Assembly (NCBI RefSeq): GCF_017301635.1
Contig: NZ_CP071091.1
Coordinates: 9,106,501-9,170,500 of the forward strand
Origin: Myxococcus landrumus
GTDB taxonomy: Bacteria; Myxococcota; Myxococcia; Myxococcales; Myxococcaceae
DNA length: 64,000 nucleotides
Direction: 5' to 3'
The notes below the pieces were generated by a model. It saw only the letters and a list, made by a program, of their open reading frames with translations, was not told where the DNA came from and made no database searches. Position numbers and translations under genes: made by a program. This document shows, one piece after another, positions 1 to 64,000 of this stretch; the stretch's first letter is position 1, and every line of letters starts with the position of its first letter.

Positions 1-192
1 AGGATTCTTCGCTTCTCGGACACGTCGACCTTCCTTGGCTCCGTTTCTATCCTACCCCTGTCCGGGGCACCAACGCCTTTCCCACCTGCTGAGATGGGCC
101 GGTGTCCCGTGAGTCCCCCTCCTGGCCGTCCCCCCAGGGGGCAGGCCCGACTTCTTCCAGCAAAGCCGCCGAAAAGGAGTATGCAGGGCGCC

Positions 193-1851
193 ATGATGCC
201 CCGAGTCCGCCATGCCTGGACGGCGCTGCTCCTGGTGGGATGCCTCCTCTGGACGCTCCCCGCCCTGGCACTCAATTCGGGCCTGTCTCAGCCCGCGTCC
301 CCCATGGACCGCCAGACGCCCCATGCCGCCGCGCAGGGCTTCCTCTCCGCGGCCCACCGAGGGGACTACGAGACGGCCGCGCACTACCTCGACCTGGACT
401 TCATCCCCCGGGCCCAGCAGCCCGAGCGCGGCGCGCAGCTCGCCCGCCGGCTCAAGTTCGTGCTGGACCGGAAGCTGGCCGTCGACCTGGCCTCGGTGAG
501 CAAGGCTCCCGAGGGAGACCCGGCCGACGCACGCTTCGACCAGCTGGGCGTCATTCCCCTGGATGGGGCCAATGTCTCCATTCGCCTCCAGCGCGTCACG
601 CAGGACAGCGCGCTGGTGTGGGTCTTCAGCGAGTCCACGGTGCGCATGGTGGATTCGCTCTTCGAGGCCTACGGGCCTCGCGTGGCGGAGTGGATGCCGC
701 CGTTCTTCTTCTCGGGGACGGTGCTGGGGCTGGAGCCGTGGCAGTGGCTGGGCCTGCTGGTGACGCTGCTCGCGGCGCTGGGATTGTCGCTGCTCCTGGA
801 GCGGGTGACGCTGGCCATCGCCCTGCGCGTGGCGCGCTGGACGGATGCGACGCTGGATGACCAGCTCGTGGAGGCGGGGCGCGGGCCGCTGCGGCTGCCC
901 TTCTTCGCGGCGCTGCTGGTGGTGGGCACGTCCTTCCTCCTCCTGCCGCGTCCCGTGCAGAGCGTGGCCAACCGAGTGAGCTACTCGCTGCTCATCGTCT
1001 CGGTGGCGTGGTTCATCCTGCGCTTCCTGCGGGTGTTCGCCGCCTTCGTGCAGAACCGCGTGTCCTCGGAGACACAGGACGCGGCGCGGGCCCGCTCGCT
1101 GCGCACCCAGTTCGCCGTGCTGCGCGCCGTCTTCGAGGCGGCGACGTACGTGGTGGCCGCCGCGCTGCTCCTCATGCAGTTCGAGGTGGTGCGCAACGTC
1201 GGCGTGTCCCTCCTCGCCTCCGCCGGTATCGCCGGCCTGGTGATTGGTCTTGCGGCGCAGAAGTCCATCTCCACGCTGCTCGCGGGCATCCAGCTCTCCA
1301 TCACCCAGCCCATCCGCATCGGGGACCAGGTGGTGGTGGAGACCGAGTTCGGCACCGTGGAGGAAATCACGCTGACCTATGTGGTGCTGCGCGTCTGGGA
1401 CCAGCGCCGCATGGTCATCCCCATCACCTACTTCCTGGACAAGCCCTTCCAGAACTGGAGCAAGGTCAGCCCCGAGCTCTTGGGCGCCGTCACCCTCCAG
1501 GTGGACTACTCCACGGACGTGGACGCCATGCGCGCGGAGCTCAAGCGCATCCTTTCGGGGGAGGCCCAGCACCTGTGGGATGGGCGGTTCCAGTCGGTGG
1601 TGGTGCTGGAGGCCCAGGACCGGACGCTCACCATCCGGGCCCTCGTGAGCGCGGCCAACCCGGACAAGCTCTTCGACCTGCGTGCCCTTGTCCGGGAGCG
1701 CCTGGTCTCCTTCCTCCGGGCGCACCCTCAGTGGCTGCCCTTCACCCGCACCGAGTCGCGCCAGGCGCCCACGCCCCTCCCGGAGCCCCGGGATGACCCT
1801 CAGCCCGACGCGCCACAGGATGCGCCACCTCCAGGGCCTCGGATGTCCTGA
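193..1851 (+). CDS. MscS-family mechanosensitive ion channel
   Basis: Small-conductance mechanosensitive channel that opens under membrane tension to release solutes. The product is about 552 residues. A signal-like hydrophobic N-terminus is followed by a periplasmic domain, several membrane segments (around residues 185-340), and the MscS pore helix and beta domain, recognisable in the GLVIGLAAQKSI stretch and the FGTVEEITLTYVVLRVWDQR stretch. It is longer than E. coli MscS (286 aa), as is usual for MscS/YnaI-type members with extra N-terminal domains. The start at 193 is chosen because an AAGGAG at 174-179 sits at a workable distance; 181 and 196 are alternatives. The C-terminal tail is Pro-rich. 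The gene is monocistronic. The first 192 bases hold nothing else I can identify. Confidence 0.85.
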   Translation: MMPRVRHAWTALLLVGCLLWTLPALALNSGLSQPASPMDRQTPHAAAQGFLSAAHRGDYETAAHYLDLDFIPRAQQPERGAQLARRLKFVLDRKLAVDLASVSKAPEGDPADARFDQLGVIPLDGANVSIRLQRVTQDSALVWVFSESTVRMVDSLFEAYGPRVAEWMPPFFFSGTVLGLEPWQWLGLLVTLLAALGLSLLLERVTLAIALRVARWTDATLDDQLVEAGRGPLRLPFFAALLVVGTSFLLLPRPVQSVANRVSYSLLIVSVAWFILRFLRVFAAFVQNRVSSETQDAARARSLRTQFAVLRAVFEAATYVVAAALLLMQFEVVRNVGVSLLASAGIAGLVIGLAAQKSISTLLAGIQLSITQPIRIGDQVVVETEFGTVEEITLTYVVLRVWDQRRMVIPITYFLDKPFQNWSKVSPELLGAVTLQVDYSTDVDAMRAELKRILSGEAQHLWDGRFQSVVVLEAQDRTLTIRALVSAANPDKLFDLRALVRERLVSFLRAHPQWLPFTRTESRQAPTPLPEPRDDPQPDAPQDAPPPGPRMS

Positions 1852-1876
1852 CGGAATTTCGACAAGGGAAGTGCAC

Positions 1877-1905
1877 TTGTCCGTTACTCAGGTGTTTTGA
1901 ATATT
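1877..1905 (+). promoter_or_regulatory. Candidate sigma-70-type promoter for the envelope operon
   Basis: TTGTCC at 1877-1882 and AATATT at 1900-1905 are separated by 17 bp, in an AT-rich patch that stands out in this GC-rich region. It lies just upstream of the 1968-5297 gene run. Each box matches four of six consensus positions. Inferred from sequence only. Confidence 0.4.
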
Positions 1906-1967
1906 GGCGGTGCCGGGCCGTCGATGTGTCGGAAAATCGCACCTACCTCATGTGGGGAGTCTTCGAG

Positions 1968-2534
1968 ATGAAGCGTCATTCCAGGTTGTGCGGCGCCCTT
2001 CTGTCGCTGGCCGTCGCGGCGCCGGTGTCCGCGGTTGCTCAGGAGCGGGGCCGCACGGATGGGCCCGAGGAATCCGAGTATGGGAAGGGTGGCTACTCGC
2101 GCTCGGGTGGCACGGGCGTGTCGCTCCAGTTGGACTGGGGCGCGGCCGTCAACTCCGAGAAGCCCCATCGGGACGCTCCGGAAGGCCCTCCGCTCTACGC
2201 AGGCGCCACGTTGTCGGTGTGGGGCGCGGACTGGTACTCGCTCGACGCGAGCTTCGCCTATGTCTTCGATGGTGGCCGGGTCATCGGCATGGTGGGCCCT
2301 CGCTTCCGCACCTGGGGCTGGCCGCTGGTGTTCAGCGCGGGCCTGAGGGCGGGCGCCATCTACATCCCCGAGGATGAGGGCCTTCGCTTCGGCATCTCTC
2401 CCCACCTGGGCGCCGAGGTGCTGATGGGCGCGCGCGACAACATCGTGCTTGGCCTCAACTACAACCCGGACATTCCCATCGGCGGTGGCGGCGTGTCGCA
2501 CCGGCTGGGTCTGGGCGTCGGCTACCGCTTCTAG
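1968..2534 (+). CDS. Predicted outer-membrane or periplasmic protein with signal peptide
   Basis: This 188-residue exported protein is of unknown function. The start at 1968 is set by GGGGAG at 1954-1959 and by the clean signal peptide it gives (MKRHSRLCGALLSLAVAAP, then an AQ cleavage region). The mature part alternates short polar and aromatic stretches and ends in an aromatic residue (GLGVGYRF), which fits a small outer-membrane beta-barrel. It is the first of four co-directional envelope genes. It overlaps none of them, and an AGGAGG for the next gene follows its stop at once. I do not recognise a named family. Confidence 0.6.
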   Translation: MKRHSRLCGALLSLAVAAPVSAVAQERGRTDGPEESEYGKGGYSRSGGTGVSLQLDWGAAVNSEKPHRDAPEGPPLYAGATLSVWGADWYSLDASFAYVFDGGRVIGMVGPRFRTWGWPLVFSAGLRAGAIYIPEDEGLRFGISPHLGAEVLMGARDNIVLGLNYNPDIPIGGGGVSHRLGLGVGYRF

Positions 2535-2547
2535 AGGAGGGAACGCC

Positions 2548-3378
2548 ATGATTGCCCAACTGCTCGCCGCGACGTTGGCGCTGGCCACCACTCAGGCGCC
2601 TGTCAGTGTCTCCTCTGCTGGAGGCTCGCCCCAGCTCTCCCTGCCGTTCCCCTCGGGGAACACGCAGACGTACAACATCATCCAGTGGGACCCGAACCAG
2701 CTCCCGCGCATCTACGAGCGCTCCGACCAGCTCCCGCTGACGGACGAGGAGCTGACCAAGCTGTCCCAGGCGGGCTTCGAGCCCGCGCAGCTCGTGAAGA
2801 TGATTGAGGAGCGGCGCTGCGCGTGTGACGCCAGCGCGGACGGACTCATCAAGCTGAAGAAGGCGGGGGTGAACGCCAGCGTGCTCGCGGCGGTGTCGCG
2901 GCATGGACTTGCGCCCAACCGCGAGCTGGAGCTGCTGGTGACCATGGACTTCACCGGCGAGAGCCGGGTGGCCCGTGAGACGTTCCTCTACTTCTTCGTC
3001 GACGACGGGGACCTCACCCGCGTCTTCACCGCCAACATCTCGGAGCTGCTCCAGCGCCGCAACCGCCACGAGACGAGCGTGGACCGCAGCGACATCCTCG
3101 TCGCGCGCACGGTGCGCCGCGTGCAGTTCGCTGGCCGGGTGCCGCTGAAGACGTACGGCAAGCACTCGGTGATGGTGGCCGCCAGCGCCAGCCCCACGCT
3201 CACCCATCCCTCCCAGCTCAATGAGCAGGAGCGGGCGAAGTCGCAGACCTATACGTTCGACTATCCCCGTTCCTCGCTGATGAGCCTGTGCCGCCTGACG
3301 GCCGGGTACCGCCGCGACGCGGTGCTCGCCTACAAGTGGAACTTCGAGGGCAGCCGCTTCGAATGCGAATGGAACTAG
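2548..3378 (+). CDS. Exported protein of unknown function, second gene of the LpoB-type operon
   Basis: A 276-residue protein with a short signal peptide; AGGAGG at 2535-2540 fixes the start. Around residues 65-120 it carries a helical stretch of the form LTDEELTKLSQAGF followed by LIKLKKAGVNASVLAAV. This two-helix pattern recurs in exported bacterial proteins of unknown role. The C-terminal half is mostly beta in character. It sits 13 bp after the previous gene and 14 bp before the lipoprotein gene, so an operon is likely. The function is unknown; an envelope role is inferred from the neighbours. Confidence 0.6.
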   Translation: MIAQLLAATLALATTQAPVSVSSAGGSPQLSLPFPSGNTQTYNIIQWDPNQLPRIYERSDQLPLTDEELTKLSQAGFEPAQLVKMIEERRCACDASADGLIKLKKAGVNASVLAAVSRHGLAPNRELELLVTMDFTGESRVARETFLYFFVDDGDLTRVFTANISELLQRRNRHETSVDRSDILVARTVRRVQFAGRVPLKTYGKHSVMVAASASPTLTHPSQLNEQERAKSQTYTFDYPRSSLMSLCRLTAGYRRDAVLAYKWNFEGSRFECEWN

Positions 3379-3392
3379 GAGTGACCCGCACC

Positions 3393-4001
3393 ATGAAGAC
3401 CCACCGCCTGATTCTCACCGCCTGCCTCGCCGCTTCGCTCGCCGCGTGCAGCGGCCCGCGTGCCTTCACGCGCGGGACGTACGAAGACCCGAACGAAATC
3501 GAGATGCTGTCGGACCAGTTCAACGAGAACGACCTGCAGCTCATCGCCAAGAAGATGGCGGAGTCGCTGGCCAACTCGCCGCGCTTCTCCACGCCGCGCC
3601 CGGACGGCTCGCTGCCCATCGTCCTCGTCGGCAAGCTGAAGAACAGCACCTCCGAGCACATCGACATGCGCTCCTTGGGCGACAAAATCCAGACGGCGCT
3701 GGCGCAGACGGGCCGCTTCGCCATGGTGGACCAGGCCGCGCGCCAGGACATCGCGGAGGAGTACGAGTATCAGCAGTCCGGTTACGTCGACGCGAAGTCC
3801 GCCAAGGGCCCCGGCGGTCAGGTGTCGGTGGACTTCCTGATGTCGGGAGACCTGGCCTCCATCATCCAGGAGGTCGGCCGCGACAAGCTCGTGTACTACA
3901 AGATGACGGCGAAGCTGAGCAACGTGCGCACCGGCCTCATCGAGTGGACGGATGAGAAGCAGATCCGCAAGAAGTTCGAGAAGCGCGGGGTCAGCTGGTA
4001 G
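3393..4001 (+). CDS. LpoB-type penicillin-binding protein activator lipoprotein
   Basis: Outer-membrane lipoprotein of the LpoB family, whose E. coli member reaches through the peptidoglycan to stimulate the bifunctional synthase PBP1b. The 202-residue product starts with a lipoprotein signal ending LAASLAAC (lipobox). The conserved body follows: IVLVGKLKNSTSEHIDM, then a helix with TALAQTGRFAMVDQ, then DFLMSGDLASI and YYKMTAKLSNVRTGLIEWTDEKQIRKKF. These are the family's signature blocks. AGGAG sits 11 bases before the ATG; a GTG at 3381 is less likely. The following gene is the TPR lipoprotein commonly found beside LpoB-like genes. The partner PBP is not in this window. Confidence 0.82.
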   Translation: MKTHRLILTACLAASLAACSGPRAFTRGTYEDPNEIEMLSDQFNENDLQLIAKKMAESLANSPRFSTPRPDGSLPIVLVGKLKNSTSEHIDMRSLGDKIQTALAQTGRFAMVDQAARQDIAEEYEYQQSGYVDAKSAKGPGGQVSVDFLMSGDLASIIQEVGRDKLVYYKMTAKLSNVRTGLIEWTDEKQIRKKFEKRGVSW

Positions 4002-4046
4002 TTCCGTCGTTGGCGCCGCCGGCTCCACGCGAAGGCTCGATTGCTC

Positions 4047-5297
4047 ATGATTTCTCATCTCGGCCTCACGGCGCGCCCTCGGGGTTGGGGCGCGCTCGCG
4101 CTGGCGAGCGTGCTCCTGTTGTCCGGCTGTGCGGGGGACTACGTGGCTCGCACGCGGGGCGTCCGCATGTCCTATCAGTCCGAGGACTACCCCAACGCGC
4201 TCGCGGAGTTGGACGCGGTGGAGAAGGAGGGCACAGACAAGGATGAGCTGCTCGTGCTCCTGGACAGGGGCATGGTGCTGCACTCCGCGCGCAAGTGGAC
4301 GGAGAGCAACGCCGTGCTGGAGCAGGCGGAGAAGCTGAGCGCGCAGCTCGATGGAACCTCCGTCAGCGAGGAGGCCGGGGCGCTGGTCACCAACGAGCGC
4401 CAGCGCGCCTACCGCGGGGAGGACTTCGAGAAGCTGATGATCTCCGTCATCCAGGCGCTCAACTACGCGAAGCTGGGGGATGACGAAGCGGCCATGGTGG
4501 AGGTGCGTCAGGTCAACGAGCGCCTCCAGAAGATGGTCACCGACGAGAAGAAGCCCTACGAGCAGCTCGCCATCGCGCGCTACCTGGGCGGCGTGCTGCG
4601 CGAGGACCAGCGCGACTGGGACTCGGCCTTCATCGACTACGCGAAGGCGTATGAGCTGGAGCCTCGGCTGGGGGCGCTCGTGGAGCCGCTCCTGCGGCTG
4701 GCGAAGTACACGGGCCGCGACCAGCTCTACGAAGAGCTCAAGGCGAAGTATCCGGACGTGGCCCATCCGCCGCTGGCGCGCGACGAGGCCCAGGTCGTGG
4801 TCATCGTGGAGGCGGGGCTGTCGCCGGAGAAGCATCCCGCGTCTCGCAACCACGATGGGGGCGGCCTCATCGAGGTGCCCGCCTACCGGGACCGGGGCAG
4901 CGCGCCCGCGGTGCATGTGTCACTGGGTGACCAGGATGCGCGGGCCGCGACGGTGACGTCGCTGGCGGACGTGGCTCGGCTCCATCTGGACACCCGGATT
5001 GGGGGCATGCTGGCCAAGCAGCTTGCCGGCGTGGCAGTGAAGGCGGGGCTCGCGGCCGGCCTGGGCGCGGCGACGAAGAGCGAGGAGCTGGGGGCCCTGG
5101 CCTTCATCCTGCTCAACGCGGGGAACGCGCCGGACCTGCGTTCCTGGCTTTCCCTGCCCGCCGAGTTCCAGGTGGCGCGGTTCCGCGTCTCAGCAGGGAA
5201 ACACCTGGTGCGAGTGGAGGCCGGAGGGCGGGTTTCCGAGCACGTGGTGGACGTCCAACCCGGTCGGGTGGGGTTGGTGGTGGTGCGACGCTACTGA
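4047..5297 (+). CDS. TPR-like lipoprotein adjacent to LpoB (COG3014-like)
   Basis: A 416-residue lipoprotein: the signal ends LLLSGCAG, with the lipobox Cys near residue 28. The N-terminal half is a helical repeat array (YPNALAELDAVEKEG; FEKLMISVIQALNYAKLGDDEAAMVEVRQVNE; RDWDSAFIDYAKAYELEP) of TPR type. The C-terminal half has a glycine-rich helix (GVAVKAGLAAGLGAATK) and a beta-rich end. This matches the COG3014-like proteins that neighbour LpoB-type genes in other bacteria, which is knowledge from memory. A TTG six bases upstream is an alternative start. It is the last gene of the envelope operon. Confidence 0.65.
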   Translation: MISHLGLTARPRGWGALALASVLLLSGCAGDYVARTRGVRMSYQSEDYPNALAELDAVEKEGTDKDELLVLLDRGMVLHSARKWTESNAVLEQAEKLSAQLDGTSVSEEAGALVTNERQRAYRGEDFEKLMISVIQALNYAKLGDDEAAMVEVRQVNERLQKMVTDEKKPYEQLAIARYLGGVLREDQRDWDSAFIDYAKAYELEPRLGALVEPLLRLAKYTGRDQLYEELKAKYPDVAHPPLARDEAQVVVIVEAGLSPEKHPASRNHDGGGLIEVPAYRDRGSAPAVHVSLGDQDARAATVTSLADVARLHLDTRIGGMLAKQLAGVAVKAGLAAGLGAATKSEELGALAFILLNAGNAPDLRSWLSLPAEFQVARFRVSAGKHLVRVEAGGRVSEHVVDVQPGRVGLVVVRRY

Positions 5298-5328
5298 CGC
5301 GGCGGTTTTGTTGTAGGGTGCGCGCCCC

Positions 5329-6108
5329 ATGTCGGTCCTGGCCACAGTGGCCCTCTATTCCCTGGTCGTTGTCGTCGGCTCGCTCCTTGGCGCGTTGGTG
5401 GTGCTTTGGAACGAGCGCCCGACGCAACTGGTCCGCTTCCTGGCCTTCGCCGCTGGCGTCATGTTGGGCGCGGCCTTCTTCCACATGTTGCCGGAGGCGT
5501 ACGAGGGCGGAGGCTGGTGGGCCTTCGCGCTGGTGCCCGGAGGCTTCGTCTTCCTGCTCGTGCTGGAGCGCTATCTGGTGGCGCACGCGGGTGAGGACGT
5601 GCCCGGGGACCACATGTCCGGCACGGGCTCGGGACACGGCGCCGAGGCGGGGCAGGTGCTCGGCTTGACGGCGTTCCTCGGGCTGTCGACGCACACGTTG
5701 TTCGACGGCATCGCGTTGGGCTCGGCGGTGGAGGAGGGCGTGGGGTTGATGGCGCTGCTGGCCATCGTCGCGCACAAGGTCCCCTCCGCGTTGTCGCTGG
5801 CCTCCATCCTGAAGACGGAAGGTCGCTCGAAGGGGTCCATCCTGCTGCTCGCCGTGCTGTACGGCTTGATGGTGCCGGCGGGTGCGCTGCTGTTCTTCGC
5901 GTTCGACGCGGTGATGGCCTTCGAGAGCATGGCGCCCAAGGCGTTGGCCTTCTCCGCGGGCACGTTCCTGTACATCGCCGTGTCGGACCTGCTGCCGCAC
6001 GTGCACAGACACGGCAAGGACCAGCCGGGGCGCAACGTGCTGGCGCTCTTCGTGGGCCTGGCCCTCATGTTCATGCTCGCTCGCATCATGGGGCACCCGG
6101 CGCACTGA
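5329..6108 (+). CDS. ZIP-family metal (zinc) transporter
   Basis: Inner-membrane divalent metal importer of the ZIP family, 259 residues with about eight hydrophobic segments. The diagnostic helix-4 region reads GLSTHTLFDGIALGSA, with the His and Asp metal ligands, and helix 5 has AHKVPSALSL. A central loop is His/Gly-rich (GDHMSGTGSGHGAEAG), as in other ZIP proteins. It starts 31 bp after the lipoprotein operon, so read-through is possible. I see no metalloregulator site upstream. Substrate choice (Zn, Fe or Mn) cannot be told from this sequence. Confidence 0.85.
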   Translation: MSVLATVALYSLVVVVGSLLGALVVLWNERPTQLVRFLAFAAGVMLGAAFFHMLPEAYEGGGWWAFALVPGGFVFLLVLERYLVAHAGEDVPGDHMSGTGSGHGAEAGQVLGLTAFLGLSTHTLFDGIALGSAVEEGVGLMALLAIVAHKVPSALSLASILKTEGRSKGSILLLAVLYGLMVPAGALLFFAFDAVMAFESMAPKALAFSAGTFLYIAVSDLLPHVHRHGKDQPGRNVLALFVGLALMFMLARIMGHPAH

Positions 6109-6270
6109 GCCGCCTGCTCGGTGGGACGAAGGGGAGGGCACGCGTGGGAGCGGGCCCCTGTCCGTGGGCCGGCCGCGTGGGTGCGCGAACCGGGGCGTGG
6201 ACGCACCCTTGCGGGGACTGGACCGTGTCGCGGCGCATGCCGTGCGGCCCAGACTGGAGGCGGCCTCGTC

Positions 6271-6708
6271 ATGCTCACCGTGGGCGACCTGATGACCCGC
6301 GACGTCATCACGTTGGAGGAGACGGATGACCTGGTTCGCGTGGATGACCTGCTGAAGCTCAATCACATTCGTCACCTGCCCGTGGTGAGGGATGGGCGGT
6401 TGGTGGGATTGGTGAGCCATCGGGACCTCATCCGCGCGCTGGCGCGCCAGGTGGCCTCCTCCGGCGCCGAGCCCATCGCCGTCGCCAGCATCATGTCGCG
6501 CGACGTGGAGTCGGTGAGGCCGGACCTGTCCGTGCGCGACGGCATCTACAAGCTCCTGGACCACCGGTTCGGCTGCCTGCCCGTGGTGGACCGGGACCGG
6601 CGGCTGGTGGGCATCGTCACGGAGGCGGACTTCATGCGCATGGCGGCGCGGCTCATGGATGCGGCGCAGTCGCGAGGCAGTGAGGAAGCGGGAGTCTCCG
6701 CGCATTGA
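6271..6708 (+). CDS. Two-CBS-domain protein
   Basis: A 145-residue protein that is essentially a tandem CBS pair. The first CBS runs from about residue 1 to 60 (VGDLMTRDVITLEETDDLVRVDDL ... HLPVVRDGRLVGLVSHRDLIRAL) and the second from about 70 to 130 (IMSRDVESVRPDLSVRDGI ... CLPVVDRDRRLVGIVTEADFM). Such stand-alone pairs usually bind adenine nucleotides and act as sensors. TGGAGG at 6255-6260 supports the ATG at 6271 over an ORF reading from further upstream. It is followed after 16 bp by a membrane protein gene. The ligand and partner are unknown. Confidence 0.85.
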   Translation: MLTVGDLMTRDVITLEETDDLVRVDDLLKLNHIRHLPVVRDGRLVGLVSHRDLIRALARQVASSGAEPIAVASIMSRDVESVRPDLSVRDGIYKLLDHRFGCLPVVDRDRRLVGIVTEADFMRMAARLMDAAQSRGSEEAGVSAH

Positions 6709-6724
6709 GCGGGAGGACACGCTC

Positions 6725-7813
6725 GTGGATGACGCAATCTCGGACGTGAGGGTGGAGCCCGTGGCGGCGGAAGGTTCCTCGCGCCGTCACGGCATCTGGG
6801 GCTGGCTTCCGGGCGTGTTGTTGCTCGGGGCCTTCACCGTGTTCGTGGTGGCGCGTTTCGGAGAGGAGAAGCAGTTCGCGCTCATGTTGAAGCGCGCGAG
6901 GCCGGAGTGGCTGCTGTGTGGCGCCGTGCTTCAGGTGCTCTCGTACCTCATCATGGCGGGCTGCTGGCGACTGGTGCTGGGCATGGCGAAGGTGAAGCCG
7001 CCCTGGTTCCGCACCGCGGGCCTGTCGGTGATGAAGCTCTCGTTCGACCAGCTCGTTCCCACCGCGGGCATCGGTGGCTCGGTGGTGGTGATGAAGGGGC
7101 TCCAGAGCGAAGGGGCTCCACCTCGAATCGCGACGGCCGCGCTGCTGGTCGACATGGTGTCGTTCTACATCGCGCATGCGATTGCAGTGGTCTTCGCCAT
7201 CGTGACGCTGTGGCTCCACGCGGCGTTGCACGCGGCCATCCTCGGGCTGGCGACGGCCTTCGCGGTGCTCGCGTGTGTGGTGCCGTTCGCCATCCTCTGG
7301 CTGACGCGGCATGGAGGCTGGAAGCCGCCGAAGTGGGCGCGCCGCATCCCGGGGCTCACCTCGTTGCTGGATTCCATCTCCCAGGTTCCCCCGGAGCTGG
7401 TGAGGGACAAGTGGCTCCTGGCGAAGGCGACCGCCTTGCAACTGGGAGTCTTCGTGGCGGACGCGCTCACGCTGTCGTGCATGCTGCTCGCGGTAGGGCA
7501 CCCGGTGGGCTTCCCGAGTGTGTTCGCCGCCTTCATGCTGGCCACGCTGGTGATGACCCTCAGCATCATCCCCGGGGGCGTGGGGACCTTCGAGGCGACC
7601 GCAGTGGGGACGCTGTCCTCGCTGGGCGTGCCGGTGTCGGTATCGCTCACCGCGGTGCTGTTGTTGCGGGGTTTCACCTTGTGGTTGCCGCTGCCGCTGG
7701 GGGTGATGTTCCTGCATCGCATGCTGGGGATGCGGCTGCGCGATGTGATGTCACGTCCACGGAACGAGTCCGAGGACACGCCCGCTGAATCGCCCCAGCG
7801 GAGCCACGCGTGA
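6725..7813 (+). CDS. YbhN/lysylphosphatidylglycerol synthase-type integral membrane protein
   Basis: A 362-residue membrane protein with about eight helices, resembling the flippase-like LPG synthase TM region (UPF0104/YbhN) without the soluble aminoacyl-transferase domain. Typical features are the stretch around FDQLVPTAGIGGSVVVMKGL and the GGVGTFEATAVGTL motif near the C-terminus. I chose GTG 6725 because GGGAGG at 6711-6716 sits 8 bases ahead; an ATG at 6659 would overlap the CBS gene by 50 bp. The role is probably lipid handling in the inner membrane, but the substrate is not predictable. Confidence 0.75.
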   Translation: MDDAISDVRVEPVAAEGSSRRHGIWGWLPGVLLLGAFTVFVVARFGEEKQFALMLKRARPEWLLCGAVLQVLSYLIMAGCWRLVLGMAKVKPPWFRTAGLSVMKLSFDQLVPTAGIGGSVVVMKGLQSEGAPPRIATAALLVDMVSFYIAHAIAVVFAIVTLWLHAALHAAILGLATAFAVLACVVPFAILWLTRHGGWKPPKWARRIPGLTSLLDSISQVPPELVRDKWLLAKATALQLGVFVADALTLSCMLLAVGHPVGFPSVFAAFMLATLVMTLSIIPGGVGTFEATAVGTLSSLGVPVSVSLTAVLLLRGFTLWLPLPLGVMFLHRMLGMRLRDVMSRPRNESEDTPAESPQRSHA

Positions 7814-7888
7814 GCCGCCGACACACTTTGGCTTGGCTTTCGTCGCGAGGGACCTGAGGATGCGCGCCCCCCAAAGGGCACGGCACTC

Positions 7889-8788
7889 ATGGAAAAACGC
7901 ACGGACTGGTATGAACACCCGGAGTACTACGAGGCCATCTTCGGCACGGACACCGTGCGAGAGGTGGACTTCCTCCAGGCGTTGAGCGCGCGCCATGGCA
8001 CGGGAGGCTCGAAGTGGTTGGAGCCCGCGTGTGGCGCGGGGCGGTTGGTCGAGGAGGCCGCCCGCCGCGGGTTGAAGGTCACCGGTTACGACATCTCCGA
8101 GGCGATGCTGGCCCATGCGTGCAAGCGGCTGACTCCCGCGGAGCGTCGACGGGTGAAGCTGGCTCCGTCCCGCATGGAGGAGTTCTTCGTGCCCGAGCTG
8201 GAGGGACAGGTGGATGTCGCGCACAACCTGGTCTCCACCTTCCGGTATCTCGACAGCGAGGCGGCGGCGCTCGCGCACTTGAAGGGGACTCGGCGGTTGC
8301 TCAAGCCAGACGGCGTCTATGTGCTGGGCTTCCACCTCACTGACTATGCGAGGACGACGCCGGAGCACGAGCGGTGGCTGGGGAAGGTGGGGAAGGACAA
8401 GGTCGTCTGCAACACGCACGAGGGCTTGCCGGAGCGCCCAGCCCGTCGCTCACCGATGCGCAACCGGTTGCGCATCACCGGGCCTGGGAAGGACTGGCTC
8501 ATCGAGACCACGTGGTACTTCCGCACGTACGACGGAACCCAGGCGCGCAAGCTCTTCCGCGACGCGGGACTGCACGTCGTGGCCGAGTACAACTTCGACT
8601 ACGACCTGGAGGCGCCGGAGAAGCGAGGCAGCCGCCGGTTGGACCGGGTCTTCGTGCTGAAGCCGGTGCCTCTCTCGGACAGCGCGCGGCCACAGGTGGA
8701 GGTCTCCGCCGCGAAGTCGAAGCCCGCGAAGAAGCGAGCCTCGGTGAAGAAGTCCGCCGTGAAGAAGCCGGCCCGCAAGGGGCGCTGA
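7889..8788 (+). CDS. SAM-dependent methyltransferase with Lys-rich tail
   Basis: Class I methyltransferase, 299 residues. Motif I is LEPACGAGRL at residues 44-53, followed by VTGYDISEAMLAHA (acidic ribose ligand) and DVAHNLVSTFRYL as the motif IV region. The N-terminus WYEHPEYYEAIF is typical of the Methyltransf_25-like group. The last 30 or so residues are almost all Lys, Ala, Ser, Val and Pro, a basic tail that could bind nucleic acid or acidic partners. The gene converges on the TfuA gene, with a hairpin between them. The substrate is unknown. It points toward the YcaO/TfuA unit but is not co-transcribed with it. Confidence 0.8.
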   Translation: MEKRTDWYEHPEYYEAIFGTDTVREVDFLQALSARHGTGGSKWLEPACGAGRLVEEAARRGLKVTGYDISEAMLAHACKRLTPAERRRVKLAPSRMEEFFVPELEGQVDVAHNLVSTFRYLDSEAAALAHLKGTRRLLKPDGVYVLGFHLTDYARTTPEHERWLGKVGKDKVVCNTHEGLPERPARRSPMRNRLRITGPGKDWLIETTWYFRTYDGTQARKLFRDAGLHVVAEYNFDYDLEAPEKRGSRRLDRVFVLKPVPLSDSARPQVEVSAAKSKPAKKRASVKKSAVKKPARKGR

Positions 8789-8800
8789 GTCCGCGAAGCA

Positions 8801-8828
8801 CAGCGGCCCTGATGGAGAGGGGCCGCTG
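8801..8828. terminator. Candidate bidirectional hairpin terminator
   Basis: Perfect 9-bp inverted repeat CAGCGGCCC / GGGCCGCTG with a 10-base loop, between the convergent methyltransferase and TfuA genes. It has no U-tract, which is common in very GC-rich genomes, so termination efficiency is uncertain. Confidence 0.5.
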
Positions 8829-8837
8829 GTGCCTGAA

Positions 8838-10193
8838 TCAAAAGGTCCCAGCACCGGCCTTCGCGAGGACGTAGCAGAGCTCCTTCAGCGCGGCCCTGCG
8901 CAGGGATGAGACATCCGGGAAGCCCTCTTCCCGCGCGGCCTGCTCGAGAGAGACTGGCACCATCCGGCCCTGATGCTCCTCGAAGTACCAGGCCCAGAGC
9001 GCCGGCTCGGTGATGCCCGCGTCCTCGAGTCTCGGCGTCGACAGCCCCGCCTCCGCGAGCACTGTCTCCTTGTCGCGAGCGCGGTGCATCAGCTCACCGT
9101 ACTGGCCCGTCAGTCGCAGATGGTCCCCCAGGTGGCGCAGCACATCGGGCTCGAAGAGGGTCTCCACCCATCTCACGTGGGACTCATCCCGGAGCAAACG
9201 CGCGGTGTCGTCGACGTGTTGCTCGGACTTCCACTGCTCGAAGGTCTCGGGGGTGAGCTCTCGCTCCTGGCGCAGCAGGACTTCCGTCGAATGAAGCTCC
9301 GCCGCATCCGGGATGCGTCCCAGCCTGCGTGCCTCCTCCACCGCGAGCGCGCGCGCCATGCTCGCCCGCCGTGCGTCCTTCATCCCGCCGCGCAGGCGCA
9401 GCTCGTCGAGCAGGGCCTCCGACGCCACCCCTTCCGAGGGATTCTGGGTCGGACGCAAGGGCTGTCGGCTCGCGCGCCGCCGTGCCTCCTCCCACGCGTC
9501 CGTGTGCTGGAAGGGGAAGCGAGTCTCCTTCGGAGCCATCCCCGCATCGAGGCGCTCTCGAATCGTCCGCAACATCGCCACGGCATCCGCGCGCTTCGCG
9601 TCCACGCGGCCGCGCGGCAACCAATCCTTGAGCGCCGCCAGCTCCACGACGGGAAGTCCTTCGCGAGCCCCTTGGGTCAGCAAGGTCGGCCACGCGCGCT
9701 CCACGTAGAACAGGGACTTGGCCAGTCGTTCGAGCCCAGCCCGGGTGCCATCACTCACCACGCCCGCCGCATGTGCCGCGGACAGCGTGGCGCGGAGGTT
9801 CACCATGGCCTCGGACAAGGGCCGCCAGCCGTCTTCCGCGCTCGCGTGCGCCACGGCCACTTCGTCGTCGTCCTCCAGCATGCCTCGATGGAAGTCCTCG
9901 AAGATGGCGCCGACGCCCTCCATCCCGAAGGCGGCCAGCTCCGAGGCCCGCAGGGCACCCATGCTCGCGGCGCCGAAGACGTGGACGCCTTCCGCCATCG
10001 CCCAGAGGATCTCCTTGTGCCACACGGCGGGCACATGCTCGAAGAAGCCGTCGATGATGCCCAACGCCACGGGCTTCTCGAGCGTCGCCCGGTAGATGTC
10101 CCCCTGCTGTACCGGAGGCAGGTACACGGCCTCCAGCTCCTGGCGAGCCTCCTCGGGGCGCAGCGTGGGGCCGGTGAAGATGAACACCTTCAT
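8838..10193 (-). CDS. TfuA-like protein (YcaO partner)
   Basis: A 451-residue member of the TfuA family, which works with YcaO enzymes in thioamide installation (known for trifolitoxin clusters, thioviridamide-type peptides and methyl-coenzyme M reductase). The signature lies at residues 58-86: VWHKEI, then GVHVFGAASMGALRASEL. The N-terminus MKVFIFTGPTL is typical. The TfuA core is about 200 residues; the remaining 250 are mostly helical and not assigned. Its ATG overlaps the YcaO stop by 4 bp (ATGA), which fixes the start and implies coupled translation. No precursor peptide is visible beside it. Confidence 0.85.
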   Translation of the reverse strand: MKVFIFTGPTLRPEEARQELEAVYLPPVQQGDIYRATLEKPVALGIIDGFFEHVPAVWHKEILWAMAEGVHVFGAASMGALRASELAAFGMEGVGAIFEDFHRGMLEDDDEVAVAHASAEDGWRPLSEAMVNLRATLSAAHAAGVVSDGTRAGLERLAKSLFYVERAWPTLLTQGAREGLPVVELAALKDWLPRGRVDAKRADAVAMLRTIRERLDAGMAPKETRFPFQHTDAWEEARRRASRQPLRPTQNPSEGVASEALLDELRLRGGMKDARRASMARALAVEEARRLGRIPDAAELHSTEVLLRQERELTPETFEQWKSEQHVDDTARLLRDESHVRWVETLFEPDVLRHLGDHLRLTGQYGELMHRARDKETVLAEAGLSTPRLEDAGITEPALWAWYFEEHQGRMVPVSLEQAAREEGFPDVSSLRRAALKELCYVLAKAGAGTF

Positions 10194-11455
10194 GACGCAC
10201 CCCCGCGCATGACTCGCTGCGCGCGCGGCCCGGGGACATAGCCGGGGGCCTCGTGCGTGGGCTCCAATCCAGGCACCACCACGCGCACCACGGGGATGCC
10301 CAGCTCCGGCTTCGTCAGCTCCACGACGACCACCTGCGACACACCCGCGATGCGCAGCTTCGCCAGCACCCACCCGAGGTCCTCCTCCAGGGTGCTCGCA
10401 TCTTGATGTGGCGCCTCCTGGAAGCGGCGCACGGGCTTCTCCTCTCGCAACCGCGTCCGGAGCCGGTCCGCCTCCACCCCTTCGCGAGCCTCCTGATACG
10501 CCTTGCGGTGCAGGTCATCGCGAGCACCGCAGATGCGCGTGAGCCGACTCTGGGCCGCCTCCGTCAGCGCGCGCAGCAACGCCACGCCGCGCGAGGGATG
10601 ACAGCCCATGCCTCCCGCGACGGCGACCGGGCGAAGTGACTCGCGCTCCTGGTCGGCGATGTAACAGGTGAACGCGGGCACCCCCACGTCGCTGGTCGTC
10701 TCCCAGACACCCACGGCCACGCCCGCCCGTGCGTACGTCTCCAGCACCTCGCGGCACGCGGAGTCGTCCACCGTCGCTAGGTCCAACCGCGTCCCCGCTT
10801 GCCCCTTCTCCCCTCGGGCATGCCAGAGCGCGGAGGCATCCCGCTCCACCACTTCACACAGGCCATGCAGCGTGGCCTCGAGGACATGATTCCCCGAGGC
10901 CAGCCCATTGCTGCTCATGAGGAACGCGCCACTTCCGGTGGGAAGGGGCAGCGTGAAGTCGGTGTGCACCAGGTCGAACGGCAGCCACAGGGGGCCGCCG
11001 CCCAACAGGTCCACGCCCTCCACCCACAGCATGCGCCAGTTGGGATGAAACAGGCTCACCGACAACCGAGGCAATCCCGCCACGTCGACCACGGGCGTGC
11101 GGAAGCGCAGCTCGTTGTACGTGGCCAGCTTGAGGGGCAGGGTGATGTGCTCTGCGTGATACCCCTCCACGGACTCCATCAGTCCCGACGCCTTCGCGGC
11201 GGCGAGCGTGAGCCCCTTGCCCTGGGACACCGCCAGCGAGCGCGCGTTGGGGCGCGTCACCATCACCACGGGGATGCCAATCGTATCCAGGCCCGTGACG
11301 TTGGCGATGCGGGTGATGCCGAGGACGGGCATCAGTCGTCGCACGCGCTCCAAGGTCTCTTCGGGGGAGACGGTCCGGTGAGTGCCTTGGCGGAAGTGCT
11401 TGGCGGTACCGGGAGCGGCGCCGACGACAGGGGAGTCCACGGAGTCTGTGCGCAT
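10190..11455 (-). CDS. YcaO-domain ATP-dependent backbone-modifying enzyme
   Basis: A 421-residue YcaO protein. This family phosphorylates a peptide-backbone amide oxygen to allow cyclodehydration or, with TfuA, thioamidation. Visible family features are GIPVVMVTRPNARSLAVSQGKG (nucleotide-binding region), GLMESVEGYHAEH, HGLCEVVERDA, and RALTEAAQSRLT further on. The C-terminus ends in a PGPRAQR-type tail rather than the PxPxP end of azoline cyclodehydratases. Pairing with TfuA favours a thioamide role over an azoline role (inference). Its ATG overlaps the stop of the upstream 216-residue gene by one base (TGATG). Confidence 0.88.
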   Translation of the reverse strand: MRTDSVDSPVVGAAPGTAKHFRQGTHRTVSPEETLERVRRLMPVLGITRIANVTGLDTIGIPVVMVTRPNARSLAVSQGKGLTLAAAKASGLMESVEGYHAEHITLPLKLATYNELRFRTPVVDVAGLPRLSVSLFHPNWRMLWVEGVDLLGGGPLWLPFDLVHTDFTLPLPTGSGAFLMSSNGLASGNHVLEATLHGLCEVVERDASALWHARGEKGQAGTRLDLATVDDSACREVLETYARAGVAVGVWETTSDVGVPAFTCYIADQERESLRPVAVAGGMGCHPSRGVALLRALTEAAQSRLTRICGARDDLHRKAYQEAREGVEADRLRTRLREEKPVRRFQEAPHQDASTLEEDLGWVLAKLRIAGVSQVVVVELTKPELGIPVVRVVVPGLEPTHEAPGYVPGPRAQRVMRGGAS

Positions 11456-12105
11456 CAGGGCTCGGTGCCGGGAATGGGAGGGCTGGGGTCCTGCTCGGCG
11501 GGGCGCAGCTTGGTGCTGGGGGTGTAGCTGAGGAGGATGCTGTTGAGGTTGAGCAGGAAGCAGGTGATGGGCTCGGCCCTCCCCGCTGCGGAAGGGGTGG
11601 AGCTCTGGGCGGCCTGCTCGTCGGGATACGGGATGTTGGGGATGTTGGCCACCACTGTTTCATTGCGAAGCAGCGTGTGCAGGGCCGGATTCAGGCGCTT
11701 GGAGTCGATGGGGAACTTCTCCGCCTTCATCCACATCTCCGTCGTCACCCAATAGACGTGGCCGTCCGGCGCGAAGAGGAGCAGGTCGGATTCGTCCACC
11801 GTGACGAACGCCTTCGCCTCGAGCTGGGGCCAATTGGCATCCGAGGACTTCAACGTGGCGTACAGGAGCGAAGGGGCGGGCTCGGAGCGCACGCCCTTCA
11901 CCTGGACGAAGGAGGTGTCCGGCTGCTTGACGATGGAGATTGCGCCTTCGGGACCCTTCACGTGGAAGGTCACCAGGCTGGTCACGTTCTCCACCTTGCC
12001 AGGGTGGTGCACGGGAACGCCCATCACCACGAGGTTCGTGGTGAAGCCTTCCAGGATGTTCACCCGCTCCGGCCTGAAGAAGATGTACGAGTATCGCTCC
12101 GCCAT
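11455..12105 (-). CDS. Orphan 216-residue protein coupled to YcaO/TfuA
   Basis: I do not recognise this family. The start MAERYSYIFFRPERVNI is supported by GAGG five bases upstream. The protein has no signal peptide and no clear membrane helix. The body looks like a mixed alpha/beta soluble domain (LVTFHVKGPEGAISIVKQ; DLLLFAPDGHVYWVTTEMWMKAEKFPID), and the last 20 residues are Pro-rich and probably flexible (ending PPIPGTEP). Tight coupling to YcaO suggests it is a substrate, carrier or chaperone of that enzyme, or the effector of the upstream kinase. That is inference from context alone. It follows the kinase gene after 62 bp on the same strand. Confidence 0.6.
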   Translation of the reverse strand: MAERYSYIFFRPERVNILEGFTTNLVVMGVPVHHPGKVENVTSLVTFHVKGPEGAISIVKQPDTSFVQVKGVRSEPAPSLLYATLKSSDANWPQLEAKAFVTVDESDLLLFAPDGHVYWVTTEMWMKAEKFPIDSKRLNPALHTLLRNETVVANIPNIPYPDEQAAQSSTPSAAGRAEPITCFLLNLNSILLSYTPSTKLRPAEQDPSPPIPGTEP

Positions 12106-12167
12106 GTGCACCTCGTGAGAGTGCCGCGGGGTCCACCCGCGACAAGGGAAGGGTGCATCCGCTCCGG

Positions 12168-15100
12168 CTACAGATAGCCGAGCTGTCGCGCCGTCGCGCT
12201 TGCCTGGAGCAGTGCGCTTCGTGTGTCCGGTTGCTCCAGCGCCGCCTGAAGCGACCGCAGGAGCTCCTCCGGGAGTCGCTGCTGCTGGCGCGCGAGCATC
12301 GCGCGAGCATGTTCCATCGCCGCGGAGTCGTGGCCCGCCTCCAGCTCCACGGCCAGGAGGGGCCAGAGCGCCAGCCACTGGAACGGATAGACGAGTGAGA
12401 GGGATTGCCACAGCCGCAGCGCCTCGGTGGCTTCCTCTCGGGCCTGGGCGAGGTCCTGCGCCCGCCAGGCCACCCACGCGCGATGGGCGTGCGCGGCCCC
12501 CGCGTAGTCCGCCATGCCGGCGCGACTGGCGAGCTCGAGGCTTCGCGCGGAGGACTCGTCCACCGCCTTCACCTGCCCGCGCAGCCGGAGGATGACGGTG
12601 AGGTACGTGAGGCAGCGCGTCTGCAAGGTCACATCACCGAGCCGCTCCGCTCCCCGCAGGGACTCCTCCATCCAGGACTGGGCTTCGTCCAAGGCGCCAT
12701 GGAAGAGCAACACCATGGCGACCACGCACCGGGCTCCCGCATGTTCCGCGTCCCCCTCTGACTCCAGCGCGGCTTCCGCATAGGCCCGGGCGTGGGCCAC
12801 GGTTTCTTTTGATGCTTGATAACGCTCGCTGCGCAGTTGCATCTGGACCAGCGAGTTGAAGAAGCGCGCCCGCTGAAGGGGCGTGCCATGGGCCCGCATC
12901 ACCGGGCGGACACCTTCGACCAGTGCTCGCATCTCATCGAGCTGCGCCAACCAGTAATGAACCGTGATGCGCTCGCCCTGGAGCTGAACCCACTCATGCC
13001 ACCACGCGGCCTCGACGTGCCCGGGGGTGGAGGAGACGTTGTCGGGCATCGGGCCCAGCTCGACTTGAGCCTGGGCGTAGATGCGCAGCGCTTCCTCATT
13101 CTGATGGTGAGTCTGCAAGGACTTGCCCACCTTCCGGAGGACGTTGGCGCGACGGACGCGCTGGCTTTGCTCGATTCGTGCCAGGGCCTCCTGGAAGGCC
13201 CGTCGCGCATCGTCCTGTCGTCCAGTCAGTGCGAGCACCTCACCCAATCCCTCCCAGACGACGTCCAGGGTCAGTGGGAGCGCGTTCGTGGCGGACGCAT
13301 GCGCGTTCAGCTCGGACGCCGCGGCCTCTCGCACGGCGGCTTCATAGAAGGTGATGGCGTCTCCATTGGCATAGGCCGCGCGCGCCGCGTCACCCGCACG
13401 TGCGAACCAATGGCTGGCTCGGCCTGGCACCTCCGCGCGAGACCAGTGATGCGCGAGCCCCGCGGCATGCGGCAGATGGCCGGGAGCCGTTCCCACTTCG
13501 CGCAGCTCCAGACCTTCGGCGCAGCGGTGATGCAGCGCGCGGCGCCGCTCGGTGGAGATGCGCCCGTAGGCCACCTCGCGCAGCTTGTCGTGCACGAAGC
13601 GCAGCCGCCCGTTGCCGGACTCCTCGAGGACCTGTCTTCGGCGCAGCTCTTCCACCGCCTCCAGCCCCGCGCTCTCCGGCAGCGCGGCGGTGGTGAGCAG
13701 CAGCTCTCCATCCAGCTCGCGCCCGAGCACGGAGGCCACCTCCGCGAGCGTGCGCCCGTCCGCCCCCAGGTCGGCCAGACGGCGTTCGATGAGCTCGGCG
13801 ATGCTGCTGGGGAGCGGAAGGGGACGACTGCCCGCGCTGCCTTGTGCCTCGAAGAGCCACTCGCCCGACGGCGCTCGAAAGAGGAGGCCCGCGTCGATGG
13901 CGGCGCGCAGGTATTCGGCGATGAAGAACGGATTGCCGCTCGTCTCTCGTACCAGGGCGTCCACGAAGGGACCGGGCACCTCGCGCAGCGCCAACATGCC
14001 GCGCGCCATCTTCCCCGCGCTGGTCGCATCCAGCCGGCCCACCTCCACGCGCAACGCGTCCGGGGCGCCGACCACCGCGCGCAGCGACTCCCCCATCTCA
14101 TCCATCCGGTACGTGCCGACCAGCAGCACGGGACGCGACGACAGATGCCGCGCATCCAGCTCCTCGAGGAAGCTCACCGTCAACTCGTCCGCCCACTGGA
14201 GATCATCCAGCACCAGGAGCAGCGGCTGCACCTCCGCGAAGGCGCGAAGGGTGTCCCTCAGCGCGGACAGCACTCGCTGGCGCGCCTCGGGCGCGGGCAG
14301 GAGAGGGGGCTCGGGTTGCTCTCGCTGCCCTGGGAGCTGAGACAGTGAGGGCTCATACGCGGCCAGCACGCCTCCGCGCGGCCCCAGGAGTCGCAGCGTC
14401 TCCTCCGCGCCCCGCTCGTTGCAGCGGTCCGCGACCGCGAGCAGCAGGGGGCGCAGTGGATGAAGTGGCGCCGCGTGCAGCTCCATGCCTCCCATGCCCA
14501 CGGGGACACACTCACCCGTGACGACCGCCATGCGCCGCCACGCTGCTTCCGACGCGAGCTCTAGCGCGAGCCGCGTCTTGCCCGCGCCACTCTCTCCACC
14601 GAGGAAGACGCGGCCGCCCTGTCCTCGGTCCGCCGCGTCCAGCGCGGCCATCAGCTTCCCCAGTTCGCCGACGCGCCCCGCCAGGTCCGGCCGATAGAGA
14701 TAGGCCGGTGTTCGGGGCGCGGCGGTGACACTTTCTTCGCCCTCCCTCGCGCCCAAGGCTTCCAGCGCCGCCGATACATCCTCCGCGTAGCCAGGCCGCT
14801 CCTGAGGGCGCTTGGCGAGCAGCTTCATCACCAGCGCGTTCAGCGCCGCGGGCAGTCCTTCGACTCGCAGCGACGGCGGCACGGGAGTCAGGTGCAGGTG
14901 TTGATGCGGCAGGGGCCCTTCGCGTCCAGGAATGAAGGGCGGTCTGCCGGTGAGCTGCTCGTAGAGGATGCACCCCAGCGCATAGAGGTCCGCGCGAGCG
15001 TCCACGTAATCGCCACGCAGTTGCTCTGGCGCCATGTACGTGTCGCTGCCCACCACCGCGCCGCTGACGTCGAGCGTCTCCCGTCCCCTCGAGCCACCGA

Positions 15101-15623
15101 AGCGCGCGGCGATGCCGAAGTCCACCAGGACAGGTGTCCCCTCTGGCCGGACGAAGACGTTCTCCGGCTTCAAGTCCCGATGCACCAACCCGTTGGCGTG
15201 AAGGAACTCCAGCGCCGAGCACAACCGGCGCATCACCAGGAGCGTCTCGCGCAGGCGCGCCACATCCAGGGGGCCCGGCGGCGGGGCGATGGTCGCGCTT
15301 CTCAGCGTCTGGCCCCGGAGCAGCTCCATCGCGTACCAGGGCAGCCCGTCCGTCACGCCCTCCGCGACGATGCGCACCACACCTGGGTGCCTCAAACGTC
15401 GCAATGCGTGAATTTCCCGACGGATGCTGGCCAGGGGGACCTCGCTGGCCGCGCGCACCGTCTTCACCGCGACGGGCTCGCCGGTGGCCGGGTCCCACCC
15501 TCGGTAGACGACGCCCATGCCCCCTTGGCCGAGCACCTCCAGGAGCTCGTAGGGGCCCAACGTCGCACCCACCCCGGGGAGGCTCTGTAGCCTCGATGCC
15601 GCTGTCATAGGAGCTGGGAGCAT
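12168..15623 (-). CDS. Ser/Thr protein kinase fused to AAA ATPase and TPR array
   Basis: A large cytoplasmic signalling protein of about 1151 residues. The N-terminal Hanks-type kinase (residues 25-290) has the Gly loop LGQGGMGVVY, catalytic Lys54, HRDLKPEN with Asp150, DFG 168-170 and the APE motif, so it looks active. A STAND-type AAA module follows, with Walker A GGESGAGKT at 342-350 and Walker B LLLVLDDLQWAD near residue 477. The C-terminal 500 residues are TPR-like helical repeats. There is no transmembrane segment. This architecture (PknK-like) is abundant in myxobacteria. The start is uncertain: 15608 and 15641 are also possible. It is first in the unit leading to YcaO/TfuA and divergent from the sigma-54 activator. 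Confidence 0.88.
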   Translation of the reverse strand: MLPAPMTAASRLQSLPGVGATLGPYELLEVLGQGGMGVVYRGWDPATGEPVAVKTVRAASEVPLASIRREIHALRRLRHPGVVRIVAEGVTDGLPWYAMELLRGQTLRSATIAPPPGPLDVARLRETLLVMRRLCSALEFLHANGLVHRDLKPENVFVRPEGTPVLVDFGIAARFGGSRGRETLDVSGAVVGSDTYMAPEQLRGDYVDARADLYALGCILYEQLTGRPPFIPGREGPLPHQHLHLTPVPPSLRVEGLPAALNALVMKLLAKRPQERPGYAEDVSAALEALGAREGEESVTAAPRTPAYLYRPDLAGRVGELGKLMAALDAADRGQGGRVFLGGESGAGKTRLALELASEAAWRRMAVVTGECVPVGMGGMELHAAPLHPLRPLLLAVADRCNERGAEETLRLLGPRGGVLAAYEPSLSQLPGQREQPEPPLLPAPEARQRVLSALRDTLRAFAEVQPLLLVLDDLQWADELTVSFLEELDARHLSSRPVLLVGTYRMDEMGESLRAVVGAPDALRVEVGRLDATSAGKMARGMLALREVPGPFVDALVRETSGNPFFIAEYLRAAIDAGLLFRAPSGEWLFEAQGSAGSRPLPLPSSIAELIERRLADLGADGRTLAEVASVLGRELDGELLLTTAALPESAGLEAVEELRRRQVLEESGNGRLRFVHDKLREVAYGRISTERRRALHHRCAEGLELREVGTAPGHLPHAAGLAHHWSRAEVPGRASHWFARAGDAARAAYANGDAITFYEAAVREAAASELNAHASATNALPLTLDVVWEGLGEVLALTGRQDDARRAFQEALARIEQSQRVRRANVLRKVGKSLQTHHQNEEALRIYAQAQVELGPMPDNVSSTPGHVEAAWWHEWVQLQGERITVHYWLAQLDEMRALVEGVRPVMRAHGTPLQRARFFNSLVQMQLRSERYQASKETVAHARAYAEAALESEGDAEHAGARCVVAMVLLFHGALDEAQSWMEESLRGAERLGDVTLQTRCLTYLTVILRLRGQVKAVDESSARSLELASRAGMADYAGAAHAHRAWVAWRAQDLAQAREEATEALRLWQSLSLVYPFQWLALWPLLAVELEAGHDSAAMEHARAMLARQQQRLPEELLRSLQAALEQPDTRSALLQASATARQLGYL

Positions 15624-15751
15624 AGCGACACCCCCCGGCACCTCCCATCTGCGTCGGGCTTGGACGCAGCCGCGTCCCGTTTGGACGCGAATCCGGACCC
15701 CTGGACGCCCCTTTCCGAGCTAACTCATTGAAAAGACGTAAAACAGCCTGT

Positions 15752-15767
15752 TGGCACGAGTTGCGCA
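15752..15767 (+). promoter_or_regulatory. Candidate sigma-54 promoter of the activator gene
   Basis: TGGCACG at 15752-15758, then AGTT, then GCGCA. This keeps the invariant GG-N10-GC spacing of -24/-12 promoters, with a perfect -24 block and three of five -12 bases. An AT-rich stretch (15719-15748) precedes it. It would start transcription near 15778, upstream of a sigma-54 activator gene, which suggests autoregulation. Confidence 0.5.
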
Positions 15768-15824
15768 TGGAGTTCCCACGCGGCGCCGCGGGTGACCGGG
15801 TGCCCAGCCGTCAGCGAGGTTCGG

Positions 15825-15858
15825 GAACGCGGAAGGAGGGGCCGCTCCTTCCGCGTTC
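15825..15858 (+). promoter_or_regulatory. Perfect 14-bp inverted repeat in the activator leader
   Basis: The arms GAACGCGGAAGGAG and CTCCTTCCGCGTTC pair perfectly around a 6-base loop. The hairpin lies between the candidate sigma-54 promoter and the activator start. Being between divergent genes, it is an unlikely simple terminator. Attenuation, RNA stabilisation or a DNA operator are the options. The left arm also contains a GGAAGGAG that resembles a ribosome binding site and would be hidden in the stem. Confidence 0.55.
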
Positions 15859-15936
15859 TTCATCTCCGCTACACTGCCTCCACTCCGATGCGGCCCTGGC
15901 GGGTACTCTCGGATGGCACCGGACGGAGGCGAGTGG

Positions 15937-17661
15937 ATGCACCAGGAGATGCCGCAGCTCATGAGCGCGCTGCGGGGGGCGAAGGATTTCGAGACGGCGG
16001 CCGCCACCACATTGAAGCGCATGTTGGCCGTGGCTCAAGAAGCGGTTGCGTCCAGTCGGTACGCAGCCCGGGCCCGGGTGCTTCGCGGCATTGTCCACCT
16101 ACGCCCCGGTGAAGCCTATCGGCGCCTGGCGGCGCTGGATGTGGGTTCAACCGAGATTACGGATGCCAGTGTGGGCACGCCGTTCTTCACGTCGGCCACG
16201 GCGTGGCGCGCGGTGGTGGAGCACCGGTGCGCCGTGTCCATCGACGTGAATGTGGGCACCGTCCAGCCGCACGCGCCGGACGCGCCCGTGACGGGAGACC
16301 CGGGACTCGCGGGCTTCCACAGCAACGAGAGCCGTCAGCGCTTTCTTGGCCGGCACGCGACGCACGTCTGTGTGCTGCCGCTGCGCACGCCGGGCGGAAG
16401 CATCGAGGGGATGATTTCCCTGGAGGCGGACTGTCTCGCGGCGATGGGACAGGAGTTCGTCTGGCGCGAGGCGGGTGAGCAGCTCCAGCTTCTCGCGGAC
16501 GTGGCCGCGCCGTATCTGGCGGGACTGCCGCAGCGGCCCGTGGCCACGCCGGAGGTGGATGAGTTCCTTCCCGTGGTGGGCCGCTCCATGGCGGAGCTCC
16601 TGCCCATCCTGCGCGTGTTCGCGTTGCAGGATGAGACCATCCTCATCAGCGGCGCGACGGGCGCGGGCAAGTCCCGGCTGGCGCGCTGGTGCCATGAGCG
16701 CTCCAACCGTCGGGGCAAGCCCTTCGAGACGTTGGACCTGGTGACGGTGCCCGAGGATCTCCAGATGGCGGAGCTCTTCGGTTGGAAGAAGGGCGCCTTC
16801 ACCGGCGCGGTGCGCGACGCGCCCGGCAGCGTGGCCCGCGCGGACGGCGGCACGCTGTTCATCGACGAAATCGACAAGCTGTCGCTCAAGGCACAGGCGG
16901 GACTCCTGCACCTGTTGGAGTCCCGGAGCTACCGCCCGCTAGGCGAGGGCACCGGTGAGCGGCAGGCGGACGTGCGCTTCATCATCGGCACCAACGCGGA
17001 CCTTCACGCAGAGGTGCGCGCGGGCCGCTTCCGCGAGGACCTCTACTACCGCGTCAACGTGCTGCCCGTGCGCATGCCCGCGCTGCAGGAGCGTCAGGAC
17101 GAAATCCCGCTCTGGGCGCAGTACATGGTGAACCGCCGTCACCGCGAGCGCTCTCCCGAAGGCAACGCGCGGGTGACGCAGGACGCGGAGCGGCTGCTCG
17201 TCGGCGGCACGTGGCCGGGCAACCTGCGGCAGCTCGACAACATCGTCCGGCGCGCCTACACGCTGGCCATGGTGGAGCACGCCGTCTCCGGTGGAGAGCT
17301 GGTGCTGCACGAGAAGCATGTCGCGCGGGCGCTCGACTACGAGCAGGCCCCGGGTGGCAAGCCGCTTCCGGAGGCACTGCGTGCCGCCGCCCAGGCCTTC
17401 GTCGCGGAGGCGCGCCGTCGCAACGCGCCCCTGGACCTGGACCTCGCGGATGCATTCCGGGGCCTCGTGCTGGGCGTGGCCATCCGGCAGGTGGGGCGCG
17501 ATGACGGCTTCAAGCTGCTGGGCCGCGAGAGCCTGGTGAAGAATCGCAACCACCACAAGGCGCTCAAGCGCGAGCTGGAAAAGGTGGAGGCGCTCTACAA
17601 GGCGCTGGGCGAGGATTCGTCGCCCTTCGCGGACCTGCTCTCCGAGGACGAGGCCGCCTGA
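15937..17661 (+). CDS. Sigma-54-dependent transcriptional activator (GAF-like sensor)
   Basis: Enhancer-binding protein that remodels sigma-54 RNA polymerase by ATP hydrolysis. The 574-residue product has an N-terminal GAF-like region (about 15-195), then the AAA domain: Walker A GATGAGKS around 239-246, the sigma-54-contacting loop GAFTGA at 286-291, and Walker B LFIDEID around 307-313. The C-terminus (LGRESLVKNRNHHKALKREL) is where a DNA-binding helix-turn-helix would lie, but it is not a textbook Fis domain. There is no receiver domain, so a small ligand or a kinase probably controls it. I prefer 15937 (GGAGG 7 bases ahead) to 15913. It is divergent from the kinase gene. Confidence 0.87.
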   Translation: MHQEMPQLMSALRGAKDFETAAATTLKRMLAVAQEAVASSRYAARARVLRGIVHLRPGEAYRRLAALDVGSTEITDASVGTPFFTSATAWRAVVEHRCAVSIDVNVGTVQPHAPDAPVTGDPGLAGFHSNESRQRFLGRHATHVCVLPLRTPGGSIEGMISLEADCLAAMGQEFVWREAGEQLQLLADVAAPYLAGLPQRPVATPEVDEFLPVVGRSMAELLPILRVFALQDETILISGATGAGKSRLARWCHERSNRRGKPFETLDLVTVPEDLQMAELFGWKKGAFTGAVRDAPGSVARADGGTLFIDEIDKLSLKAQAGLLHLLESRSYRPLGEGTGERQADVRFIIGTNADLHAEVRAGRFREDLYYRVNVLPVRMPALQERQDEIPLWAQYMVNRRHRERSPEGNARVTQDAERLLVGGTWPGNLRQLDNIVRRAYTLAMVEHAVSGGELVLHEKHVARALDYEQAPGGKPLPEALRAAAQAFVAEARRRNAPLDLDLADAFRGLVLGVAIRQVGRDDGFKLLGRESLVKNRNHHKALKRELEKVEALYKALGEDSSPFADLLSEDEAA

Positions 17662-17745
17662 GTCTGGCCAGTGGCCTCCGGTACAATGCGCGCGATGAGG
17701 AGCGATTGCTAGCTTCCGGGGGCCGACGACACCCGGGGGTGAACC

Positions 17746-18549
17746 ATGAAGCTCCTCTCGAACAGCGCCATTGTGACGGGTGGCTCACAGGGAATCGGTC
17801 TGGCGATAGCCTCGCGCCTCATGCGCGAGGGCACCAGTGTGCTCGTTTTCGGACGGACCGAGTCCAAGGTCGTCGAGGCCGCTGAACGCCTCAATCGCGA
17901 AGGGGAAGGCCGTGCTCGAGCCGTCCCCTTCGCGGGAGATGTTTGTCGACAGGCGGATGTCGAACGGGCTCACGCGTTCGCCACGGCTCAGCTGGGTTTG
18001 CCTGGCATCCTCGTGAACAATGCGGGCTCTGTATCACTGCACCTGCTCGTGGACCTTCCCGAGGAGGAGCTGGACCGGCTGCTCGGGGTGAACCTGAAGG
18101 GGCCGTTCCTCTTCATGCAGACTTTCGCCCGAGCCCTCATCGCCGAGAAGCGGCCCGGCGCCATCGTGAATGTTTCATCGCTGTGTCAGTCGGTGGTGAC
18201 GGAAGGCTTTGGCCACTACTCCGCCTCCAAGGCCGCCTTGGCTCAGCTCTCACGTGCGGCGGCACTGGAGCTGGGACGACACTCCATCCGAGTCAACGTC
18301 GTCGCGCCGGGCGCCATCCACACGCCCCTCGCGGCCTCCTTCATCGATGAGCCAGCGATGCGACGGGAGCTGCTCGCGCGCACTCCGCTGGGCAGGCCCC
18401 ATGGTTTGCCAGACGACGTGGCGCGGGTGGTCGCGTTCCTCTGCGCGGAGGAGTCCTCCTGGGTGACGGGAGAGAGCCTCGACGTGGATGGAGGCAGCCA
18501 CCTGCGCGGGATGCACAGCTACTGGGACACGCTGAATCCACCGCGGTAG
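17746..18549 (+). CDS. Short-chain dehydrogenase/reductase (SDR)
   Basis: NAD(P)-dependent oxidoreductase of the classical SDR family, 267 residues. It has the cofactor motif TGGSQGIGLA at residues 11-20, NNAG in the middle, the catalytic Tyr-Lys pair in GHYSASKAAL, and the C-terminal DVDGG end typical of FabG-like members. The substrate cannot be assigned. It has no partner genes of a fatty-acid or polyketide pathway nearby. The 3-prime end overlaps the end of the convergent heme oxygenase gene by 31 bp. Confidence 0.88.
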   Translation: MKLLSNSAIVTGGSQGIGLAIASRLMREGTSVLVFGRTESKVVEAAERLNREGEGRARAVPFAGDVCRQADVERAHAFATAQLGLPGILVNNAGSVSLHLLVDLPEEELDRLLGVNLKGPFLFMQTFARALIAEKRPGAIVNVSSLCQSVVTEGFGHYSASKAALAQLSRAAALELGRHSIRVNVVAPGAIHTPLAASFIDEPAMRRELLARTPLGRPHGLPDDVARVVAFLCAEESSWVTGESLDVDGGSHLRGMHSYWDTLNPPR

Positions 18550-19346
18550 CCACCGCCGGGCGGAGGACTCAGGCCTGTCGCGCCGCGAGCCAGTTCGTCG
18601 CAGATGAGCGATTGGAGGCGGAACGCCATGCGGGCCTCCTGGATGATTTCGCGCGCCTCGTCTTCTTCCAGCTCCAGGCCGTCGATGCGCGAGGTGAGCC
18701 TGACGCGGAAGGCGGCGAGCTCCTCCGGCGTGTCCGTTCCATGGAACCGGGTGCCTCGCGCGTCCTCCAACTCGAAGGCGTTGGTGATGATGCGCGCACG
18801 GGTGGGCGCCTCGGAAAGGTCCAGCATGCAGCGCGCGTAGACATGGCCCACGAGCAGGTGCGGCGCGTCCTCCGCCACCTCGCGCAGGCGCTCGGCGTGC
18901 AGCCGCGTCTCCACACACGCGAAGGTCTCCGTGCGCGACTCTCCGCAGAAGTACGTCAGGTCCTCGTCGAGCGCGGCGGCCCGGCGCAGCTCCGGCAGCA
19001 ACAACACGGGCGTCAGCGCGGTGCGGGCCACGCGGGGCAGCACGCTCTCGTAGGTGGAGTAGAGCAGGTGGAGCTGGCGCAGGTACGTGACGTAGTGCTG
19101 GGCCCGGACGAACTGGCCGTAGATGCCGTCCCACGTGTCGACGAAGAGCGACTGGAGGAACACGGAGCGCTCGGCCTGCGCATGGACCTTCGCCGTGCCC
19201 TCAGCGAGCAGCACGGACAACGGCGCGCGACTCGGCGGCTGGGGCGCGGCGAGGGACTCCACCTGCTGGCTCTCGCGCTCACTCAGCCGACGCACTCGCG
19301 CGGACTGCTCCGTCCTGGGCAGCCGCAGGGAACCGGCGGAGCTCAC
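18519..19346 (-). CDS. Heme oxygenase (biliverdin-producing type)
   Basis: A 275-residue, all-helical heme oxygenase-like protein that would open heme to biliverdin, CO and iron. The conserved start of the domain is LSVLLAEGTAKVHAQAER at residues 43-60, where His55 matches the proximal heme ligand. The middle helices (YVTYLRQLHLLYSTYESVLP) are typical, and the distal glycine-rich helix is not obvious. The first 40 residues are an extra N-terminal segment. The GTG start overlaps the stop of the small upstream gene (GTGA), so the two are co-translated. Iron release or heme sensing under iron limitation is likely, given the Fur-like site upstream. Confidence 0.72.
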   Translation of the reverse strand: MSSAGSLRLPRTEQSARVRRLSERESQQVESLAAPQPPSRAPLSVLLAEGTAKVHAQAERSVFLQSLFVDTWDGIYGQFVRAQHYVTYLRQLHLLYSTYESVLPRVARTALTPVLLLPELRRAAALDEDLTYFCGESRTETFACVETRLHAERLREVAEDAPHLLVGHVYARCMLDLSEAPTRARIITNAFELEDARGTRFHGTDTPEELAAFRVRLTSRIDGLELEEDEAREIIQEARMAFRLQSLICDELARGATGLSPPPGGGYRGGFSVSQ

Positions 19347-19597
19347 TGCTTCCACCCGCCAAACAGCGGCGACTGCATCGACGGCGCCGGCTCGGAGTCT
19401 TCCGGTGCGGACTGCTCCACGCCCTCCAGGTTCTGCACCGCCTCCGCCAGTGTCACCCCGATGGCGCGCAGCACTTCCTCCTCCACGCGAATCGTCACCG
19501 GGCCCATCGCGAGGTGGATGTGTCCACACGTGCAGCGCGTGACTTCCGCGCAAGGCCCCCTCGCGAGCACCTTCTTGCCGCATCCCTGACCGAGCAT
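19343..19597 (-). CDS. Small Cys/His protein upstream of heme oxygenase
   Basis: An 84-residue protein with AGGAG seven bases before the ATG. The N-terminal half carries Cys6, Cys16, Cys22, Cys24, His26 and His28 in a CTCGHIHLAMGPVTIRV context, which looks like a metal, iron-sulfur or heme site. The C-terminal half is an acidic, Pro-rich tail. Short proteins with a CGxxHL-GPVTxR pattern occur near iron genes in other bacteria as far as I recall; I cannot name a family. Coupling to heme oxygenase suggests a heme donor, a regulator or an iron acceptor (inference). Confidence 0.65.
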   Translation of the reverse strand: MLGQGCGKKVLARGPCAEVTRCTCGHIHLAMGPVTIRVEEEVLRAIGVTLAEAVQNLEGVEQSAPEDSEPAPSMQSPLFGGWKQ

Positions 19598-19610
19598 CGC
19601 GTGTCTCCTG

Positions 19611-19642
19611 ATTTTGATTTTGATTATCGAAATCAACAAAAT
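19611..19642 (-). promoter_or_regulatory. Fur-like operator and promoter region of the heme oxygenase operon
   Basis: A strongly AT-rich dyad inside GC-rich DNA: ATTTTG, ATT, TTGATT, five bases, AATCAA, CAAAAT, so the arms pair over 12 positions. The left arm is also an array of GATTTT/GATTTT/GATTAT hexamers, as in Fur boxes built of repeated GATAAT-like units. It ends about 14 bp from the start codon of the small gene, so it would overlap the promoter. Iron-responsive repression is inferred. Confidence 0.55.
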
Positions 19643-19692
19643 GATGCGCCAATCCCGCCCGGGAGTCAATCCCAGGGGGAGTTGGAAGGGGG

Positions 19693-20220
19693 TTACGGCG
19701 CTGGAGAGGGGGTGGGCGTCTCGGGGAGAGGTTCGCCGCCCATGGGCTGGCGGTTCGCGTCGCGCAATCCCACGAGCACGCTGGAGCCGCTGGACGTCAT
19801 CCGCAGCTCGGCGTAGCGGGCCCGCTCGTAGCGCTCCGCGTGGCCTTCCTGGAAGAAGAAGGACTCGGCGCCCAGGCGGATGCGGCCATCGCGGCGGCGA
19901 TAGCGCAGCTTGAACTCATCTGGGGCCAGGGGAACGTCGGGCGAGTCCATGCGGACGAACTGGCCCACGCCGTTCTCGTCCAGCTTCAGCACGAGCAGGC
20001 CCGAGCCAGGCGCCAGGGCCGCATCGTCCTGGATGCCGCGGGTGAGGTCATAGTCCAGGACCATGTAGTCGCCCTGCATCAGCGAGCGAGGGTCCACGGG
20101 GGCCAGCTCCAGCAACACGCTCTGGCCCGTGGCGAGGACGTGTTCCTTCTGGATGACGAGGCCCAGCGGGACGAAGAGCGCCAGCGCGAGGCCGAGGAAG
20201 AAGAGTCCGGAGCGAATCAT
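19693..20220 (-). CDS. GDYXXLXY-domain membrane-anchored protein
   Basis: A 175-residue protein with one N-terminal membrane helix and the motif that names the family: SLMQGDYMVLDYDL around residues 51-64. The rest is an extracytoplasmic beta-rich domain and a Pro-rich end. Its ATG overlaps the DUF4401 stop (ATGA). GDYXXLXY, DUF4401 and DUF2157 proteins regularly occur as a trio; the trio's function is unknown, and a membrane complex is presumed. Confidence 0.8.
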   Translation of the reverse strand: MIRSGLFFLGLALALFVPLGLVIQKEHVLATGQSVLLELAPVDPRSLMQGDYMVLDYDLTRGIQDDAALAPGSGLLVLKLDENGVGQFVRMDSPDVPLAPDEFKLRYRRRDGRIRLGAESFFFQEGHAERYERARYAELRMTSSGSSVLVGLRDANRQPMGGEPLPETPTPSPAP

Positions 20221-21317
20221 CGTGCCTCCACCGCCGTCCGAGGTTCGCGCTGGGACAGGAACCACCGGAGCGCGAGGAGGATTGCGCCGCTGCCCACCAG
20301 GGCTCCGGACTTGGCCAACAGGGAGAGGCCCAGGTCGTAGTAGTACCAGCTGCCCGAGACGAGGAGGAAGGCCACCGCGATTCCCAGCAGGAGGCTGTTG
20401 CGGCGGAGGAAGCCACTCAGGAGCAGCCCCACCGAGGCGATGACCGAGGGGGTATGGGGCGTGAGCAAGGCCATCAGCGTGAGCGCGACGAAGACGCCCG
20501 CGCCGGTGCTGCTCGCCGGCTCCAGGTCGAGCTCCTTCATGGTGTGCCACGCGGTGTAGAGGGTGAGCGCGGTGAGGCCCAGCGTGAGGACCGAGATGGG
20601 CGGGGCCACGATGTGCGTGTCAAAGCCAAGCCCGACGAGTGAGTCCATGGCGCTCATCGTGCTTCGGCCCAGCAACAGGAGCGGGACGCAGGCGGAGAGT
20701 CCAAGGGTGACGGAGTCCGCGATTTCCCCCACGCGGCTGACGGCGAGCCGGGGCTGGAAGATGAGCAGGAACTGCGCGACCGCGGCACACACGAACACGC
20801 CGATATCCACGCCCAGGACTCCCAGGCCGCTCCAAAGAAGGACGAGCGAGGCCCCCACGACGTTGAGCGTGGCGATGAAGCGGAAGATGGAGTCCGGGAA
20901 GGCGACGAGCAGCCCGGCGCTGAGGAGGAGGTTCGCGACGGCGGTGGTTTCGACGTCCTCCGACGTCATGCCGACGCCCGCGGTCACCATGCCCACGCCC
21001 GCCAGCGCGAGGGCGAGCGTGAGCTGGTCGACGAAGGCGCCGGTGGCCAGTCGCCGCAGGAGGGTGGCGCAGATGCTCGCGAACAGCCCCACCGCGATGA
21101 AGATGACCTCGTTCTCCATGACACCCACGCAGCCGAAGAAGCTCAGGACGAAGGCGGCGGAGATCCACGCGCCAGCGCCCGCGAATGCCTTGACGTACCA
21201 GGGGCTGGCGGTGCTGGTTCGTTGGAGGGCTTCCAGCGAGGTGCGGGCTCGGGACTCGGAGACTTCGTCGAGCTGGAGCCCTTGGAAGACTTCGCGCAAG
21301 GAGGGGCGAAGGGACAT
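20217..21317 (-). CDS. DUF4401-type multi-pass membrane protein
   Basis: A 366-residue integral membrane protein with about ten hydrophobic segments starting near residue 45 (WISAAFVLSFFGCVGVM) and a short soluble N-terminus. It lies one base after the DUF2157 gene and overlaps the GDYXXLXY gene by 4 bp. The family assignment comes from this conserved trio arrangement and topology. No catalytic motif is visible, and the role is unknown. Confidence 0.75.
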   Translation of the reverse strand: MSLRPSLREVFQGLQLDEVSESRARTSLEALQRTSTASPWYVKAFAGAGAWISAAFVLSFFGCVGVMENEVIFIAVGLFASICATLLRRLATGAFVDQLTLALALAGVGMVTAGVGMTSEDVETTAVANLLLSAGLLVAFPDSIFRFIATLNVVGASLVLLWSGLGVLGVDIGVFVCAAVAQFLLIFQPRLAVSRVGEIADSVTLGLSACVPLLLLGRSTMSAMDSLVGLGFDTHIVAPPISVLTLGLTALTLYTAWHTMKELDLEPASSTGAGVFVALTLMALLTPHTPSVIASVGLLLSGFLRRNSLLLGIAVAFLLVSGSWYYYDLGLSLLAKSGALVGSGAILLALRWFLSQREPRTAVEAR

Positions 21318-21318
21318 G

Positions 21319-22350
21319 TCAGGACTCCTCCGAAGCGCCCGTGGCCCGGGCCTGGGCGCGCAGCCAGGAGATGGCGAGCCCCAACTGTGCGACGAGGGCG
21401 ATGGGGATGATGATCAAGGCGAGCTCGATGTTCCTCGCGCCGTCGGTGATGACGTCGCCGATGAAGGTGGTGACGAGCGAGATGACGCAGAAGAGGCCCA
21501 GGGTGAGGAGGAACAGCTCACCGCGCAGGTGCCGGTGCAGGGCGTAGTCCGCGGCCAGGGTCGCCACGACCAGACCCATGGCGATGTAGGCCGCGGGGGA
21601 GGCGAATTCGTTCGGGTCGACGATGAGCGCCGAGGTCATCACGAGCACGGGCGCCACCGTCATCACCGCGAGGACGCGGGGCAGCCATCGGTCCTGGAGC
21701 CAGGGGACCTTCAGGTTGGCGAAGTGCTCGTACGTGGCCCAGGCGAAGCCGTTGAGGAGGCTCAGCGCCACCGCGAGCCAGTCGAGTCCCCTGAGCGGGT
21801 GGAAGACACTGAACCGCTCGGCCAGCACTTGAAAATGGAAGAGGATGGCGCCGGTGTTGATGAGGACCCCGAGGAGCAGCCAGAGCGCGGGGAAGCGCGA
21901 CATGGCCACCCAGGGGAGGATGAGCGCGGCCCAGCCGACGAACAGCTCGAACGCATCGGCGCCGGTCTGGTACGCCTGCCCGTAGACGGCGAGCATCGCC
22001 CCGACGAGGACCGATGCGGCGAACAGACAGAACTGGCCGGAGAGCTTGTCTCCACGCCCGCGCGCGGCCAGGGCGGACGCGGCGATGCCCGCGGCGATGA
22101 GGCCCAGCTTCGCGAAGCGATGCAGGTCGGCCCAGTTGTACGCGAAGAAGTAGATGATGCCGGACAGCACCAACATGGCGCCGAGCGCGAGCAGCGTGGT
22201 GGACAGGAAGCGCCGCCAGGCCTCGGCGGGTGGTGCGCCCAGGGCGAGCTGCATCGCGCGCTCCCGCGAGGCTGGAGGAAGCGCTCCGGCGGCGAAGAGT
22301 TCTCTCAGGCGCTCTGGAGTCGCATCAAGGTCGAGCAGGTCTTTCGGCAC
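21319..22350 (-). CDS. DUF2157-type multi-pass membrane protein
   Basis: First gene of the membrane trio, 343 residues from GTG 22350. A soluble helical N-terminus (LLDLDATPERLRELFAAGAL, about 70 residues) precedes some ten membrane helices. The start is uncertain because no good ribosome binding site is visible; the open frame continues upstream into the divergent peptidase gene, which argues against a longer form. The 115-bp gap to the M14 peptidase must hold both promoters. The function is unknown. Confidence 0.72.
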   Translation of the reverse strand: MPKDLLDLDATPERLRELFAAGALPPASRERAMQLALGAPPAEAWRRFLSTTLLALGAMLVLSGIIYFFAYNWADLHRFAKLGLIAAGIAASALAARGRGDKLSGQFCLFAASVLVGAMLAVYGQAYQTGADAFELFVGWAALILPWVAMSRFPALWLLLGVLINTGAILFHFQVLAERFSVFHPLRGLDWLAVALSLLNGFAWATYEHFANLKVPWLQDRWLPRVLAVMTVAPVLVMTSALIVDPNEFASPAAYIAMGLVVATLAADYALHRHLRGELFLLTLGLFCVISLVTTFIGDVITDGARNIELALIIIPIALVAQLGLAISWLRAQARATGASEES

Positions 22351-22465
22351 GTCGGAGACTGTAGCCAAATGGCGAGGTCGCCGTCGTGAGTTGCCTGCCC
22401 TCCGACGAAAACCATCGCGCGGAGCGCCGCTTCCTTGCTTGACTCCCGAGGCCAAGGACACCGCC

Positions 22466-23863
22466 ATGCGCCACGTCGGACGCCGTCGCTACAGTCGACT
22501 CGTTGCCCCGGCCTGTCTCCTCCTCGCGTGGGGCCTTGCCGGAACGGTCCACGCCCACTCCACCATGTCCACCACTCCCGCCATCTCCATTCCTCCTCCC
22601 CAGGCGCTCGCGGCGCGGTGGGAGCAGGTTCATCTCCGGTCGCTTCCGCTCGCGCCGCTCGTCCGGCACTCGGATGTGGAGCAGCACCTGAAGGCGCTGC
22701 AGGCTCGCGCACCGGACTTCTTCAAGCTGGAGGTCGCGGGGCATTCGGTGGAGGGGCGCGCGCTCTACCACGTCACCGTGGGGACGGGACCGCGCCGCAT
22801 CCTGCTCTGGTCGCAGATGCACGGCGACGAGCCCACGGCCACGACCGCGCTGTTGGACCTCTTCGAGTTCCTCTCGACGAACCGCGAGGAGCCCTGGGTC
22901 TCACGGCTGCTCTCCCAGCTCACGCTGCATGCCGTCCCCATGCTCAACCCCGACGGCGCCCATCGCTTCCAGCGTCGCAATGCCCAGGGCATCGACATCA
23001 ATCGGGATGCACTTGCACTCCAGACACCCGAGGCGCGGACGCTCAAGTCACTGAGGGACGCCCTGGAGCCCTCCGTCGGCTTCAATCTGCACAACCAGGG
23101 ATGGCGCCACGGCGTGGGGGACACGGGGCGGCCCGCGTCCATCTCCGTGCTCGCCCCCGCGTTCGACAAGGCGCGGGGTGACAACCCTGGACGCCTCCTC
23201 GCCAAGAAGGTCTGCGGGGTGATTCGCGACGCGGTGGAGACCCTCGCGCCCGGACAGGTGGGCCGCTACGACGACACCTTCGAGGCGCGCGCCTTCGGCG
23301 ACAACATGACGCGCTGGGGAACGCCCACGGTCCTCATCGAGACCGGCGCGTGGACCTCGCTTCCTCCGGACGAGCCCCTGGTGCGCCTCAACTTCGTCGC
23401 GCTCGCCACCGCGCTGGATTCGCTCGCCAGTGGTCAGGCGGAGCAGGCGGACCTCGCGCGCTACGATTCCATCCCGGAGAACGACAGCTCGGGCATCGTG
23501 CACTTGTTGCTCAAGGGCATCGGCATGTTCGGCGCGGATGGCAAGCCCTTCACGGGCGACGTGGGCATCGCCGTCAGTCGCGCTGTGCGCACGAAGGGGA
23601 AGAAGCTCGCCCTGGTGCACGTGGGCAAGATTGACGAGCTCGGAGACCTGCGAGTCCTGGGCGCCATCGAGACCGTGGACGGCGCGGGGCTGTTCGTCGT
23701 GCCAGGGACGGGGAAGGGGGCGAAGCCGGGTGACACCTACCGACTGGCTCAGCCCGCGCGGCAGGCCCTGTCGCTGGGACAGCGCGCGGACCTGCTGCTG
23801 CTGCGGCCCCTGGAGGCCGCGGGCACCTTCCGCATCGAGCGCATCATCCGCTTCGACCCTTGA
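22466..23863 (+). CDS. Secreted M14-family zinc carboxypeptidase-like peptidase
   Basis: A 465-residue exported metallopeptidase with a signal peptide ending near residue 30 (GLAGTVHAH). The zinc ligands HxxE are His119 and Glu122 (MHGDE) and the third ligand is His209 (NLHNQG). Substrate-binding residues lie in NPDGAHRFQRRNAQGIDINRD, and the catalytic Glu292 is in IETGAW. All needed residues are present, so it is probably active. The C-terminal 150 residues form an extra beta-rich domain. In a predatory soil bacterium it may process peptides or peptidoglycan stems (inference). Confidence 0.85.
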   Translation: MRHVGRRRYSRLVAPACLLLAWGLAGTVHAHSTMSTTPAISIPPPQALAARWEQVHLRSLPLAPLVRHSDVEQHLKALQARAPDFFKLEVAGHSVEGRALYHVTVGTGPRRILLWSQMHGDEPTATTALLDLFEFLSTNREEPWVSRLLSQLTLHAVPMLNPDGAHRFQRRNAQGIDINRDALALQTPEARTLKSLRDALEPSVGFNLHNQGWRHGVGDTGRPASISVLAPAFDKARGDNPGRLLAKKVCGVIRDAVETLAPGQVGRYDDTFEARAFGDNMTRWGTPTVLIETGAWTSLPPDEPLVRLNFVALATALDSLASGQAEQADLARYDSIPENDSSGIVHLLLKGIGMFGADGKPFTGDVGIAVSRAVRTKGKKLALVHVGKIDELGDLRVLGAIETVDGAGLFVVPGTGKGAKPGDTYRLAQPARQALSLGQRADLLLLRPLEAAGTFRIERIIRFDP

Positions 23864-23871
23864 GCGCGGCG

Positions 23872-24795
23872 CTACGGCTTCTCCGCGTCGCGCGGCGTCT
23901 CCAGGAAGGACTTCAGCTCGGGGAGGACTCGCTCGGGGCGCTCGTGATGCGGGCTGTGCGCCGCGTCCATTCGGACGAGTCGAGCGTTCGGAAACCGCCG
24001 CAGGGCTTCTTCCGCGAGTGACACGGGCAGGACCTCCTCCCGCTCTCCCCAGATGAGGAGCACTGGCGCGGTGACCTGGGTCAGTTTCTCCTGGCGATGG
24101 AACACGGGGCCCGTCAGGGGCACCAGCTTGTCGAAGGCGTGTGCCGCCTCGTCGCGTCCACCCGGGATGGACATCAGCTCGTACTCCAGGGCGCCGAGCC
24201 GTTGCCCCAGCGGCGTTGGCGCGGGAGGCATCATCCTCGCCCAGGCCCAAGGGCCCAGCGAGCGCGCCAGTCGCTCCGGCCCCGCCCGGAAGAAGGCCCG
24301 GGCCTTGCGCGTCATGTCCGGTCCCAGGCCCATGGCGTCCAGCAGCACCAGCCGCTCCACCGGGACACGCGTCCGCAGGGCCAGCTCCAGCCCCACCAGT
24401 CCGCCCAGCGAGTGGCCCACCACCGAAACGGGGCCGGGGGCGAGCTGCTCCAGCAGGGCCTCCACCGGGTCCGTGAAGAAGCGCACCCCTTCCTCGGCCG
24501 AGTGGACAGTCCCGCCTCCGGACGAGGACATTCCGAAGCCGGGCAGGTCCACCGCCAACACCCGGTGGGTCCTCGCCAGGGCCGTCAGGTACGCGAACCA
24601 TGTGGAGGCCGCTCCGCCACGCCCGTGCAGCAGCAGCACGGTGGGCCCGTGGCCTCCCTCGAGCACCCGGAGGGCTCCTCCGTCCGGAATCCAGTGCACC
24701 GCCGCCTTCACCGCCGGGGACAGCTGGGCCAGGAGGGAGGACTCCTCGGGTCCCGCCGAGGGGGCCCCTGCCTGGGGAAAGCCCTTCACGGCCAC
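23872..24795 (-). CDS. Alpha/beta-fold hydrolase
   Basis: A 307-residue hydrolase of the epoxide hydrolase/lactonase-like group. The oxyanion region is LLLHGRGGAAS, the nucleophile Ser129 sits in VVGHSLGG, the acid lies after LLIWGEREEVLP, and the catalytic His is in the MDAAHSPHHERPE stretch near the end. The start is GTG 24795 or a second in-frame GTG six bases later. It stops 9 bp from the convergent M14 peptidase. The substrate is unknown. Confidence 0.82.
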   Translation of the reverse strand: MAVKGFPQAGAPSAGPEESSLLAQLSPAVKAAVHWIPDGGALRVLEGGHGPTVLLLHGRGGAASTWFAYLTALARTHRVLAVDLPGFGMSSSGGGTVHSAEEGVRFFTDPVEALLEQLAPGPVSVVGHSLGGLVGLELALRTRVPVERLVLLDAMGLGPDMTRKARAFFRAGPERLARSLGPWAWARMMPPAPTPLGQRLGALEYELMSIPGGRDEAAHAFDKLVPLTGPVFHRQEKLTQVTAPVLLIWGEREEVLPVSLAEEALRRFPNARLVRMDAAHSPHHERPERVLPELKSFLETPRDAEKP

Positions 24796-24973
24796 CCCTC
24801 GGAGGGCCCCGGATGACAGGGGCTGAGACGGTGGGTGGGGGGCGACAGGGGCATGGAGCGGAGTCCTCGGGAGAGGGGAGCCTCAACTTACTGGAATGCC
24901 CGGCCTTCTGTGGTGTTGAGCCGGGGACCCAGTCACCTCTAGGCTGCCCGCCGCCAGTCTTATCCGAGGCGTC

Positions 24974-25963
<990 letters not shown>

Positions 25964-25981
25964 CCTTCCGCCGAGCGCCCC

Positions 25982-26863
25982 GTGCTGCCCAAGGACCTCA
26001 TCCGCCGCATCCGCAAGCTGGAGATTCGCACCCGCAAGGTGGTCTCCGACATGCTCGCGGGCCAGTACCACTCGGTCTTCAAGGGCCGGGGCATGGCGTT
26101 CTCCGAAGTGCGGCAGTACCAGCCCGGCGATGAGATTCGCATCATCGACTGGAACGTCACCGCGAGGATGAACGAGGCCTACGTCAAGGTCTTCACCGAG
26201 GAGCGCGAGCTCACGGTGATGCTGCTCGTGGACGTCTCGGCGTCGAAGGAGTTCGGCTCGCGCGAGCGCACCAAGGCGGAGATCGCCGCCGAGGTCGCCG
26301 CGCAGATTGCCTTCAGCGCCATCGCCAACAACGACCGCGTGGGGCTCATCCTCTTCTCGGACCGGGTGGAGAAGGTGGTGCCACCACGCAAGGGCCGCAC
26401 CCACGTGCTGCGGTTGGTGAGCGACATCCTGACCTTCCAGCCCGCGGGCAAGGGCACGGACCTGTCCGTGGGCCTGACGTACCTGACGCAGGTGTCGAAG
26501 CGGAAGGCCGTCACGTTCCTGGTCTCCGACTTCCAGGCGCAGGGCTTCGAGAAGCCGCTGCGGTTGGTGGGGCGCAAGCACGACCTGGTCCCCGTGGTGG
26601 TGGAGGACCCGCTCGAGGAGGCCTTCCCGCGCCTGGGCCTGGTGGAGATGGAGGACCCGGAGACGGGCGACCGCTTCGTCGTGGACACCAGCGACCCGGG
26701 CGTGCGCGGGCGCTACTCGCGCTTCATGCAAGCCGCGCGTGACGAGCGGCGAAAGCTCTTCAAGAAGCTGGAGTTGGACCACGTGGAGCTGCGAGCGGGA
26801 GATGACCACGGCAAGGCGCTCGCGCAGTTCTTCCGCGCGCGGGCCCGGAGGATGGCGGCATGA
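25982..26863 (+). CDS. DUF58 domain protein (VWA-like)
   Basis: A 293-residue protein with the DUF58 signature FSEVRQYQPGDEIRIIDWNVTAR around residues 40-62. A VWA-type fold follows with a degenerate MIDAS (LLVDVSASKEFG). It is soluble and presumably the adaptor between MoxR and the membrane Bat proteins. The GTG start lies 18 bp after moxR. Its stop overlaps the next start (ATGA). Confidence 0.9.
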   Translation: MLPKDLIRRIRKLEIRTRKVVSDMLAGQYHSVFKGRGMAFSEVRQYQPGDEIRIIDWNVTARMNEAYVKVFTEERELTVMLLVDVSASKEFGSRERTKAEIAAEVAAQIAFSAIANNDRVGLILFSDRVEKVVPPRKGRTHVLRLVSDILTFQPAGKGTDLSVGLTYLTQVSKRKAVTFLVSDFQAQGFEKPLRLVGRKHDLVPVVVEDPLEEAFPRLGLVEMEDPETGDRFVVDTSDPGVRGRYSRFMQAARDERRKLFKKLELDHVELRAGDDHGKALAQFFRARARRMAA

Positions 26864-27858
26864 GCCGGTGGATGGCCTTGCTCGCGATGCTGCTGTGCGT
26901 GGGAGCGCTCCCGTCGAGCGTCCGTGCCCAGCCTCAACCTCCCGGCGCGCCCGCGCACGAGGTGACGCAGCCCCTGGACATCTCGGTTCGAGTGGAGCCG
27001 CAGCAGGTCCGGATTGGCGACCCGTTCACCTACCACGTGGTGCTCACCCACCCGAAGGACCACCGCTATGAGCTGGCGGTGCCCAAGGAGACGGGTGACT
27101 TCGAGTTCCTGGACCAGACGCGCCAGCGCCATGACGGGACGGACTCCGCCTCCACGACGTTCGCCATCCGCATGTCGGCGTTCGCGCTGGGGAGCGTGAC
27201 GGTGCCCACGCTCGAGTTCGACGTGGCCACGCCGGAAGGGCCGCGCCACTACTCGCTGCCGGGGCGCACCATCGACGTCGCGTCCACGCTGCCCGCGGAC
27301 GCGGATGGACAGGGCGCGGACCTGTTCGACATCCAGCCTCCGCAGGAAGTGCCCATCCGTTCGTGGCGGTTGGTGCTGACGCTCCTGGGGGCGCTGGCCG
27401 CGGCGGTCCTGGCGTGGCTGCTCTTCCGCTGGTGGAAGAACCGCCCCAAGCACGTGGTGGTGCCGCCGCCGTTGCCCTTGGACGTGCGCACGCGCAAGGC
27501 GCTGGACACGCTGAAGGCGGAGAACCTGCCCGCGCGAGGCCAGGTGAAGGACTACTACTTCCGCCTGTCCGAAATCATCCGAGGCTACCTGGGGGAGCGC
27601 TATGGCTTCGAGGCGCTGGAGTGCACCAGCTCCGAGCTGATGGCCTCGCTGCGCCGGCTGTCCCCCCTGGGCCTTCCGGAAGACAAGCTGATGCGCTTCG
27701 TGTCCGAGTCGGACATGGTGAAGTACGCCCGGGCGGATGCGTCGCCCGAGAGCTGCCGTGACGCGCTCCTGTTCGGCTACGAGCTCGTCGAGAAGACCTT
27801 CGTTCCGCCCCAGCCGCCTCAGGCTCCCGCCAATGCCGCCGCTCCCCGCGTTCAATAA
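26860..27858 (+). CDS. Bat operon membrane protein with signal peptide (DUF4381-like)
   Basis: A 332-residue protein: signal peptide, periplasmic beta-sandwich domain (residues about 35-150), one membrane helix near 170-190 (LVLTLLGALAAAVLAWLLF), then a cytoplasmic helical region (YYFRLSEIIRGYLGERYGFEALECTSSEL) like that of DUF4381/BatD C-termini. It occupies the usual slot between DUF58 and BatA. Its last 26 bases overlap the BatA gene. Confidence 0.75.
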   Translation: MSRWMALLAMLLCVGALPSSVRAQPQPPGAPAHEVTQPLDISVRVEPQQVRIGDPFTYHVVLTHPKDHRYELAVPKETGDFEFLDQTRQRHDGTDSASTTFAIRMSAFALGSVTVPTLEFDVATPEGPRHYSLPGRTIDVASTLPADADGQGADLFDIQPPQEVPIRSWRLVLTLLGALAAAVLAWLLFRWWKNRPKHVVVPPPLPLDVRTRKALDTLKAENLPARGQVKDYYFRLSEIIRGYLGERYGFEALECTSSELMASLRRLSPLGLPEDKLMRFVSESDMVKYARADASPESCRDALLFGYELVEKTFVPPQPPQAPANAAAPRVQ

Positions 27859-28843
27859 CCCCGAGGCGCTCTGGGGACTGCTGCTCGTGCCGCTCTTGTT
27901 CGTGCAGGCCTGGCGGGAGCGCCGTGCCCGCGCGCCGCTGCGCTTCTCCGCGGCGAACGTGTTCGCCCGAAGCGGCAAGGGCCTGCGCACGTACCTGTTG
28001 CCCCTCTTGCCGCTGCTGCGCGCGGCGGCGGTGGTGGCGGCGGTGCTCGCCATCGCGCGTCCCCAGGTGCGTGACTCGCGCGTGAGGGACTTGTCGGTGG
28101 AGGGCATCGACATCGTGGTGGCGCTGGACTTGTCCACGTCCATGGAGGCCGGAGACTTCCGGCCGCAGAACCGCCTGCACGTGGCGAAGGAAGTGCTGAG
28201 CGACTTCATCTCCAACCGCGTGAATGACCGCATCGGCCTGGTGGTCTTCGCGGGCGCGGCCTACACCCAGGCGCCGCTGACGCTGGACTACGGCGTGCTG
28301 AAGGAAGTCATCAAGCAGATCCGCACGCGGGTGCTGGAGGACGGCACCGCGATTGGAGACGCGCTGGCCACGTCGCTCAACCGTCTGCGCGACTCGGAGG
28401 CGAAGAGCCGCGTGGTGGTGCTGATTACGGACGGCGACAACAACGCGGGGAAGATTTCGCCCATGGACGCCGCGAACATGGCGCAGGCGCTTCACGTGCC
28501 CGTCTACACCATCCTGGTGGGCAAGGGCGGCAAGGTGCCCTTCCCGCAGGGCACGGACCTGTTCGGCAACACCGTGTGGCGCGAGACGGAGATTCCCATC
28601 AACCCGGAGCTGATGCAGGACATCGCGGACCGCACGGGCGGGGAGTACTACCGCGCGACGGACCCGGAGGGCTTGCGGCGAGGACTTCAGAAGGTGCTCG
28701 ACTCGTTGGAGCGCTCGCGGTTGATGGAGGGTGGTGCCTCCGCGACGTACCGTGAGGAGTTCCACCCGTTCCTGCTGGCCGCGTTCGGGCTGGCCGCGCT
28801 GGAGCTGCTCCTGCGCGCCACCTTCCTGAGGGTCTTCCCGTGA
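27833..28843 (+). CDS. BatA-like VWA-domain membrane protein
   Basis: A 336-residue VWA protein with two N-terminal membrane helices and one at the C-terminus. The MIDAS motif is intact: VALDLSTSMEAGD, with later Thr and Asp elements (VLITDGDNNAG). It therefore can bind a divalent metal and a protein partner. Together with the next gene it forms the BatA/BatB pair of the aerotolerance operon. The stop overlaps the next start (GTGA). Confidence 0.88.
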   Translation: MPPLPAFNNPEALWGLLLVPLLFVQAWRERRARAPLRFSAANVFARSGKGLRTYLLPLLPLLRAAAVVAAVLAIARPQVRDSRVRDLSVEGIDIVVALDLSTSMEAGDFRPQNRLHVAKEVLSDFISNRVNDRIGLVVFAGAAYTQAPLTLDYGVLKEVIKQIRTRVLEDGTAIGDALATSLNRLRDSEAKSRVVVLITDGDNNAGKISPMDAANMAQALHVPVYTILVGKGGKVPFPQGTDLFGNTVWRETEIPINPELMQDIADRTGGEYYRATDPEGLRRGLQKVLDSLERSRLMEGGASATYREEFHPFLLAAFGLAALELLLRATFLRVFP

Positions 28844-29901
28844 CGCACGTGGAACCCTGGCGCTTCACGGTGCTCGGTTACCAGGCGGGGCTTGCGCAGC
28901 CCGTGTTCCTGGCCCTGGTCGCGGTGGGCGTGTTGCTGGGCTTGCTCGCGCTCCTGCTGTCCTTGCGGCGTCGCTCCCGCGTGCGCGCGGTGCTCCATGA
29001 GCGACATGCCGAGCGCTTCACCCCCGGCATCTCCGTGTGGCGTCCCGCCACGCAGGGCAGCCTGTATGGCCTGGGGTTGGCGCTGTTCGGCTTCGCGCTG
29101 GCGCAGCCTCAGTGCGGCACCAAGAGCGAGCTGACGAAGCGGCGGGGCATCGACGTGGTGGTGGCGCTGGATGCGTCCAAGTCCATGTTCGCGCGCGACG
29201 TGCAGCCCAGCCGTCTGGAGCGGGCCAAGCTGGAGCTGACCACGCTGCTGGACGAGCTGAAGGGCGACCGCGTGGGCCTGGTGGTCTTCGCGGGGGATGC
29301 GTTCATCCAGTCCCCGCTGACGTCGGACTACTCGGCGGTGAAGTTGTTCCTTCGCGCGGTGGACCCGGAGGTGATGCCTCAGGGCGGCACCAACGTGGGC
29401 GCGGCGCTGCGGCTCTCCATGCAGGTGCTGGAGAACGCGGACCGGGGCTCGAAGGAGCGCGTGGTGGTGCTGCTGACGGATGGCGAGGACTTCGTCGGCG
29501 AGGTGGATGAGGCCACCGAGGCGCTGAAGGACGCGGGCGTGCAGGTGCTCGTGGTCGGCGTGGGCTCCGAGTCCGGCGAGCCCATCCCCGTGTATGACCG
29601 GCGCGGCGAGTTCGTGGACTACAAGAAGGACGAGAACGGCAACCCGGTGGTGACGAAGCTGGACCGCGCGGGACTGAAGGCCGTCGCGGACGCCACGGGC
29701 GGGGAATTCTTCTACCAGCCGCGCGGGGTGGCGATGGTCAATGTGGTGGAGCGCATCGACCAGATGCAGAAGAGCGAGCTGGAGAGCCGGGTGACGGTCC
29801 GCTACGACGAGCGCTTCCAGTCCTTCGCGGTGCCCGGGCTGGTGTTGCTCGTGCTGGGGATGATGCTGCTTCCGTCCTCGCGCAGGAGGTCGTCGCCATG
29901 A
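28840..29901 (+). CDS. BatB-like VWA-domain membrane protein
   Basis: A 353-residue paralogue of the preceding gene with the same layout: N-terminal helices, VWA domain with MIDAS VALDASKSMFARD and VLLTDGEDF, and a C-terminal helix (VPGLVLLVLGMMLLP). The GTG start overlaps the BatA stop, and the stop overlaps the next ATG, so the whole stretch is translationally chained. Confidence 0.88.
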   Translation: MTHVEPWRFTVLGYQAGLAQPVFLALVAVGVLLGLLALLLSLRRRSRVRAVLHERHAERFTPGISVWRPATQGSLYGLGLALFGFALAQPQCGTKSELTKRRGIDVVVALDASKSMFARDVQPSRLERAKLELTTLLDELKGDRVGLVVFAGDAFIQSPLTSDYSAVKLFLRAVDPEVMPQGGTNVGAALRLSMQVLENADRGSKERVVVLLTDGEDFVGEVDEATEALKDAGVQVLVVGVGSESGEPIPVYDRRGEFVDYKKDENGNPVVTKLDRAGLKAVADATGGEFFYQPRGVAMVNVVERIDQMQKSELESRVTVRYDERFQSFAVPGLVLLVLGMMLLPSSRRRSSP

Positions 29902-30902
29902 GCGTGCGCCTCGTGGGAGGACGTCGTCGTCGTGGGCTCCTGGCGTGGGCGGTGTGTCTGCTGCTGCCCCTGTCTGCGCTGGGGGCGGGGCCGCTGGAGC
30001 GCGACCATCCGCTGATTCAGCAGGGCCGCGAGGCCTATCTTGCGGGCCGCTACGAGGACGCGCTGAAGGCGTTCGAGGAGGCGAAGAAGGAGCGCCCGCA
30101 TGACCCCGCGGTGGACTTCAACCGAGGGGATGCGCTGGCGAAGCTGGGCCGGGTGAAGGACGCGCAGGAGGTCTTCCGCGGCGTGACGGAGTCCAAGCGT
30201 CCCGACCTGCAGCAGAAGGCCTGGTACAACCTGGGCAACCTGGCGGCGACGACGGGAGACCGGGTGGAGGCGCTGAAGTCCTATCGGCGCGCGCTGACGC
30301 TGGACCCGCAGGACATCCAGGCCCGCCACAACTACGAGGTGGTGTTGCGCAACCTGCCGCCGCCTCAGCCCAACTCGGCGGATGGAGGCTCGGACGGTGG
30401 CGGGGACTCCGGTACGGATGGCGGACGTCCCGATGGCGGTGAGGACGGTGGCACCAAGGCGGACGGTGGAGCGCCCGTCGATGGTGGCTCGGACGGTGGG
30501 CCGGACGGCGGCGTGGATGGAGGCTCGGACGGCGGGGCCGACGGTGGCGCGGATGGAGGTGGAGACGGTGGCGCCGACGGTGGCGGGGATGGCGGCGCGG
30601 ACGGCGGGGATGGTGGCCAGGAGGGACCTCCGCAGAAGGGTGATGGCGGCAGCGACGGCGGCGCGGATGGTGGGGATGAGGACGGGGATGGGGACCCTCG
30701 CGACGGCGGGAGCGACGCTGGCACCGAGTCGGAAGGTGATGCGGACGACTCCTCGTCGGATGGGGGCTCGAGTCCGTCGGAGCTGGACCGGCAGGATGCG
30801 GAGCGTCTGCTGGACGCGATGAAGCAGAACGAGAAGAACCTCCAGTTGTGGCGGTTCCAGCAGAAGAAGAAGCAGAGGAAGCCCAATGAGAAGGACTGGT
30901 AG
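29898..30902 (+). CDS. BatC-like TPR protein with long Asp-Gly-Gly linker
   Basis: A 334-residue exported protein: signal peptide (residues 1-31), then three TPR-type repeats (residues 35-150; QGREAYLAGRYEDALKAFEEA, AWYNLGNLAATTGDRVEALKSY). A linker of about 135 residues follows, composed almost entirely of Asp, Gly, Ala and Ser, and then a short helical C-terminus (DRQDAERLLDAMKQNEKNLQLW). The TPR part matches BatC. The linker is an unusual addition. Its stop lies 17 bp inside the BatD gene. Confidence 0.8.
   Translation: MSVRLVGGRRRRGLLAWAVCLLLPLSALGAGPLERDHPLIQQGREAYLAGRYEDALKAFEEAKKERPHDPAVDFNRGDALAKLGRVKDAQEVFRGVTESKRPDLQQKAWYNLGNLAATTGDRVEALKSYRRALTLDPQDIQARHNYEVVLRNLPPPQPNSADGGSDGGGDSGTDGGRPDGGEDGGTKADGGAPVDGGSDGGPDGGVDGGSDGGADGGADGGGDGGADGGGDGGADGGDGGQEGPPQKGDGGSDGGADGGDEDGDGDPRDGGSDAGTESEGDADDSSSDGGSSPSELDRQDAERLLDAMKQNEKNLQLWRFQQKKKQRKPNEKDW
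30376..30774 (+). repeat. Low-complexity GGN-GAY tract encoding Asp-Gly-Gly repeats
   Basis: Imperfect short repeats of GACGGTGGC/GGCGCGGAT type encode runs such as DGGSDGGADGGADGG within the BatC-like gene. The tract gives long spurious open frames on the other strand. It is prone to slippage, so its length probably differs between strains. Confidence 0.8.
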
Positions 30903-32760
30903 CAGCGGCCCCCTGGGGGCGGTGCTCGTCGGGCTGGCGCTGCTGGCCTCGGCGCCGGCGTGGGCAGCGAGCCTCGAGTTCTACCAGACGGTGAACAGCG
31001 AGGAGGTCGGCACCGAGGACACGTTCGTGCTCACGGTGGTGACCAAGGACGCGCCCGAGGACGCGAAGGTGCGACTGCCGCGCTCGGACGACTTCGAGGT
31101 CCTCAACAGCTCCCGCAGCAGTCAGCGCTCCATCTCCCTGTCGGGCGGTGGACCTCCTGTCATCCAGGACGTCACCAAGTACGTCCTGACGATGCGTGCC
31201 AATCGCGCTGGCAACCTGACGATTCCCGCCGCGGAGATGTCCACGGGGGGCAAGACGCACCGGACGGAGTCCCTCCAGATTTCGGTGAAGCCGGGCCGGT
31301 TGGGTTCCTCCTCCCGGGCGCAAGGTGGGACGCCGCAGGGTCGTTCGCGAGACCCCTTCGCCAGCCTCCCCTCGAGCCAGCCGGACCCGTTCGCGGACGA
31401 GCCGGTAGAGGACTCGCCGTCGATTCCCCGGGGAGACTCGGACCTGTTCCTGCGCTCGAGCCTGGACCGGGACGAGGTCTTCGTGGGCGAGCAGGTGACG
31501 TTGACGCTCCACATCTACGCACGCGTGGACCTGTCGAGCGTGGACTCCGTGATGATGCCCAAGCTGGAGGGCTTCTGGTCGGAGGAGCTGGACAGTCCCT
31601 CGCGGCTGGAGCCCGAGCAGAAGTTCGTCGGCGGCGTGCCGTACCGGGTCTACCTCCTGCGCCGCCGGGCCATCTTCCCGGTGAAGTCCGGCACGCTCTC
31701 CATTTCGGCGGCGGAGGCGGACATCACCACGGGCTTCCTCTTCGCGGGCCACCGGCTGCACCGCGTGTCGAATGCGCTCAAGGTGAAGGTGAATCCGCTG
31801 CCGCCGGGCGCGCCGCCGGGCATGTCCAATGCGAACGTGGGCTCGTGGCGGCTGTCCGTGGACGTGTCCCAGACGCGCGTGGAGCTGGGCCAGCCCGTCA
31901 CGGTGAAGGTCATCCTGGAGGGCTCGGGCAACGTGAAGAACGTCACGCCGCCCAAGCTGGTGGGTCCCGCGCCGCTGAAGGTCTATGACCCCACGACGAC
32001 CGACAAGGTCACCCCCGTGCGCAACAAGGTGCAGGGCCGTCGCGTCGTGGAGTACCTGGTGATGCCGCAGCGCACGGGCACCTTCACGCTGCCCGCGCTG
32101 GAGTTCCCCTTCTTTGATTCGCGCACGCGGAAGTACGAGGTGGCGCGCACGGAACCCATCACCCTCACGGTGGAGCCCTCGGCGGGGGGCGCGTCGTCGC
32201 TGCCCTCGTCTTCGATGCCGGTGCAGGACCCGGGCAATGGGCCGAAGAACCTGCTGACCCCGGACGGGGTGCGGCCGGTGCGCTTCCAGGCTCGCTTCGT
32301 CGGGCCGTCAGAGCCGCCCTGGAAACGCGCCTACTTCCTGCCGCTGGTGGCCGCGCCGCTGGGGCTTCTGCTGGGCTTCGCGTTGCTCGGTGGCGTGCGC
32401 GGGCGACTGGCGACGCGCAGCGAGGCGGACCGGGGGCGTCAGCAGGCGAAGGCGGCTCGAAAGCGGCTGGTGGAGGCGGAGAAGCTTCAGGCGGGGGCCG
32501 ACTCGGGGGCCTTCTATGCGGAGGTGGAGAAGGCGCTGCATGCCTTCCTGGGTGCGCGCCTGGGCGGACCGGTGACGGGCCTCACGCGTGAGGTCATCTC
32601 CGAGCGCATGACGACGGCGGGTGTGGCGCCCGAGCGGCGAGCCCGGGTGCTGTACGTGCTGGAGGCCTGCGACCTCGGTCGCTACGGCGGAGGTGGAGAC
32701 GCCGCCGCGCGGCAGCAGGTGCTGGATGCCGCGGTCGCGGCCATGGAGGGCTGGGCGTGA
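30886..32760 (+). CDS. BatD-like membrane protein
   Basis: A 624-residue protein of the BatD (oxygen tolerance) family: signal peptide, several tandem periplasmic beta-sandwich domains (residues 30-470; FEVLNSSRSSQRSISL in the first, LRSSLDRDEVFVGEQVTLTLHIYA in the second), a membrane helix around 485-505 (FLPLVAAPLGLLLGFALL), then a cytoplasmic helical tail. The size is typical. The start overlaps the TPR gene by 17 bp and the stop overlaps the next gene (GTGA). Confidence 0.87.
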   Translation: MRRTGSSGPLGAVLVGLALLASAPAWAASLEFYQTVNSEEVGTEDTFVLTVVTKDAPEDAKVRLPRSDDFEVLNSSRSSQRSISLSGGGPPVIQDVTKYVLTMRANRAGNLTIPAAEMSTGGKTHRTESLQISVKPGRLGSSSRAQGGTPQGRSRDPFASLPSSQPDPFADEPVEDSPSIPRGDSDLFLRSSLDRDEVFVGEQVTLTLHIYARVDLSSVDSVMMPKLEGFWSEELDSPSRLEPEQKFVGGVPYRVYLLRRRAIFPVKSGTLSISAAEADITTGFLFAGHRLHRVSNALKVKVNPLPPGAPPGMSNANVGSWRLSVDVSQTRVELGQPVTVKVILEGSGNVKNVTPPKLVGPAPLKVYDPTTTDKVTPVRNKVQGRRVVEYLVMPQRTGTFTLPALEFPFFDSRTRKYEVARTEPITLTVEPSAGGASSLPSSSMPVQDPGNGPKNLLTPDGVRPVRFQARFVGPSEPPWKRAYFLPLVAAPLGLLLGFALLGGVRGRLATRSEADRGRQQAKAARKRLVEAEKLQAGADSGAFYAEVEKALHAFLGARLGGPVTGLTREVISERMTTAGVAPERRARVLYVLEACDLGRYGGGGDAAARQQVLDAAVAAMEGWA

Positions 32761-33467
32761 GCGACTACTACTCGCCGGCGGAGGCGCAGGACGTCTTCCT
32801 GAAGGCCAATGAGGCTTATTCGCGCGGGGACTACGCGCAGGCGCAGGCGGGCTACGAGAAGCTCCTCTCGCACGGCCACGGGGGACCGGATGTCCTCTAC
32901 AACCTGGGCACCGCGTACCTGGCGCAGGGGGACTTGGGTCGGGCGGTGCTCGCGCTGGAGCAGGCGAAGAAGCAGGGCGGCCGCGCGCCGGACTTGGAGG
33001 CCAACCTGGCGATGGCGCGCGAGCGTCAGGTGGACAAGGTGGTGGGGGCCACGGCGGAGGAGGAGTTCCTGCCGAGGGTGACGGCGGCCACGGATGGCTC
33101 GCTCGTCGCCTGGACCTTCTTGGGGACGTGGGTGGGCGCGCTCCTGCTGGTGCTGGTGTTGCGGTGGATGTCCCCGGGCCGGCGCATGGGGGTGGGCATC
33201 GTGATGGCGTTGTTGTTCGCGGTGGCGATTCCCTCGGGTGGGTTGCTGGCCGCTCACGCCTATGTGGAGCACACGGTGCATGAGGCCGTGGTGCTGTCGC
33301 CCACGCTGGTGGCGCGCGAGCTGCCGCAGCCTGGCGCACGCTCCATCTTCGAGGTGCATGCGGGCCTCAAGGTGCGGCTCCTGGAGGACAGCGGCCGTTT
33401 CGTGCGCATCCGCCTGCCCAATGGCCTGGAGGGCTGGGCCGAGCGCGACGGCGTCGAGAGAATCTAG
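32757..33467 (+). CDS. BatE-like TPR/SH3 membrane protein
   Basis: A 236-residue protein ending the Bat operon. TPR repeats fill residues 5-90 (AQDVFLKANEAYSRGDYAQA; VLYNLGTAYLAQGDLGRAV), two membrane helices span about 110-170, and a bacterial SH3-type domain closes the protein (VHAGLKVRLLEDSGRFVRIRL, EGWAERDG). This is the standard BatE layout. The GTG start overlaps the BatD stop by 4 bp. Confidence 0.85.
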   Translation: MSDYYSPAEAQDVFLKANEAYSRGDYAQAQAGYEKLLSHGHGGPDVLYNLGTAYLAQGDLGRAVLALEQAKKQGGRAPDLEANLAMARERQVDKVVGATAEEEFLPRVTAATDGSLVAWTFLGTWVGALLLVLVLRWMSPGRRMGVGIVMALLFAVAIPSGGLLAAHAYVEHTVHEAVVLSPTLVARELPQPGARSIFEVHAGLKVRLLEDSGRFVRIRLPNGLEGWAERDGVERI

Positions 33468-33565
33468 GCTTCTGTTGTCCTCTGGACGAAACCTGGAAGC
33501 AGACCCATCGCCGGGGTTAGAATCCCTTGAAGGGATGGCGGGTTTTGCTTGGAGGTCTTGGCCCT

Positions 33566-33934
33566 GTGTTTGAAGTCGAGGCCCTTGTCGCGAAGAATCG
33601 CCTGGTGGTGCGCCTCTGGGGAGACCTGACCGTGGATGAGGCGAGGCGCGTGGGTGACGCGGCGGTGGCGGCCATCGACCGGCTGCGCCCGCGCTTCGAC
33701 CTGCTCTCGGATTTGAAGGGCGTGACGTCGCTGTGCTCGGAGAGCACGGTGCAGATGCGGCGCATCATGGAGGCCGCGAAGGCGCGAGGCTTCCGCCGCG
33801 TGGTGCGAGTGGTGGGACGCTCGGCGGAGGCGGCGCTGGTGTTCGAGCGCACCAGCCGGGAGATGGGCTATGACGCGTACCTGGCCTTCTCGCTGGAGGA
33901 GGCGGAGCGGCTGTTGGACGTCGGAGCGCCTTGA
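33566..33934 (+). CDS. STAS-like small protein
   Basis: A 122-residue protein with the alternating beta-alpha pattern of STAS/anti-sigma-antagonist-like domains: RLVVRLWGDLTVDEARRVGDA, FDLLSDLKGVTSLCSES, RVVRVVGRSAEAALVFERTS. It lacks a clear conserved phospho-Ser motif. Myxobacteria have many such orphan domains. The GTG 33566 start has GGAGG ten bases upstream; a TTG at 33527 is less likely. It converges on the zinc-ribbon gene with 12 bp between stops. Confidence 0.55.
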   Translation: MFEVEALVAKNRLVVRLWGDLTVDEARRVGDAAVAAIDRLRPRFDLLSDLKGVTSLCSESTVQMRRIMEAAKARGFRRVVRVVGRSAEAALVFERTSREMGYDAYLAFSLEEAERLLDVGAP

Positions 33935-33946
33935 GCCCTGCCTCGT

Positions 33947-35410
33947 TCAGCTTCCCTTTCCCGTGAGGCGGGCGAGGAGCCCGGGCTTGCGCGCCTTGTG
34001 CTGGCCCGAGGCGGCGGCGGACAGGGCCGCGACCTTGAGGAGGTTCTGCTGGAAGACGGTGTTGCCCGGCTCCAGCTCCACCGCGCGCTCCAGCAGCTTC
34101 GCGGCCTGGGCGTAGTCCTTGCGTTGATGGACCAGGATGAGGGCCAGCTTGCTGAGGAGCACGGCGGCTTCCGGCGTCTGGTCGATGGCCTTGCTGAGGA
34201 CCTGGATGGCTCGGTCCACATGCCCCGAGCGCTCCAGTCGCACGGCCCGCTGGAGGATGTCCTCCGGCGAGTTGGTGGCGATGGGCACGGGGGCATCCAG
34301 GGGCAGGGTGGCCCTCGGTGAGCGGAGCGCGCGCTCCGGGACGACCGGGGCCGTGGCCAGCGGGAGCGGCGAGGCGGGAAGCGTGGGCGCGGAGCTCGCC
34401 GTGACGTTCGAGGGGTGGACCCTGGAGTCGGCTGGAACGGCGGCGGGCGCCATCCCAGGTGAGGCGTGCATGGCCAGGGCCGCGTTGCTCTCCGGCCTGT
34501 TCTTGGAGGGGGGCGGCACGGAGCGGGTGGCTCCGACGAGGCTGGGAGGAGGAACCCTCGCAGCGGGAAGGGGGGCCGGAGGCGTCGATGAGGGCGCGGG
34601 CGCGGGGGTTATCCGGCGAGCCATGGCCTCGGGGGGCGGTGTTGCTCGTGGAAGGAGGGGCGGCGGCAGGTCGGTGGCGCTCGTGGTGCGCGCGAGCGGC
34701 CGCGCGGCGCGAGTCGGCTCGGGGGGACGCGGAGGGCTCATGGGGGCGACGGGTTCATCGTCGCCGAGCGCCAGGGAGGAGAAGTCCTCCTCCGCACCCA
34801 GGGCCACGCCCATCGCGGGCTCGCCCCAGGAGAGGGCGGGGAGCGCGGCCTCCCGGAGCGTGGGGGCCTCGGGCCCGTCCAGCTCCTCCTGGGCGAGGAA
34901 CTCACCGCCGTCGAGCACGGGCATCTCGGCCGTGAGACTGCGCGGTGGAGCGCTGACGGGGGGCCTGTGCAACTCGAGGACGCCTCGCTCCAGCAGGGCC
35001 TTGAGGACGACCTTCACCTCGATTTCAGGCAGGCGTGCCGCGCGCGCGAGCTGGGGCACGGCCTGGACTCCGTCGACGAAGGACGCGATGTGCGCTTCGA
35101 ACGGGTGCAGGGGCTGCAGGGCGATGTTCAGCCCGGCGCGCAGGTGGGGCACCGTGTTCTCATCCATGGGCACGGTGAAGCGCGCGGTGGCCTGGTGGTG
35201 CGCCGCGGGGGCCTGGGGAGGCGGCCGGGGAACCTCCATGGTTCGCGTGCGCTGCGGCGGTGAGAGCAGCGCGCGGACGATGGTGGGCTCGGTGATGGTG
35301 TACTCGCCGCTGGCCTGCTCCGGGTCCAGGAGCAACCCGCAGTGCTCACACTGGAAGTCGTCCTCTCCCACGGTGCCCCGGCACTCTGGACATTCTGGTT
35401 TAGCGGCCAT
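33947..35410 (-). CDS. Zinc-ribbon protein with Pro-rich linker and TPR end
   Basis: A 487-residue cytoplasmic protein in three parts. A zinc ribbon has Cys7, Cys10, Cys21 and Cys24 (CPEC...CEHC). A helical domain around residues 85-150 (FEAHIASFVDGVQAVPQLARAARLPEIEVKVVLKALLERGVLEL) resembles a winged-helix or DUF4388-type fold. After a long Pro/Ala-rich linker, TPR-like helices fill the last 90 residues (DILQRAVRLERSGHVDRAIQVLSKAI; YAQAAKLLERAVELEPGN). This layout is seen in myxobacterial proteins of unknown function. No catalytic motif is visible. Confidence 0.65.
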   Translation of the reverse strand: MAAKPECPECRGTVGEDDFQCEHCGLLLDPEQASGEYTITEPTIVRALLSPPQRTRTMEVPRPPPQAPAAHHQATARFTVPMDENTVPHLRAGLNIALQPLHPFEAHIASFVDGVQAVPQLARAARLPEIEVKVVLKALLERGVLELHRPPVSAPPRSLTAEMPVLDGGEFLAQEELDGPEAPTLREAALPALSWGEPAMGVALGAEEDFSSLALGDDEPVAPMSPPRPPEPTRAARPLARTTSATDLPPPLLPRATPPPEAMARRITPAPAPSSTPPAPLPAARVPPPSLVGATRSVPPPSKNRPESNAALAMHASPGMAPAAVPADSRVHPSNVTASSAPTLPASPLPLATAPVVPERALRSPRATLPLDAPVPIATNSPEDILQRAVRLERSGHVDRAIQVLSKAIDQTPEAAVLLSKLALILVHQRKDYAQAAKLLERAVELEPGNTVFQQNLLKVAALSAAASGQHKARKPGLLARLTGKGS

Positions 35411-35626
35411 TTCGGATTCATCATAGCGCGCTGGGCCAACCTTCACCCGCTCCGAAGGGCAGGAGAGGTGGGAGGACGTGGTGCTCCATACAAATCCATG
35501 GAGCAACCCTGGTGTGGGTGGTGTCGGCGGGGCTATACCGCGCGCGGCAGGTGGCACCGGTGGTGGTGGGGGTCGCGCGCCCGCGACGTATCGTCCCGAA
35601 GTGGTCCAGAGCCGCGCTGGAGAAAC

Positions 35627-36034
35627 ATGGCTGGCATGTCCCAGGCACCCTTTCACATCCTGCTCGTCGAGGATGAACCGGTCATCCGGGAGCTGGTGCG
35701 CTCGATGTTGAGCGACGGCACCGTGGACGTGGTGTGCGCGGCCAACGGGCTGGAGGGACTGAAGCTGGCGCGCAGCCGGACCTTCCACCTCATCCTGATG
35801 GATGTCGTGTTGCCCCAGCTCGACGGCATCTCCGCCTGTCGCATCCTGAAGAGCGACCCCGTCACGGCGCCGGTTCCGCTCTACATGCTCACCGCGAAGG
35901 CGAAGAAGTCGGACGTGGAGAGCGCGACGCAGGCGGGCGCGGACGGCTACATCCACAAGCCCTTCCGAGGCGCGGAGCTGATGGCGCTGGTGGAGCGGCT
36001 GCGGGTGGCTCCGCCCCGCTCTGAGCCCGCCTGA
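35627..36034 (+). CDS. Single-domain response regulator (CheY-like)
   Basis: A 135-residue receiver domain with nothing attached. The acidic pocket is Glu15/Asp16 (LLVEDEPVI), the phospho-acceptor is Asp59 (ILMDVVLP), and the switch residues are Thr89 and Lys111 (YIHKPF). All are intact, so it should be phosphorylatable. A second in-frame ATG at 35636 could be the start. No kinase gene is adjacent. It converges on the PilZ gene. Confidence 0.9.
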   Translation: MAGMSQAPFHILLVEDEPVIRELVRSMLSDGTVDVVCAANGLEGLKLARSRTFHLILMDVVLPQLDGISACRILKSDPVTAPVPLYMLTAKAKKSDVESATQAGADGYIHKPFRGAELMALVERLRVAPPRSEPA

Positions 36035-36058
36035 CGACGGGCCGGGGACTCCAGGCTC

Positions 36059-36385
36059 TCAGGGCAGGCGCGGGTGGAGGAAGCGCGCCAGGGCGATGAG
36101 GTCGTCCCAGTCGAGCGCGCCAAACTCCAGCGCCACGCCGTCTGCTTCGCGGCGGCGGATGGTGCAGGTGGTGACGATTTCGCGGTCCCCGGGCAGAGGC
36201 AGGCCCAGGGTGAGGTACCGCTGGCTGTCGCCGGGGTGGGCGAGCAGGAAGAGGCCCGCCATGGAGACATCCCGGGCCTGAACCATGACGTCGCGTCCAG
36301 GCAGGATGACCTTCACGGGGAAGTTCGCCTCGACGCGCGGATGGAAGCGTTCGGCGATGTGGGGGCCACCAGGGGAAGGCTGCAT
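36059..36385 (-). CDS. PilZ-domain protein (c-di-GMP binding)
   Basis: A 108-residue stand-alone PilZ domain. The RxxxR motif (Arg13-FHP-Arg17) and the D/NxSxxG motif (ARDVSMAGLFLL) are both present, so c-di-GMP binding is expected. It lies immediately upstream of, and divergent from, the type III secretion genes and could link second-messenger level to that system (inference). Confidence 0.82.
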   Translation of the reverse strand: MQPSPGGPHIAERFHPRVEANFPVKVILPGRDVMVQARDVSMAGLFLLAHPGDSQRYLTLGLPLPGDREIVTTCTIRRREADGVALEFGALDWDDLIALARFLHPRLP

Positions 36386-36562
36386 CGGCTCGGCTCCTCT
36401 TCTTCGTGCGACAGGGTGCGACAACTCTGAGGCACTTGGCGTGTGAGGCAAGTTTCCGTCCGCCAGGGCTTCCGTCCCGCCGTCCGGACGAGCCTCCCAG
36501 TCACGGGAGCCCGGAGCGGGGGCCCGGGGTGGCCATGCGTGCGGGATTGCTCGGATTTCGTC

Positions 36563-36578
36563 TGGCACGTCCGCTGAA
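36563..36578 (+). promoter_or_regulatory. Candidate sigma-54 promoter of the type III secretion operon
   Basis: TGGCACG at 36563-36569, TCCG, CTGAA. The -24 block is perfect and the -12 block is partial (its GC is GA), with correct spacing. It would start transcription about 25 bases before the first gene at 36615. This is weaker evidence than the site at 15752. Confidence 0.35.
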
Positions 36579-36614
36579 AACGCCTGCTGGAAACCGCATT
36601 GCCGGAGACCCGCC

Positions 36615-37103
36615 ATGGAGCCGAATCAACGCAGGCAGTACTTGCTCACCACGACCCTCAACGTGCCTCGGCAGACGCCGTACAACGACTTCGGCACGAC
36701 GCTGGCGCATGCGGCCAACACGGTGGTCAGCAAGGGCGCGGGCCTGGTGGGGGGAATGATTCCGTCCCCTCCCGTGCTGAGCGCGGCGGTCTCCAGCATG
36801 AAGTTGGCGGTGTCCACGGTGGCGTCCAAGGGGACGCCGGCCACGTCGTCTTCGGCCGCGTCGTCGTCGGCCGCCACGGCGTCGGGAGCGGGCACGGCCC
36901 AGGGCACTTCGTCGGGCAGCCAGGATGGATGGGACCTGTTGGAGGCGCAGCGGGCGCTCAGCGCGGATGGGCAGAAGTTCAACGCCGCCTATCTCCAACT
37001 GCAGAACGAGATGCAGCGAGAGAGCCGCGAGCACAACGCGGTCTCGAACATCATGAAGGTCCGTCACGACTCGGCGAAGGCCGCCATCAACAACATCCGT
37101 TGA
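36615..37103 (+). CDS. Type III secretion protein, candidate needle (SctF-like)
   Basis: A 162-residue protein with no signal peptide, first in the secretion operon. The N-terminal 60 residues are followed by a Ser/Ala/Thr-rich linker (about 75-100) and a helical C-terminus. The last 22 residues (NAVSNIMKV, then D, then AAINNIR) align without gaps to the C-terminus of Salmonella needle protein PrgI as I remember it, with about half the positions identical. The next two genes are SctI and SctJ, the same order as prgI-prgJ-prgK. SctF proteins are usually about 80 residues, so the long N-terminus is odd. It could instead be another early substrate. Confidence 0.45.
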   Translation: MEPNQRRQYLLTTTLNVPRQTPYNDFGTTLAHAANTVVSKGAGLVGGMIPSPPVLSAAVSSMKLAVSTVASKGTPATSSSAASSSAATASGAGTAQGTSSGSQDGWDLLEAQRALSADGQKFNAAYLQLQNEMQRESREHNAVSNIMKVRHDSAKAAINNIR

Positions 37104-37118
37104 GAGGCGCGGTGAGCC

Positions 37119-37601
37119 ATGAGCGTGGACAAGGTGGGAGCGGTCGGGGGCGCGGGCCTGGTGTCCGTGGAGTCCGGCGGGGGGCGGTTCGACAAGGTGC
37201 TGGAAGGAGTCCGGGGCCCTCCGAGAGAGGGCTCGGTGCCAGCGGCGATGGAAGGCTCGAAGTGCTCTGGCGTCGAGGCCACTCGCGGCGTCGCGAGAGT
37301 CGAGAGCGGGGGGACACAGGCTTCAGCGGGGGCGGTCGAGGCGAGGACGCACGGGCGGGTGGATTCGGTGCAGTCGGCGCGCGAGCAGCAGGCGGCGCAG
37401 GTCTTGGATCGCGTGGGGCAGGCGCAGAAGCGGTTGGACAGCATCCTGGCGATGGCGGAATCGGGCCGCGATTTCTCGGCCGCGGAGCTGCTCGCGTTGC
37501 AGGCGCAGGTCTACCGCGCGAGCCAGGAGCTCGACCTGGCCGGCAAGGTCGTCGAGAAGGCGACCGGTGGTGTGAAGCAGGTTCTCCAGACGCAGGTTTG
37601 A
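37119..37601 (+). CDS. sctI: Type III secretion inner rod protein SctI-like
   Basis: A 160-residue protein whose C-terminal 60 residues match the YscI/PrgJ inner rod pattern: LDSILAMAESGRDFSAAELLALQAQVYRASQELDLAGKVVEKATGGVKQ. The N-terminal half is Gly/Ser-rich and probably disordered until assembly. Inner rod proteins connect the export gate to the needle. It lies 15 bp after the needle-like gene and 11 bp before sctJ. Confidence 0.7.
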   Translation: MSVDKVGAVGGAGLVSVESGGGRFDKVLEGVRGPPREGSVPAAMEGSKCSGVEATRGVARVESGGTQASAGAVEARTHGRVDSVQSAREQQAAQVLDRVGQAQKRLDSILAMAESGRDFSAAELLALQAQVYRASQELDLAGKVVEKATGGVKQVLQTQV

Positions 37602-37612
37602 GGAGTGCACGG

Positions 37613-38419
37613 ATGTCACTGACTCCCCGGCATGCCCTGCTCGTCCTGTTGCTCCTGGGGACGGCGGCGTGCAGAGAGCGTATTCAGCATGGGTTGGACG
37701 AGCGCCAGGCCAATGAGCTGCAGTCGGTGCTCATTGAGCGAGGGCTGGATGCTCGCAAGGTCCCGGAGGCGGGCAAGAAGCCGTCGTGGGCCATCGAAGT
37801 CTCCGGAGAACAGTCCTCGGACGCGGTGAGAGTCCTCGCGGAGCTGGGCTTGCCGAGGCCCGCGATGGAGGTGGGCTGTGACGTATTGGGAGGGGGCGGT
37901 GGGTTGGTGCGCACGCCGATGGAGGAGTCGGTCTGCCGGGTGCGGGTGCTCGAGAGGGGCTTGGAGAAGACGCTCCAGTCGATGGAGGGGGTGCTGCTGG
38001 CGCGCGTGCACCTGGTGATTCCACCTCCGCCGCGTCCGGGGCAGAGCCTGGGGGCGGCGAAGGCGTCGGCGCTGCTTCGAGTCATGCCTGGCAATGCGGC
38101 CCGGGTGCGTCAGTCCTCGGACGTGATGAAGGCATTGCTGGCGGGCGGCGTGGAAGGACTCTCGGCCGAGTCTGTGTCGCTGTGGGTGGATGAGGTGCCC
38201 ACGCGCGCCCTGGTGTCCTCGGGAGGCGGGTCGTCCTCGCTCACGAGGCTGAGGTGGCTGCTCGTGATGCTGGGCGTGTTGGTGACGGGACTGTCGTGGG
38301 CCTTGGTGTGGGTGACGTTGCGGATGCGTCACTTCCGCGACCTGCGTGTGACTCCGCCCGCGCCTCCGGTGCCAGCGCGTCCGGTGGTCTCGCCTGGGGC
38401 CGCTCGCAAGGTGGCCTGA
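37613..38419 (+). CDS. sctJ: Type III secretion inner-membrane ring lipoprotein SctJ
   Basis: A 268-residue member of the YscJ/PrgK/FliF family forming the inner ring of the basal body. It has a lipoprotein signal with lipobox LLGTAAC, the ring-building domains (LDERQANELQSVLIERGLDARKV; VCRVRVLERGLEKTLQSMEGVLLARVHLVIP), and a C-terminal membrane helix (LRWLLVMLGVLVTGLSWALV). The length is normal. AGGAG sits seven bases ahead. The FliF/SctD outer part of the ring is not encoded here. Confidence 0.88.
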   Translation: MSLTPRHALLVLLLLGTAACRERIQHGLDERQANELQSVLIERGLDARKVPEAGKKPSWAIEVSGEQSSDAVRVLAELGLPRPAMEVGCDVLGGGGGLVRTPMEESVCRVRVLERGLEKTLQSMEGVLLARVHLVIPPPPRPGQSLGAAKASALLRVMPGNAARVRQSSDVMKALLAGGVEGLSAESVSLWVDEVPTRALVSSGGGSSSLTRLRWLLVMLGVLVTGLSWALVWVTLRMRHFRDLRVTPPAPPVPARPVVSPGAARKVA

Positions 38420-38436
38420 GGCCCGCGGAGATGCTC

Positions 38437-38925
38437 ATGATGCAACAAGCGACACGCGTGGGCCGCGCCTTGCGCTCACCGAAGAAGGACGCGCGAGCCC
38501 TGGCGCGAGCACCTCGATTGGAGCAGGCGACGGTGATTCGTCCACGTCCGCCGGCGCTCCCCTTGGACCGTTGTGCGCTCGTGACGTGGATTCTCGCGCG
38601 CGAGCGGGCCGAAGAACTCCTCGAAGGCTTGGGGACCGTGGCCATGAAGCGGGCGAAGGCTCATTTGCGACACATCGTCATGCTGCCTTCGCCCCGGCGG
38701 CAGGCGAAGGTGGCCACGGAGTTCGGAGAGCGAGCTGACGCGGGAGCGCGGCTCAAGGACTTGATGGCCGAGGTTCCGGAGGCGCTGCGCAAGGAGATCT
38801 TCCGGAACCTGCCTCCCTACCACCGGTCCTTGTTTCCTGGACGGAGGGTGGAGCCCTCGGACCCCTTGGCGCCGCCGCTGCTGTCGGCGCTGGCCGCGCG
38901 GCTTGTTCGGGAAGCCACTCGCTGA
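38437..38925 (+). CDS. Type III secretion locus protein of unknown family (SctK position)
   Basis: A basic 162-residue protein between sctJ and sctQ. It is mostly helical (ALVTWILARERAEELLEGLG; AVAMKRAKAHLRHIVMLP-type region; AGARLKDLMAEVPEALRKEIFRNLPPY). In other injectisomes this position is held by SctK or SctL, sorting-platform parts, but I cannot see a specific motif of either. GGAG six bases before ATG 38437 favours that start over 38431. A role is inferred from position only. Confidence 0.55.
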   Translation: MMQQATRVGRALRSPKKDARALARAPRLEQATVIRPRPPALPLDRCALVTWILARERAEELLEGLGTVAMKRAKAHLRHIVMLPSPRRQAKVATEFGERADAGARLKDLMAEVPEALRKEIFRNLPPYHRSLFPGRRVEPSDPLAPPLLSALAARLVREATR

Positions 38926-39075
38926 CGTCGGCGTGGGAGTCCATCCCACTCGACGTACCCGGCATCCCGAGCGCGGATGCCCGAGCACTCCAACCCCGCG
39001 TCATCACGAGCCCGAGCTCTGGCGGAGCCCGTGCACAAGCGGGGTGTCACCTCTTGCCGCCTTTGAGTCCCCCCG

Positions 39076-40221
39076 ATGAATCAAGACACCGAACCTTCGA
39101 CTTTTCGTGTGCCAGACCGGCTGCGCCGACTGGGGACCCGACGGATGAGCCGGGCGCACCTCGCGCTCTCGGAGCGGCCTCGTGTGGCGGCCTTGGGACG
39201 GGAGGCCCTCTCGGAAGTCTGTTCCGCGCTGAGCCGTGAGCTGGGGTGTCCCGTGAAGGCGGAGGCCCGGCTGCTGGAGGCGGTGGTTCCAGCCGCGCGA
39301 GGGCCGACGCGGCCGGCGGTCTTCGTCCTGCTGGAGCTGTCCGCGGTGGGGAGTGTGGCGGTGTTGGAGCTGGAGCCCGTGCTGGCTGTCTCGGCGCTGG
39401 AGCGCATCGCGGGCTCGGCCGGGAAGCCTGGGGTGGTGACGGAGCTGGCTCGGCTGGAGGAGGCCACGCTGGCGTACCTGCTGTTGGTGGCGCTCTCGGC
39501 GGTGCGTGCCCGGTCGGAGCTCTACCCCGCGCTGGCGCCTCGGCTGTCGGCGGTGACGATGCGCGGAGAGGAAGTCCTGGCCCGGCTGCGCGAGCAGCAG
39601 CCGTGGGTCGGCGTGGAGTTGGATTTGACGGTGGGGAGTGTGCGTGGGGGCGGGCGGCTGTTGCTTCCGGGGCCGGTGCTTCAGTTGGCGTTGCAGGGGT
39701 TTCCGGTGGAGCGGCGCATGGAGGCCTCGCCGGAGGTGCTCGCGGCATCGCTCAAGTTGCGATGCCTCCTGGGCCAGACGCCGCTGTCCGCCGAGGCGGT
39801 GGATGCGCTGACGGTGGGGGATGTCGTCGTCTTCGAGGGGGTTCGCCGCGAGGGTGCGCGCCTGCTGGGAGACGGAAGGCTGGTGGCCCGTGGCTTCACG
39901 CTCATCGGAGCGTTCCAGCCCGAGGGTTTTTCGCTGACCCGCGCGCACGTCCGCGCGCGATTCCAGGAGTCGAACATGTCGATGGTGAATGAACGCGGCG
40001 AGGTCATTCCTCCGCTTCCGGTGGACGTGGAGGTGGAGCTGACGCGGGTGCTGGTTCCGCTCTCGGAGTTGGCGGCGTTGAAGCCGGGCGCCCTCCTCCC
40101 TCTGCACATCAATGCGAGTGAGCCCGTGTTGTTGCGAGTGGGGGACCGGGTGGTGGCGCGAGCCGAGCTGGTGGACCTCGAGGGCGAGGTGGGTGCCCGT
40201 GTCCTGGCCTTGCTGCCATGA
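39076..40221 (+). CDS. sctQ: Type III secretion C-ring protein SctQ (SpoA domain)
   Basis: A 381-residue cytoplasmic C-ring/sorting-platform protein. The C-terminal SpoA (FliN-type) domain is clear at about residues 312-380: VDVEVELTRVLVPLSELAALKPGALLPL, then EPVLLRVGDRVVARAELVDLEG. A second, weaker SpoA-like segment lies around 190-280. The N-terminal half is the variable region of SctQ/FliM-type proteins. The stop overlaps the next ATG by 4 bp. Confidence 0.82.
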   Translation: MNQDTEPSTFRVPDRLRRLGTRRMSRAHLALSERPRVAALGREALSEVCSALSRELGCPVKAEARLLEAVVPAARGPTRPAVFVLLELSAVGSVAVLELEPVLAVSALERIAGSAGKPGVVTELARLEEATLAYLLLVALSAVRARSELYPALAPRLSAVTMRGEEVLARLREQQPWVGVELDLTVGSVRGGGRLLLPGPVLQLALQGFPVERRMEASPEVLAASLKLRCLLGQTPLSAEAVDALTVGDVVVFEGVRREGARLLGDGRLVARGFTLIGAFQPEGFSLTRAHVRARFQESNMSMVNERGEVIPPLPVDVEVELTRVLVPLSELAALKPGALLPLHINASEPVLLRVGDRVVARAELVDLEGEVGARVLALLP

Positions 40222-40646
40222 GTGAGCTCATGCGGAGCCGCCGGCCTTCGTTTTCGCCTCGTGCGCGGCTTCAGGTCGCGACGTTGCTCGTGTTGGGCCT
40301 GGCTTTGTTGGGACCCGTGGGGGGCGTGTCCATGGTGGCCACGGCGCGATGGCTCCTGGTGGTGGGAGCGCTCTGCGGGCTGGGGTGGTGGTGGTTTCGA
40401 CGAGGCGCCACGACGCCTCGGGAGGTACGGGCCGAGCGGATGCGGGTCATCTCGCGCGAGGGGCTCTCGCCTCGCTGTGGCATCGCGCTGGTGGAGGTCG
40501 AGGGGCGAGGGTTCCTGGTGGCGTTCGGGGATGCGTTCGCGGAGGTGCATCCCCTTCAAGAGTCGGCGGAGGTCTTCACGAGGCCGCTGGCCCAGGCGCG
40601 CCGGCCGCGTCCTGGCAGGGTTTCGCGGAAGGGGGCGCGGTCATGA
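40218..40646 (+). CDS. FliO-like membrane protein in the type III secretion operon
   Basis: A 142-residue protein with two hydrophobic segments (residues 19-35 and 42-58) and then a small soluble domain: RMRVISREGLSPRCGIALVEVEGRGFLVAFGDAFAEVHPL. That block has the FliO pattern (basic strand, then a LVEV-GR-LLVG core). It immediately precedes sctR, the FliP homologue, as fliO precedes fliP in flagellar operons. FliO assists FliP assembly in flagella and is usually absent from injectisomes. Both ends overlap their neighbours (ATGA). Confidence 0.6.
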   Translation: MSELMRSRRPSFSPRARLQVATLLVLGLALLGPVGGVSMVATARWLLVVGALCGLGWWWFRRGATTPREVRAERMRVISREGLSPRCGIALVEVEGRGFLVAFGDAFAEVHPLQESAEVFTRPLAQARRPRPGRVSRKGARS

Positions 40647-41359
40647 GTGGGGGGATGACCTGGCCCTTGGCGGCGGTGGCGTTGGAGGGGGCGCTTGGCC
40701 AGCAGTCCTACGCGGGAAGTCCGCTGGCGATGATGGGGATGCTGGCGTTGATGTCCCTGCTGCCATTCGCGGTGTTGATGTTGACGAGCTTCTCGAAGAT
40801 CGCCGTGGTGTTGTCATTGGCGCGCTCGGCGATGGGCACGCAGCAGGCTCCGCCCACGCTGGTGTTGACGGGGCTGGCGGCGGTGCTGACGGGGCACATC
40901 ATGGCGTCGGTGATGGAGCGGATGTACGACGCGGGGCAGCTTGCGTATCAGGAGCTGGAGACTGGGTCCGGTACGAAGATCCTCGAGTCCGCGGCGAAAG
41001 TGGCCGAGCCCTTGAGGAGCTTCCTGGTGAAGCACGGCAGCCCCGAGGAAAGGGCTCGTTTCGTGGACCTGGCGCGTGAGCTTCGGCCGCCAGAAGAAGC
41101 GGACACGGTGAGCGAGACGGACCTGTTCGTGGTCATTCCCGCGTTTGTCATCACCGAGCTGAAGGAGGCCTTTCAGATTGGCTTTCTCGTCTTCCTGCCG
41201 TTCCTGGTGCTCGACATGGTCATCGCCAATGTGTTGCTGGCGTTGGGCATGCAGACATTGTCGCCGAGTCAGGTGAGTCTACCTTTCAAGATACTTCTCT
41301 TCGTGGCGGTGGATGGCTGGTCGTTGCTCGCGCGAGGCCTCATCCTGGGGTACCGGTGA
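40643..41359 (+). CDS. sctR: Type III secretion export gate protein SctR
   Basis: A 238-residue homologue of FliP/SpaP, part of the R5S4T1 export gate. Family motifs are clear: LMSLLPFAVLMLTSFSKIAVVLSLARSAMGTQQAPP near the start, and VIPAFVITELKEAFQIGFLVFLPFLVLDMVIANVLLALGM in the second half. There are four membrane helices. It has no cleavable signal, unlike FliP. The ATG overlaps the FliO-like stop. Confidence 0.95.
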   Translation: MSGGMTWPLAAVALEGALGQQSYAGSPLAMMGMLALMSLLPFAVLMLTSFSKIAVVLSLARSAMGTQQAPPTLVLTGLAAVLTGHIMASVMERMYDAGQLAYQELETGSGTKILESAAKVAEPLRSFLVKHGSPEERARFVDLARELRPPEEADTVSETDLFVVIPAFVITELKEAFQIGFLVFLPFLVLDMVIANVLLALGMQTLSPSQVSLPFKILLFVAVDGWSLLARGLILGYR

Positions 41360-41363
41360 CGTG

Positions 41364-41633
41364 ATGACACAGGATGTATTGCTGACGCTGGGGCGTGAGG
41401 CCTTGTTGTTGATGGTCCTGGCATCCTTGCCTCCTATTGGTGCGAGCCTGCTGGTGGGGTTCCTGTCGAGCCTGTTCCAGGCGACGACCCAGCTTCAGGA
41501 GAGCACGTTGTCGGTGGTGCCGAAGCTGTGCGCGACGGTGGTGGCGTTGGTCCTGGCAGGCCCATGGATTGCCGCGCAGCTCATGCGTTTCACGCATCAG
41601 CTCCTGTTGCTCATCTCAGAGGTGTCGGCGTGA
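41364..41633 (+). CDS. sctS: Type III secretion export gate protein SctS
   Basis: An 89-residue two-helix protein, homologue of FliQ/SpaQ. The conserved core is LLLMVLASLPPIGASLLVGFLSSLFQATTQLQESTLSVVPKL. Four copies wrap around SctR in the gate. An in-frame GTG one codon upstream is a less likely start. The stop overlaps sctT (GTGA). Confidence 0.95.
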   Translation: MTQDVLLTLGREALLLMVLASLPPIGASLLVGFLSSLFQATTQLQESTLSVVPKLCATVVALVLAGPWIAAQLMRFTHQLLLLISEVSA

Positions 41634-42424
41634 ACCTGGAGCTGATTCGTTCACAACTGGAGGCGTTGGGGCCGGATGCCCTCGCGGTGGCGCTGTGCTC
41701 CGCGCGGCTCTTGCCCGTGGCCTTCCTGTGCCCGCTCCTGGGAGGACAGGCGACGCCGGTGACGGTGCGTCTGGGGTTGGTGCTGGCGTTGTCGCTGTTC
41801 CTGCGGGTGGAGGGAGGGATTGGGTTGGCCATACCCGTGACATCGGCGCTGGCCTTTGGGGGATGGGTGCTGCGGGAGATGCTCTACGGTGTCTCCGTGG
41901 GGCTGGTCGCGGCCTTGCCGTTCGATGCGGCGCGAATGGGAGGCCGGTTCATCGACCTCCTGCGAGGAACGTCTGCGGAGGCGAGTCTGCCATTGGCGGG
42001 GAGCCGGGAGTCAGCCACGGGCGAGGGGCTCTATCACCTGCTGGTCGGGCTCGCGATGACGGGGGCGGTGGCGCCGTGGGTTCTCGGGTCGCTGATACGC
42101 GGGTTCGCCGTGGTGGGGTTGGGGGCCTTCGTGCCATCGGAGGCGGCGGCGATGCATGTCGTCACGCTCGCGGGAGGCGCACTGGCCACGGGATTGGCGG
42201 TGGGCGCGCCGATGGCGGCCGCGATGTTGACGGTGGACTGCTTTCTGGCGTTGGCCTCACGCGCGGCGCCGCAGATGAACTTGCAGGAGTTGGGGGCACC
42301 CTTGCGAATCCTGGGCGGCGGGGTGGTGCTGTGGCTGGGGATTGGCTTGCTCTGTGAGCGATTGCTGGCGGGAGTGCTGGCGACGGACGGCGCACTTTCC
42401 ATGTTGGGGACGCTGGGCCGATGA
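41630..42424 (+). CDS. sctT: Type III secretion export gate protein SctT
   Basis: A 264-residue homologue of FliR/SpaR with six to seven membrane helices. Conserved features include LCSARLLPVAFLCPLLGGQATPVTVRLGLVLALSL and the GRFIDLLRGTSAE-type loop. The GTG start overlaps sctS by 4 bp and the stop overlaps sctU by 4 bp. Confidence 0.92.
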   Translation: MNLELIRSQLEALGPDALAVALCSARLLPVAFLCPLLGGQATPVTVRLGLVLALSLFLRVEGGIGLAIPVTSALAFGGWVLREMLYGVSVGLVAALPFDAARMGGRFIDLLRGTSAEASLPLAGSRESATGEGLYHLLVGLAMTGAVAPWVLGSLIRGFAVVGLGAFVPSEAAAMHVVTLAGGALATGLAVGAPMAAAMLTVDCFLALASRAAPQMNLQELGAPLRILGGGVVLWLGIGLLCERLLAGVLATDGALSMLGTLGR

Positions 42425-43470
42425 GCGGCGAGAAGACGGAACAGCCCTCCGCGAAGAGGCTGCGTGAGGCACGTCGCAAGGGGCAGATTCCTCGCAGCCG
42501 GTTGCTCTCTTCATGTGCGGCGACGCTGGGAGGACTGCTGGGGTTCGCCTGGGGCTTCTCTGGGATGTGGGAACGGCTTCACGAGTGGACGGCTCGGCTG
42601 TTCCTGGAGCAGCGGCTCGAGGGGGCCTTGGAAGAAGGACTGGGGATTCTCGTGCGGATGAGCACGCCGGTGTTGGGGGGCGCGTTCGTCGCGTCAATCG
42701 TGGTCTCCCTGGCCACGGTGGGTTTCGAGATGAACCCGGGGCACCTCGCGCCGAAGTGGGAGCGCGTCAGCATGGCCTCTGGCTTCAAGCGCATCTTCAG
42801 CACGAAGCCCTGGTGGGAACTGGTCAAGGCGCTGGTCGCGGTGACGGTGGTGGGGATGTTCGTGTGGCGTGAGGTGGAGGAGCTGGGCGCGGATGCCCTT
42901 CGCACGGCCTTGCTCGCGGAGGACACGGGGCTCTGGTTCCTGCTGGAGCGATTGGGGGCGCTGGTCTACCGGGCGGCGTGGGTGCTGTTGGTGCTGGGCG
43001 TGGGGGACTACGTGCTCGCCAGACGCAGCCACCTGCGCGAGCTGATGATGAGTCGCGAGGAGCTGAAGCGCGAGTACAAGGAGAGTGAGGGCGACCCTCG
43101 TCACAAGGGCCAGCGCAAGGCCATGCATCGGCAGCTCGCGCTGGGCGGCCCGGCACGTGGGGTGCAGAGGGCCACGGCCGTGGTCGTGAATCCCACGCAT
43201 CTGGCGGTGGCCCTTCGTTACGACGTGGGGGAGTGCGAGGCGCCTTATCTCGTCGCGAAGGCGCGAGAAGAGGACGCACTGTGGCTGCGTGAAGAGGCGC
43301 GGCGGCTCGGCATCCCGGTGGTCCGGGATGTCCCGTTGGCGCGAAGCCTCATCCACTACGACGTCGGGGAGCCCATCCCCGAGGAATTGTACGAGGCCGC
43401 GGCGGTGGTCCTTCGCACGGCGATGGATGAGCGGGACGTCGGGGATTCTCTCCGGAGACAGACATCATGA
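42421..43470 (+). CDS. sctU: Type III secretion autoprotease/substrate switch protein SctU
   Basis: A 349-residue homologue of FlhB/YscU. The N-terminus has the family signature SGEKTEQPSAKRLREARRKGQIPRS, four membrane helices follow, then the cytoplasmic domain with the autocleavage motif NPTH (Asn257; VVVNPTHLAVALRYD). The motif is intact, so self-cleavage and substrate switching should occur. That matters because a switch implies that early substrates such as rod or needle proteins exist. Confidence 0.95.
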   Translation: MSGEKTEQPSAKRLREARRKGQIPRSRLLSSCAATLGGLLGFAWGFSGMWERLHEWTARLFLEQRLEGALEEGLGILVRMSTPVLGGAFVASIVVSLATVGFEMNPGHLAPKWERVSMASGFKRIFSTKPWWELVKALVAVTVVGMFVWREVEELGADALRTALLAEDTGLWFLLERLGALVYRAAWVLLVLGVGDYVLARRSHLRELMMSREELKREYKESEGDPRHKGQRKAMHRQLALGGPARGVQRATAVVVNPTHLAVALRYDVGECEAPYLVAKAREEDALWLREEARRLGIPVVRDVPLARSLIHYDVGEPIPEELYEAAAVVLRTAMDERDVGDSLRRQTS

Positions 43471-45542
43471 AGATGCTGATGGAGTGGTGGTCGAAGGTCC
43501 GCAGTTCGTCCGACCTCGTGCTGGCGGTGGCGGTGGCGGCGGTGCTGGGGGCGCTCATCATCCCGCTGCCGTCCTGGCTGCTGGACGTGGGTCTTGCGGT
43601 GAACCTGGCGGCGGCGGTCGCGCTGCTGGTGGCCGCGCTGCGAGCGAAGGATGCGTTGAAGGTGACGTCATTTCCTTCGTTGTTGCTGTTCACCACGTTG
43701 TTCAGGCTCGCGCTCAATGTGTCCTCCACGCGGCTGGCGCTCGCGGAGGGACACGCGGGCGAGGTCATCCAGGCGTTCGGCGAGTTCGTCGTCCAGGGCG
43801 ACTACGTGGTGGGCGGGGTGGTGTTCGCCATCCTTTCGTTGGTGCAGTTCCTGGTGGTCGCCAAGGGCGCCGAGCGTGTCGCGGAGGTGTCCGCCCGCTT
43901 CACGTTGGACGCGATGCCGGGAAAGCAGATGTCCATCGATGCGGACCTGCGGGCGGGGGCCATCGACCAGGTGCAGGCCCGGAAGCGGCGGAGGGACCTG
44001 GAGCGCGAGTCGCAGATGTTTGGTGCGATGGACGGCGCGATGAAGTTCGTGAAGGGCGACGTCATCGCGGGACTGGTCATTGTCGCGGTGAACCTGCTGG
44101 GGGGCTCGCTCATCGGTGTGTTGCAGGGGGGGATGTCGCTCTCGGAAGCCGCATCGACGTTCGCGCTCATCGCGATTGGCGATGGCCTCGTGTCGCAGGT
44201 CCCGTCGTTGTGCATCACCGTGGCCGCCGGACTGGTCGTCACGCGTGTGGCCTCCGAGCGGGAAGAGGACTCCCTGGGGTCGGAGATTGGCTCGCAGTTC
44301 TTTGGTGACGCGCGGACGCTCTATGTCGTCGCGGGATTGTGTGTCGCGCTGGCGCTGATGCCGGGCATGCCGCACATGACCTTCCTCCTGTTGGCGGCGG
44401 GGCTGGTGGGCTTGGGGCGAGTCCTGCAACGAGGGACTTCCCGCGAGCAGCCGGTGCGCGAGGGAGGCGCCTCCTCGGGCGAGAAGGCAGGAGCAGCGGC
44501 CAAGGAGGGCGCACCTCCAGAAAGCGTGGCGGTGCCCGTGGGGGTGTCGCCCCTCACGTTGGACCTTGCGCCGGACCTGACGGCGTTGGCGCAGGCGTCG
44601 GCGGGGGCGTTCGTGCACAAGACGCTGAACGCCGTGCGAGATGAGCTGTTCTTCGAGCTGGGGGTGCGCATCCCCGGTATTCGCGTGCGGACCCAGGCTG
44701 CGTACCTTGCCTCCGGGGAGTACCGCATCCTGGTGGATGAGGTTCCGGCGGGTGAGGGACAGCTCACGTCAGGTGCGCTCTATGCGATGGCGCCTCCCGA
44801 CGAGCTGGCATTCCTCCCGGTGAAGGCCGAGCCCGCGGTGGAGCCCTGGACGAGAAGGACCATCAGTCGCATCCCCGAGGCGGGCCGAGGGCCGGTGGAG
44901 CTCGCGCAGGTCCAGGTCCTGGGTCCCGAGGAACTGCTCGCAGAGCACTTGCGATGGGTACTCCGTGCCCGGGCCGCGGACCTGCTGGGGCTCCAGGATG
45001 TGCAGTCATTGCTGGATGGCTTGGCGCCACGCGCACCCATGCTGGTGAAGGAGGCGCTGCAGAAGGTGCCGCTGCCGCTGCTGACGGACGTGCTCCGGAA
45101 GCTGTTGCAGGAAGGCGTCAGCATCCGGGACCTGCGAGCCATCCTGGAGGCGCTCGTGGCTCCGTCCACCGAGGGCGACGCCACGGCGCTCGCCGAGCGT
45201 TGCCGTCAGGCGCTTCGCCGCTACCTGAGCCACAAGTTCGCGCCCACCGGGCCCCTGTATGCGTACCTCGTGGACCCGGAGGTCGAGGAGATCCTCCGGT
45301 CCACGGGGCCTCGAGGGCCCGCGCCAGACCCGGAGCGGGTGGCGGAAATCCTAGAGGGTGTCCGACAGGTGGCCACAGGGGGGAAGGCCGTTCTGCTCAC
45401 CGCCCCCGATGTCCGCCGGTCGCTGCGCAGACTCTGCGAGGGGGCTTTTCCGGAAGTGGCCGTGCTCACCTATGGGGAGCTGGACGGCGCCCTCCAGATT
45501 CGTCCCATCGGCCGGCTGTCGCCTGTTCCGACGGGAGCCTGA
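43467..45542 (+). CDS. sctV: Type III secretion export apparatus protein SctV
   Basis: A 691-residue homologue of FlhA/InvA. The N-terminal 330 residues hold about eight helices, with conserved blocks LPSWLLDVGLAVNLAAAVALLV, FPSLLLFTTLFRLALNVSSTRLAL and the FHIPEP-related cytoplasmic loop (VSARFTLDAMPGKQMSIDADLRAGAI). The C-terminal nonameric ring domain is complete. The length is normal. It is the last gene of the operon and converges with the HU-like gene, 6 bp between stops. Confidence 0.95.
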   Translation: MKMLMEWWSKVRSSSDLVLAVAVAAVLGALIIPLPSWLLDVGLAVNLAAAVALLVAALRAKDALKVTSFPSLLLFTTLFRLALNVSSTRLALAEGHAGEVIQAFGEFVVQGDYVVGGVVFAILSLVQFLVVAKGAERVAEVSARFTLDAMPGKQMSIDADLRAGAIDQVQARKRRRDLERESQMFGAMDGAMKFVKGDVIAGLVIVAVNLLGGSLIGVLQGGMSLSEAASTFALIAIGDGLVSQVPSLCITVAAGLVVTRVASEREEDSLGSEIGSQFFGDARTLYVVAGLCVALALMPGMPHMTFLLLAAGLVGLGRVLQRGTSREQPVREGGASSGEKAGAAAKEGAPPESVAVPVGVSPLTLDLAPDLTALAQASAGAFVHKTLNAVRDELFFELGVRIPGIRVRTQAAYLASGEYRILVDEVPAGEGQLTSGALYAMAPPDELAFLPVKAEPAVEPWTRRTISRIPEAGRGPVELAQVQVLGPEELLAEHLRWVLRARAADLLGLQDVQSLLDGLAPRAPMLVKEALQKVPLPLLTDVLRKLLQEGVSIRDLRAILEALVAPSTEGDATALAERCRQALRRYLSHKFAPTGPLYAYLVDPEVEEILRSTGPRGPAPDPERVAEILEGVRQVATGGKAVLLTAPDVRRSLRRLCEGAFPEVAVLTYGELDGALQIRPIGRLSPVPTGA

Positions 45543-45548
45543 AGAGGG

Positions 45549-45899
45549 TCAGAGGCCGGTGCCAGTGCTGCCGGGGCTCTTGGACTCGGGAGAGGGCAGC
45601 TCACTCTGGGCCTGCTGGGGGGCGGGGCGGTTGACCCGGTCCCTCAGCTCCTTGCCCGTGCGGAAGAGCAGGCCCCGCTTGGGCTTCACCGGGATGACCA
45701 CACCCGTCTTGGGGTTGCGTCCCTGGTAGCCCTGGTAGTTCTTCACGTGGAAGGCTCCCAGGCCGCGAATCTCGATGTTCTCGCCGCGACAGAGGGCATC
45801 CTTCATCGACTCGAAAATCGTCTCGATGGTGGCCTCAGCCTGCTTCTGCGTCACGCCCCGCTTGGCCACGAGGATGTTGATCAGATCGGACTTGAGCAT
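45549..45899 (-). CDS. HU/IHF-family DNA-binding protein with C-terminal tail
   Basis: A 116-residue nucleoid protein. The body is the standard 90-residue HU/IHF fold: MLKSDLINILVAKRGVTQKQAEATIETIFESM, then the GLGAFHVKNYQGYQGRNPKTG region that forms the DNA-embracing arm. GRNPKTG is the family hallmark, with the intercalating Pro. The extra 25 residues are a Gln/Ser/Pro-rich tail. I take MLKS (45899) rather than 45914 as the start. IHF-like function would suit the sigma-54 promoters in this genome. Confidence 0.9.
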   Translation of the reverse strand: MLKSDLINILVAKRGVTQKQAEATIETIFESMKDALCRGENIEIRGLGAFHVKNYQGYQGRNPKTGVVIPVKPKRGLLFRTGKELRDRVNRPAPQQAQSELPSPESKSPGSTGTGL

Positions 45900-45966
45900 C
45901 GGACGCTCCCGCAAACCCGGTGACCCCTTGGAAACAGGGCACTCTGGCCCGTGGTCGAATCAGGAA

Positions 45967-45994
45967 AACATAACAGAACGCGCTGGCACTGCAA
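45967..45994 (-). promoter_or_regulatory. Candidate sigma-70-type promoter of the HU/IHF gene
   Basis: On the minus strand, TTGCAG (45994-45989) and TATGTT (45972-45967) are 16 bp apart in an AT-rich patch, about 70 bases upstream of the start codon. This is a good match for this genome. Confidence 0.45.
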
Positions 45995-46024
45995 GCAGGG
46001 TGCACTCCCAACCACTTAGAAACT

Positions 46025-47617
46025 TTATGGATTTCGGCCTTCGGCCACCTTGGAAGGTGTCTGGAGGACAGCCACTATCGCCCCAGGCCGTAGGGCGTCG
46101 GCCAGATCGGTCCACCGAGTCCGACGCAGGCGCTCGATGCCGAGGCAGTCTGCTTCCAGGAAGTAGGGCTCCACCTGTTCGAAGCCCGAGGCGCGGGGGC
46201 CATTCCAGGTCTCGACCCCGCCGGAAATCATCACCCCATGCACCGCGAGGGTGGTGTCCGCGAGGGTGAGGGTCGCCGGGTCCCTGGCCGGGCGCAGGCC
46301 CCCCTTGCGCTGGCGCTCCAACAGCCCCGCGGTCTCCATCCGGTCGACCACTTCATGGACCATGGACTCGGGGACTCTGAGCCGTGTCGCGAGCTCCCGG
46401 GGAGTGGGTGCGAGGCCTCCATCCACCCACGTCAGCGTGGTTTCCTGGGCGATGCGAGAGGCCACCAGCTCGTAGGCCCGGGGGTGGGTGCCGAAGGCGA
46501 AGAGCGAGTCGCGGAAGGCGGTGTGCTCGACGGCGTAGGCAAGCCGGGCCCCGAAGAGGAGCACGAGCCAACTGACGTAGACCCAGGCGAGGAAGAGGGG
46601 CAGGGCGCTCAGCGAGGCGTAGACGAGGTTGTAGCGGAAGCTGCGCGCGGCGAACTCGCCATAGAGGGACTTGGCCAGCATCCACCCGAGCCCCGCGACG
46701 AGCCCTCCCGCGAGCGCCGAGCGGATGCGGACGTGTGCATAGGGCGTCCAGAAGTACAGCAGCGTCAGCCCCACCACGGCGACGAGCGTGGTGCCGATGG
46801 CGATGAAGGTGCCTGGGAAGGGCAGGTTCTGCAGCACACCCCGCACAGCGCGGGTTCCGGTCAACGACGCGGCCAGGAAGATGGGCCCGAGGAGCAACAG
46901 CCCCCCGTAGATGAGCAGCCGGGTTCCCCAGGGGCGCTGACGCCGGATGCCCCACAGCTCATTCACGGCCCCGTCGATGTGGCGCAGCAGCGACCCCGCG
47001 GACAGCAGGATGGCCAGGAAGCCGACGCTGCCGATGGCCACCGAGTTGCTCTGCTCGAGGAGCTGGTTCAGCAGCGCGGCTGACTTCTCCTGGACGCCCG
47101 GGGCGAGGAGCTCGCGGACGATGAAGCGCAGGCGCTCCTTGAAGCGGTCCTGGTGGAATGCGTTCAGGAGGACCAGGCCGACGGTCAGCAAGGGCACCAG
47201 CGAGAACATGCTGATGTAGGTGAGGGCGGCGGCGCGAAGTCGAAGGTTCTCGCCTCGGAAGCCCTGGGCCACGGTCCGGGCGGCGAGCAGCGTGTCCGTG
47301 GCGAATCGGCCCAACTGCGTCCCTTGAAAAGGGGCCCAGGCGCGCACGAGCCACGCGAAGAGCTGGTCTCGCGTGGTCCACAGCCACGAAGAGGGAGTCT
47401 GGGCCACGGCCAGCCTCAGCCGCCCCAACCCGTGCGAACCCTCTCCCCTTGATGCGCGGGGACTGGCTGGCGACGTGCTGGGAGTGGGGAGGCGATGGGA
47501 GTCATCCGAGGTGAAGAAAGGCTGACGACGCTCCGCGACATGGAAGCGGGAGGCTAACCAATCACAGGCTTCCTGGGCCAGCCACCTCGGGGACAACAAG
47601 GCGAGGGTAGGGCACAT
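46025..47617 (-). CDS. YihY/BrkB-family membrane protein
   Basis: About 530 residues. The central 300 residues are the YihY (formerly RNase BN) membrane domain with six helices: LRAAALTYISMFSLVPLLTVGLVLL, INELWGIRRQRPWG-type loop, and LPLFLAWVYVSWLVLLFGARLAYAVEH. The C-terminal 130 residues add a winged-helix-like cytoplasmic domain (ELATRLRVPESMVHEVVDRMETAGLLERQ), and the N-terminus has an 80-residue soluble extension. The start is ATG 47617 or the adjacent GTG 47620; neither has a strong ribosome binding site. The physiological role of the family is unsettled. Confidence 0.85.
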   Translation of the reverse strand: MCPTLALLSPRWLAQEACDWLASRFHVAERRQPFFTSDDSHRLPTPSTSPASPRASRGEGSHGLGRLRLAVAQTPSSWLWTTRDQLFAWLVRAWAPFQGTQLGRFATDTLLAARTVAQGFRGENLRLRAAALTYISMFSLVPLLTVGLVLLNAFHQDRFKERLRFIVRELLAPGVQEKSAALLNQLLEQSNSVAIGSVGFLAILLSAGSLLRHIDGAVNELWGIRRQRPWGTRLLIYGGLLLLGPIFLAASLTGTRAVRGVLQNLPFPGTFIAIGTTLVAVVGLTLLYFWTPYAHVRIRSALAGGLVAGLGWMLAKSLYGEFAARSFRYNLVYASLSALPLFLAWVYVSWLVLLFGARLAYAVEHTAFRDSLFAFGTHPRAYELVASRIAQETTLTWVDGGLAPTPRELATRLRVPESMVHEVVDRMETAGLLERQRKGGLRPARDPATLTLADTTLAVHGVMISGGVETWNGPRASGFEQVEPYFLEADCLGIERLRRTRWTDLADALRPGAIVAVLQTPSKVAEGRNP

Positions 47618-47801
47618 CACCCGACATGGCCGCCCTCATGCCAGTGGAGCATGTGAGGAACCTACACGTGGATTGCCAGCCTTCGCGCGTGCCTGGCGTT
47701 GCGCTGCCCTGAGGGCGGGGCCATGAGCGCCCGCGCCTCTCAGGGACTACTTTGTTCGCGATGGGGCGGGGGTCGTTCAGCGCCCGCCCCACCGGAATTC
47801 A

Positions 47802-50567
47802 TCAGGTCGCGCTGCCCGAGGGCTCCGAGCCACCCTGGCCTGACGCGGGAGGCGCTGAACTTCCGCCCCCCTCGTTGCCACCGCCATTGCCGCCCGACGA
47901 ACCGTGGCCGCCTCCGCGCTCACCGCGACGCTCTCCACCGCGTTCGCCGCCACGCTCACCCCGGTCACCGCGCTCACCGCGCTCACCGCGCTCACCGCGC
48001 TCGCCCCGGTTCTCACCGCGCTCGCCGCCACGGTCACCCCGGTCTCCACGCTCGCCCCGGTTCTCCCCGCGCTCGCCGCCCCGGTCCCCGCGCTCGCCCC
48101 GGTTCTCGCCGCGCTCTCCACCACGGTCACCGCGCTCGCCCCGGTTCTCGCCGCGCTCTCCGCCACGGTCACCCCGAGGCCGGTCTCCGCCCCGGTCGGG
48201 ACGTCGGCCGTCACGGCGTTCATCGCGGCGTTCTCCGCCACGGTCCCTGTCCCGGTCTCGCCCACCGCTCCGGCGGTTCTGGTCCTGACGCCCGAAGCCA
48301 CCACCGCTGTCCGGCTTGCGCTGCTGCATCGCCAGCTCGCCGTCACCCGAGCCCGGGGACGAAGCCACCTTGTGCTCGGGGCCCGTCGCCGACCGTCCGT
48401 AGATGTCGTACTGCTCGCGGTGGTAGTTCTGCTGCGCCTTGACCTGGATGGACTTGTTGTACCGGTCCATCAAGTGCCGCAGCTCGTTGCGCTCCTCGCC
48501 CTGGAGCAGGCGCGCCACCTCCGCGTTGCAGTTGATGACCAGCGTCGAGTCCTTGTAGCCCGGCGCCTCCCGACGAATCTCGCGGAAGATTTCGTACGCC
48601 ACCGTGGTGGCCGTCTTCACGAAGCCGTTGCCGTCGCAGTACGGGCAGTCCTCGTGCAACACGCGGCCAATGGACTCGCGCACGCGCTTGCGCGTCATCT
48701 CCACAAGGCCCAGCTCGGAGATGCGCAGCACGTTCGTCTTCGCCTTGTCGCGGCCCAGCGCCTCCTGCAGCGCCTTGAAGACCTTGTCCCGGTTCTGCGC
48801 CTTCTCCATGTCGATGAAGTCGCAGATGATGATGCCGCCGATGTTGCGCAGCCGGAGCTGGTAGACAATCTCCTTGGCTGCCTCGACGTTGATCTTGGTG
48901 ATGGTCTCCTCGAGGCTCTTCTTGCCGACGTACCGCCCCGAGTTGACGTCGATGGCCGTGAGCGCCTCGGCCTGGTCGATGATGAGGTAGCCGCCGCTCT
49001 TCAGCCACACCTTGCGCTGGGTGGCCCGCTGCAGCTCCTGCTCGATGCCGTACGCATCGAACACGGTGTCATCACCCTCGTGCAGCGCCACGCGGTCGCG
49101 CAGCGCCGGGTCCTGCGCGGTGACGAACCCCAGGATGCGCTCGTACTCCTCGCGGTCATCGACGACCAGCTTCTCCACGTCATGCGCGAACAGGTCGCGC
49201 GTGGCGCGCAGGATGAGGTCCAGGTCCGGGTGCAGCAGGCCCGGCCCGCCCTTCTTCTCATTCTTGCGCACCACCTGGTTCCACACCTCGATGAGGAACC
49301 GGATGTCGCTCTCCAACTTCTCCTGCGGAACGTTCTCCGCCACCGTGCGCACGATGAAGCCCGTGCCGGGCGGACGAAGCCGGTCCACGATTTCGCGCAG
49401 TCGGCGGCGCTCCTTCTCGTTGGAGATGCGGCGGCTGATGCCCACGTGGTCCACCGTGGGCATGAACACGAGCTGACGGCCCGGAATCGAGATGTGCGAG
49501 GTGAGGCGCGCGCCCTTCGTTCCGATGGGGTCCTTGGAAATCTGGACCACCACCTCCTGGCCCACCTTCAGCAAGTCCTCGATCTTGTCCGTCCGGCGCG
49601 GCTTGACCTTCTCCTTGTCGTCGTCGCGCTTGTCCCGGCGCTTCTCGTCCTGCTTGTGCCGGCCCTTGTCCTTCTCCCGGCCCCGCGGCTCACGCGCCTC
49701 ACGCGCCTCGCGCGGCGTGCGGCGCTCACCGGACACCTCGGCGGGACGCGCCGCCTGCGCGGTGCCTTCCTCGCTCCCCGGGGTGGGGATGATTTCGCTC
49801 AGCGCGGTGGCCGCGTGCGGAGGGGGCTCGGGCGGCAGCATCGCCACCGCCAGCGCGGCGGCGGCCTCCTCGGTGGAGAGCGGCTGGGCCTCCGACGCAG
49901 ACGGCGCCACGGCATCCGCGGAAGCCTCGGACGACGGCGCCACGTCCGTCACCACGACGGCCACGGAGGTCGTCTCGACGGCCGCGGACACCCCGGGCTC
50001 GGTGCCTTCGCCCGAAGCGGACGTCAGCTCCACGACGGAGACAGCGGCAGCCACCTCCGGCTCACCCGACGCCGGCGCGGCCTGGGTCTCCGCCGCGGGC
50101 GCCACGTCGATGGAGGGCGCGTTCGCCGCCAGCTCCAGAAGGGTGTCGCGCGGCAGGGACTCGGTGCGGTGGGCCTGAGACTCGCCCGCGAGCTCCTCGG
50201 CTTCCGCCTCCACGTCCACGCCCGGCCCCGCGTCTCGGGCGGCGGCCTCCGCGGCCTCGGCCTCCGATTCGTCGGGGACGTCGGGCGCGTCTTCGTGCTC
50301 GCCTTCGGTCAGCTCGAACTGGGCCCGGGCGAAGTCCGGGTCGTAGACCACATCGCTGACGTAGAGGAACGCGGCCTTCTCCAGGCCGATGTCCACGAAC
50401 GCCGCCTGCATGCCCGGGAGCACCCGGACCACGCGGCCTTTGTAGATGTTGCCAACGACGCCCTTGTCCTTTTTACGCTCGAGATAGAACTCCGCGATGT
50501 GCCCGCTCTCGACGAGCGCCACACGCGTCTCGCGACCCGCGGCGTTGATGACGAGGATGCTGCTCAT
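47802..50567 (-). CDS. RNase E/G family endoribonuclease with giant insert in the S1 domain
   Basis: A 921-residue ribonuclease. The S1 RNA-binding domain starts at about residue 36 (GVVGNIYKGRVVRVLPGMQAAFVDIGL) but is split by an insert of about 250 residues (75-328). The insert is first acidic (Glu/Ala/Ser-rich), then strongly basic (KDKGRHKQDEKRRDKRDDDK). The S1 domain resumes at VGQEVVVQISKDPIGTKGARLTSHI. The RNase H-like catalytic core has its Asp residues in ALTAIDVNSGRYVG and IICDFIDM. The zinc-link is CPYCDG. The C-terminus (780-921) is Arg/Gly/Glu-rich repeats, a likely disordered RNA- or protein-binding tail. Confidence 0.92.
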   Translation of the reverse strand: MSSILVINAAGRETRVALVESGHIAEFYLERKKDKGVVGNIYKGRVVRVLPGMQAAFVDIGLEKAAFLYVSDVVYDPDFARAQFELTEGEHEDAPDVPDESEAEAAEAAARDAGPGVDVEAEAEELAGESQAHRTESLPRDTLLELAANAPSIDVAPAAETQAAPASGEPEVAAAVSVVELTSASGEGTEPGVSAAVETTSVAVVVTDVAPSSEASADAVAPSASEAQPLSTEEAAAALAVAMLPPEPPPHAATALSEIIPTPGSEEGTAQAARPAEVSGERRTPREAREAREPRGREKDKGRHKQDEKRRDKRDDDKEKVKPRRTDKIEDLLKVGQEVVVQISKDPIGTKGARLTSHISIPGRQLVFMPTVDHVGISRRISNEKERRRLREIVDRLRPPGTGFIVRTVAENVPQEKLESDIRFLIEVWNQVVRKNEKKGGPGLLHPDLDLILRATRDLFAHDVEKLVVDDREEYERILGFVTAQDPALRDRVALHEGDDTVFDAYGIEQELQRATQRKVWLKSGGYLIIDQAEALTAIDVNSGRYVGKKSLEETITKINVEAAKEIVYQLRLRNIGGIIICDFIDMEKAQNRDKVFKALQEALGRDKAKTNVLRISELGLVEMTRKRVRESIGRVLHEDCPYCDGNGFVKTATTVAYEIFREIRREAPGYKDSTLVINCNAEVARLLQGEERNELRHLMDRYNKSIQVKAQQNYHREQYDIYGRSATGPEHKVASSPGSGDGELAMQQRKPDSGGGFGRQDQNRRSGGRDRDRDRGGERRDERRDGRRPDRGGDRPRGDRGGERGENRGERGDRGGERGENRGERGDRGGERGENRGERGDRGDRGGERGENRGERGERGERGERGDRGERGGERGGERRGERGGGHGSSGGNGGGNEGGGSSAPPASGQGGSEPSGSAT
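47940..48173 (-). repeat. 42-bp tandem repeats encoding RG-rich tail of the ribonuclease
   Basis: About four copies of a 42-bp unit (14 residues, GDRGGERGENRGER) run downward from 48173. The first two copies (48132-48173 and 48090-48131) differ at only one position. Later copies carry an extra GDR, and the array decays into GER triplets. It is coding repeat DNA, not CRISPR. Confidence 0.85.
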
Positions 50568-51127
50568 GGACGAATCCTGGACGCGCGCGCGGTAGGGCGG
50601 ACTTCAGTACCGGACGGGAGGCGGCAAGACGCCGCGCCTCCGAGCACGCTGCGAAAGGAGAGGCGGCCTCCGGAGGCCCTCCAGTCAGGACGGCCTTCCC
50701 GGTCTGTCCGGGGACGGCTCGCGTCACGCTGTCGAGGGCCAAGGGGACCACCGCCTGCTCCTCCGAGTTCATTCGCTCCGCTTTGTGACCGGCACCCTGC
50801 CGGGCGGAGCCTTGTCTTCTAAACAGCGTTCGAGGTCCTCCACCACGCGCGTGCCGCCCGCTCCCTCCTTCCACACCCGGTCGGTACCCTTCAGTGGGTC
50901 ACCTTGGGGGGGCGACTTGGAGCCCTGGCGCAGCCGACGCGCCCGGAGGTATCCGGGAACGCAACCCGTCAAAAATTCACGACTGGGCGTGACCTTCGCC
51001 AATGCGGAGCGTCACACAAGCGCCCAGAAACACGGGGAGTTTTCCATGGCCCCGCCACACGTGTAAAGCCGAGAAACGGCTTCCATCCACTGCCGGGCAG
51101 AAGCCGCTTGCCTCCTTGGCAGGTCTT
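50568..51127. other. Intergenic stretch with one doubtful small frame
   Basis: No recognisable gene. The only frame with coding-like third-position GC is on the minus strand at 50769-51002 (77 codons, TTG start). Its product includes GDPLKGTDRVWKEGAGGTR and RVVEDLERCLED; it contains a rare TTA codon and I cannot identify it. The ribonuclease promoter must lie in the left part. A short hairpin follows the DUF3052 gene. Confidence 0.3.
51066..51082 (-). terminator. Candidate terminator after the ligase-acylphosphatase-DUF3052 operon
   Basis: Inverted repeat AAGCCG / CGGCTT with a 5-base loop, followed on the minus strand by TTTAC. The stem is short, so it is weak evidence. Confidence 0.3.
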
Positions 51128-51571
51128 TCAGGCCTGGGCGGGGGCCTGCTTGCGTCCCTCGGGCTTGTCCAGCCTCCCGCGCGGACGGCGCACCAGCCGC
51201 AGGCCCGTCCACGTGGAGTCGATGATGCAAATCTTGTTGTCGACCAGGCCGATATCCAGCGCGGCCTGACGGACGAAGTCCTCGGAGAGGCTCGTCTTGA
51301 TGCCCTCCCCGCCGGGCCAGCAGACCCAGATGCCGCCCGTCAGGGCCATGGCGCGCGCGAGGGCGGGCAGCCGCTGCACCAGCTCCTTGGCGTCCTGGGA
51401 GAAGAAGAGGATGACGTCCAGCCCCGTCTGCGCGGTGATGAGGAACTCCACGCCGTCAGGCAGTGGGTTGAGCTTCTGCACGAAGCCGCGCGGGGGGTTG
51501 ATGACGGACACCTTGGACCCGGCCCGGATGCCGAGCATGGCCGGCAGGGACGCCAGCGCGTACGGCGTCAT
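51128..51571 (-). CDS. DUF3052-type protein
   Basis: A 147-residue soluble protein matching the DUF3052 pattern: an N-terminal strand-rich part ([27 protein letters not shown]) and the conserved C-terminal block ([42 protein letters not shown]). The family function is unknown to me. The ATG overlaps the acylphosphatase stop (ATGA), so it is the last gene of the ligA operon. The Lys/Gln/Ala tail looks flexible. Confidence 0.78.
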
Positions 51572-51855
51572 GATGTGCGCTCCACGATGAAGTGACTGTA
51601 CTCGCCGGTGGCCTCGCCGTCCGTGCGCCCGACGCTGTCGACGCGCGCCTGGGACGGACCTCGGTGGCACCAGCGGATGAACTCCTCCAGCATTACCGGC
51701 TCACCTTCCACCACGGCCTCCACGGCGCCATCCGCGCGGTTGCGCACCCAGCCGGCGAGGCCCAGGCGTGTCGCCTCGATTCGGGCGCTCTCCCGGAAGA
51801 AGACGCCCTGCACCTTGCCCTGGATGCGCAGCGTCACCCGCCGCGTGCCGCTCAT
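51568..51855 (-). CDS. acyP: Acylphosphatase
   Basis: A 95-residue enzyme hydrolysing carboxyl-phosphate bonds. Both active-site elements are present: Arg in the [13 protein letters not shown] loop (residues 13-25), and the Asn in [17 protein letters not shown] that orients the water. The length is standard. It lies 12 bp after ligA and overlaps the DUF3052 gene. Confidence 0.93.
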
Positions 51856-51867
51856 GGAACGAATGCC

Positions 51868-53977
<2,110 letters not shown>

Positions 53978-54265
53978 GACCCCTGTCTCCACGCGTTGGC
54001 CGCGGGCGCGAGGACACGCCCTGACACGTAGGTGCGTCATCACGCGGTGCGTGAGAGCTCCGGTCCGCCCACCTCTGGGATTCCCATGCGGGGAGAAGGG
54101 GCCTGGGCTTCGAAGCTCCGCGAGCGGAGGGCCCACGGGCCGCGAAGCAACCCGGCGGGTCGTGGCGCCTGGGGCCGCAAGCCGTACCGTGGCGGGTGGG
54201 AATTGTCCGGCCCTGGGCTCATGTTGCTCATCAGGAAGAGTCCGCGCCAAAGGCTGCAAGATGCC

Positions 54266-54294
54266 TTGACAGGCCAGGAGGGGGTCAATAACGT
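54266..54294 (+). promoter_or_regulatory. Candidate rho promoter and long leader
   Basis: A perfect TTGACA at 54266-54271 and TAACGT at 54289-54294 are separated by 17 bp. Transcription would start near 54301, leaving a leader of about 190 bases before the rho start. Long leaders that mediate autogenous attenuation are known for rho in other bacteria. The rest of the 600-bp ligA-rho gap shows no gene. Confidence 0.5.
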
Positions 54295-54492
54295 CCCCGC
54301 GCGGTTCATTGGCGCAGGATTTTCGACGGCGCCATCTCTTCCCCAAACCACCGGCCCTCACCCGCGCAGTCCCCCCTCGGGGATTCCGGTAGGGCCGCCT
54401 CCGGAAGGTGCCTCCGAGGCCGTGCGGACACCTCCCCGGCAATCGAGCGCCCGAATCCTCGGGCACCCCACACCTCCCCAAGCGTTCCAGAC

Positions 54493-56124
54493 ATGCGCAA
54501 AGCCCGTACTTCGAGAGAGAAGGCCGCCGACGTCGCTGCACCCGTCGAGGCCGACGACAAGCCCCGTCGAAAGCGTGCGGCGGCGAAGACCGCCGATAGG
54601 GAAGAAAACGAGAAGCCGACCCGCTCACGCCGGACCCGGCGCGACGAGGACCTGGGGACGGAGGCCGAGCCGGAGACCGCCGAGGCGAGCGCCGAGGCCC
54701 CCCGTCCGGTGCTGACGCCGATTTCCCGTCCCGTCCGGGATGACGACCTCCAGGAGGCTCGCATTTCCGGTGAGGACACGTCGCCGGCCGCGTCGCTGCC
54801 GCCCGCGCCGGAGGCCCCCGAGGCTCCCTCCATCACCGAGGTGAGCCGCGATGGCGCCCCGATGCAGGTCATCAAGCTCAACGACCTGAAGCGGATGAAG
54901 ATCACGGACCTGTCCAAGATGGCCCATGACGTGGGCATCGAGGGCTACCAGGGTCTGAAGAAGCAGGACCTCATCTTCGCGCTCCTCGGCGGCATCGCGG
55001 ACAAGCGCTTCGAGGTCCACGCCGAAGGCGTGATGGAGCTGCTCAGCGACGGCTTCGGCTTCCTGCGCAGCGCGGACAGCGACTACCAGCCCAGCCCGGA
55101 CGACATCTACGTGTCCCCGTCGCAGGTGCGCCGCTTCAACCTGCGGCCCGGCGATACGGTGACGGGCCCCATCCGCCAGCCCCGCGAGGGCGAGCGCTTC
55201 TTCGCGCTCCAGAAGGTGGACAAGGTCAACTTCACGGACCCGATGTCGGACGCGGCGCGCGAGCGCATCCTGTTCGACAACCTCACGCCGCTCTACCCGA
55301 CGCGCAAGCTCAAGCTGGAGCATGAGTCGTCGGAGATGACCACGCGCATCATCGACATGTTCTGCCCCATCGGTCTGGGCCAGCGCTGCCTCATCGTGGC
55401 GCCTCCCAAGGCCGGCAAGACGGTGCTCCTGCAGAACATCGCGCACGCCATCAGCCGCAACCACCCGGACGTCTACCTCATCGTGCTGCTCGTCGACGAG
55501 CGCCCCGAGGAAGTGACGGACATGGAGCGCAGCGTGCGCGGCGAGGTGGTGTCTTCCACCTTCGACGAGCCCGCCACGCGCCACGTGCAGGTCGCGGAGA
55601 TGGTCATCGACAAGGCCAAGCGCCTGGTCGAGCAGAAGTACGACGTCTGCATCCTGCTGGACTCGATTACCCGTCTGGCGCGCGCCTACAACACGGTGGT
55701 GCCGGCCTCCGGAAAGATTCTCTCCGGCGGCGTGGACGCCAACGCGCTGCACAAGCCGAAGCGCTTCTTCGGCGCCGCGCGCAATATCGAGGAGGGCGGC
55801 TCGCTGACCATTATCGGCACGGCGCTCATCGACACCGGCAGCCGCATGGACGAAGTCATCTTCGAGGAGTTCAAGGGCACGGGTAACTCCGAAATCGTCC
55901 TGGACCGCAAGCTGATGGAGAAGCGCATCTTCCCGACGCTGGACATCAACAAGTCCGGTACGCGCAAGGAAGAGCTGCTCCTGTCGCCGGGCGACCTGGT
56001 GCGCATCACCGCACTGCGGCAGGTGCTCCACCCGTTCACGCCCATTGACGCCATGGAGTTCGTGCTTAAACACATGCGTCCGACGGCTTCGAACGCCGAC
56101 TTCCTCGGCTCGATGAACCGATAG
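54493..56124 (+). CDS. rho: Transcription termination factor Rho
   Basis: A 543-residue hexameric RNA helicase that ends transcription. The first 125 residues are a charged, disordered extension ([20 protein letters not shown], then Pro/Ala/Glu-rich), absent from the 419-residue E. coli protein. Then come the Rho N-terminal helices ([21 protein letters not shown]), the cold-shock-type primary RNA site ([20 protein letters not shown]), and the ATPase core with APPKAGKT and [13 protein letters not shown] plus the Q/R-loop regions. All catalytic elements are present. The Cys-rich lipoprotein gene follows after 29 bp. Confidence 0.96.
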
Positions 56125-56153
56125 GCCACCTGCACTGGCCATAAGGAGGGTCC

Positions 56154-56468
56154 ATGTCCCGCCTCGCCGCTGTCCGGCTGTTCTCCCTTGTTGTCGGGGT
56201 GGCACTCGGAGCCGGGTGGGGTTGTGACGTGGACCCTGGAGGCCCGGGGGAGGACTCGCCCCCGGTGCTCTCCAATCGCACCTGTTACTCAGATGACGAT
56301 TGTGTCCCCGACGCGTGCTGCGGAGAGGGGACCGCCGTCACCCACGTGCAGGACGGCCCGAGCTGCGGAATCGTTCCCTGCTCGGGCGCCTGCCCCGACG
56401 GCACCATCGACTGCGGGCGCTGCTTGCCCTTCTGCCGGGGTGCCCGCTGCTCCGCCGCGTGTCGGTGA
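56154..56468 (+). CDS. Small Cys-rich lipoprotein
   Basis: A 104-residue protein with AAGGAGG before the ATG and a lipoprotein-like signal ending LGAGWGCDV. The mature part has about 14 Cys residues in closely spaced groups (CYSDDDCVPDACCGEG; CSGACPDGTIDCGRCLPFCRGARC), as in the disulfide-rich Dickkopf-like lipoproteins common in myxobacteria. Nothing suggests an enzymatic role. It probably shares the rho transcript. Confidence 0.7.
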   Translation: MSRLAAVRLFSLVVGVALGAGWGCDVDPGGPGEDSPPVLSNRTCYSDDDCVPDACCGEGTAVTHVQDGPSCGIVPCSGACPDGTIDCGRCLPFCRGARCSAACR

Positions 56469-56498
56469 CGGCGGCGCACGGACCTTCGGGCCTTCACA

Positions 56499-57740
56499 TC
56501 ACGCGGCCGGGGGAACGGTCCCGCTGGCGTTTGCCGCGGTGACTGCGTCCGGAGCGGGGAGCGACACCACGGACGGGGCCTGGGCCTTGAGGCGCGCGTA
56601 GTCGAAGCACGCCACGAGCATCGCGGTGACGGGGACGGCGAAGAGCGCGCCCATCAGGCCGAAGAGCCGCTCGCCCGCGATGAGGGAGAAGGCGACGATG
56701 ACCGGGTGGATGCGCGCGGCCTGCCCCATGATTTTGGGGTTGAGGAAGTAGGCCTCCACCGCGTGGATGCCGATGATCCACAGCAGGATGGCCACGCCCT
56801 TCTGGAAGCCGTCCGCCAGCGCGATGAGGACGATGGGCACCGAGCTGAGAATGGTGCCGAAGATGGGGATGAGGCTGAAGAACGTGGCGATGGTCGCCAG
56901 CAGGAAGGCGAACTTCACCCCGAAGAGCAGCAGGCCCACGAACGTCAGCGCGCCGTTGACGACGCAGATGGTGACCTGACCTCGCACGACGCCGGAGAGG
57001 GAGCGGTCGATGCGCTCGGCGAGCTGCCGCGCGTCGCGTGCATATTCGGGCGGGACGAGGGTGGCGCAGTACTGGCCGATGGCCTGACTGTCGATGGAGA
57101 AGAAGGCCGCCACCATCATGATGAAGAACATCATGAAGACGCCCGCGGCCACGCTGGCGACGATGCTGCGCGACACGTTGACGATGTCGCCCAGGTTCTC
57201 CTGAACCAGCGACGAGGCGCGCTTCACCGCGTCGCCCAGGAGCTTCTCCAGGTCGAGGGCCAGGCTGAAGTGGCCATTGCCCGCCGCGTCCGCACCCTCC
57301 AGCGCGCGGTTGGAGAGCGCCACGGGGATGCCGTGTTCGCTGAGCCAGGTCTCTCCGCGCTGCGCGAGCACTTCCATGTGCTCGGGCGTCAGCGTGTTCG
57401 CCAGCGTCACGACATCGCGGCTGACGCGCGCCATCTCCCGGTAGAGCTGGGGCACCAGCGCCACGAAGAAGAGATACACGCCGACGAAGAAGCCCGCGTA
57501 GATGAGCAGGATGGCGACCCACCGGGGCACGGTGCGTCCGGCGACCTTCACCCGGGTGATTCGCGCGACCAACGGCTGCACCAGGTACGCGATGAGCGCC
57601 GCGCCGGCGAACGGCATCACCACCGAGCGGAACGTCACCAGGGCCGCGGCCACGACGAGCCATAGCGCGCCCAGCACGAGCAAGCGCTTGCGGCGGTCAG
57701 TGATGGGCGTCGGAGGCGGGGCGTCCAGGGGCTGCGACAT
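56499..57740 (-). CDS. AI-2E-family (TqsA/PerM-type) transporter
   Basis: A 413-residue membrane protein of the AI-2E transporter superfamily with about eight helices. Diagnostic stretches are the amphipathic periplasmic region after helix 3 (residues 100-190) and the C-terminal motif IFGTILSSVPIVLIALADG followed by NPKIMGQAARIHPVIVAFSLIAGERLFGLMGALFAVPVTAML. The family includes AI-2 exporters and Na/H antiporters, so the substrate is open. It is single gene, convergent with the Cys-rich lipoprotein. Confidence 0.88.
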   Translation of the reverse strand: MSQPLDAPPPTPITDRRKRLLVLGALWLVVAAALVTFRSVVMPFAGAALIAYLVQPLVARITRVKVAGRTVPRWVAILLIYAGFFVGVYLFFVALVPQLYREMARVSRDVVTLANTLTPEHMEVLAQRGETWLSEHGIPVALSNRALEGADAAGNGHFSLALDLEKLLGDAVKRASSLVQENLGDIVNVSRSIVASVAAGVFMMFFIMMVAAFFSIDSQAIGQYCATLVPPEYARDARQLAERIDRSLSGVVRGQVTICVVNGALTFVGLLLFGVKFAFLLATIATFFSLIPIFGTILSSVPIVLIALADGFQKGVAILLWIIGIHAVEAYFLNPKIMGQAARIHPVIVAFSLIAGERLFGLMGALFAVPVTAMLVACFDYARLKAQAPSVVSLPAPDAVTAANASGTVPPAA

Positions 57741-58041
57741 GTCTCGGGCTTATGGCACGGTTCGCGCGCTGACAAGGGCACAGTCCTCCTCGCCCGTCTG
57801 CCCTTCGGACACGGAGGCGTCACGCATTCCGGAATGGTGGAAAGTTCGAGGTCCCAGTTTCAGCGGGCCCGGCGGAGGGGAGGCGGGGCACGTCACGCGG
57901 CTCGCGGTCCGTGGTGCCTGCGTTTGTCGATGGGCCCCGCGTGAGCCCGAGGCGTCGTGCCATCGCGGACGGGTGGCCCTCGGGAGGGGCGCTTCGTTCC
58001 ACGACAGGGCCCCGTCTCGCGCTCGACGTGGAGCGGAGGAC
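57741..58041. other. Intergenic region with a 12-bp palindrome, no gene
   Basis: About 300 bp between two minus-strand genes. I see no credible coding frame. A perfect palindrome CATTCCGGAATG at 57825-57836 could be an operator for the transporter gene downstream on the minus strand. Confidence 0.4.
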
Positions 58042-59307
58042 TCACGCACCCGGCAGCAAGAGCTTCGCCCGCATGCCTCGCCCGGGGTTGCGCTCGAACG
58101 TGAGCGCACCTCCGTGTTCTCGAGCCACGCTCCTTGCCATTGTCACGCCCAGGCCCGTGGCCTGTTCTTGCAGCGTGAAGAAGGGTGTGCTCACACGCCC
58201 GCCGAGTCTCGGAGGCATGTCGTGGCCTCCGTCCCCGATGAGGATGCTCACGCCGTTGGCCTCCCGTGTCGCGTGGGTCTCGATCTCGGCTCCGGGCGCG
58301 CAAGCCCCCACGGCATTGGCCAGCAAGTTGAAGAGGGCCTCTTCGAGTCGCTTCGGGTCGACGTTCGCCAGGAGCGGAGGGCCGTCCGTGGACACCACCA
58401 CATCGCGCTCCCGCGCTCGGGCCTCCAACGTCATTGAGGTCTGCAGGAGCAACCGCTGGATGTCGACGTTCTCGCGACGTGGCTCTACCTTGGGGCGCGA
58501 GAGGCTGAGGGAGTCCCAGAGAATGTCGTCGAGGCATGTGACTTCGCGCATCACCATGCTCAGGTGTTGGCGTACGCGCGAGCTGCGGGACGTCTCGGCA
58601 GCGAATTGCACGCGCGAGCGCACCGAGGCCATTTGGTTCTCGATGTCGCGCGCCACCTTTTCATCCACCGGCATGGGAGTGCGTGTGCGCGGCTCCGAGG
58701 CTTCGCGCGATTCCTGGCGGGCCATGTCGAGTTGTCGTGCTGTGTCCGCGTAGGCCCTCGTCAGCCCCGAGACTCCCTGATGGAGCAGCAGCGCGCAGGC
58801 TCCCGCGGCGCAGACCGTCATCGCCTCTACCCAGGGGGATTCGATGGGCGGAAAGGAGGATGAGGGCCAGAGCAACAGTCCTCCCAGGCTCGTCAGGAGC
58901 GTCCCCGTCGCGAGCGCACTCCGCCATGAGCGCCCGAAGGTGGCGTAGGCCACGACGGAAGGCACGAAGAGGAGCGAGAGAAACGGACTGCGCGCCCCGC
59001 CCGTCAACCCGCAGGCCACGGTGATGCCGACCCCGGTGAAGAGCAGCGAGCCCAACAGATACCGCTCGGTGATAGGGCGCGTCCGGAAGCGCAGCGCTTC
59101 GACAAGGAAGACACCGAGCATCACCGCTGCGCCCAGCAGCAGCGTGAGCGTCTGTTCACGCGGGGCTCCCGCGGCGTGAATCAGCCCCACCGTCAGCAGC
59201 ACCAGCGGGCCCATCACCAGAGGCCGCCGCACGAGGAAGGACGCACCCACCACGAGCAGCGGGGCTCGAGTGGCATCCAGTGCCGGGAGGTCTGGTGTGT
59301 CGCGCAT
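58042..59307 (-). CDS. Degenerate sensor histidine kinase
   Basis: A 421-residue membrane protein. About six helices span residues 15-190 with no periplasmic sensor domain. The dimerisation region then reads KVARDIENQMASV where active kinases have (L/V)AHE(I)xNPL: Arg220 replaces the phospho-acceptor His, and Pro is missing as well. The ATPase domain keeps an N-box (ALFNLLANAVGAC), a G1-like box (LIGDGGHDMPP) and a G2 region (ATGLGVTMARSVAREHGG). It may thus bind ATP but cannot autophosphorylate at the usual site. No response regulator gene is adjacent. Start 59307 gives a sensible N-terminus. Confidence 0.8.
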   Translation of the reverse strand: MRDTPDLPALDATRAPLLVVGASFLVRRPLVMGPLVLLTVGLIHAAGAPREQTLTLLLGAAVMLGVFLVEALRFRTRPITERYLLGSLLFTGVGITVACGLTGGARSPFLSLLFVPSVVAYATFGRSWRSALATGTLLTSLGGLLLWPSSSFPPIESPWVEAMTVCAAGACALLLHQGVSGLTRAYADTARQLDMARQESREASEPRTRTPMPVDEKVARDIENQMASVRSRVQFAAETSRSSRVRQHLSMVMREVTCLDDILWDSLSLSRPKVEPRRENVDIQRLLLQTSMTLEARARERDVVVSTDGPPLLANVDPKRLEEALFNLLANAVGACAPGAEIETHATREANGVSILIGDGGHDMPPRLGGRVSTPFFTLQEQATGLGVTMARSVAREHGGALTFERNPGRGMRAKLLLPGA

Positions 59308-59442
59308 GTTCCTCACTCTATGCAGTGCCCATCCACCCTGGATATGTCCACCCGCGAGGGGCAGGAACTCCAACAGGGGGCGATGGACCGACCTGAAAGC
59401 GCGAGAGGGCTTCGTGTCGCGCAAGCCCTTGGAGGGGCCCGC

Positions 59443-59731
59443 GATGTCATTCGTGCTCGATGCCTCCGTCTCGAGTCCTTCCCGGGTTCATCTTCGTGGA
59501 GGTGCCGTTGTGCATCCCGCTCACGCGTTGGGATGCGATTGCCGCCGTGCTGCGGTCGTGGCGACTGTTTCCGGCCGCGTGAGAGTTCTTGTGGATGCAG
59601 GTGCCTCGCGGCTGCCTCATTCATCAGGCGCTTCGGCCCATCACAGGCGTGGGAGAACTCCTCTCCGGAGACTCGACTCGCTCGCGCTGTTCATCCCGGA
59701 GAAGGCCGCGTGGCGCTCTGGGAGGGAGTGA
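59443..59731 (+). pseudogene. Decayed stretch with possible PIN-domain toxin remnant
   Basis: The 640-bp gap 59308-59951 has no intact gene. At 59443 an ATG with GGAGG eight bases ahead opens MSFVLDASVS, the typical beginning of a VapC-type PIN toxin, but the frame then loses any PIN features. In another frame, 59460-59582 encodes 40 residues with an ordinary protein look (FIFVEVPLCIPLTRWDAIAAV). Frame-shifted relics of one or more genes explain this best. Nothing identifiable lies between 59732 and 59951. Confidence 0.3.
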
Positions 59732-59951
59732 AATCCTGGCCGTGGTGGCGACGGCTCAGCGCACTCTTCCCGAAGGACGTCGCCTTGATGTCCATACAGG
59801 TGCCCTGTGCGCTGCTCCCGCGCTGCGTCGTTCCCGGCATCTCCACCCTCGTGCTCAGGTCCTGACGGCTCCCGAGGAGGAAGCCTCGGGAGCGACGGCT
59901 CGCGCACGATGATTCAAGCGGGGGCGACAGCACCCGATGGGCCGTGGACAT

Positions 59952-60410
59952 TCACGAGAGGAGGCTGGACTCCTGCCTCAACTTGGACTCCATCCGGTCC
60001 AGGATTTCGCGCATGTTCTTGCGCTTCACGCGCCCCTCGGTGGCCTCACCCAGTCCCAGCATCTGCTCGGTGAGCCAGCGCGACAGGAAGAGCAGCGACG
60101 TCCGGTCCGCCGGCGCGAGCCCGTGCTCGAGGTAGCGCTTGTTGCGCATGTAATCGTCATACGCATCCGTCTCGTGCCCGAGCTCCCAGCGCGTCAGCCG
60201 GAACGCCTCCGTGTACACGGCGGGGGCGGGGCGGGCGCTCGGCTCGGTGAAGAGGGCCGCGAAGGCTCCGCCCGTGTCCAGGTCCAGCTCGGACACAGGG
60301 GGCGGCCACTGCCGGAGGTCCTTGGTCAACAGCTTGGCCACCTCCTCGACGAAGTGGTCGAGGAGGGGAATGGGCTTCAAGTCGAAGAGATGGTCCCACC
60401 GCGAAGGCAT
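59952..60410 (-). CDS. Hypothetical 152-residue protein
   Basis: A soluble, mostly helical protein that I cannot assign. The N-terminus reads MPSRWDHLFDLKPIPLLDHFVEEVAKLL. The middle includes FRLTRWELGHETDAYDDYMRNKRYLEHG and the end is a charged helix (GRVKRKNMREILDRMESKLRQ). It follows the Asp-Gly-Gly lipoprotein gene after 11 bp on the same strand, so it is the third gene of the amidotransferase operon. Confidence 0.55.
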   Translation of the reverse strand: MPSRWDHLFDLKPIPLLDHFVEEVAKLLTKDLRQWPPPVSELDLDTGGAFAALFTEPSARPAPAVYTEAFRLTRWELGHETDAYDDYMRNKRYLEHGLAPADRTSLLFLSRWLTEQMLGLGEATEGRVKRKNMREILDRMESKLRQESSLLS

Positions 60411-60421
60411 GTGCGTGCTCC

Positions 60422-60949
60422 TCAGCGGCCCGCGTCGGGGTTTCGGGGGCCACCATCGGGGCTGCCCGCATCCGGCGTCCCGCCGTCCGTGGAGCCCCCA
60501 TCCGTTCCGCCGTCCGTGCCTCCGTCCGTCGTGCCCCCATCCCCTCCGCCGTTGAGGCAGCACGCGGGGACCTTCGTGAAGTACAGCGCGGCCTGGGAAC
60601 AGAAGGCACGGATGTCTCGGCGGTGCGCGCCGCAGCCCACCACGAAGCGTCCATCCTCACAGGTCGGCGCGGGGGCCGTCGCCGGGTCGCACACGCTCAG
60701 GCTCCGCGCGCACACGGCCCTGGAGCGATAGAAGCGCGAGTCGCTCCGGTCTCCCGGGACGACGGTGCACGTGGTGCCTTGGTCGCACTGCTGGAAGATG
60801 GCGCCGGTGGAGCAGGGGCCCACGGTGCAGGCCACCTCGCAGTTGAGCGCCTCCGACTTGTCACAGCGCGGGGCTTCGTCGCAGGGGTCCTCACTCGAGC
60901 ACGCGGAGAGGAGGAGGACGAGAAGGAGGGGAGACAGGTAACGCGACAA
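60422..60949 (-). CDS. Cys-rich lipoprotein with Asp-Gly-Gly-Thr tail
   Basis: A 175-residue lipoprotein: the signal ends LLLSACSS (lipobox). A domain with about 14 Cys follows (CDEAPRCDKSEALNCEVACTVGPC; CEDGRFVVGC), likely disulfide-bonded on the cell surface. The last 40 residues are DGGT repeats of the kind that often end myxobacterial surface lipoproteins. The gene lies 17 bp after the amidotransferase. The function is unknown. Confidence 0.7.
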   Translation of the reverse strand: MSRYLSPLLLVLLLSACSSEDPCDEAPRCDKSEALNCEVACTVGPCSTGAIFQQCDQGTTCTVVPGDRSDSRFYRSRAVCARSLSVCDPATAPAPTCEDGRFVVGCGAHRRDIRAFCSQAALYFTKVPACCLNGGGDGGTTDGGTDGGTDGGSTDGGTPDAGSPDGGPRNPDAGR

Positions 60950-60966
60950 GGGGGCCTCGGTGCGGG

Positions 60967-61704
60967 TCAGGTGAATCGCTCCAGGAAGTTCATCAGGATT
61001 TGGCGTCCGGCGGGAGTAGGTGCAAGCCCGGCGAGCAGTCGCGGAACGTGCTCTCCGGGTGTGACCCCCCGGGCCACGGCTTCCCGTTCCAGTCCCTCCC
61101 GCCTCGCGTGGATGACGGCGCGCAGGGCTTCCGGCGCGGCCTCCGGGTGGAACTGCACGCCCCGCACCTTCGCGCGGAACGCCAGCGCCTGCGCGGCGGT
61201 GTTGTCATTGCCCGCGAGCACCCGTGCATCCCCAGGCACCTGCGTGACGATGTCTTCATGCGTGGCCTGCGCGGCGAAGACGTCCGGCACGCCATCGAAC
61301 AGCGCATCACCTCGCCCCGCATCGGTGAGCCGCACCTCCACCGTGCCTGTCTCGCGCCCCATCGGATTGCGCGCCACCTCTCCGCCATAGGCGCGTGCGA
61401 GCAGTTGATGACCGAAGCACACGCCCAACACGGGCGTGCCTTTCTCGGCCACGTCCACCATGAAGTCGGAGACGCGTTCCATCCATGGCTCCAGCCGCGT
61501 CACCGACAACGGCGAGCCCGTCATCATCACCGCGTCATACGCGCGCGCATCCGGTGGCAGGGGCGCGTTGCGATGCACCGGGAGGATGTCGAAGCGATAT
61601 CCCTTCAGTCCGATGGTGGTCAGAAACCACTGCTCGTAGTCGCCCACCGCGAGACGTACGTGCTCCGCGGCCTCACCGGCTTTCAGCAACAGGACGTTCT
61701 TCAC
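60967..61704 (-). CDS. Class I glutamine amidotransferase
   Basis: A 245-residue GATase domain protein. The nucleophile Cys96 lies in GVCFGHQLLARA and the partner residues are His186 and Glu188 in VQFHPE, so the triad is intact. The oxyanion strand is VMMTGSPLSVT. It resembles GuaA-type stand-alone amidotransferases more than PuuD-type hydrolases. It has no synthetase domain, so it may hydrolyse gamma-glutamyl compounds. It is divergent from the aldehyde dehydrogenase and glutamine synthetase-like genes, a set that suggests gamma-glutamylated amine metabolism (inference). The GTG start is uncertain. Confidence 0.8.
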   Translation of the reverse strand: MKNVLLLKAGEAAEHVRLAVGDYEQWFLTTIGLKGYRFDILPVHRNAPLPPDARAYDAVMMTGSPLSVTRLEPWMERVSDFMVDVAEKGTPVLGVCFGHQLLARAYGGEVARNPMGRETGTVEVRLTDAGRGDALFDGVPDVFAAQATHEDIVTQVPGDARVLAGNDNTAAQALAFRAKVRGVQFHPEAAPEALRAVIHARREGLEREAVARGVTPGEHVPRLLAGLAPTPAGRQILMNFLERFT

Positions 61705-61813
61705 CGCCGCATGTTGCCGCGTCTGGACGTCATTCCTACCCTGTCGTGCCACCTGTGTTCGCTCCTGGCCAATCAGTCGTCTGGAACGCCCCCGTGTGCC
61801 CCGAGGAATCCCC

Positions 61814-63304
61814 ATGATAGATGCTCGTTCGCTCACCCCGCGCCTTCCCGCCTTGCGATTGCTCATCGACGGGCAGGGAGTGGAGCCGCTCGAGGGCGGC
61901 ACGCTGCCCGTGGTGAATCCGGCGACGGGGGAGAAGGTATGCGACGTGCCCAGCGCCGCCGCGGTGGATGTGGACCGCGCGGTGAAGTCGGCCCGGCGCG
62001 CGTTCGAGTCCGGACCGTGGAGCCGCATGTCCGCGCGCGAGCGAGGCAAGCTCATCCGCAAGCTGTCCGACATGCTGTGGCAACGTCGTGAGGAGTTCGC
62101 CCTCGTCGAGTCGCTCAACAACGGCAAGACCTTCCGCGACGCCGTCCGAGGCGATGTGGCTCCAGGCGCGGGCACCCTCGCGTACTTCGCGGACTGGGCG
62201 GACAAGATTCATGGCGAGGTGCTGCCCGTCGATGGGCCCTTCCACACCTACGTGCTCAAGGAGCCGGTGGGCGTCGCGGGCCTCATCGTCCCGTGGAACT
62301 ACCCCACCTGCATCCTGTGCTGGAAGCTGGGCCCGGCGCTCGCGGCCGGGTGCACGGTGGTGGTGAAACCGTCGGAGATGACGCCGCTCACGGCGATGAA
62401 GCTGGGCGAGCTCGCGCTGGAGGCGGGCTTCCCTCCTGGTGTCATCAACGTCGTCACCGGTTACGGCGACCCCGCGGGAGAAGCGCTCGCGCGGCATCCG
62501 GACGTGGACAAGATTTCCTTCACCGGCTCCGGCCGTACCGCGCGCCGGCTGATGCAGGCCTCGGCGAGCAGCAACCTGAAGAAGCTGACCCTGGAGCTGG
62601 GAGGCAAGAGCCCGCAGGTCATCTTCTCCGACGCGGACCTGGAGCGCGCGGTGGAGGCGTGCTTCTGGGGCATCTTCGGCAACAAGGGGGAGACGTGCAA
62701 CGCGGGCAGCCGCGTGCTCGTGCAGGACGGCATCTACGATGACTTCGTGGGCCGCCTGGTGGTGCGCGCGCGGCAGTTGCGCGTGGGAGACCCGCTGGAC
62801 CCGTCCACCGAGATGGGCGCGCAGGTGAGCCAGAAGCAGCTCGACACCATCCTGGGCTACGTCGAGAGCGGCCGTCAGCAGGGCGCCCACCTCCTCGCGG
62901 GCGGTGAGCGAGACACGGAGAACATCAAGGCCAAGGGCTTCTTCATGCGGCCCACCGTGTTCGGCGAGGTGAAGCCCGACATGAAGATTGCCCAGGAGGA
63001 AATCTTCGGCCCGGTGCTGAGCTGTCTGCGCTTCAAGGACGACGCGCAGGCGCTGGAGCTGGCCAATGGCACGCTCTACGGGCTGGCCGCCTCGCTGTGG
63101 ACGCGCGACGTGGCCAAGGCCCATGCGCTGGCTCGCAAGGTGAAGAGCGGCGTGGTGTGGATCAACTGCTTCAACGAGTTCGACGATGCCGCTCCGTTCG
63201 GCGGCTACAAGGAGTCCGGCTGGGGCCGTGATTTGTCGCACCACGCGCTGGAGGGCTACCTCCAGTGCAAGGCGGTGTGGACACGACTGCCGTCCGACGT
63301 CTGA
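61814..63304 (+). CDS. NAD(P)-dependent aldehyde dehydrogenase
   Basis: A 496-residue ALDH-superfamily enzyme. The cofactor region is VPWNYPTCILCWKLGPAL and FTGSG. The general base Glu261 lies in LELGGKSP and the catalytic Cys295 in KGETCNAGSR. The length is typical of PuuC/betaine-aldehyde-type members. The start at 61814 has GAGGA six bases upstream. It is followed by the glutamine synthetase-like gene, 31 bp away, so it probably oxidises an amino-aldehyde arising from a polyamine or similar amine. Confidence 0.93.
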   Translation: MIDARSLTPRLPALRLLIDGQGVEPLEGGTLPVVNPATGEKVCDVPSAAAVDVDRAVKSARRAFESGPWSRMSARERGKLIRKLSDMLWQRREEFALVESLNNGKTFRDAVRGDVAPGAGTLAYFADWADKIHGEVLPVDGPFHTYVLKEPVGVAGLIVPWNYPTCILCWKLGPALAAGCTVVVKPSEMTPLTAMKLGELALEAGFPPGVINVVTGYGDPAGEALARHPDVDKISFTGSGRTARRLMQASASSNLKKLTLELGGKSPQVIFSDADLERAVEACFWGIFGNKGETCNAGSRVLVQDGIYDDFVGRLVVRARQLRVGDPLDPSTEMGAQVSQKQLDTILGYVESGRQQGAHLLAGGERDTENIKAKGFFMRPTVFGEVKPDMKIAQEEIFGPVLSCLRFKDDAQALELANGTLYGLAASLWTRDVAKAHALARKVKSGVVWINCFNEFDDAAPFGGYKESGWGRDLSHHALEGYLQCKAVWTRLPSDV

Positions 63305-63335
63305 GCATTCCCTCACCCCAGGAAGGAAGGTCCCG

Positions 63336-64000
63336 ATGGCGACCCGTCCCAAGGCGAAGGTCCTCACGCATCCGGCCGTGGCTCGCAGGGCCCGCACGAA
63401 GGAGCGCAGAGGACCGGTGCGAGGAACTCCCGGGCCGAGGGAGTCAGGAGGCTCCGACTCCCTCAAGCGGTGGCTGGAGGACCACGGCGCGAAGAACGTG
63501 AAGGTCGGCGCCGTGGACATCGACGGTGTCTGGCGCGGCAAGTACGTCTCGCTGGAGAAGTTCCTGAGCGCGGCCAAGAACGGCATGGGCTTCTGTGACG
63601 TCGTGTTCGGTTGGGACCTGGCCGACGAGCTGCTCGACAACACCGAGGTGACGGGCTGGCACACCGGTTACCCGGATGCACATGCCACCGTGGATGTCTC
63701 CACCGGGCGGATGATTCCGTGGGAGCCAGACACCGCGGCCTTCCTGCTCGACTTCGTCAATCCGGATGGCACGCCCTTCGAGGCCAGCCCCCGGCAGCTC
63801 CTGCACAAAATCGCCGCACGCGCGCGGGAGTTGGGCTATCTGCCGCGCTTCGGCGCCGAGTACGAGTTCTTCATCTTCAAGGAGCAGCCCCAGAGCCTGA
63901 AGGAGAAGGGCTTCCAGGGCCTCACGCCGCTGACGCCGGGCATGTTCGGCTACTCGTGGCTGCGCACGTCCCTCAACGCGCCCCTGGTGCACTCGCTCAT
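63336..64000 (+). CDS. Glutamine synthetase-like gamma-glutamyl ligase (partial, runs off window)
   Basis: Incomplete: 221 codons are present without a stop. The ATG at 63336 has GGAAGGAAGG upstream. A basic 40-residue extension (Arg/Lys/Pro-rich) precedes the GS N-terminal beta-grasp region (VKVGAVDIDGVWRGKYVSLEKFL) and the start of the catalytic domain (FGAEYEFFIF, the metal-binding Glu). The form with DIDGVWRGK is typical of GlnA-like enzymes that glutamylate amines (PuuA type) rather than ammonium. This fits the aldehyde dehydrogenase just upstream. Confidence 0.85.
   Translation, partial: MATRPKAKVLTHPAVARRARTKERRGPVRGTPGPRESGGSDSLKRWLEDHGAKNVKVGAVDIDGVWRGKYVSLEKFLSAAKNGMGFCDVVFGWDLADELLDNTEVTGWHTGYPDAHATVDVSTGRMIPWEPDTAAFLLDFVNPDGTPFEASPRQLLHKIAARARELGYLPRFGAEYEFFIFKEQPQSLKEKGFQGLTPLTPGMFGYSWLRTSLNAPLVHSL

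Follow-up and report, generated by a model that had tools for sequence, protein, structure and literature searches.

The analysed stretch of DNA (the window, 64,000 nucleotides) comes from Myxococcus landrumus, whose genome (G000 in our comparisons) is a single contig of 10.37 Mb, and it carries a type III secretion system (T3SS) operon. The first gene of this operon, at 36615..37103 (+), starts with ATG, stops with TGA and encodes a 162-residue protein (P0001), as the preliminary description of the sequence had stated. The SctI inner rod gene (160 aa; 37119..37601, +) starts 15 bases behind the P0001 stop codon and was recognized by PF17001 with E 2.5e-4 and 21.9 bits, under the cut-off of 32.4. 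It is followed by the gene for the SctJ inner ring lipoprotein (37613..38419, +, ATG at 37613), for which matches were computed on the longer frame 36599-38419 and which matched YscJ_FliF (PF01514) over the cut-off (E 2.2e-15) and the NCBIfam model TIGR02544 under its cut-off (E 1.4e-32). The rod and ring genes that had been proposed to follow P0001 were therefore both present. Further downstream lie a gene for a 164-aa protein without a Pfam match at E <= 0.1 (38431..38925, +), the SctQ cytoplasmic ring gene (39076..40221, +; FliMN_C 9.1e-20, TIGR02551 3.9e-28, the latter just under cut-off) and a gene for a FliO-like protein (40218..40646, +; PF04347 5.5e-6, TIGR03500 6.2e-7). FliO has already been published for both M. 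xanthus systems, as excerpts of PMC12248157 state. The open reading frames listed for SctR (40349..41359, +), SctS (41313..41633, +) and SctT (41528..42424, +) come next, with family matches covering residues 124-336 of SctR and beginning at about residue 18 of SctS and residue 52 of SctT; the true start of SctR probably lies further inside its listed frame. SctU (42421..43470, +; TIGR01404 5.8e-83) and SctV (43467..45542, +; TIGR01399 5.7e-200) complete the series. A PilZ-domain gene (36059..36616, -; PF07238 4.4e-8) diverges from P0001, and a response regulator gene lies upstream beyond it.

Near 3.26-3.29 Mb the same genome carries another T3SS locus, which is longer. Judged by gene content, the window locus looks like the 'short' and the other like the 'long' Myxo T3SS in the excerpts of Abby and Rocha (PMC3459982), where an ATPase is counted among the genes common to both. 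Neither a search of the genome with SctN of the long locus nor the window scans revealed an ATPase gene in the short locus. The SctN query gave five matches at E <= 1e-10, which were SctN itself, an ATP synthase subunit recognized by its C-terminal domain, Rho (encoded in the window) and two others, one of which resembles ATP synthase alpha as judged from its sequence. The search thus found just one clear SctN gene, in the long locus, suggesting that the short system may borrow an ATPase or do without one. The Pfam and NCBIfam scans detected no secretin among the window genes they covered.

P0001 relatives are widespread and keep their gene neighbourhood. Using P0001 as query, a match at E <= 0.01 was obtained in 95 of the 96 genomes searched in its family, with matches to the long-locus paralog included in this count. 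A collection scan yielded at least 66 loci, among them loci of Myxococcus xanthus AM003, Corallococcus, Archangium and Anaeromyxobacter and one from a candidate division CSSED10-310 genome. Where more than 900 bases of downstream sequence were available, SctI followed the P0001 ortholog in 62 of 63 loci, and where there were more than 2,000, SctJ did so in 59 of 60 (the exception being L147), placing the gene, as in the window, beside SctI and SctJ in a T3SS operon. SctI was 0.4-1.9 kb from the ortholog and not adjacent to it in L160, L169 and L170. One record with a Myxococcus-type short T3SS locus (L121, BNCN01000001.1) is titled Comamonas sp. KCTC 72670 and is probably a mislabelled genome.

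Architecture of P0001 and its C-terminal helix

Conservation along P0001 was assessed in an alignment of the window sequence and 50 of 58 full-length homologs (A5), from which eight of the 66 loci had been left out beforehand, and structure was predicted using AlphaFold. Residues 1-22 (36615..36680, +) are rich in Ser, Thr, Asn, Gln and Pro and predicted to be disordered, with pLDDT below 50 over most of the segment; inspection of these residues gave no Sec signal, and they may act as a T3 export signal. Residues 26-69 (36690..36821, +) hold an FG...L motif, whose F26 and G27 were invariant in all 51 aligned sequences, together with a hydrophobic Gly/Ala-rich stretch, and were modelled as two short low-confidence helices (26-43 and 57-69). 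The 19-residue hydropathy maximum was 1.26 in P0001 and at least 1.6 in 22 of the 51 sequences. A variable linker rich in Ser, Ala, Thr and Gly (residues 71-102; 36825..36920, +) was the least conserved part, with a mean top-residue frequency of 0.29 and pLDDT mostly below 50. It leads into a needle-type C-terminal segment (residues 103-162; 36921..37100, +), to which the matches to PF09392 and HrpF map. Here AlphaFold predicted a single helix of 59 residues (103-161) with ten-residue pLDDT means of 73 to 95. Residues 129-162 were the most conserved part of the protein (mean top-residue frequency 0.81), and N145, K148, I158 and N160 were invariant in the 51 sequences.

Outside the C-terminal helix the model was mostly of low confidence (pTM 0.29), and no PDB structure matched it (Foldseek; VIA-align). 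The C-terminal helical hairpin anticipated in the preliminary description was not borne out: P0001 was predicted with one helix, whereas the neighbouring SctI, modelled by the same method, folded as a hairpin (H80-114/H121-158). With 162 residues and one helix it also departs from the helix-turn-helix hairpin of about 80 residues that typifies SctF. The predicted model looks like the C-terminal helix of a needle subunit that a flexible linker connects with an N-terminal region of another kind.

The C-terminus was compared with the needle subunit MxiH (2mme), using the MxiH letters as printed by the PDB search. A gapless, roughly half-identical alignment of the last 22 residues had been proposed for PrgI, and it was found for MxiH, the reference tested here in place of PrgI and its close relative (E 4.9e-26), with 11 of 22 residues identical. 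The shared positions include N-A-x-S-N-x-x-K-V-x-x-D and the C-terminal I-x-N-x-R, so that the SctF motif SN..K....D....I.N.R is present in the C-terminal helix of P0001. The observed score was reached in 2 of 200,000 shuffles for the 22 residues and in 1 of 200,000 for the last 39. Over these 39 residues P0001 ranked first (score 43, the second scoring 5) among the 661 stop-to-stop window frames of at least 50 aa. In a further set of 556 frames, taken from three stretches elsewhere in the genome, the highest scores belonged to the long-locus paralog of P0001 (24) and to a 71-aa protein described below (22), followed by a protein without known family (14) and by SctI of the long locus (7). The protein ranked third by its C-terminal 39 residues is conserved, about 160 aa long and not clearly assigned to any Pfam family, and it occurs in or near T3SS loci (L035:14456-14935, -; L245:4343-4840, -; L039:2503-2991, -).

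Family profiles placed the same helix with needle proteins. When P0001 was scanned against 24,736 Pfam models, the T3SS needle family PF09392 came first (E 0.039), aligning residues 107-161 with positions 18-71 of 71, and HrpF was the only other match listed at E <= 10. PF09392 scored 14.6 bits over the full length and 17.3 bits for the C-terminal 62 residues, under the cut-off of 29.4. Filing P0001 as SctI was rejected because the Pfam scan gave no PF17001 match and the similarity to the rod profile was low (below), and filing it as a NolX-type protein was rejected because no NolX/HrpK1 domain was listed at E <= 10. The weak matches to the plant-associated HrpF (PF06266) and HrpA pilins (NF053530, PF09589) fall in the C-terminal 30-95 residues of P0001; HrpA, too, is a longer filament subunit than SctF. 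NCBIfam was not decisive, with a weak match to MreC (0.0067) ahead of the HrpA pilin (0.044). Among 22 hand-picked short-family C-termini (A2, drawn from 43 distinct ones), 19 matched HrpF and 11 matched PF09392 at E <= 1, and other families were matched once each. Of 14 hand-picked long-locus paralog C-termini (A3, from 21 distinct ones), ten matched PF09392, with a best E value of 9.1e-4, and any other family was matched by at most two. The bit scores displayed for these sets stayed under the curated cut-off.

The signal of PF09392 in single sequences is weak. At E <= 1 PF09392 gave four matches in the window genome, each within a T3SS locus and one to the long-locus SctI, which the profile touched about as weakly as P0001 (E 0.225 and 0.228), and stray matches at this threshold also occurred in 3 of 14 control genomes. 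At E <= 0.001 the window genome had none and 13 of 195 Myxococcota genomes had one, two of these over the cut-off. When PDB chains served as the canonical needle references, the long-paralog profile ranked the T3SS needle chain 7y6c_F first among 177,635 PDB sequences (E 0.021); the matched stretch of this chain itself matches PF09392 at 1.5e-15. A mixed profile (A7) of eight A2 sequences, six A3 sequences and six further C-termini from the loci again placed 7y6c_F first (E 0.06). No needle was among the ten PDB matches of the single P0001 sequence at E <= 10 or the three of the A2 profile at E >= 2. The best PDB match of P0001 alone was a repeat protein (4.9e-4), which we judged to be due to chance.

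The long locus and a family of small needle-sized proteins

The long locus of the window genome encodes a P0001 paralog and, at C1:3268892-3269107 (L035:12892-13107, -), a needle-sized protein of 71 aa whose sequence reads as helix, PP turn, helix. As a small needle is also present there, a P0001-type protein cannot be the sole needle-family protein of the long locus. Gene content suggests that the 'needleless' T3SS* studied in M. xanthus predation (mxan_2434-2464) corresponds to this long locus. The T3SS* is the same kind of system, of a locus type that includes the P0001 paralog, whereas the window carries the other, short locus. The long locus also encodes a FliK/SctP-like protein (L036:530-1423, -), whose PF02120 match (E 8.1e-7, 29.2 bits) fell just under the cut-off of 29.8. 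Proteins of the FliK/SctP type determine hook or needle length, and its occurrence would fit with the presence of a needle.

The 71-aa frame was first noticed through PF09392, and its relatives were gathered by similarity to this frame and with an iterated profile. The resulting profile (A6) comprises 18 of 30 distinct small sequences of 71-76 aa and contains no P0001-type sequence; further members occur in loci L201-L215. As a single query the 71-aa protein matched at E <= 0.01 in 40 of 92 family genomes, not all of the matched frames being needle-sized. Several genomes carry tandem copies of the small gene, seven of them within C1:9322999-9328204 of G002. In four genomes (G000, G002, G003 and G028) roughly 15-21 kb at most separate the small genes from the long-locus paralog, and some genomes (e.g. 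G003 and G036) have copies elsewhere too. Against the PDB, A6 retrieved the needle chain 7y6c_F as best match (E 6.3e-5) and MxiH as third (E 0.43, gapless over 70 positions). Eight of the 18 members matched PF09392 (best 4.9e-5), and unrelated families were matched by up to three (best 0.0071). The small family is a better candidate than P0001 for a canonical needle. A diverged needle-sized gene for a 74-aa protein without a Pfam match (L245, G078 C126, 2293-2517, +; A6 E 3.6e-7) adjoins a gene for a 403-aa DUF1521 protein (862-2073, -; E 1.5e-14), DUF1521 being a domain of self-cleaving T3SS effectors in rhizobia. Judged by its match to the named locus L112, G078 may be M. xanthus.

A6 connected the small proteins to P0001. 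Over the whole window genome it found four places at E <= 1. The 71-aa gene came first (1.6e-30), followed by a protein at 8.947 Mb with 9.1e-5, P0001 with 3.6e-4 and the long-locus paralog with 1.7e-3. When the window and the 66 loci were searched together (8,376 frames), it selected 67 frames at the same threshold, one per locus and each the P0001 ortholog, with a median E value of 5.7e-6 and a worst of 0.1. A6 detected a separate small needle gene neither in the window nor in any of the 66 loci, which extend at most 6 kb to each side and often end at contig ends. In two genomes with one P0001-type match each, A6 at E <= 1 found that gene alone (G052, 93% complete) or that gene and one 768-aa frame (G001, 99% complete). 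In the converse search, run on five genomes, A7 recovered small needles in three (G002 4.6e-6, G003 5.4e-5, G000 0.015).

In one hhalign profile-profile comparison the P0001 families matched A6 with a probability of 98.0% (E 2.1e-13). The control comparison, with a SctI profile made from the window and 36 of 54 SctI frames (A8), gave 2.7% (E 0.017), arguing against similarity to the rod. As SctI is a helical protein from the same loci, general helicity does not explain the match to A6. We did not lean on a comparison of A2 with another profile, A4, because A4 had been picked by PF09392 and the comparison is partly circular. The profile match to SctF or SctI foreseen in the preliminary description was thus obtained for SctF through intermediates, not directly with P0001 or A2 in the PDB, and not for SctI. 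Through these intermediates, the sequence comparisons support homology of P0001 with T3SS needle proteins via its C-terminal module.

Possible roles of P0001 in the short system

Like SctF (PF09392: MxiH, PrgI, SsaG, YscF), P0001 has a C-terminal helix whose SN..K....D....I.N.R pattern extends to the C-terminus, a gene position beside SctI and SctJ and, by inspection, no Sec signal. It differs in its long N-terminal region and linker, and we did not file it as a canonical SctF on account of its length, the missing hairpin and a Pfam score under the cut-off. With the small family it has the C-terminal module in common but not the helix-PP-helix layout, the needle length or the tandem copies seen in several genomes. 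SctI is likewise helical, presumably exported and its operon neighbour, but shows no clear profile similarity. We therefore read P0001 as a putative exported needle-family protein with an N-terminal region of its own, which would serve as a shaft subunit of the short T3SS or as a tip or adaptor protein.

The explanation we favour, at a probability of about 55%, is that the short T3SS exports P0001, which carries the lumen-side helix of SctF at its C-terminus and would function like a needle subunit. The disordered N-terminus would lead the protein into the SctRSTUV export gate, after which P0001 would stack on the SctI rod by its C-terminal helix and build the shaft of the short system. The N-terminus of SctF faces outward in the needle; the N-terminal region of P0001 would point outward in the proposed shaft. 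The gene position, the conserved tail and the failure to detect any other needle gene in the 66 loci make a shaft protein the most likely role. Counting against this role, no secretin that would provide a route through the outer membrane was seen among the scanned window genes. We know of no report of a filament from such a system.

The main rival, a serious one that we nevertheless consider unlikely, is that P0001 is a tip, adaptor or translocator-like protein, which would dock on the end of the rod or needle via the needle-type helix while its hydrophobic, Gly/Ala-rich N-terminal region meets the outer membrane or that of the prey; another subunit would make up the bulk of the needle, if there is one. 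It is the main rival because the P0001 paralog and the small needle-sized protein occur together in the long locus, and because a NolX/HrpK1-like protein of the same genome has a needle-type tail. The single predicted helix of P0001 and other Myxococcota proteins that place such a tail behind long, varied N-terminal regions also agree with it. However, no small needle gene was detected nearby in the 66 loci, the hydropathy maximum of P0001 is just 1.26, and the NolX-like protein matches the P0001-type profile weakly (E 0.73). P0001 also precedes SctI, like prgI, which lies before the rod gene.

That P0001 is a second rod subunit, staying periplasmic in a short rod of a system truly without an external needle, appears improbable. 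Its gene adjoins SctI, no secretin was seen among the scanned window genes, and excerpts of PMC3459982 argue that a secretin might be dispensable for the periplasmic assembly of needle-like material, but the Pfam matches of P0001 are to needle families and not to the rod family, and the 2.7% obtained with SctI falls short of clear profile similarity. Convergence of two amphipathic helices, with P0001 an unrelated T3SS-associated protein such as a secreted effector, is very improbable: the helix is short, single-sequence scores are weak and PF09392 strays in control genomes, but the helical SctI control failed to match, PF09392 and A6 matches in the window genome are confined to the two T3SS loci and the NolX-like protein, and P0001 or its ortholog was the single pick in all 67 loci and ranked first among the window frames against MxiH.

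These results bear on the description of myxobacterial systems as needleless, which the preliminary description had correctly stated. Excerpts of Abby and Rocha (PMC3459982) place the loss of SctF in the Myxo branch at the injectisome root and hold that the protein would have been findable if present, and excerpts of PMC10433427, PMC10849154 and PMC12075869 state that needle, secretin and translocon are all missing. Passages of PMC12075869 propose Tad pilus tips as possible stand-ins for the missing needle complex in contact killing by M. xanthus, and a T3SS of Bradymonabacteria has also been termed 'needle-less' (excerpts of PMC11509652). No title or abstract among the literature matches listed reports a myxobacterial needle or NolX/HrpK-type protein. 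As P0001 and relatives elsewhere in the genome end in a needle-type helix, a needle may have been overlooked, and from the sequences the label 'needleless' looks wrong. The suggestion of an overlooked, diverged needle subunit held up as to the needle-family C-terminal module; P0001 is not a canonical SctF, for which the small family is the better candidate. That no needle exists is a premise of current models of contact killing by M. xanthus. If both loci carry needle-family genes, the Tad-substitute proposal and the SctF-loss scheme need revision, and specific genes become open to deletion, tagging and tomography.

A wider and more tentative possibility, somewhat doubtful in our view, is that the 'needleless' T3SSs of myxobacteria are full injectors with a new layout. 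This would comprise small needle subunits (in tandem arrays in several genomes) and a NolX/HrpK-like translocator that ends in a needle-type tail. Both loci would in addition supply a long protein with the needle module, its hydrophobic N-terminal region taking over the functions of secretin or translocon. If this were true, a whole set of exported proteins would use the C-terminal helix of SctF as a general module for docking, and bacterial prey would be the target of needle injection.

The NolX/HrpK1-like protein, of about 506 aa when counted from an internal Met, is encoded at C1:8945799-8947424 (L243:5799-7424, +). It matched NolX over the cut-off as a whole protein (E 1.1e-6, 28.6 bits) but fell short of that cut-off when the genome was scanned (23.9 bits), showed similarity to T3SS_HrpK1 (2e-4) and ends in the needle-type tail found with A6 at 8.947 Mb, making it a candidate translocator. 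It is followed by a TPR protein, possibly its chaperone. In 29 of the 92 family genomes PF05819 matched at E <= 0.01, and in six the match exceeded the cut-off. Needle-type tails were also seen behind quite different N-terminal regions in other Myxococcota proteins (frames of 141 to 818 aa, loci L085-L103). One genome (G053) had five such tail matches at E <= 0.001, four of them with a near-identical tail and differing N-terminal regions.
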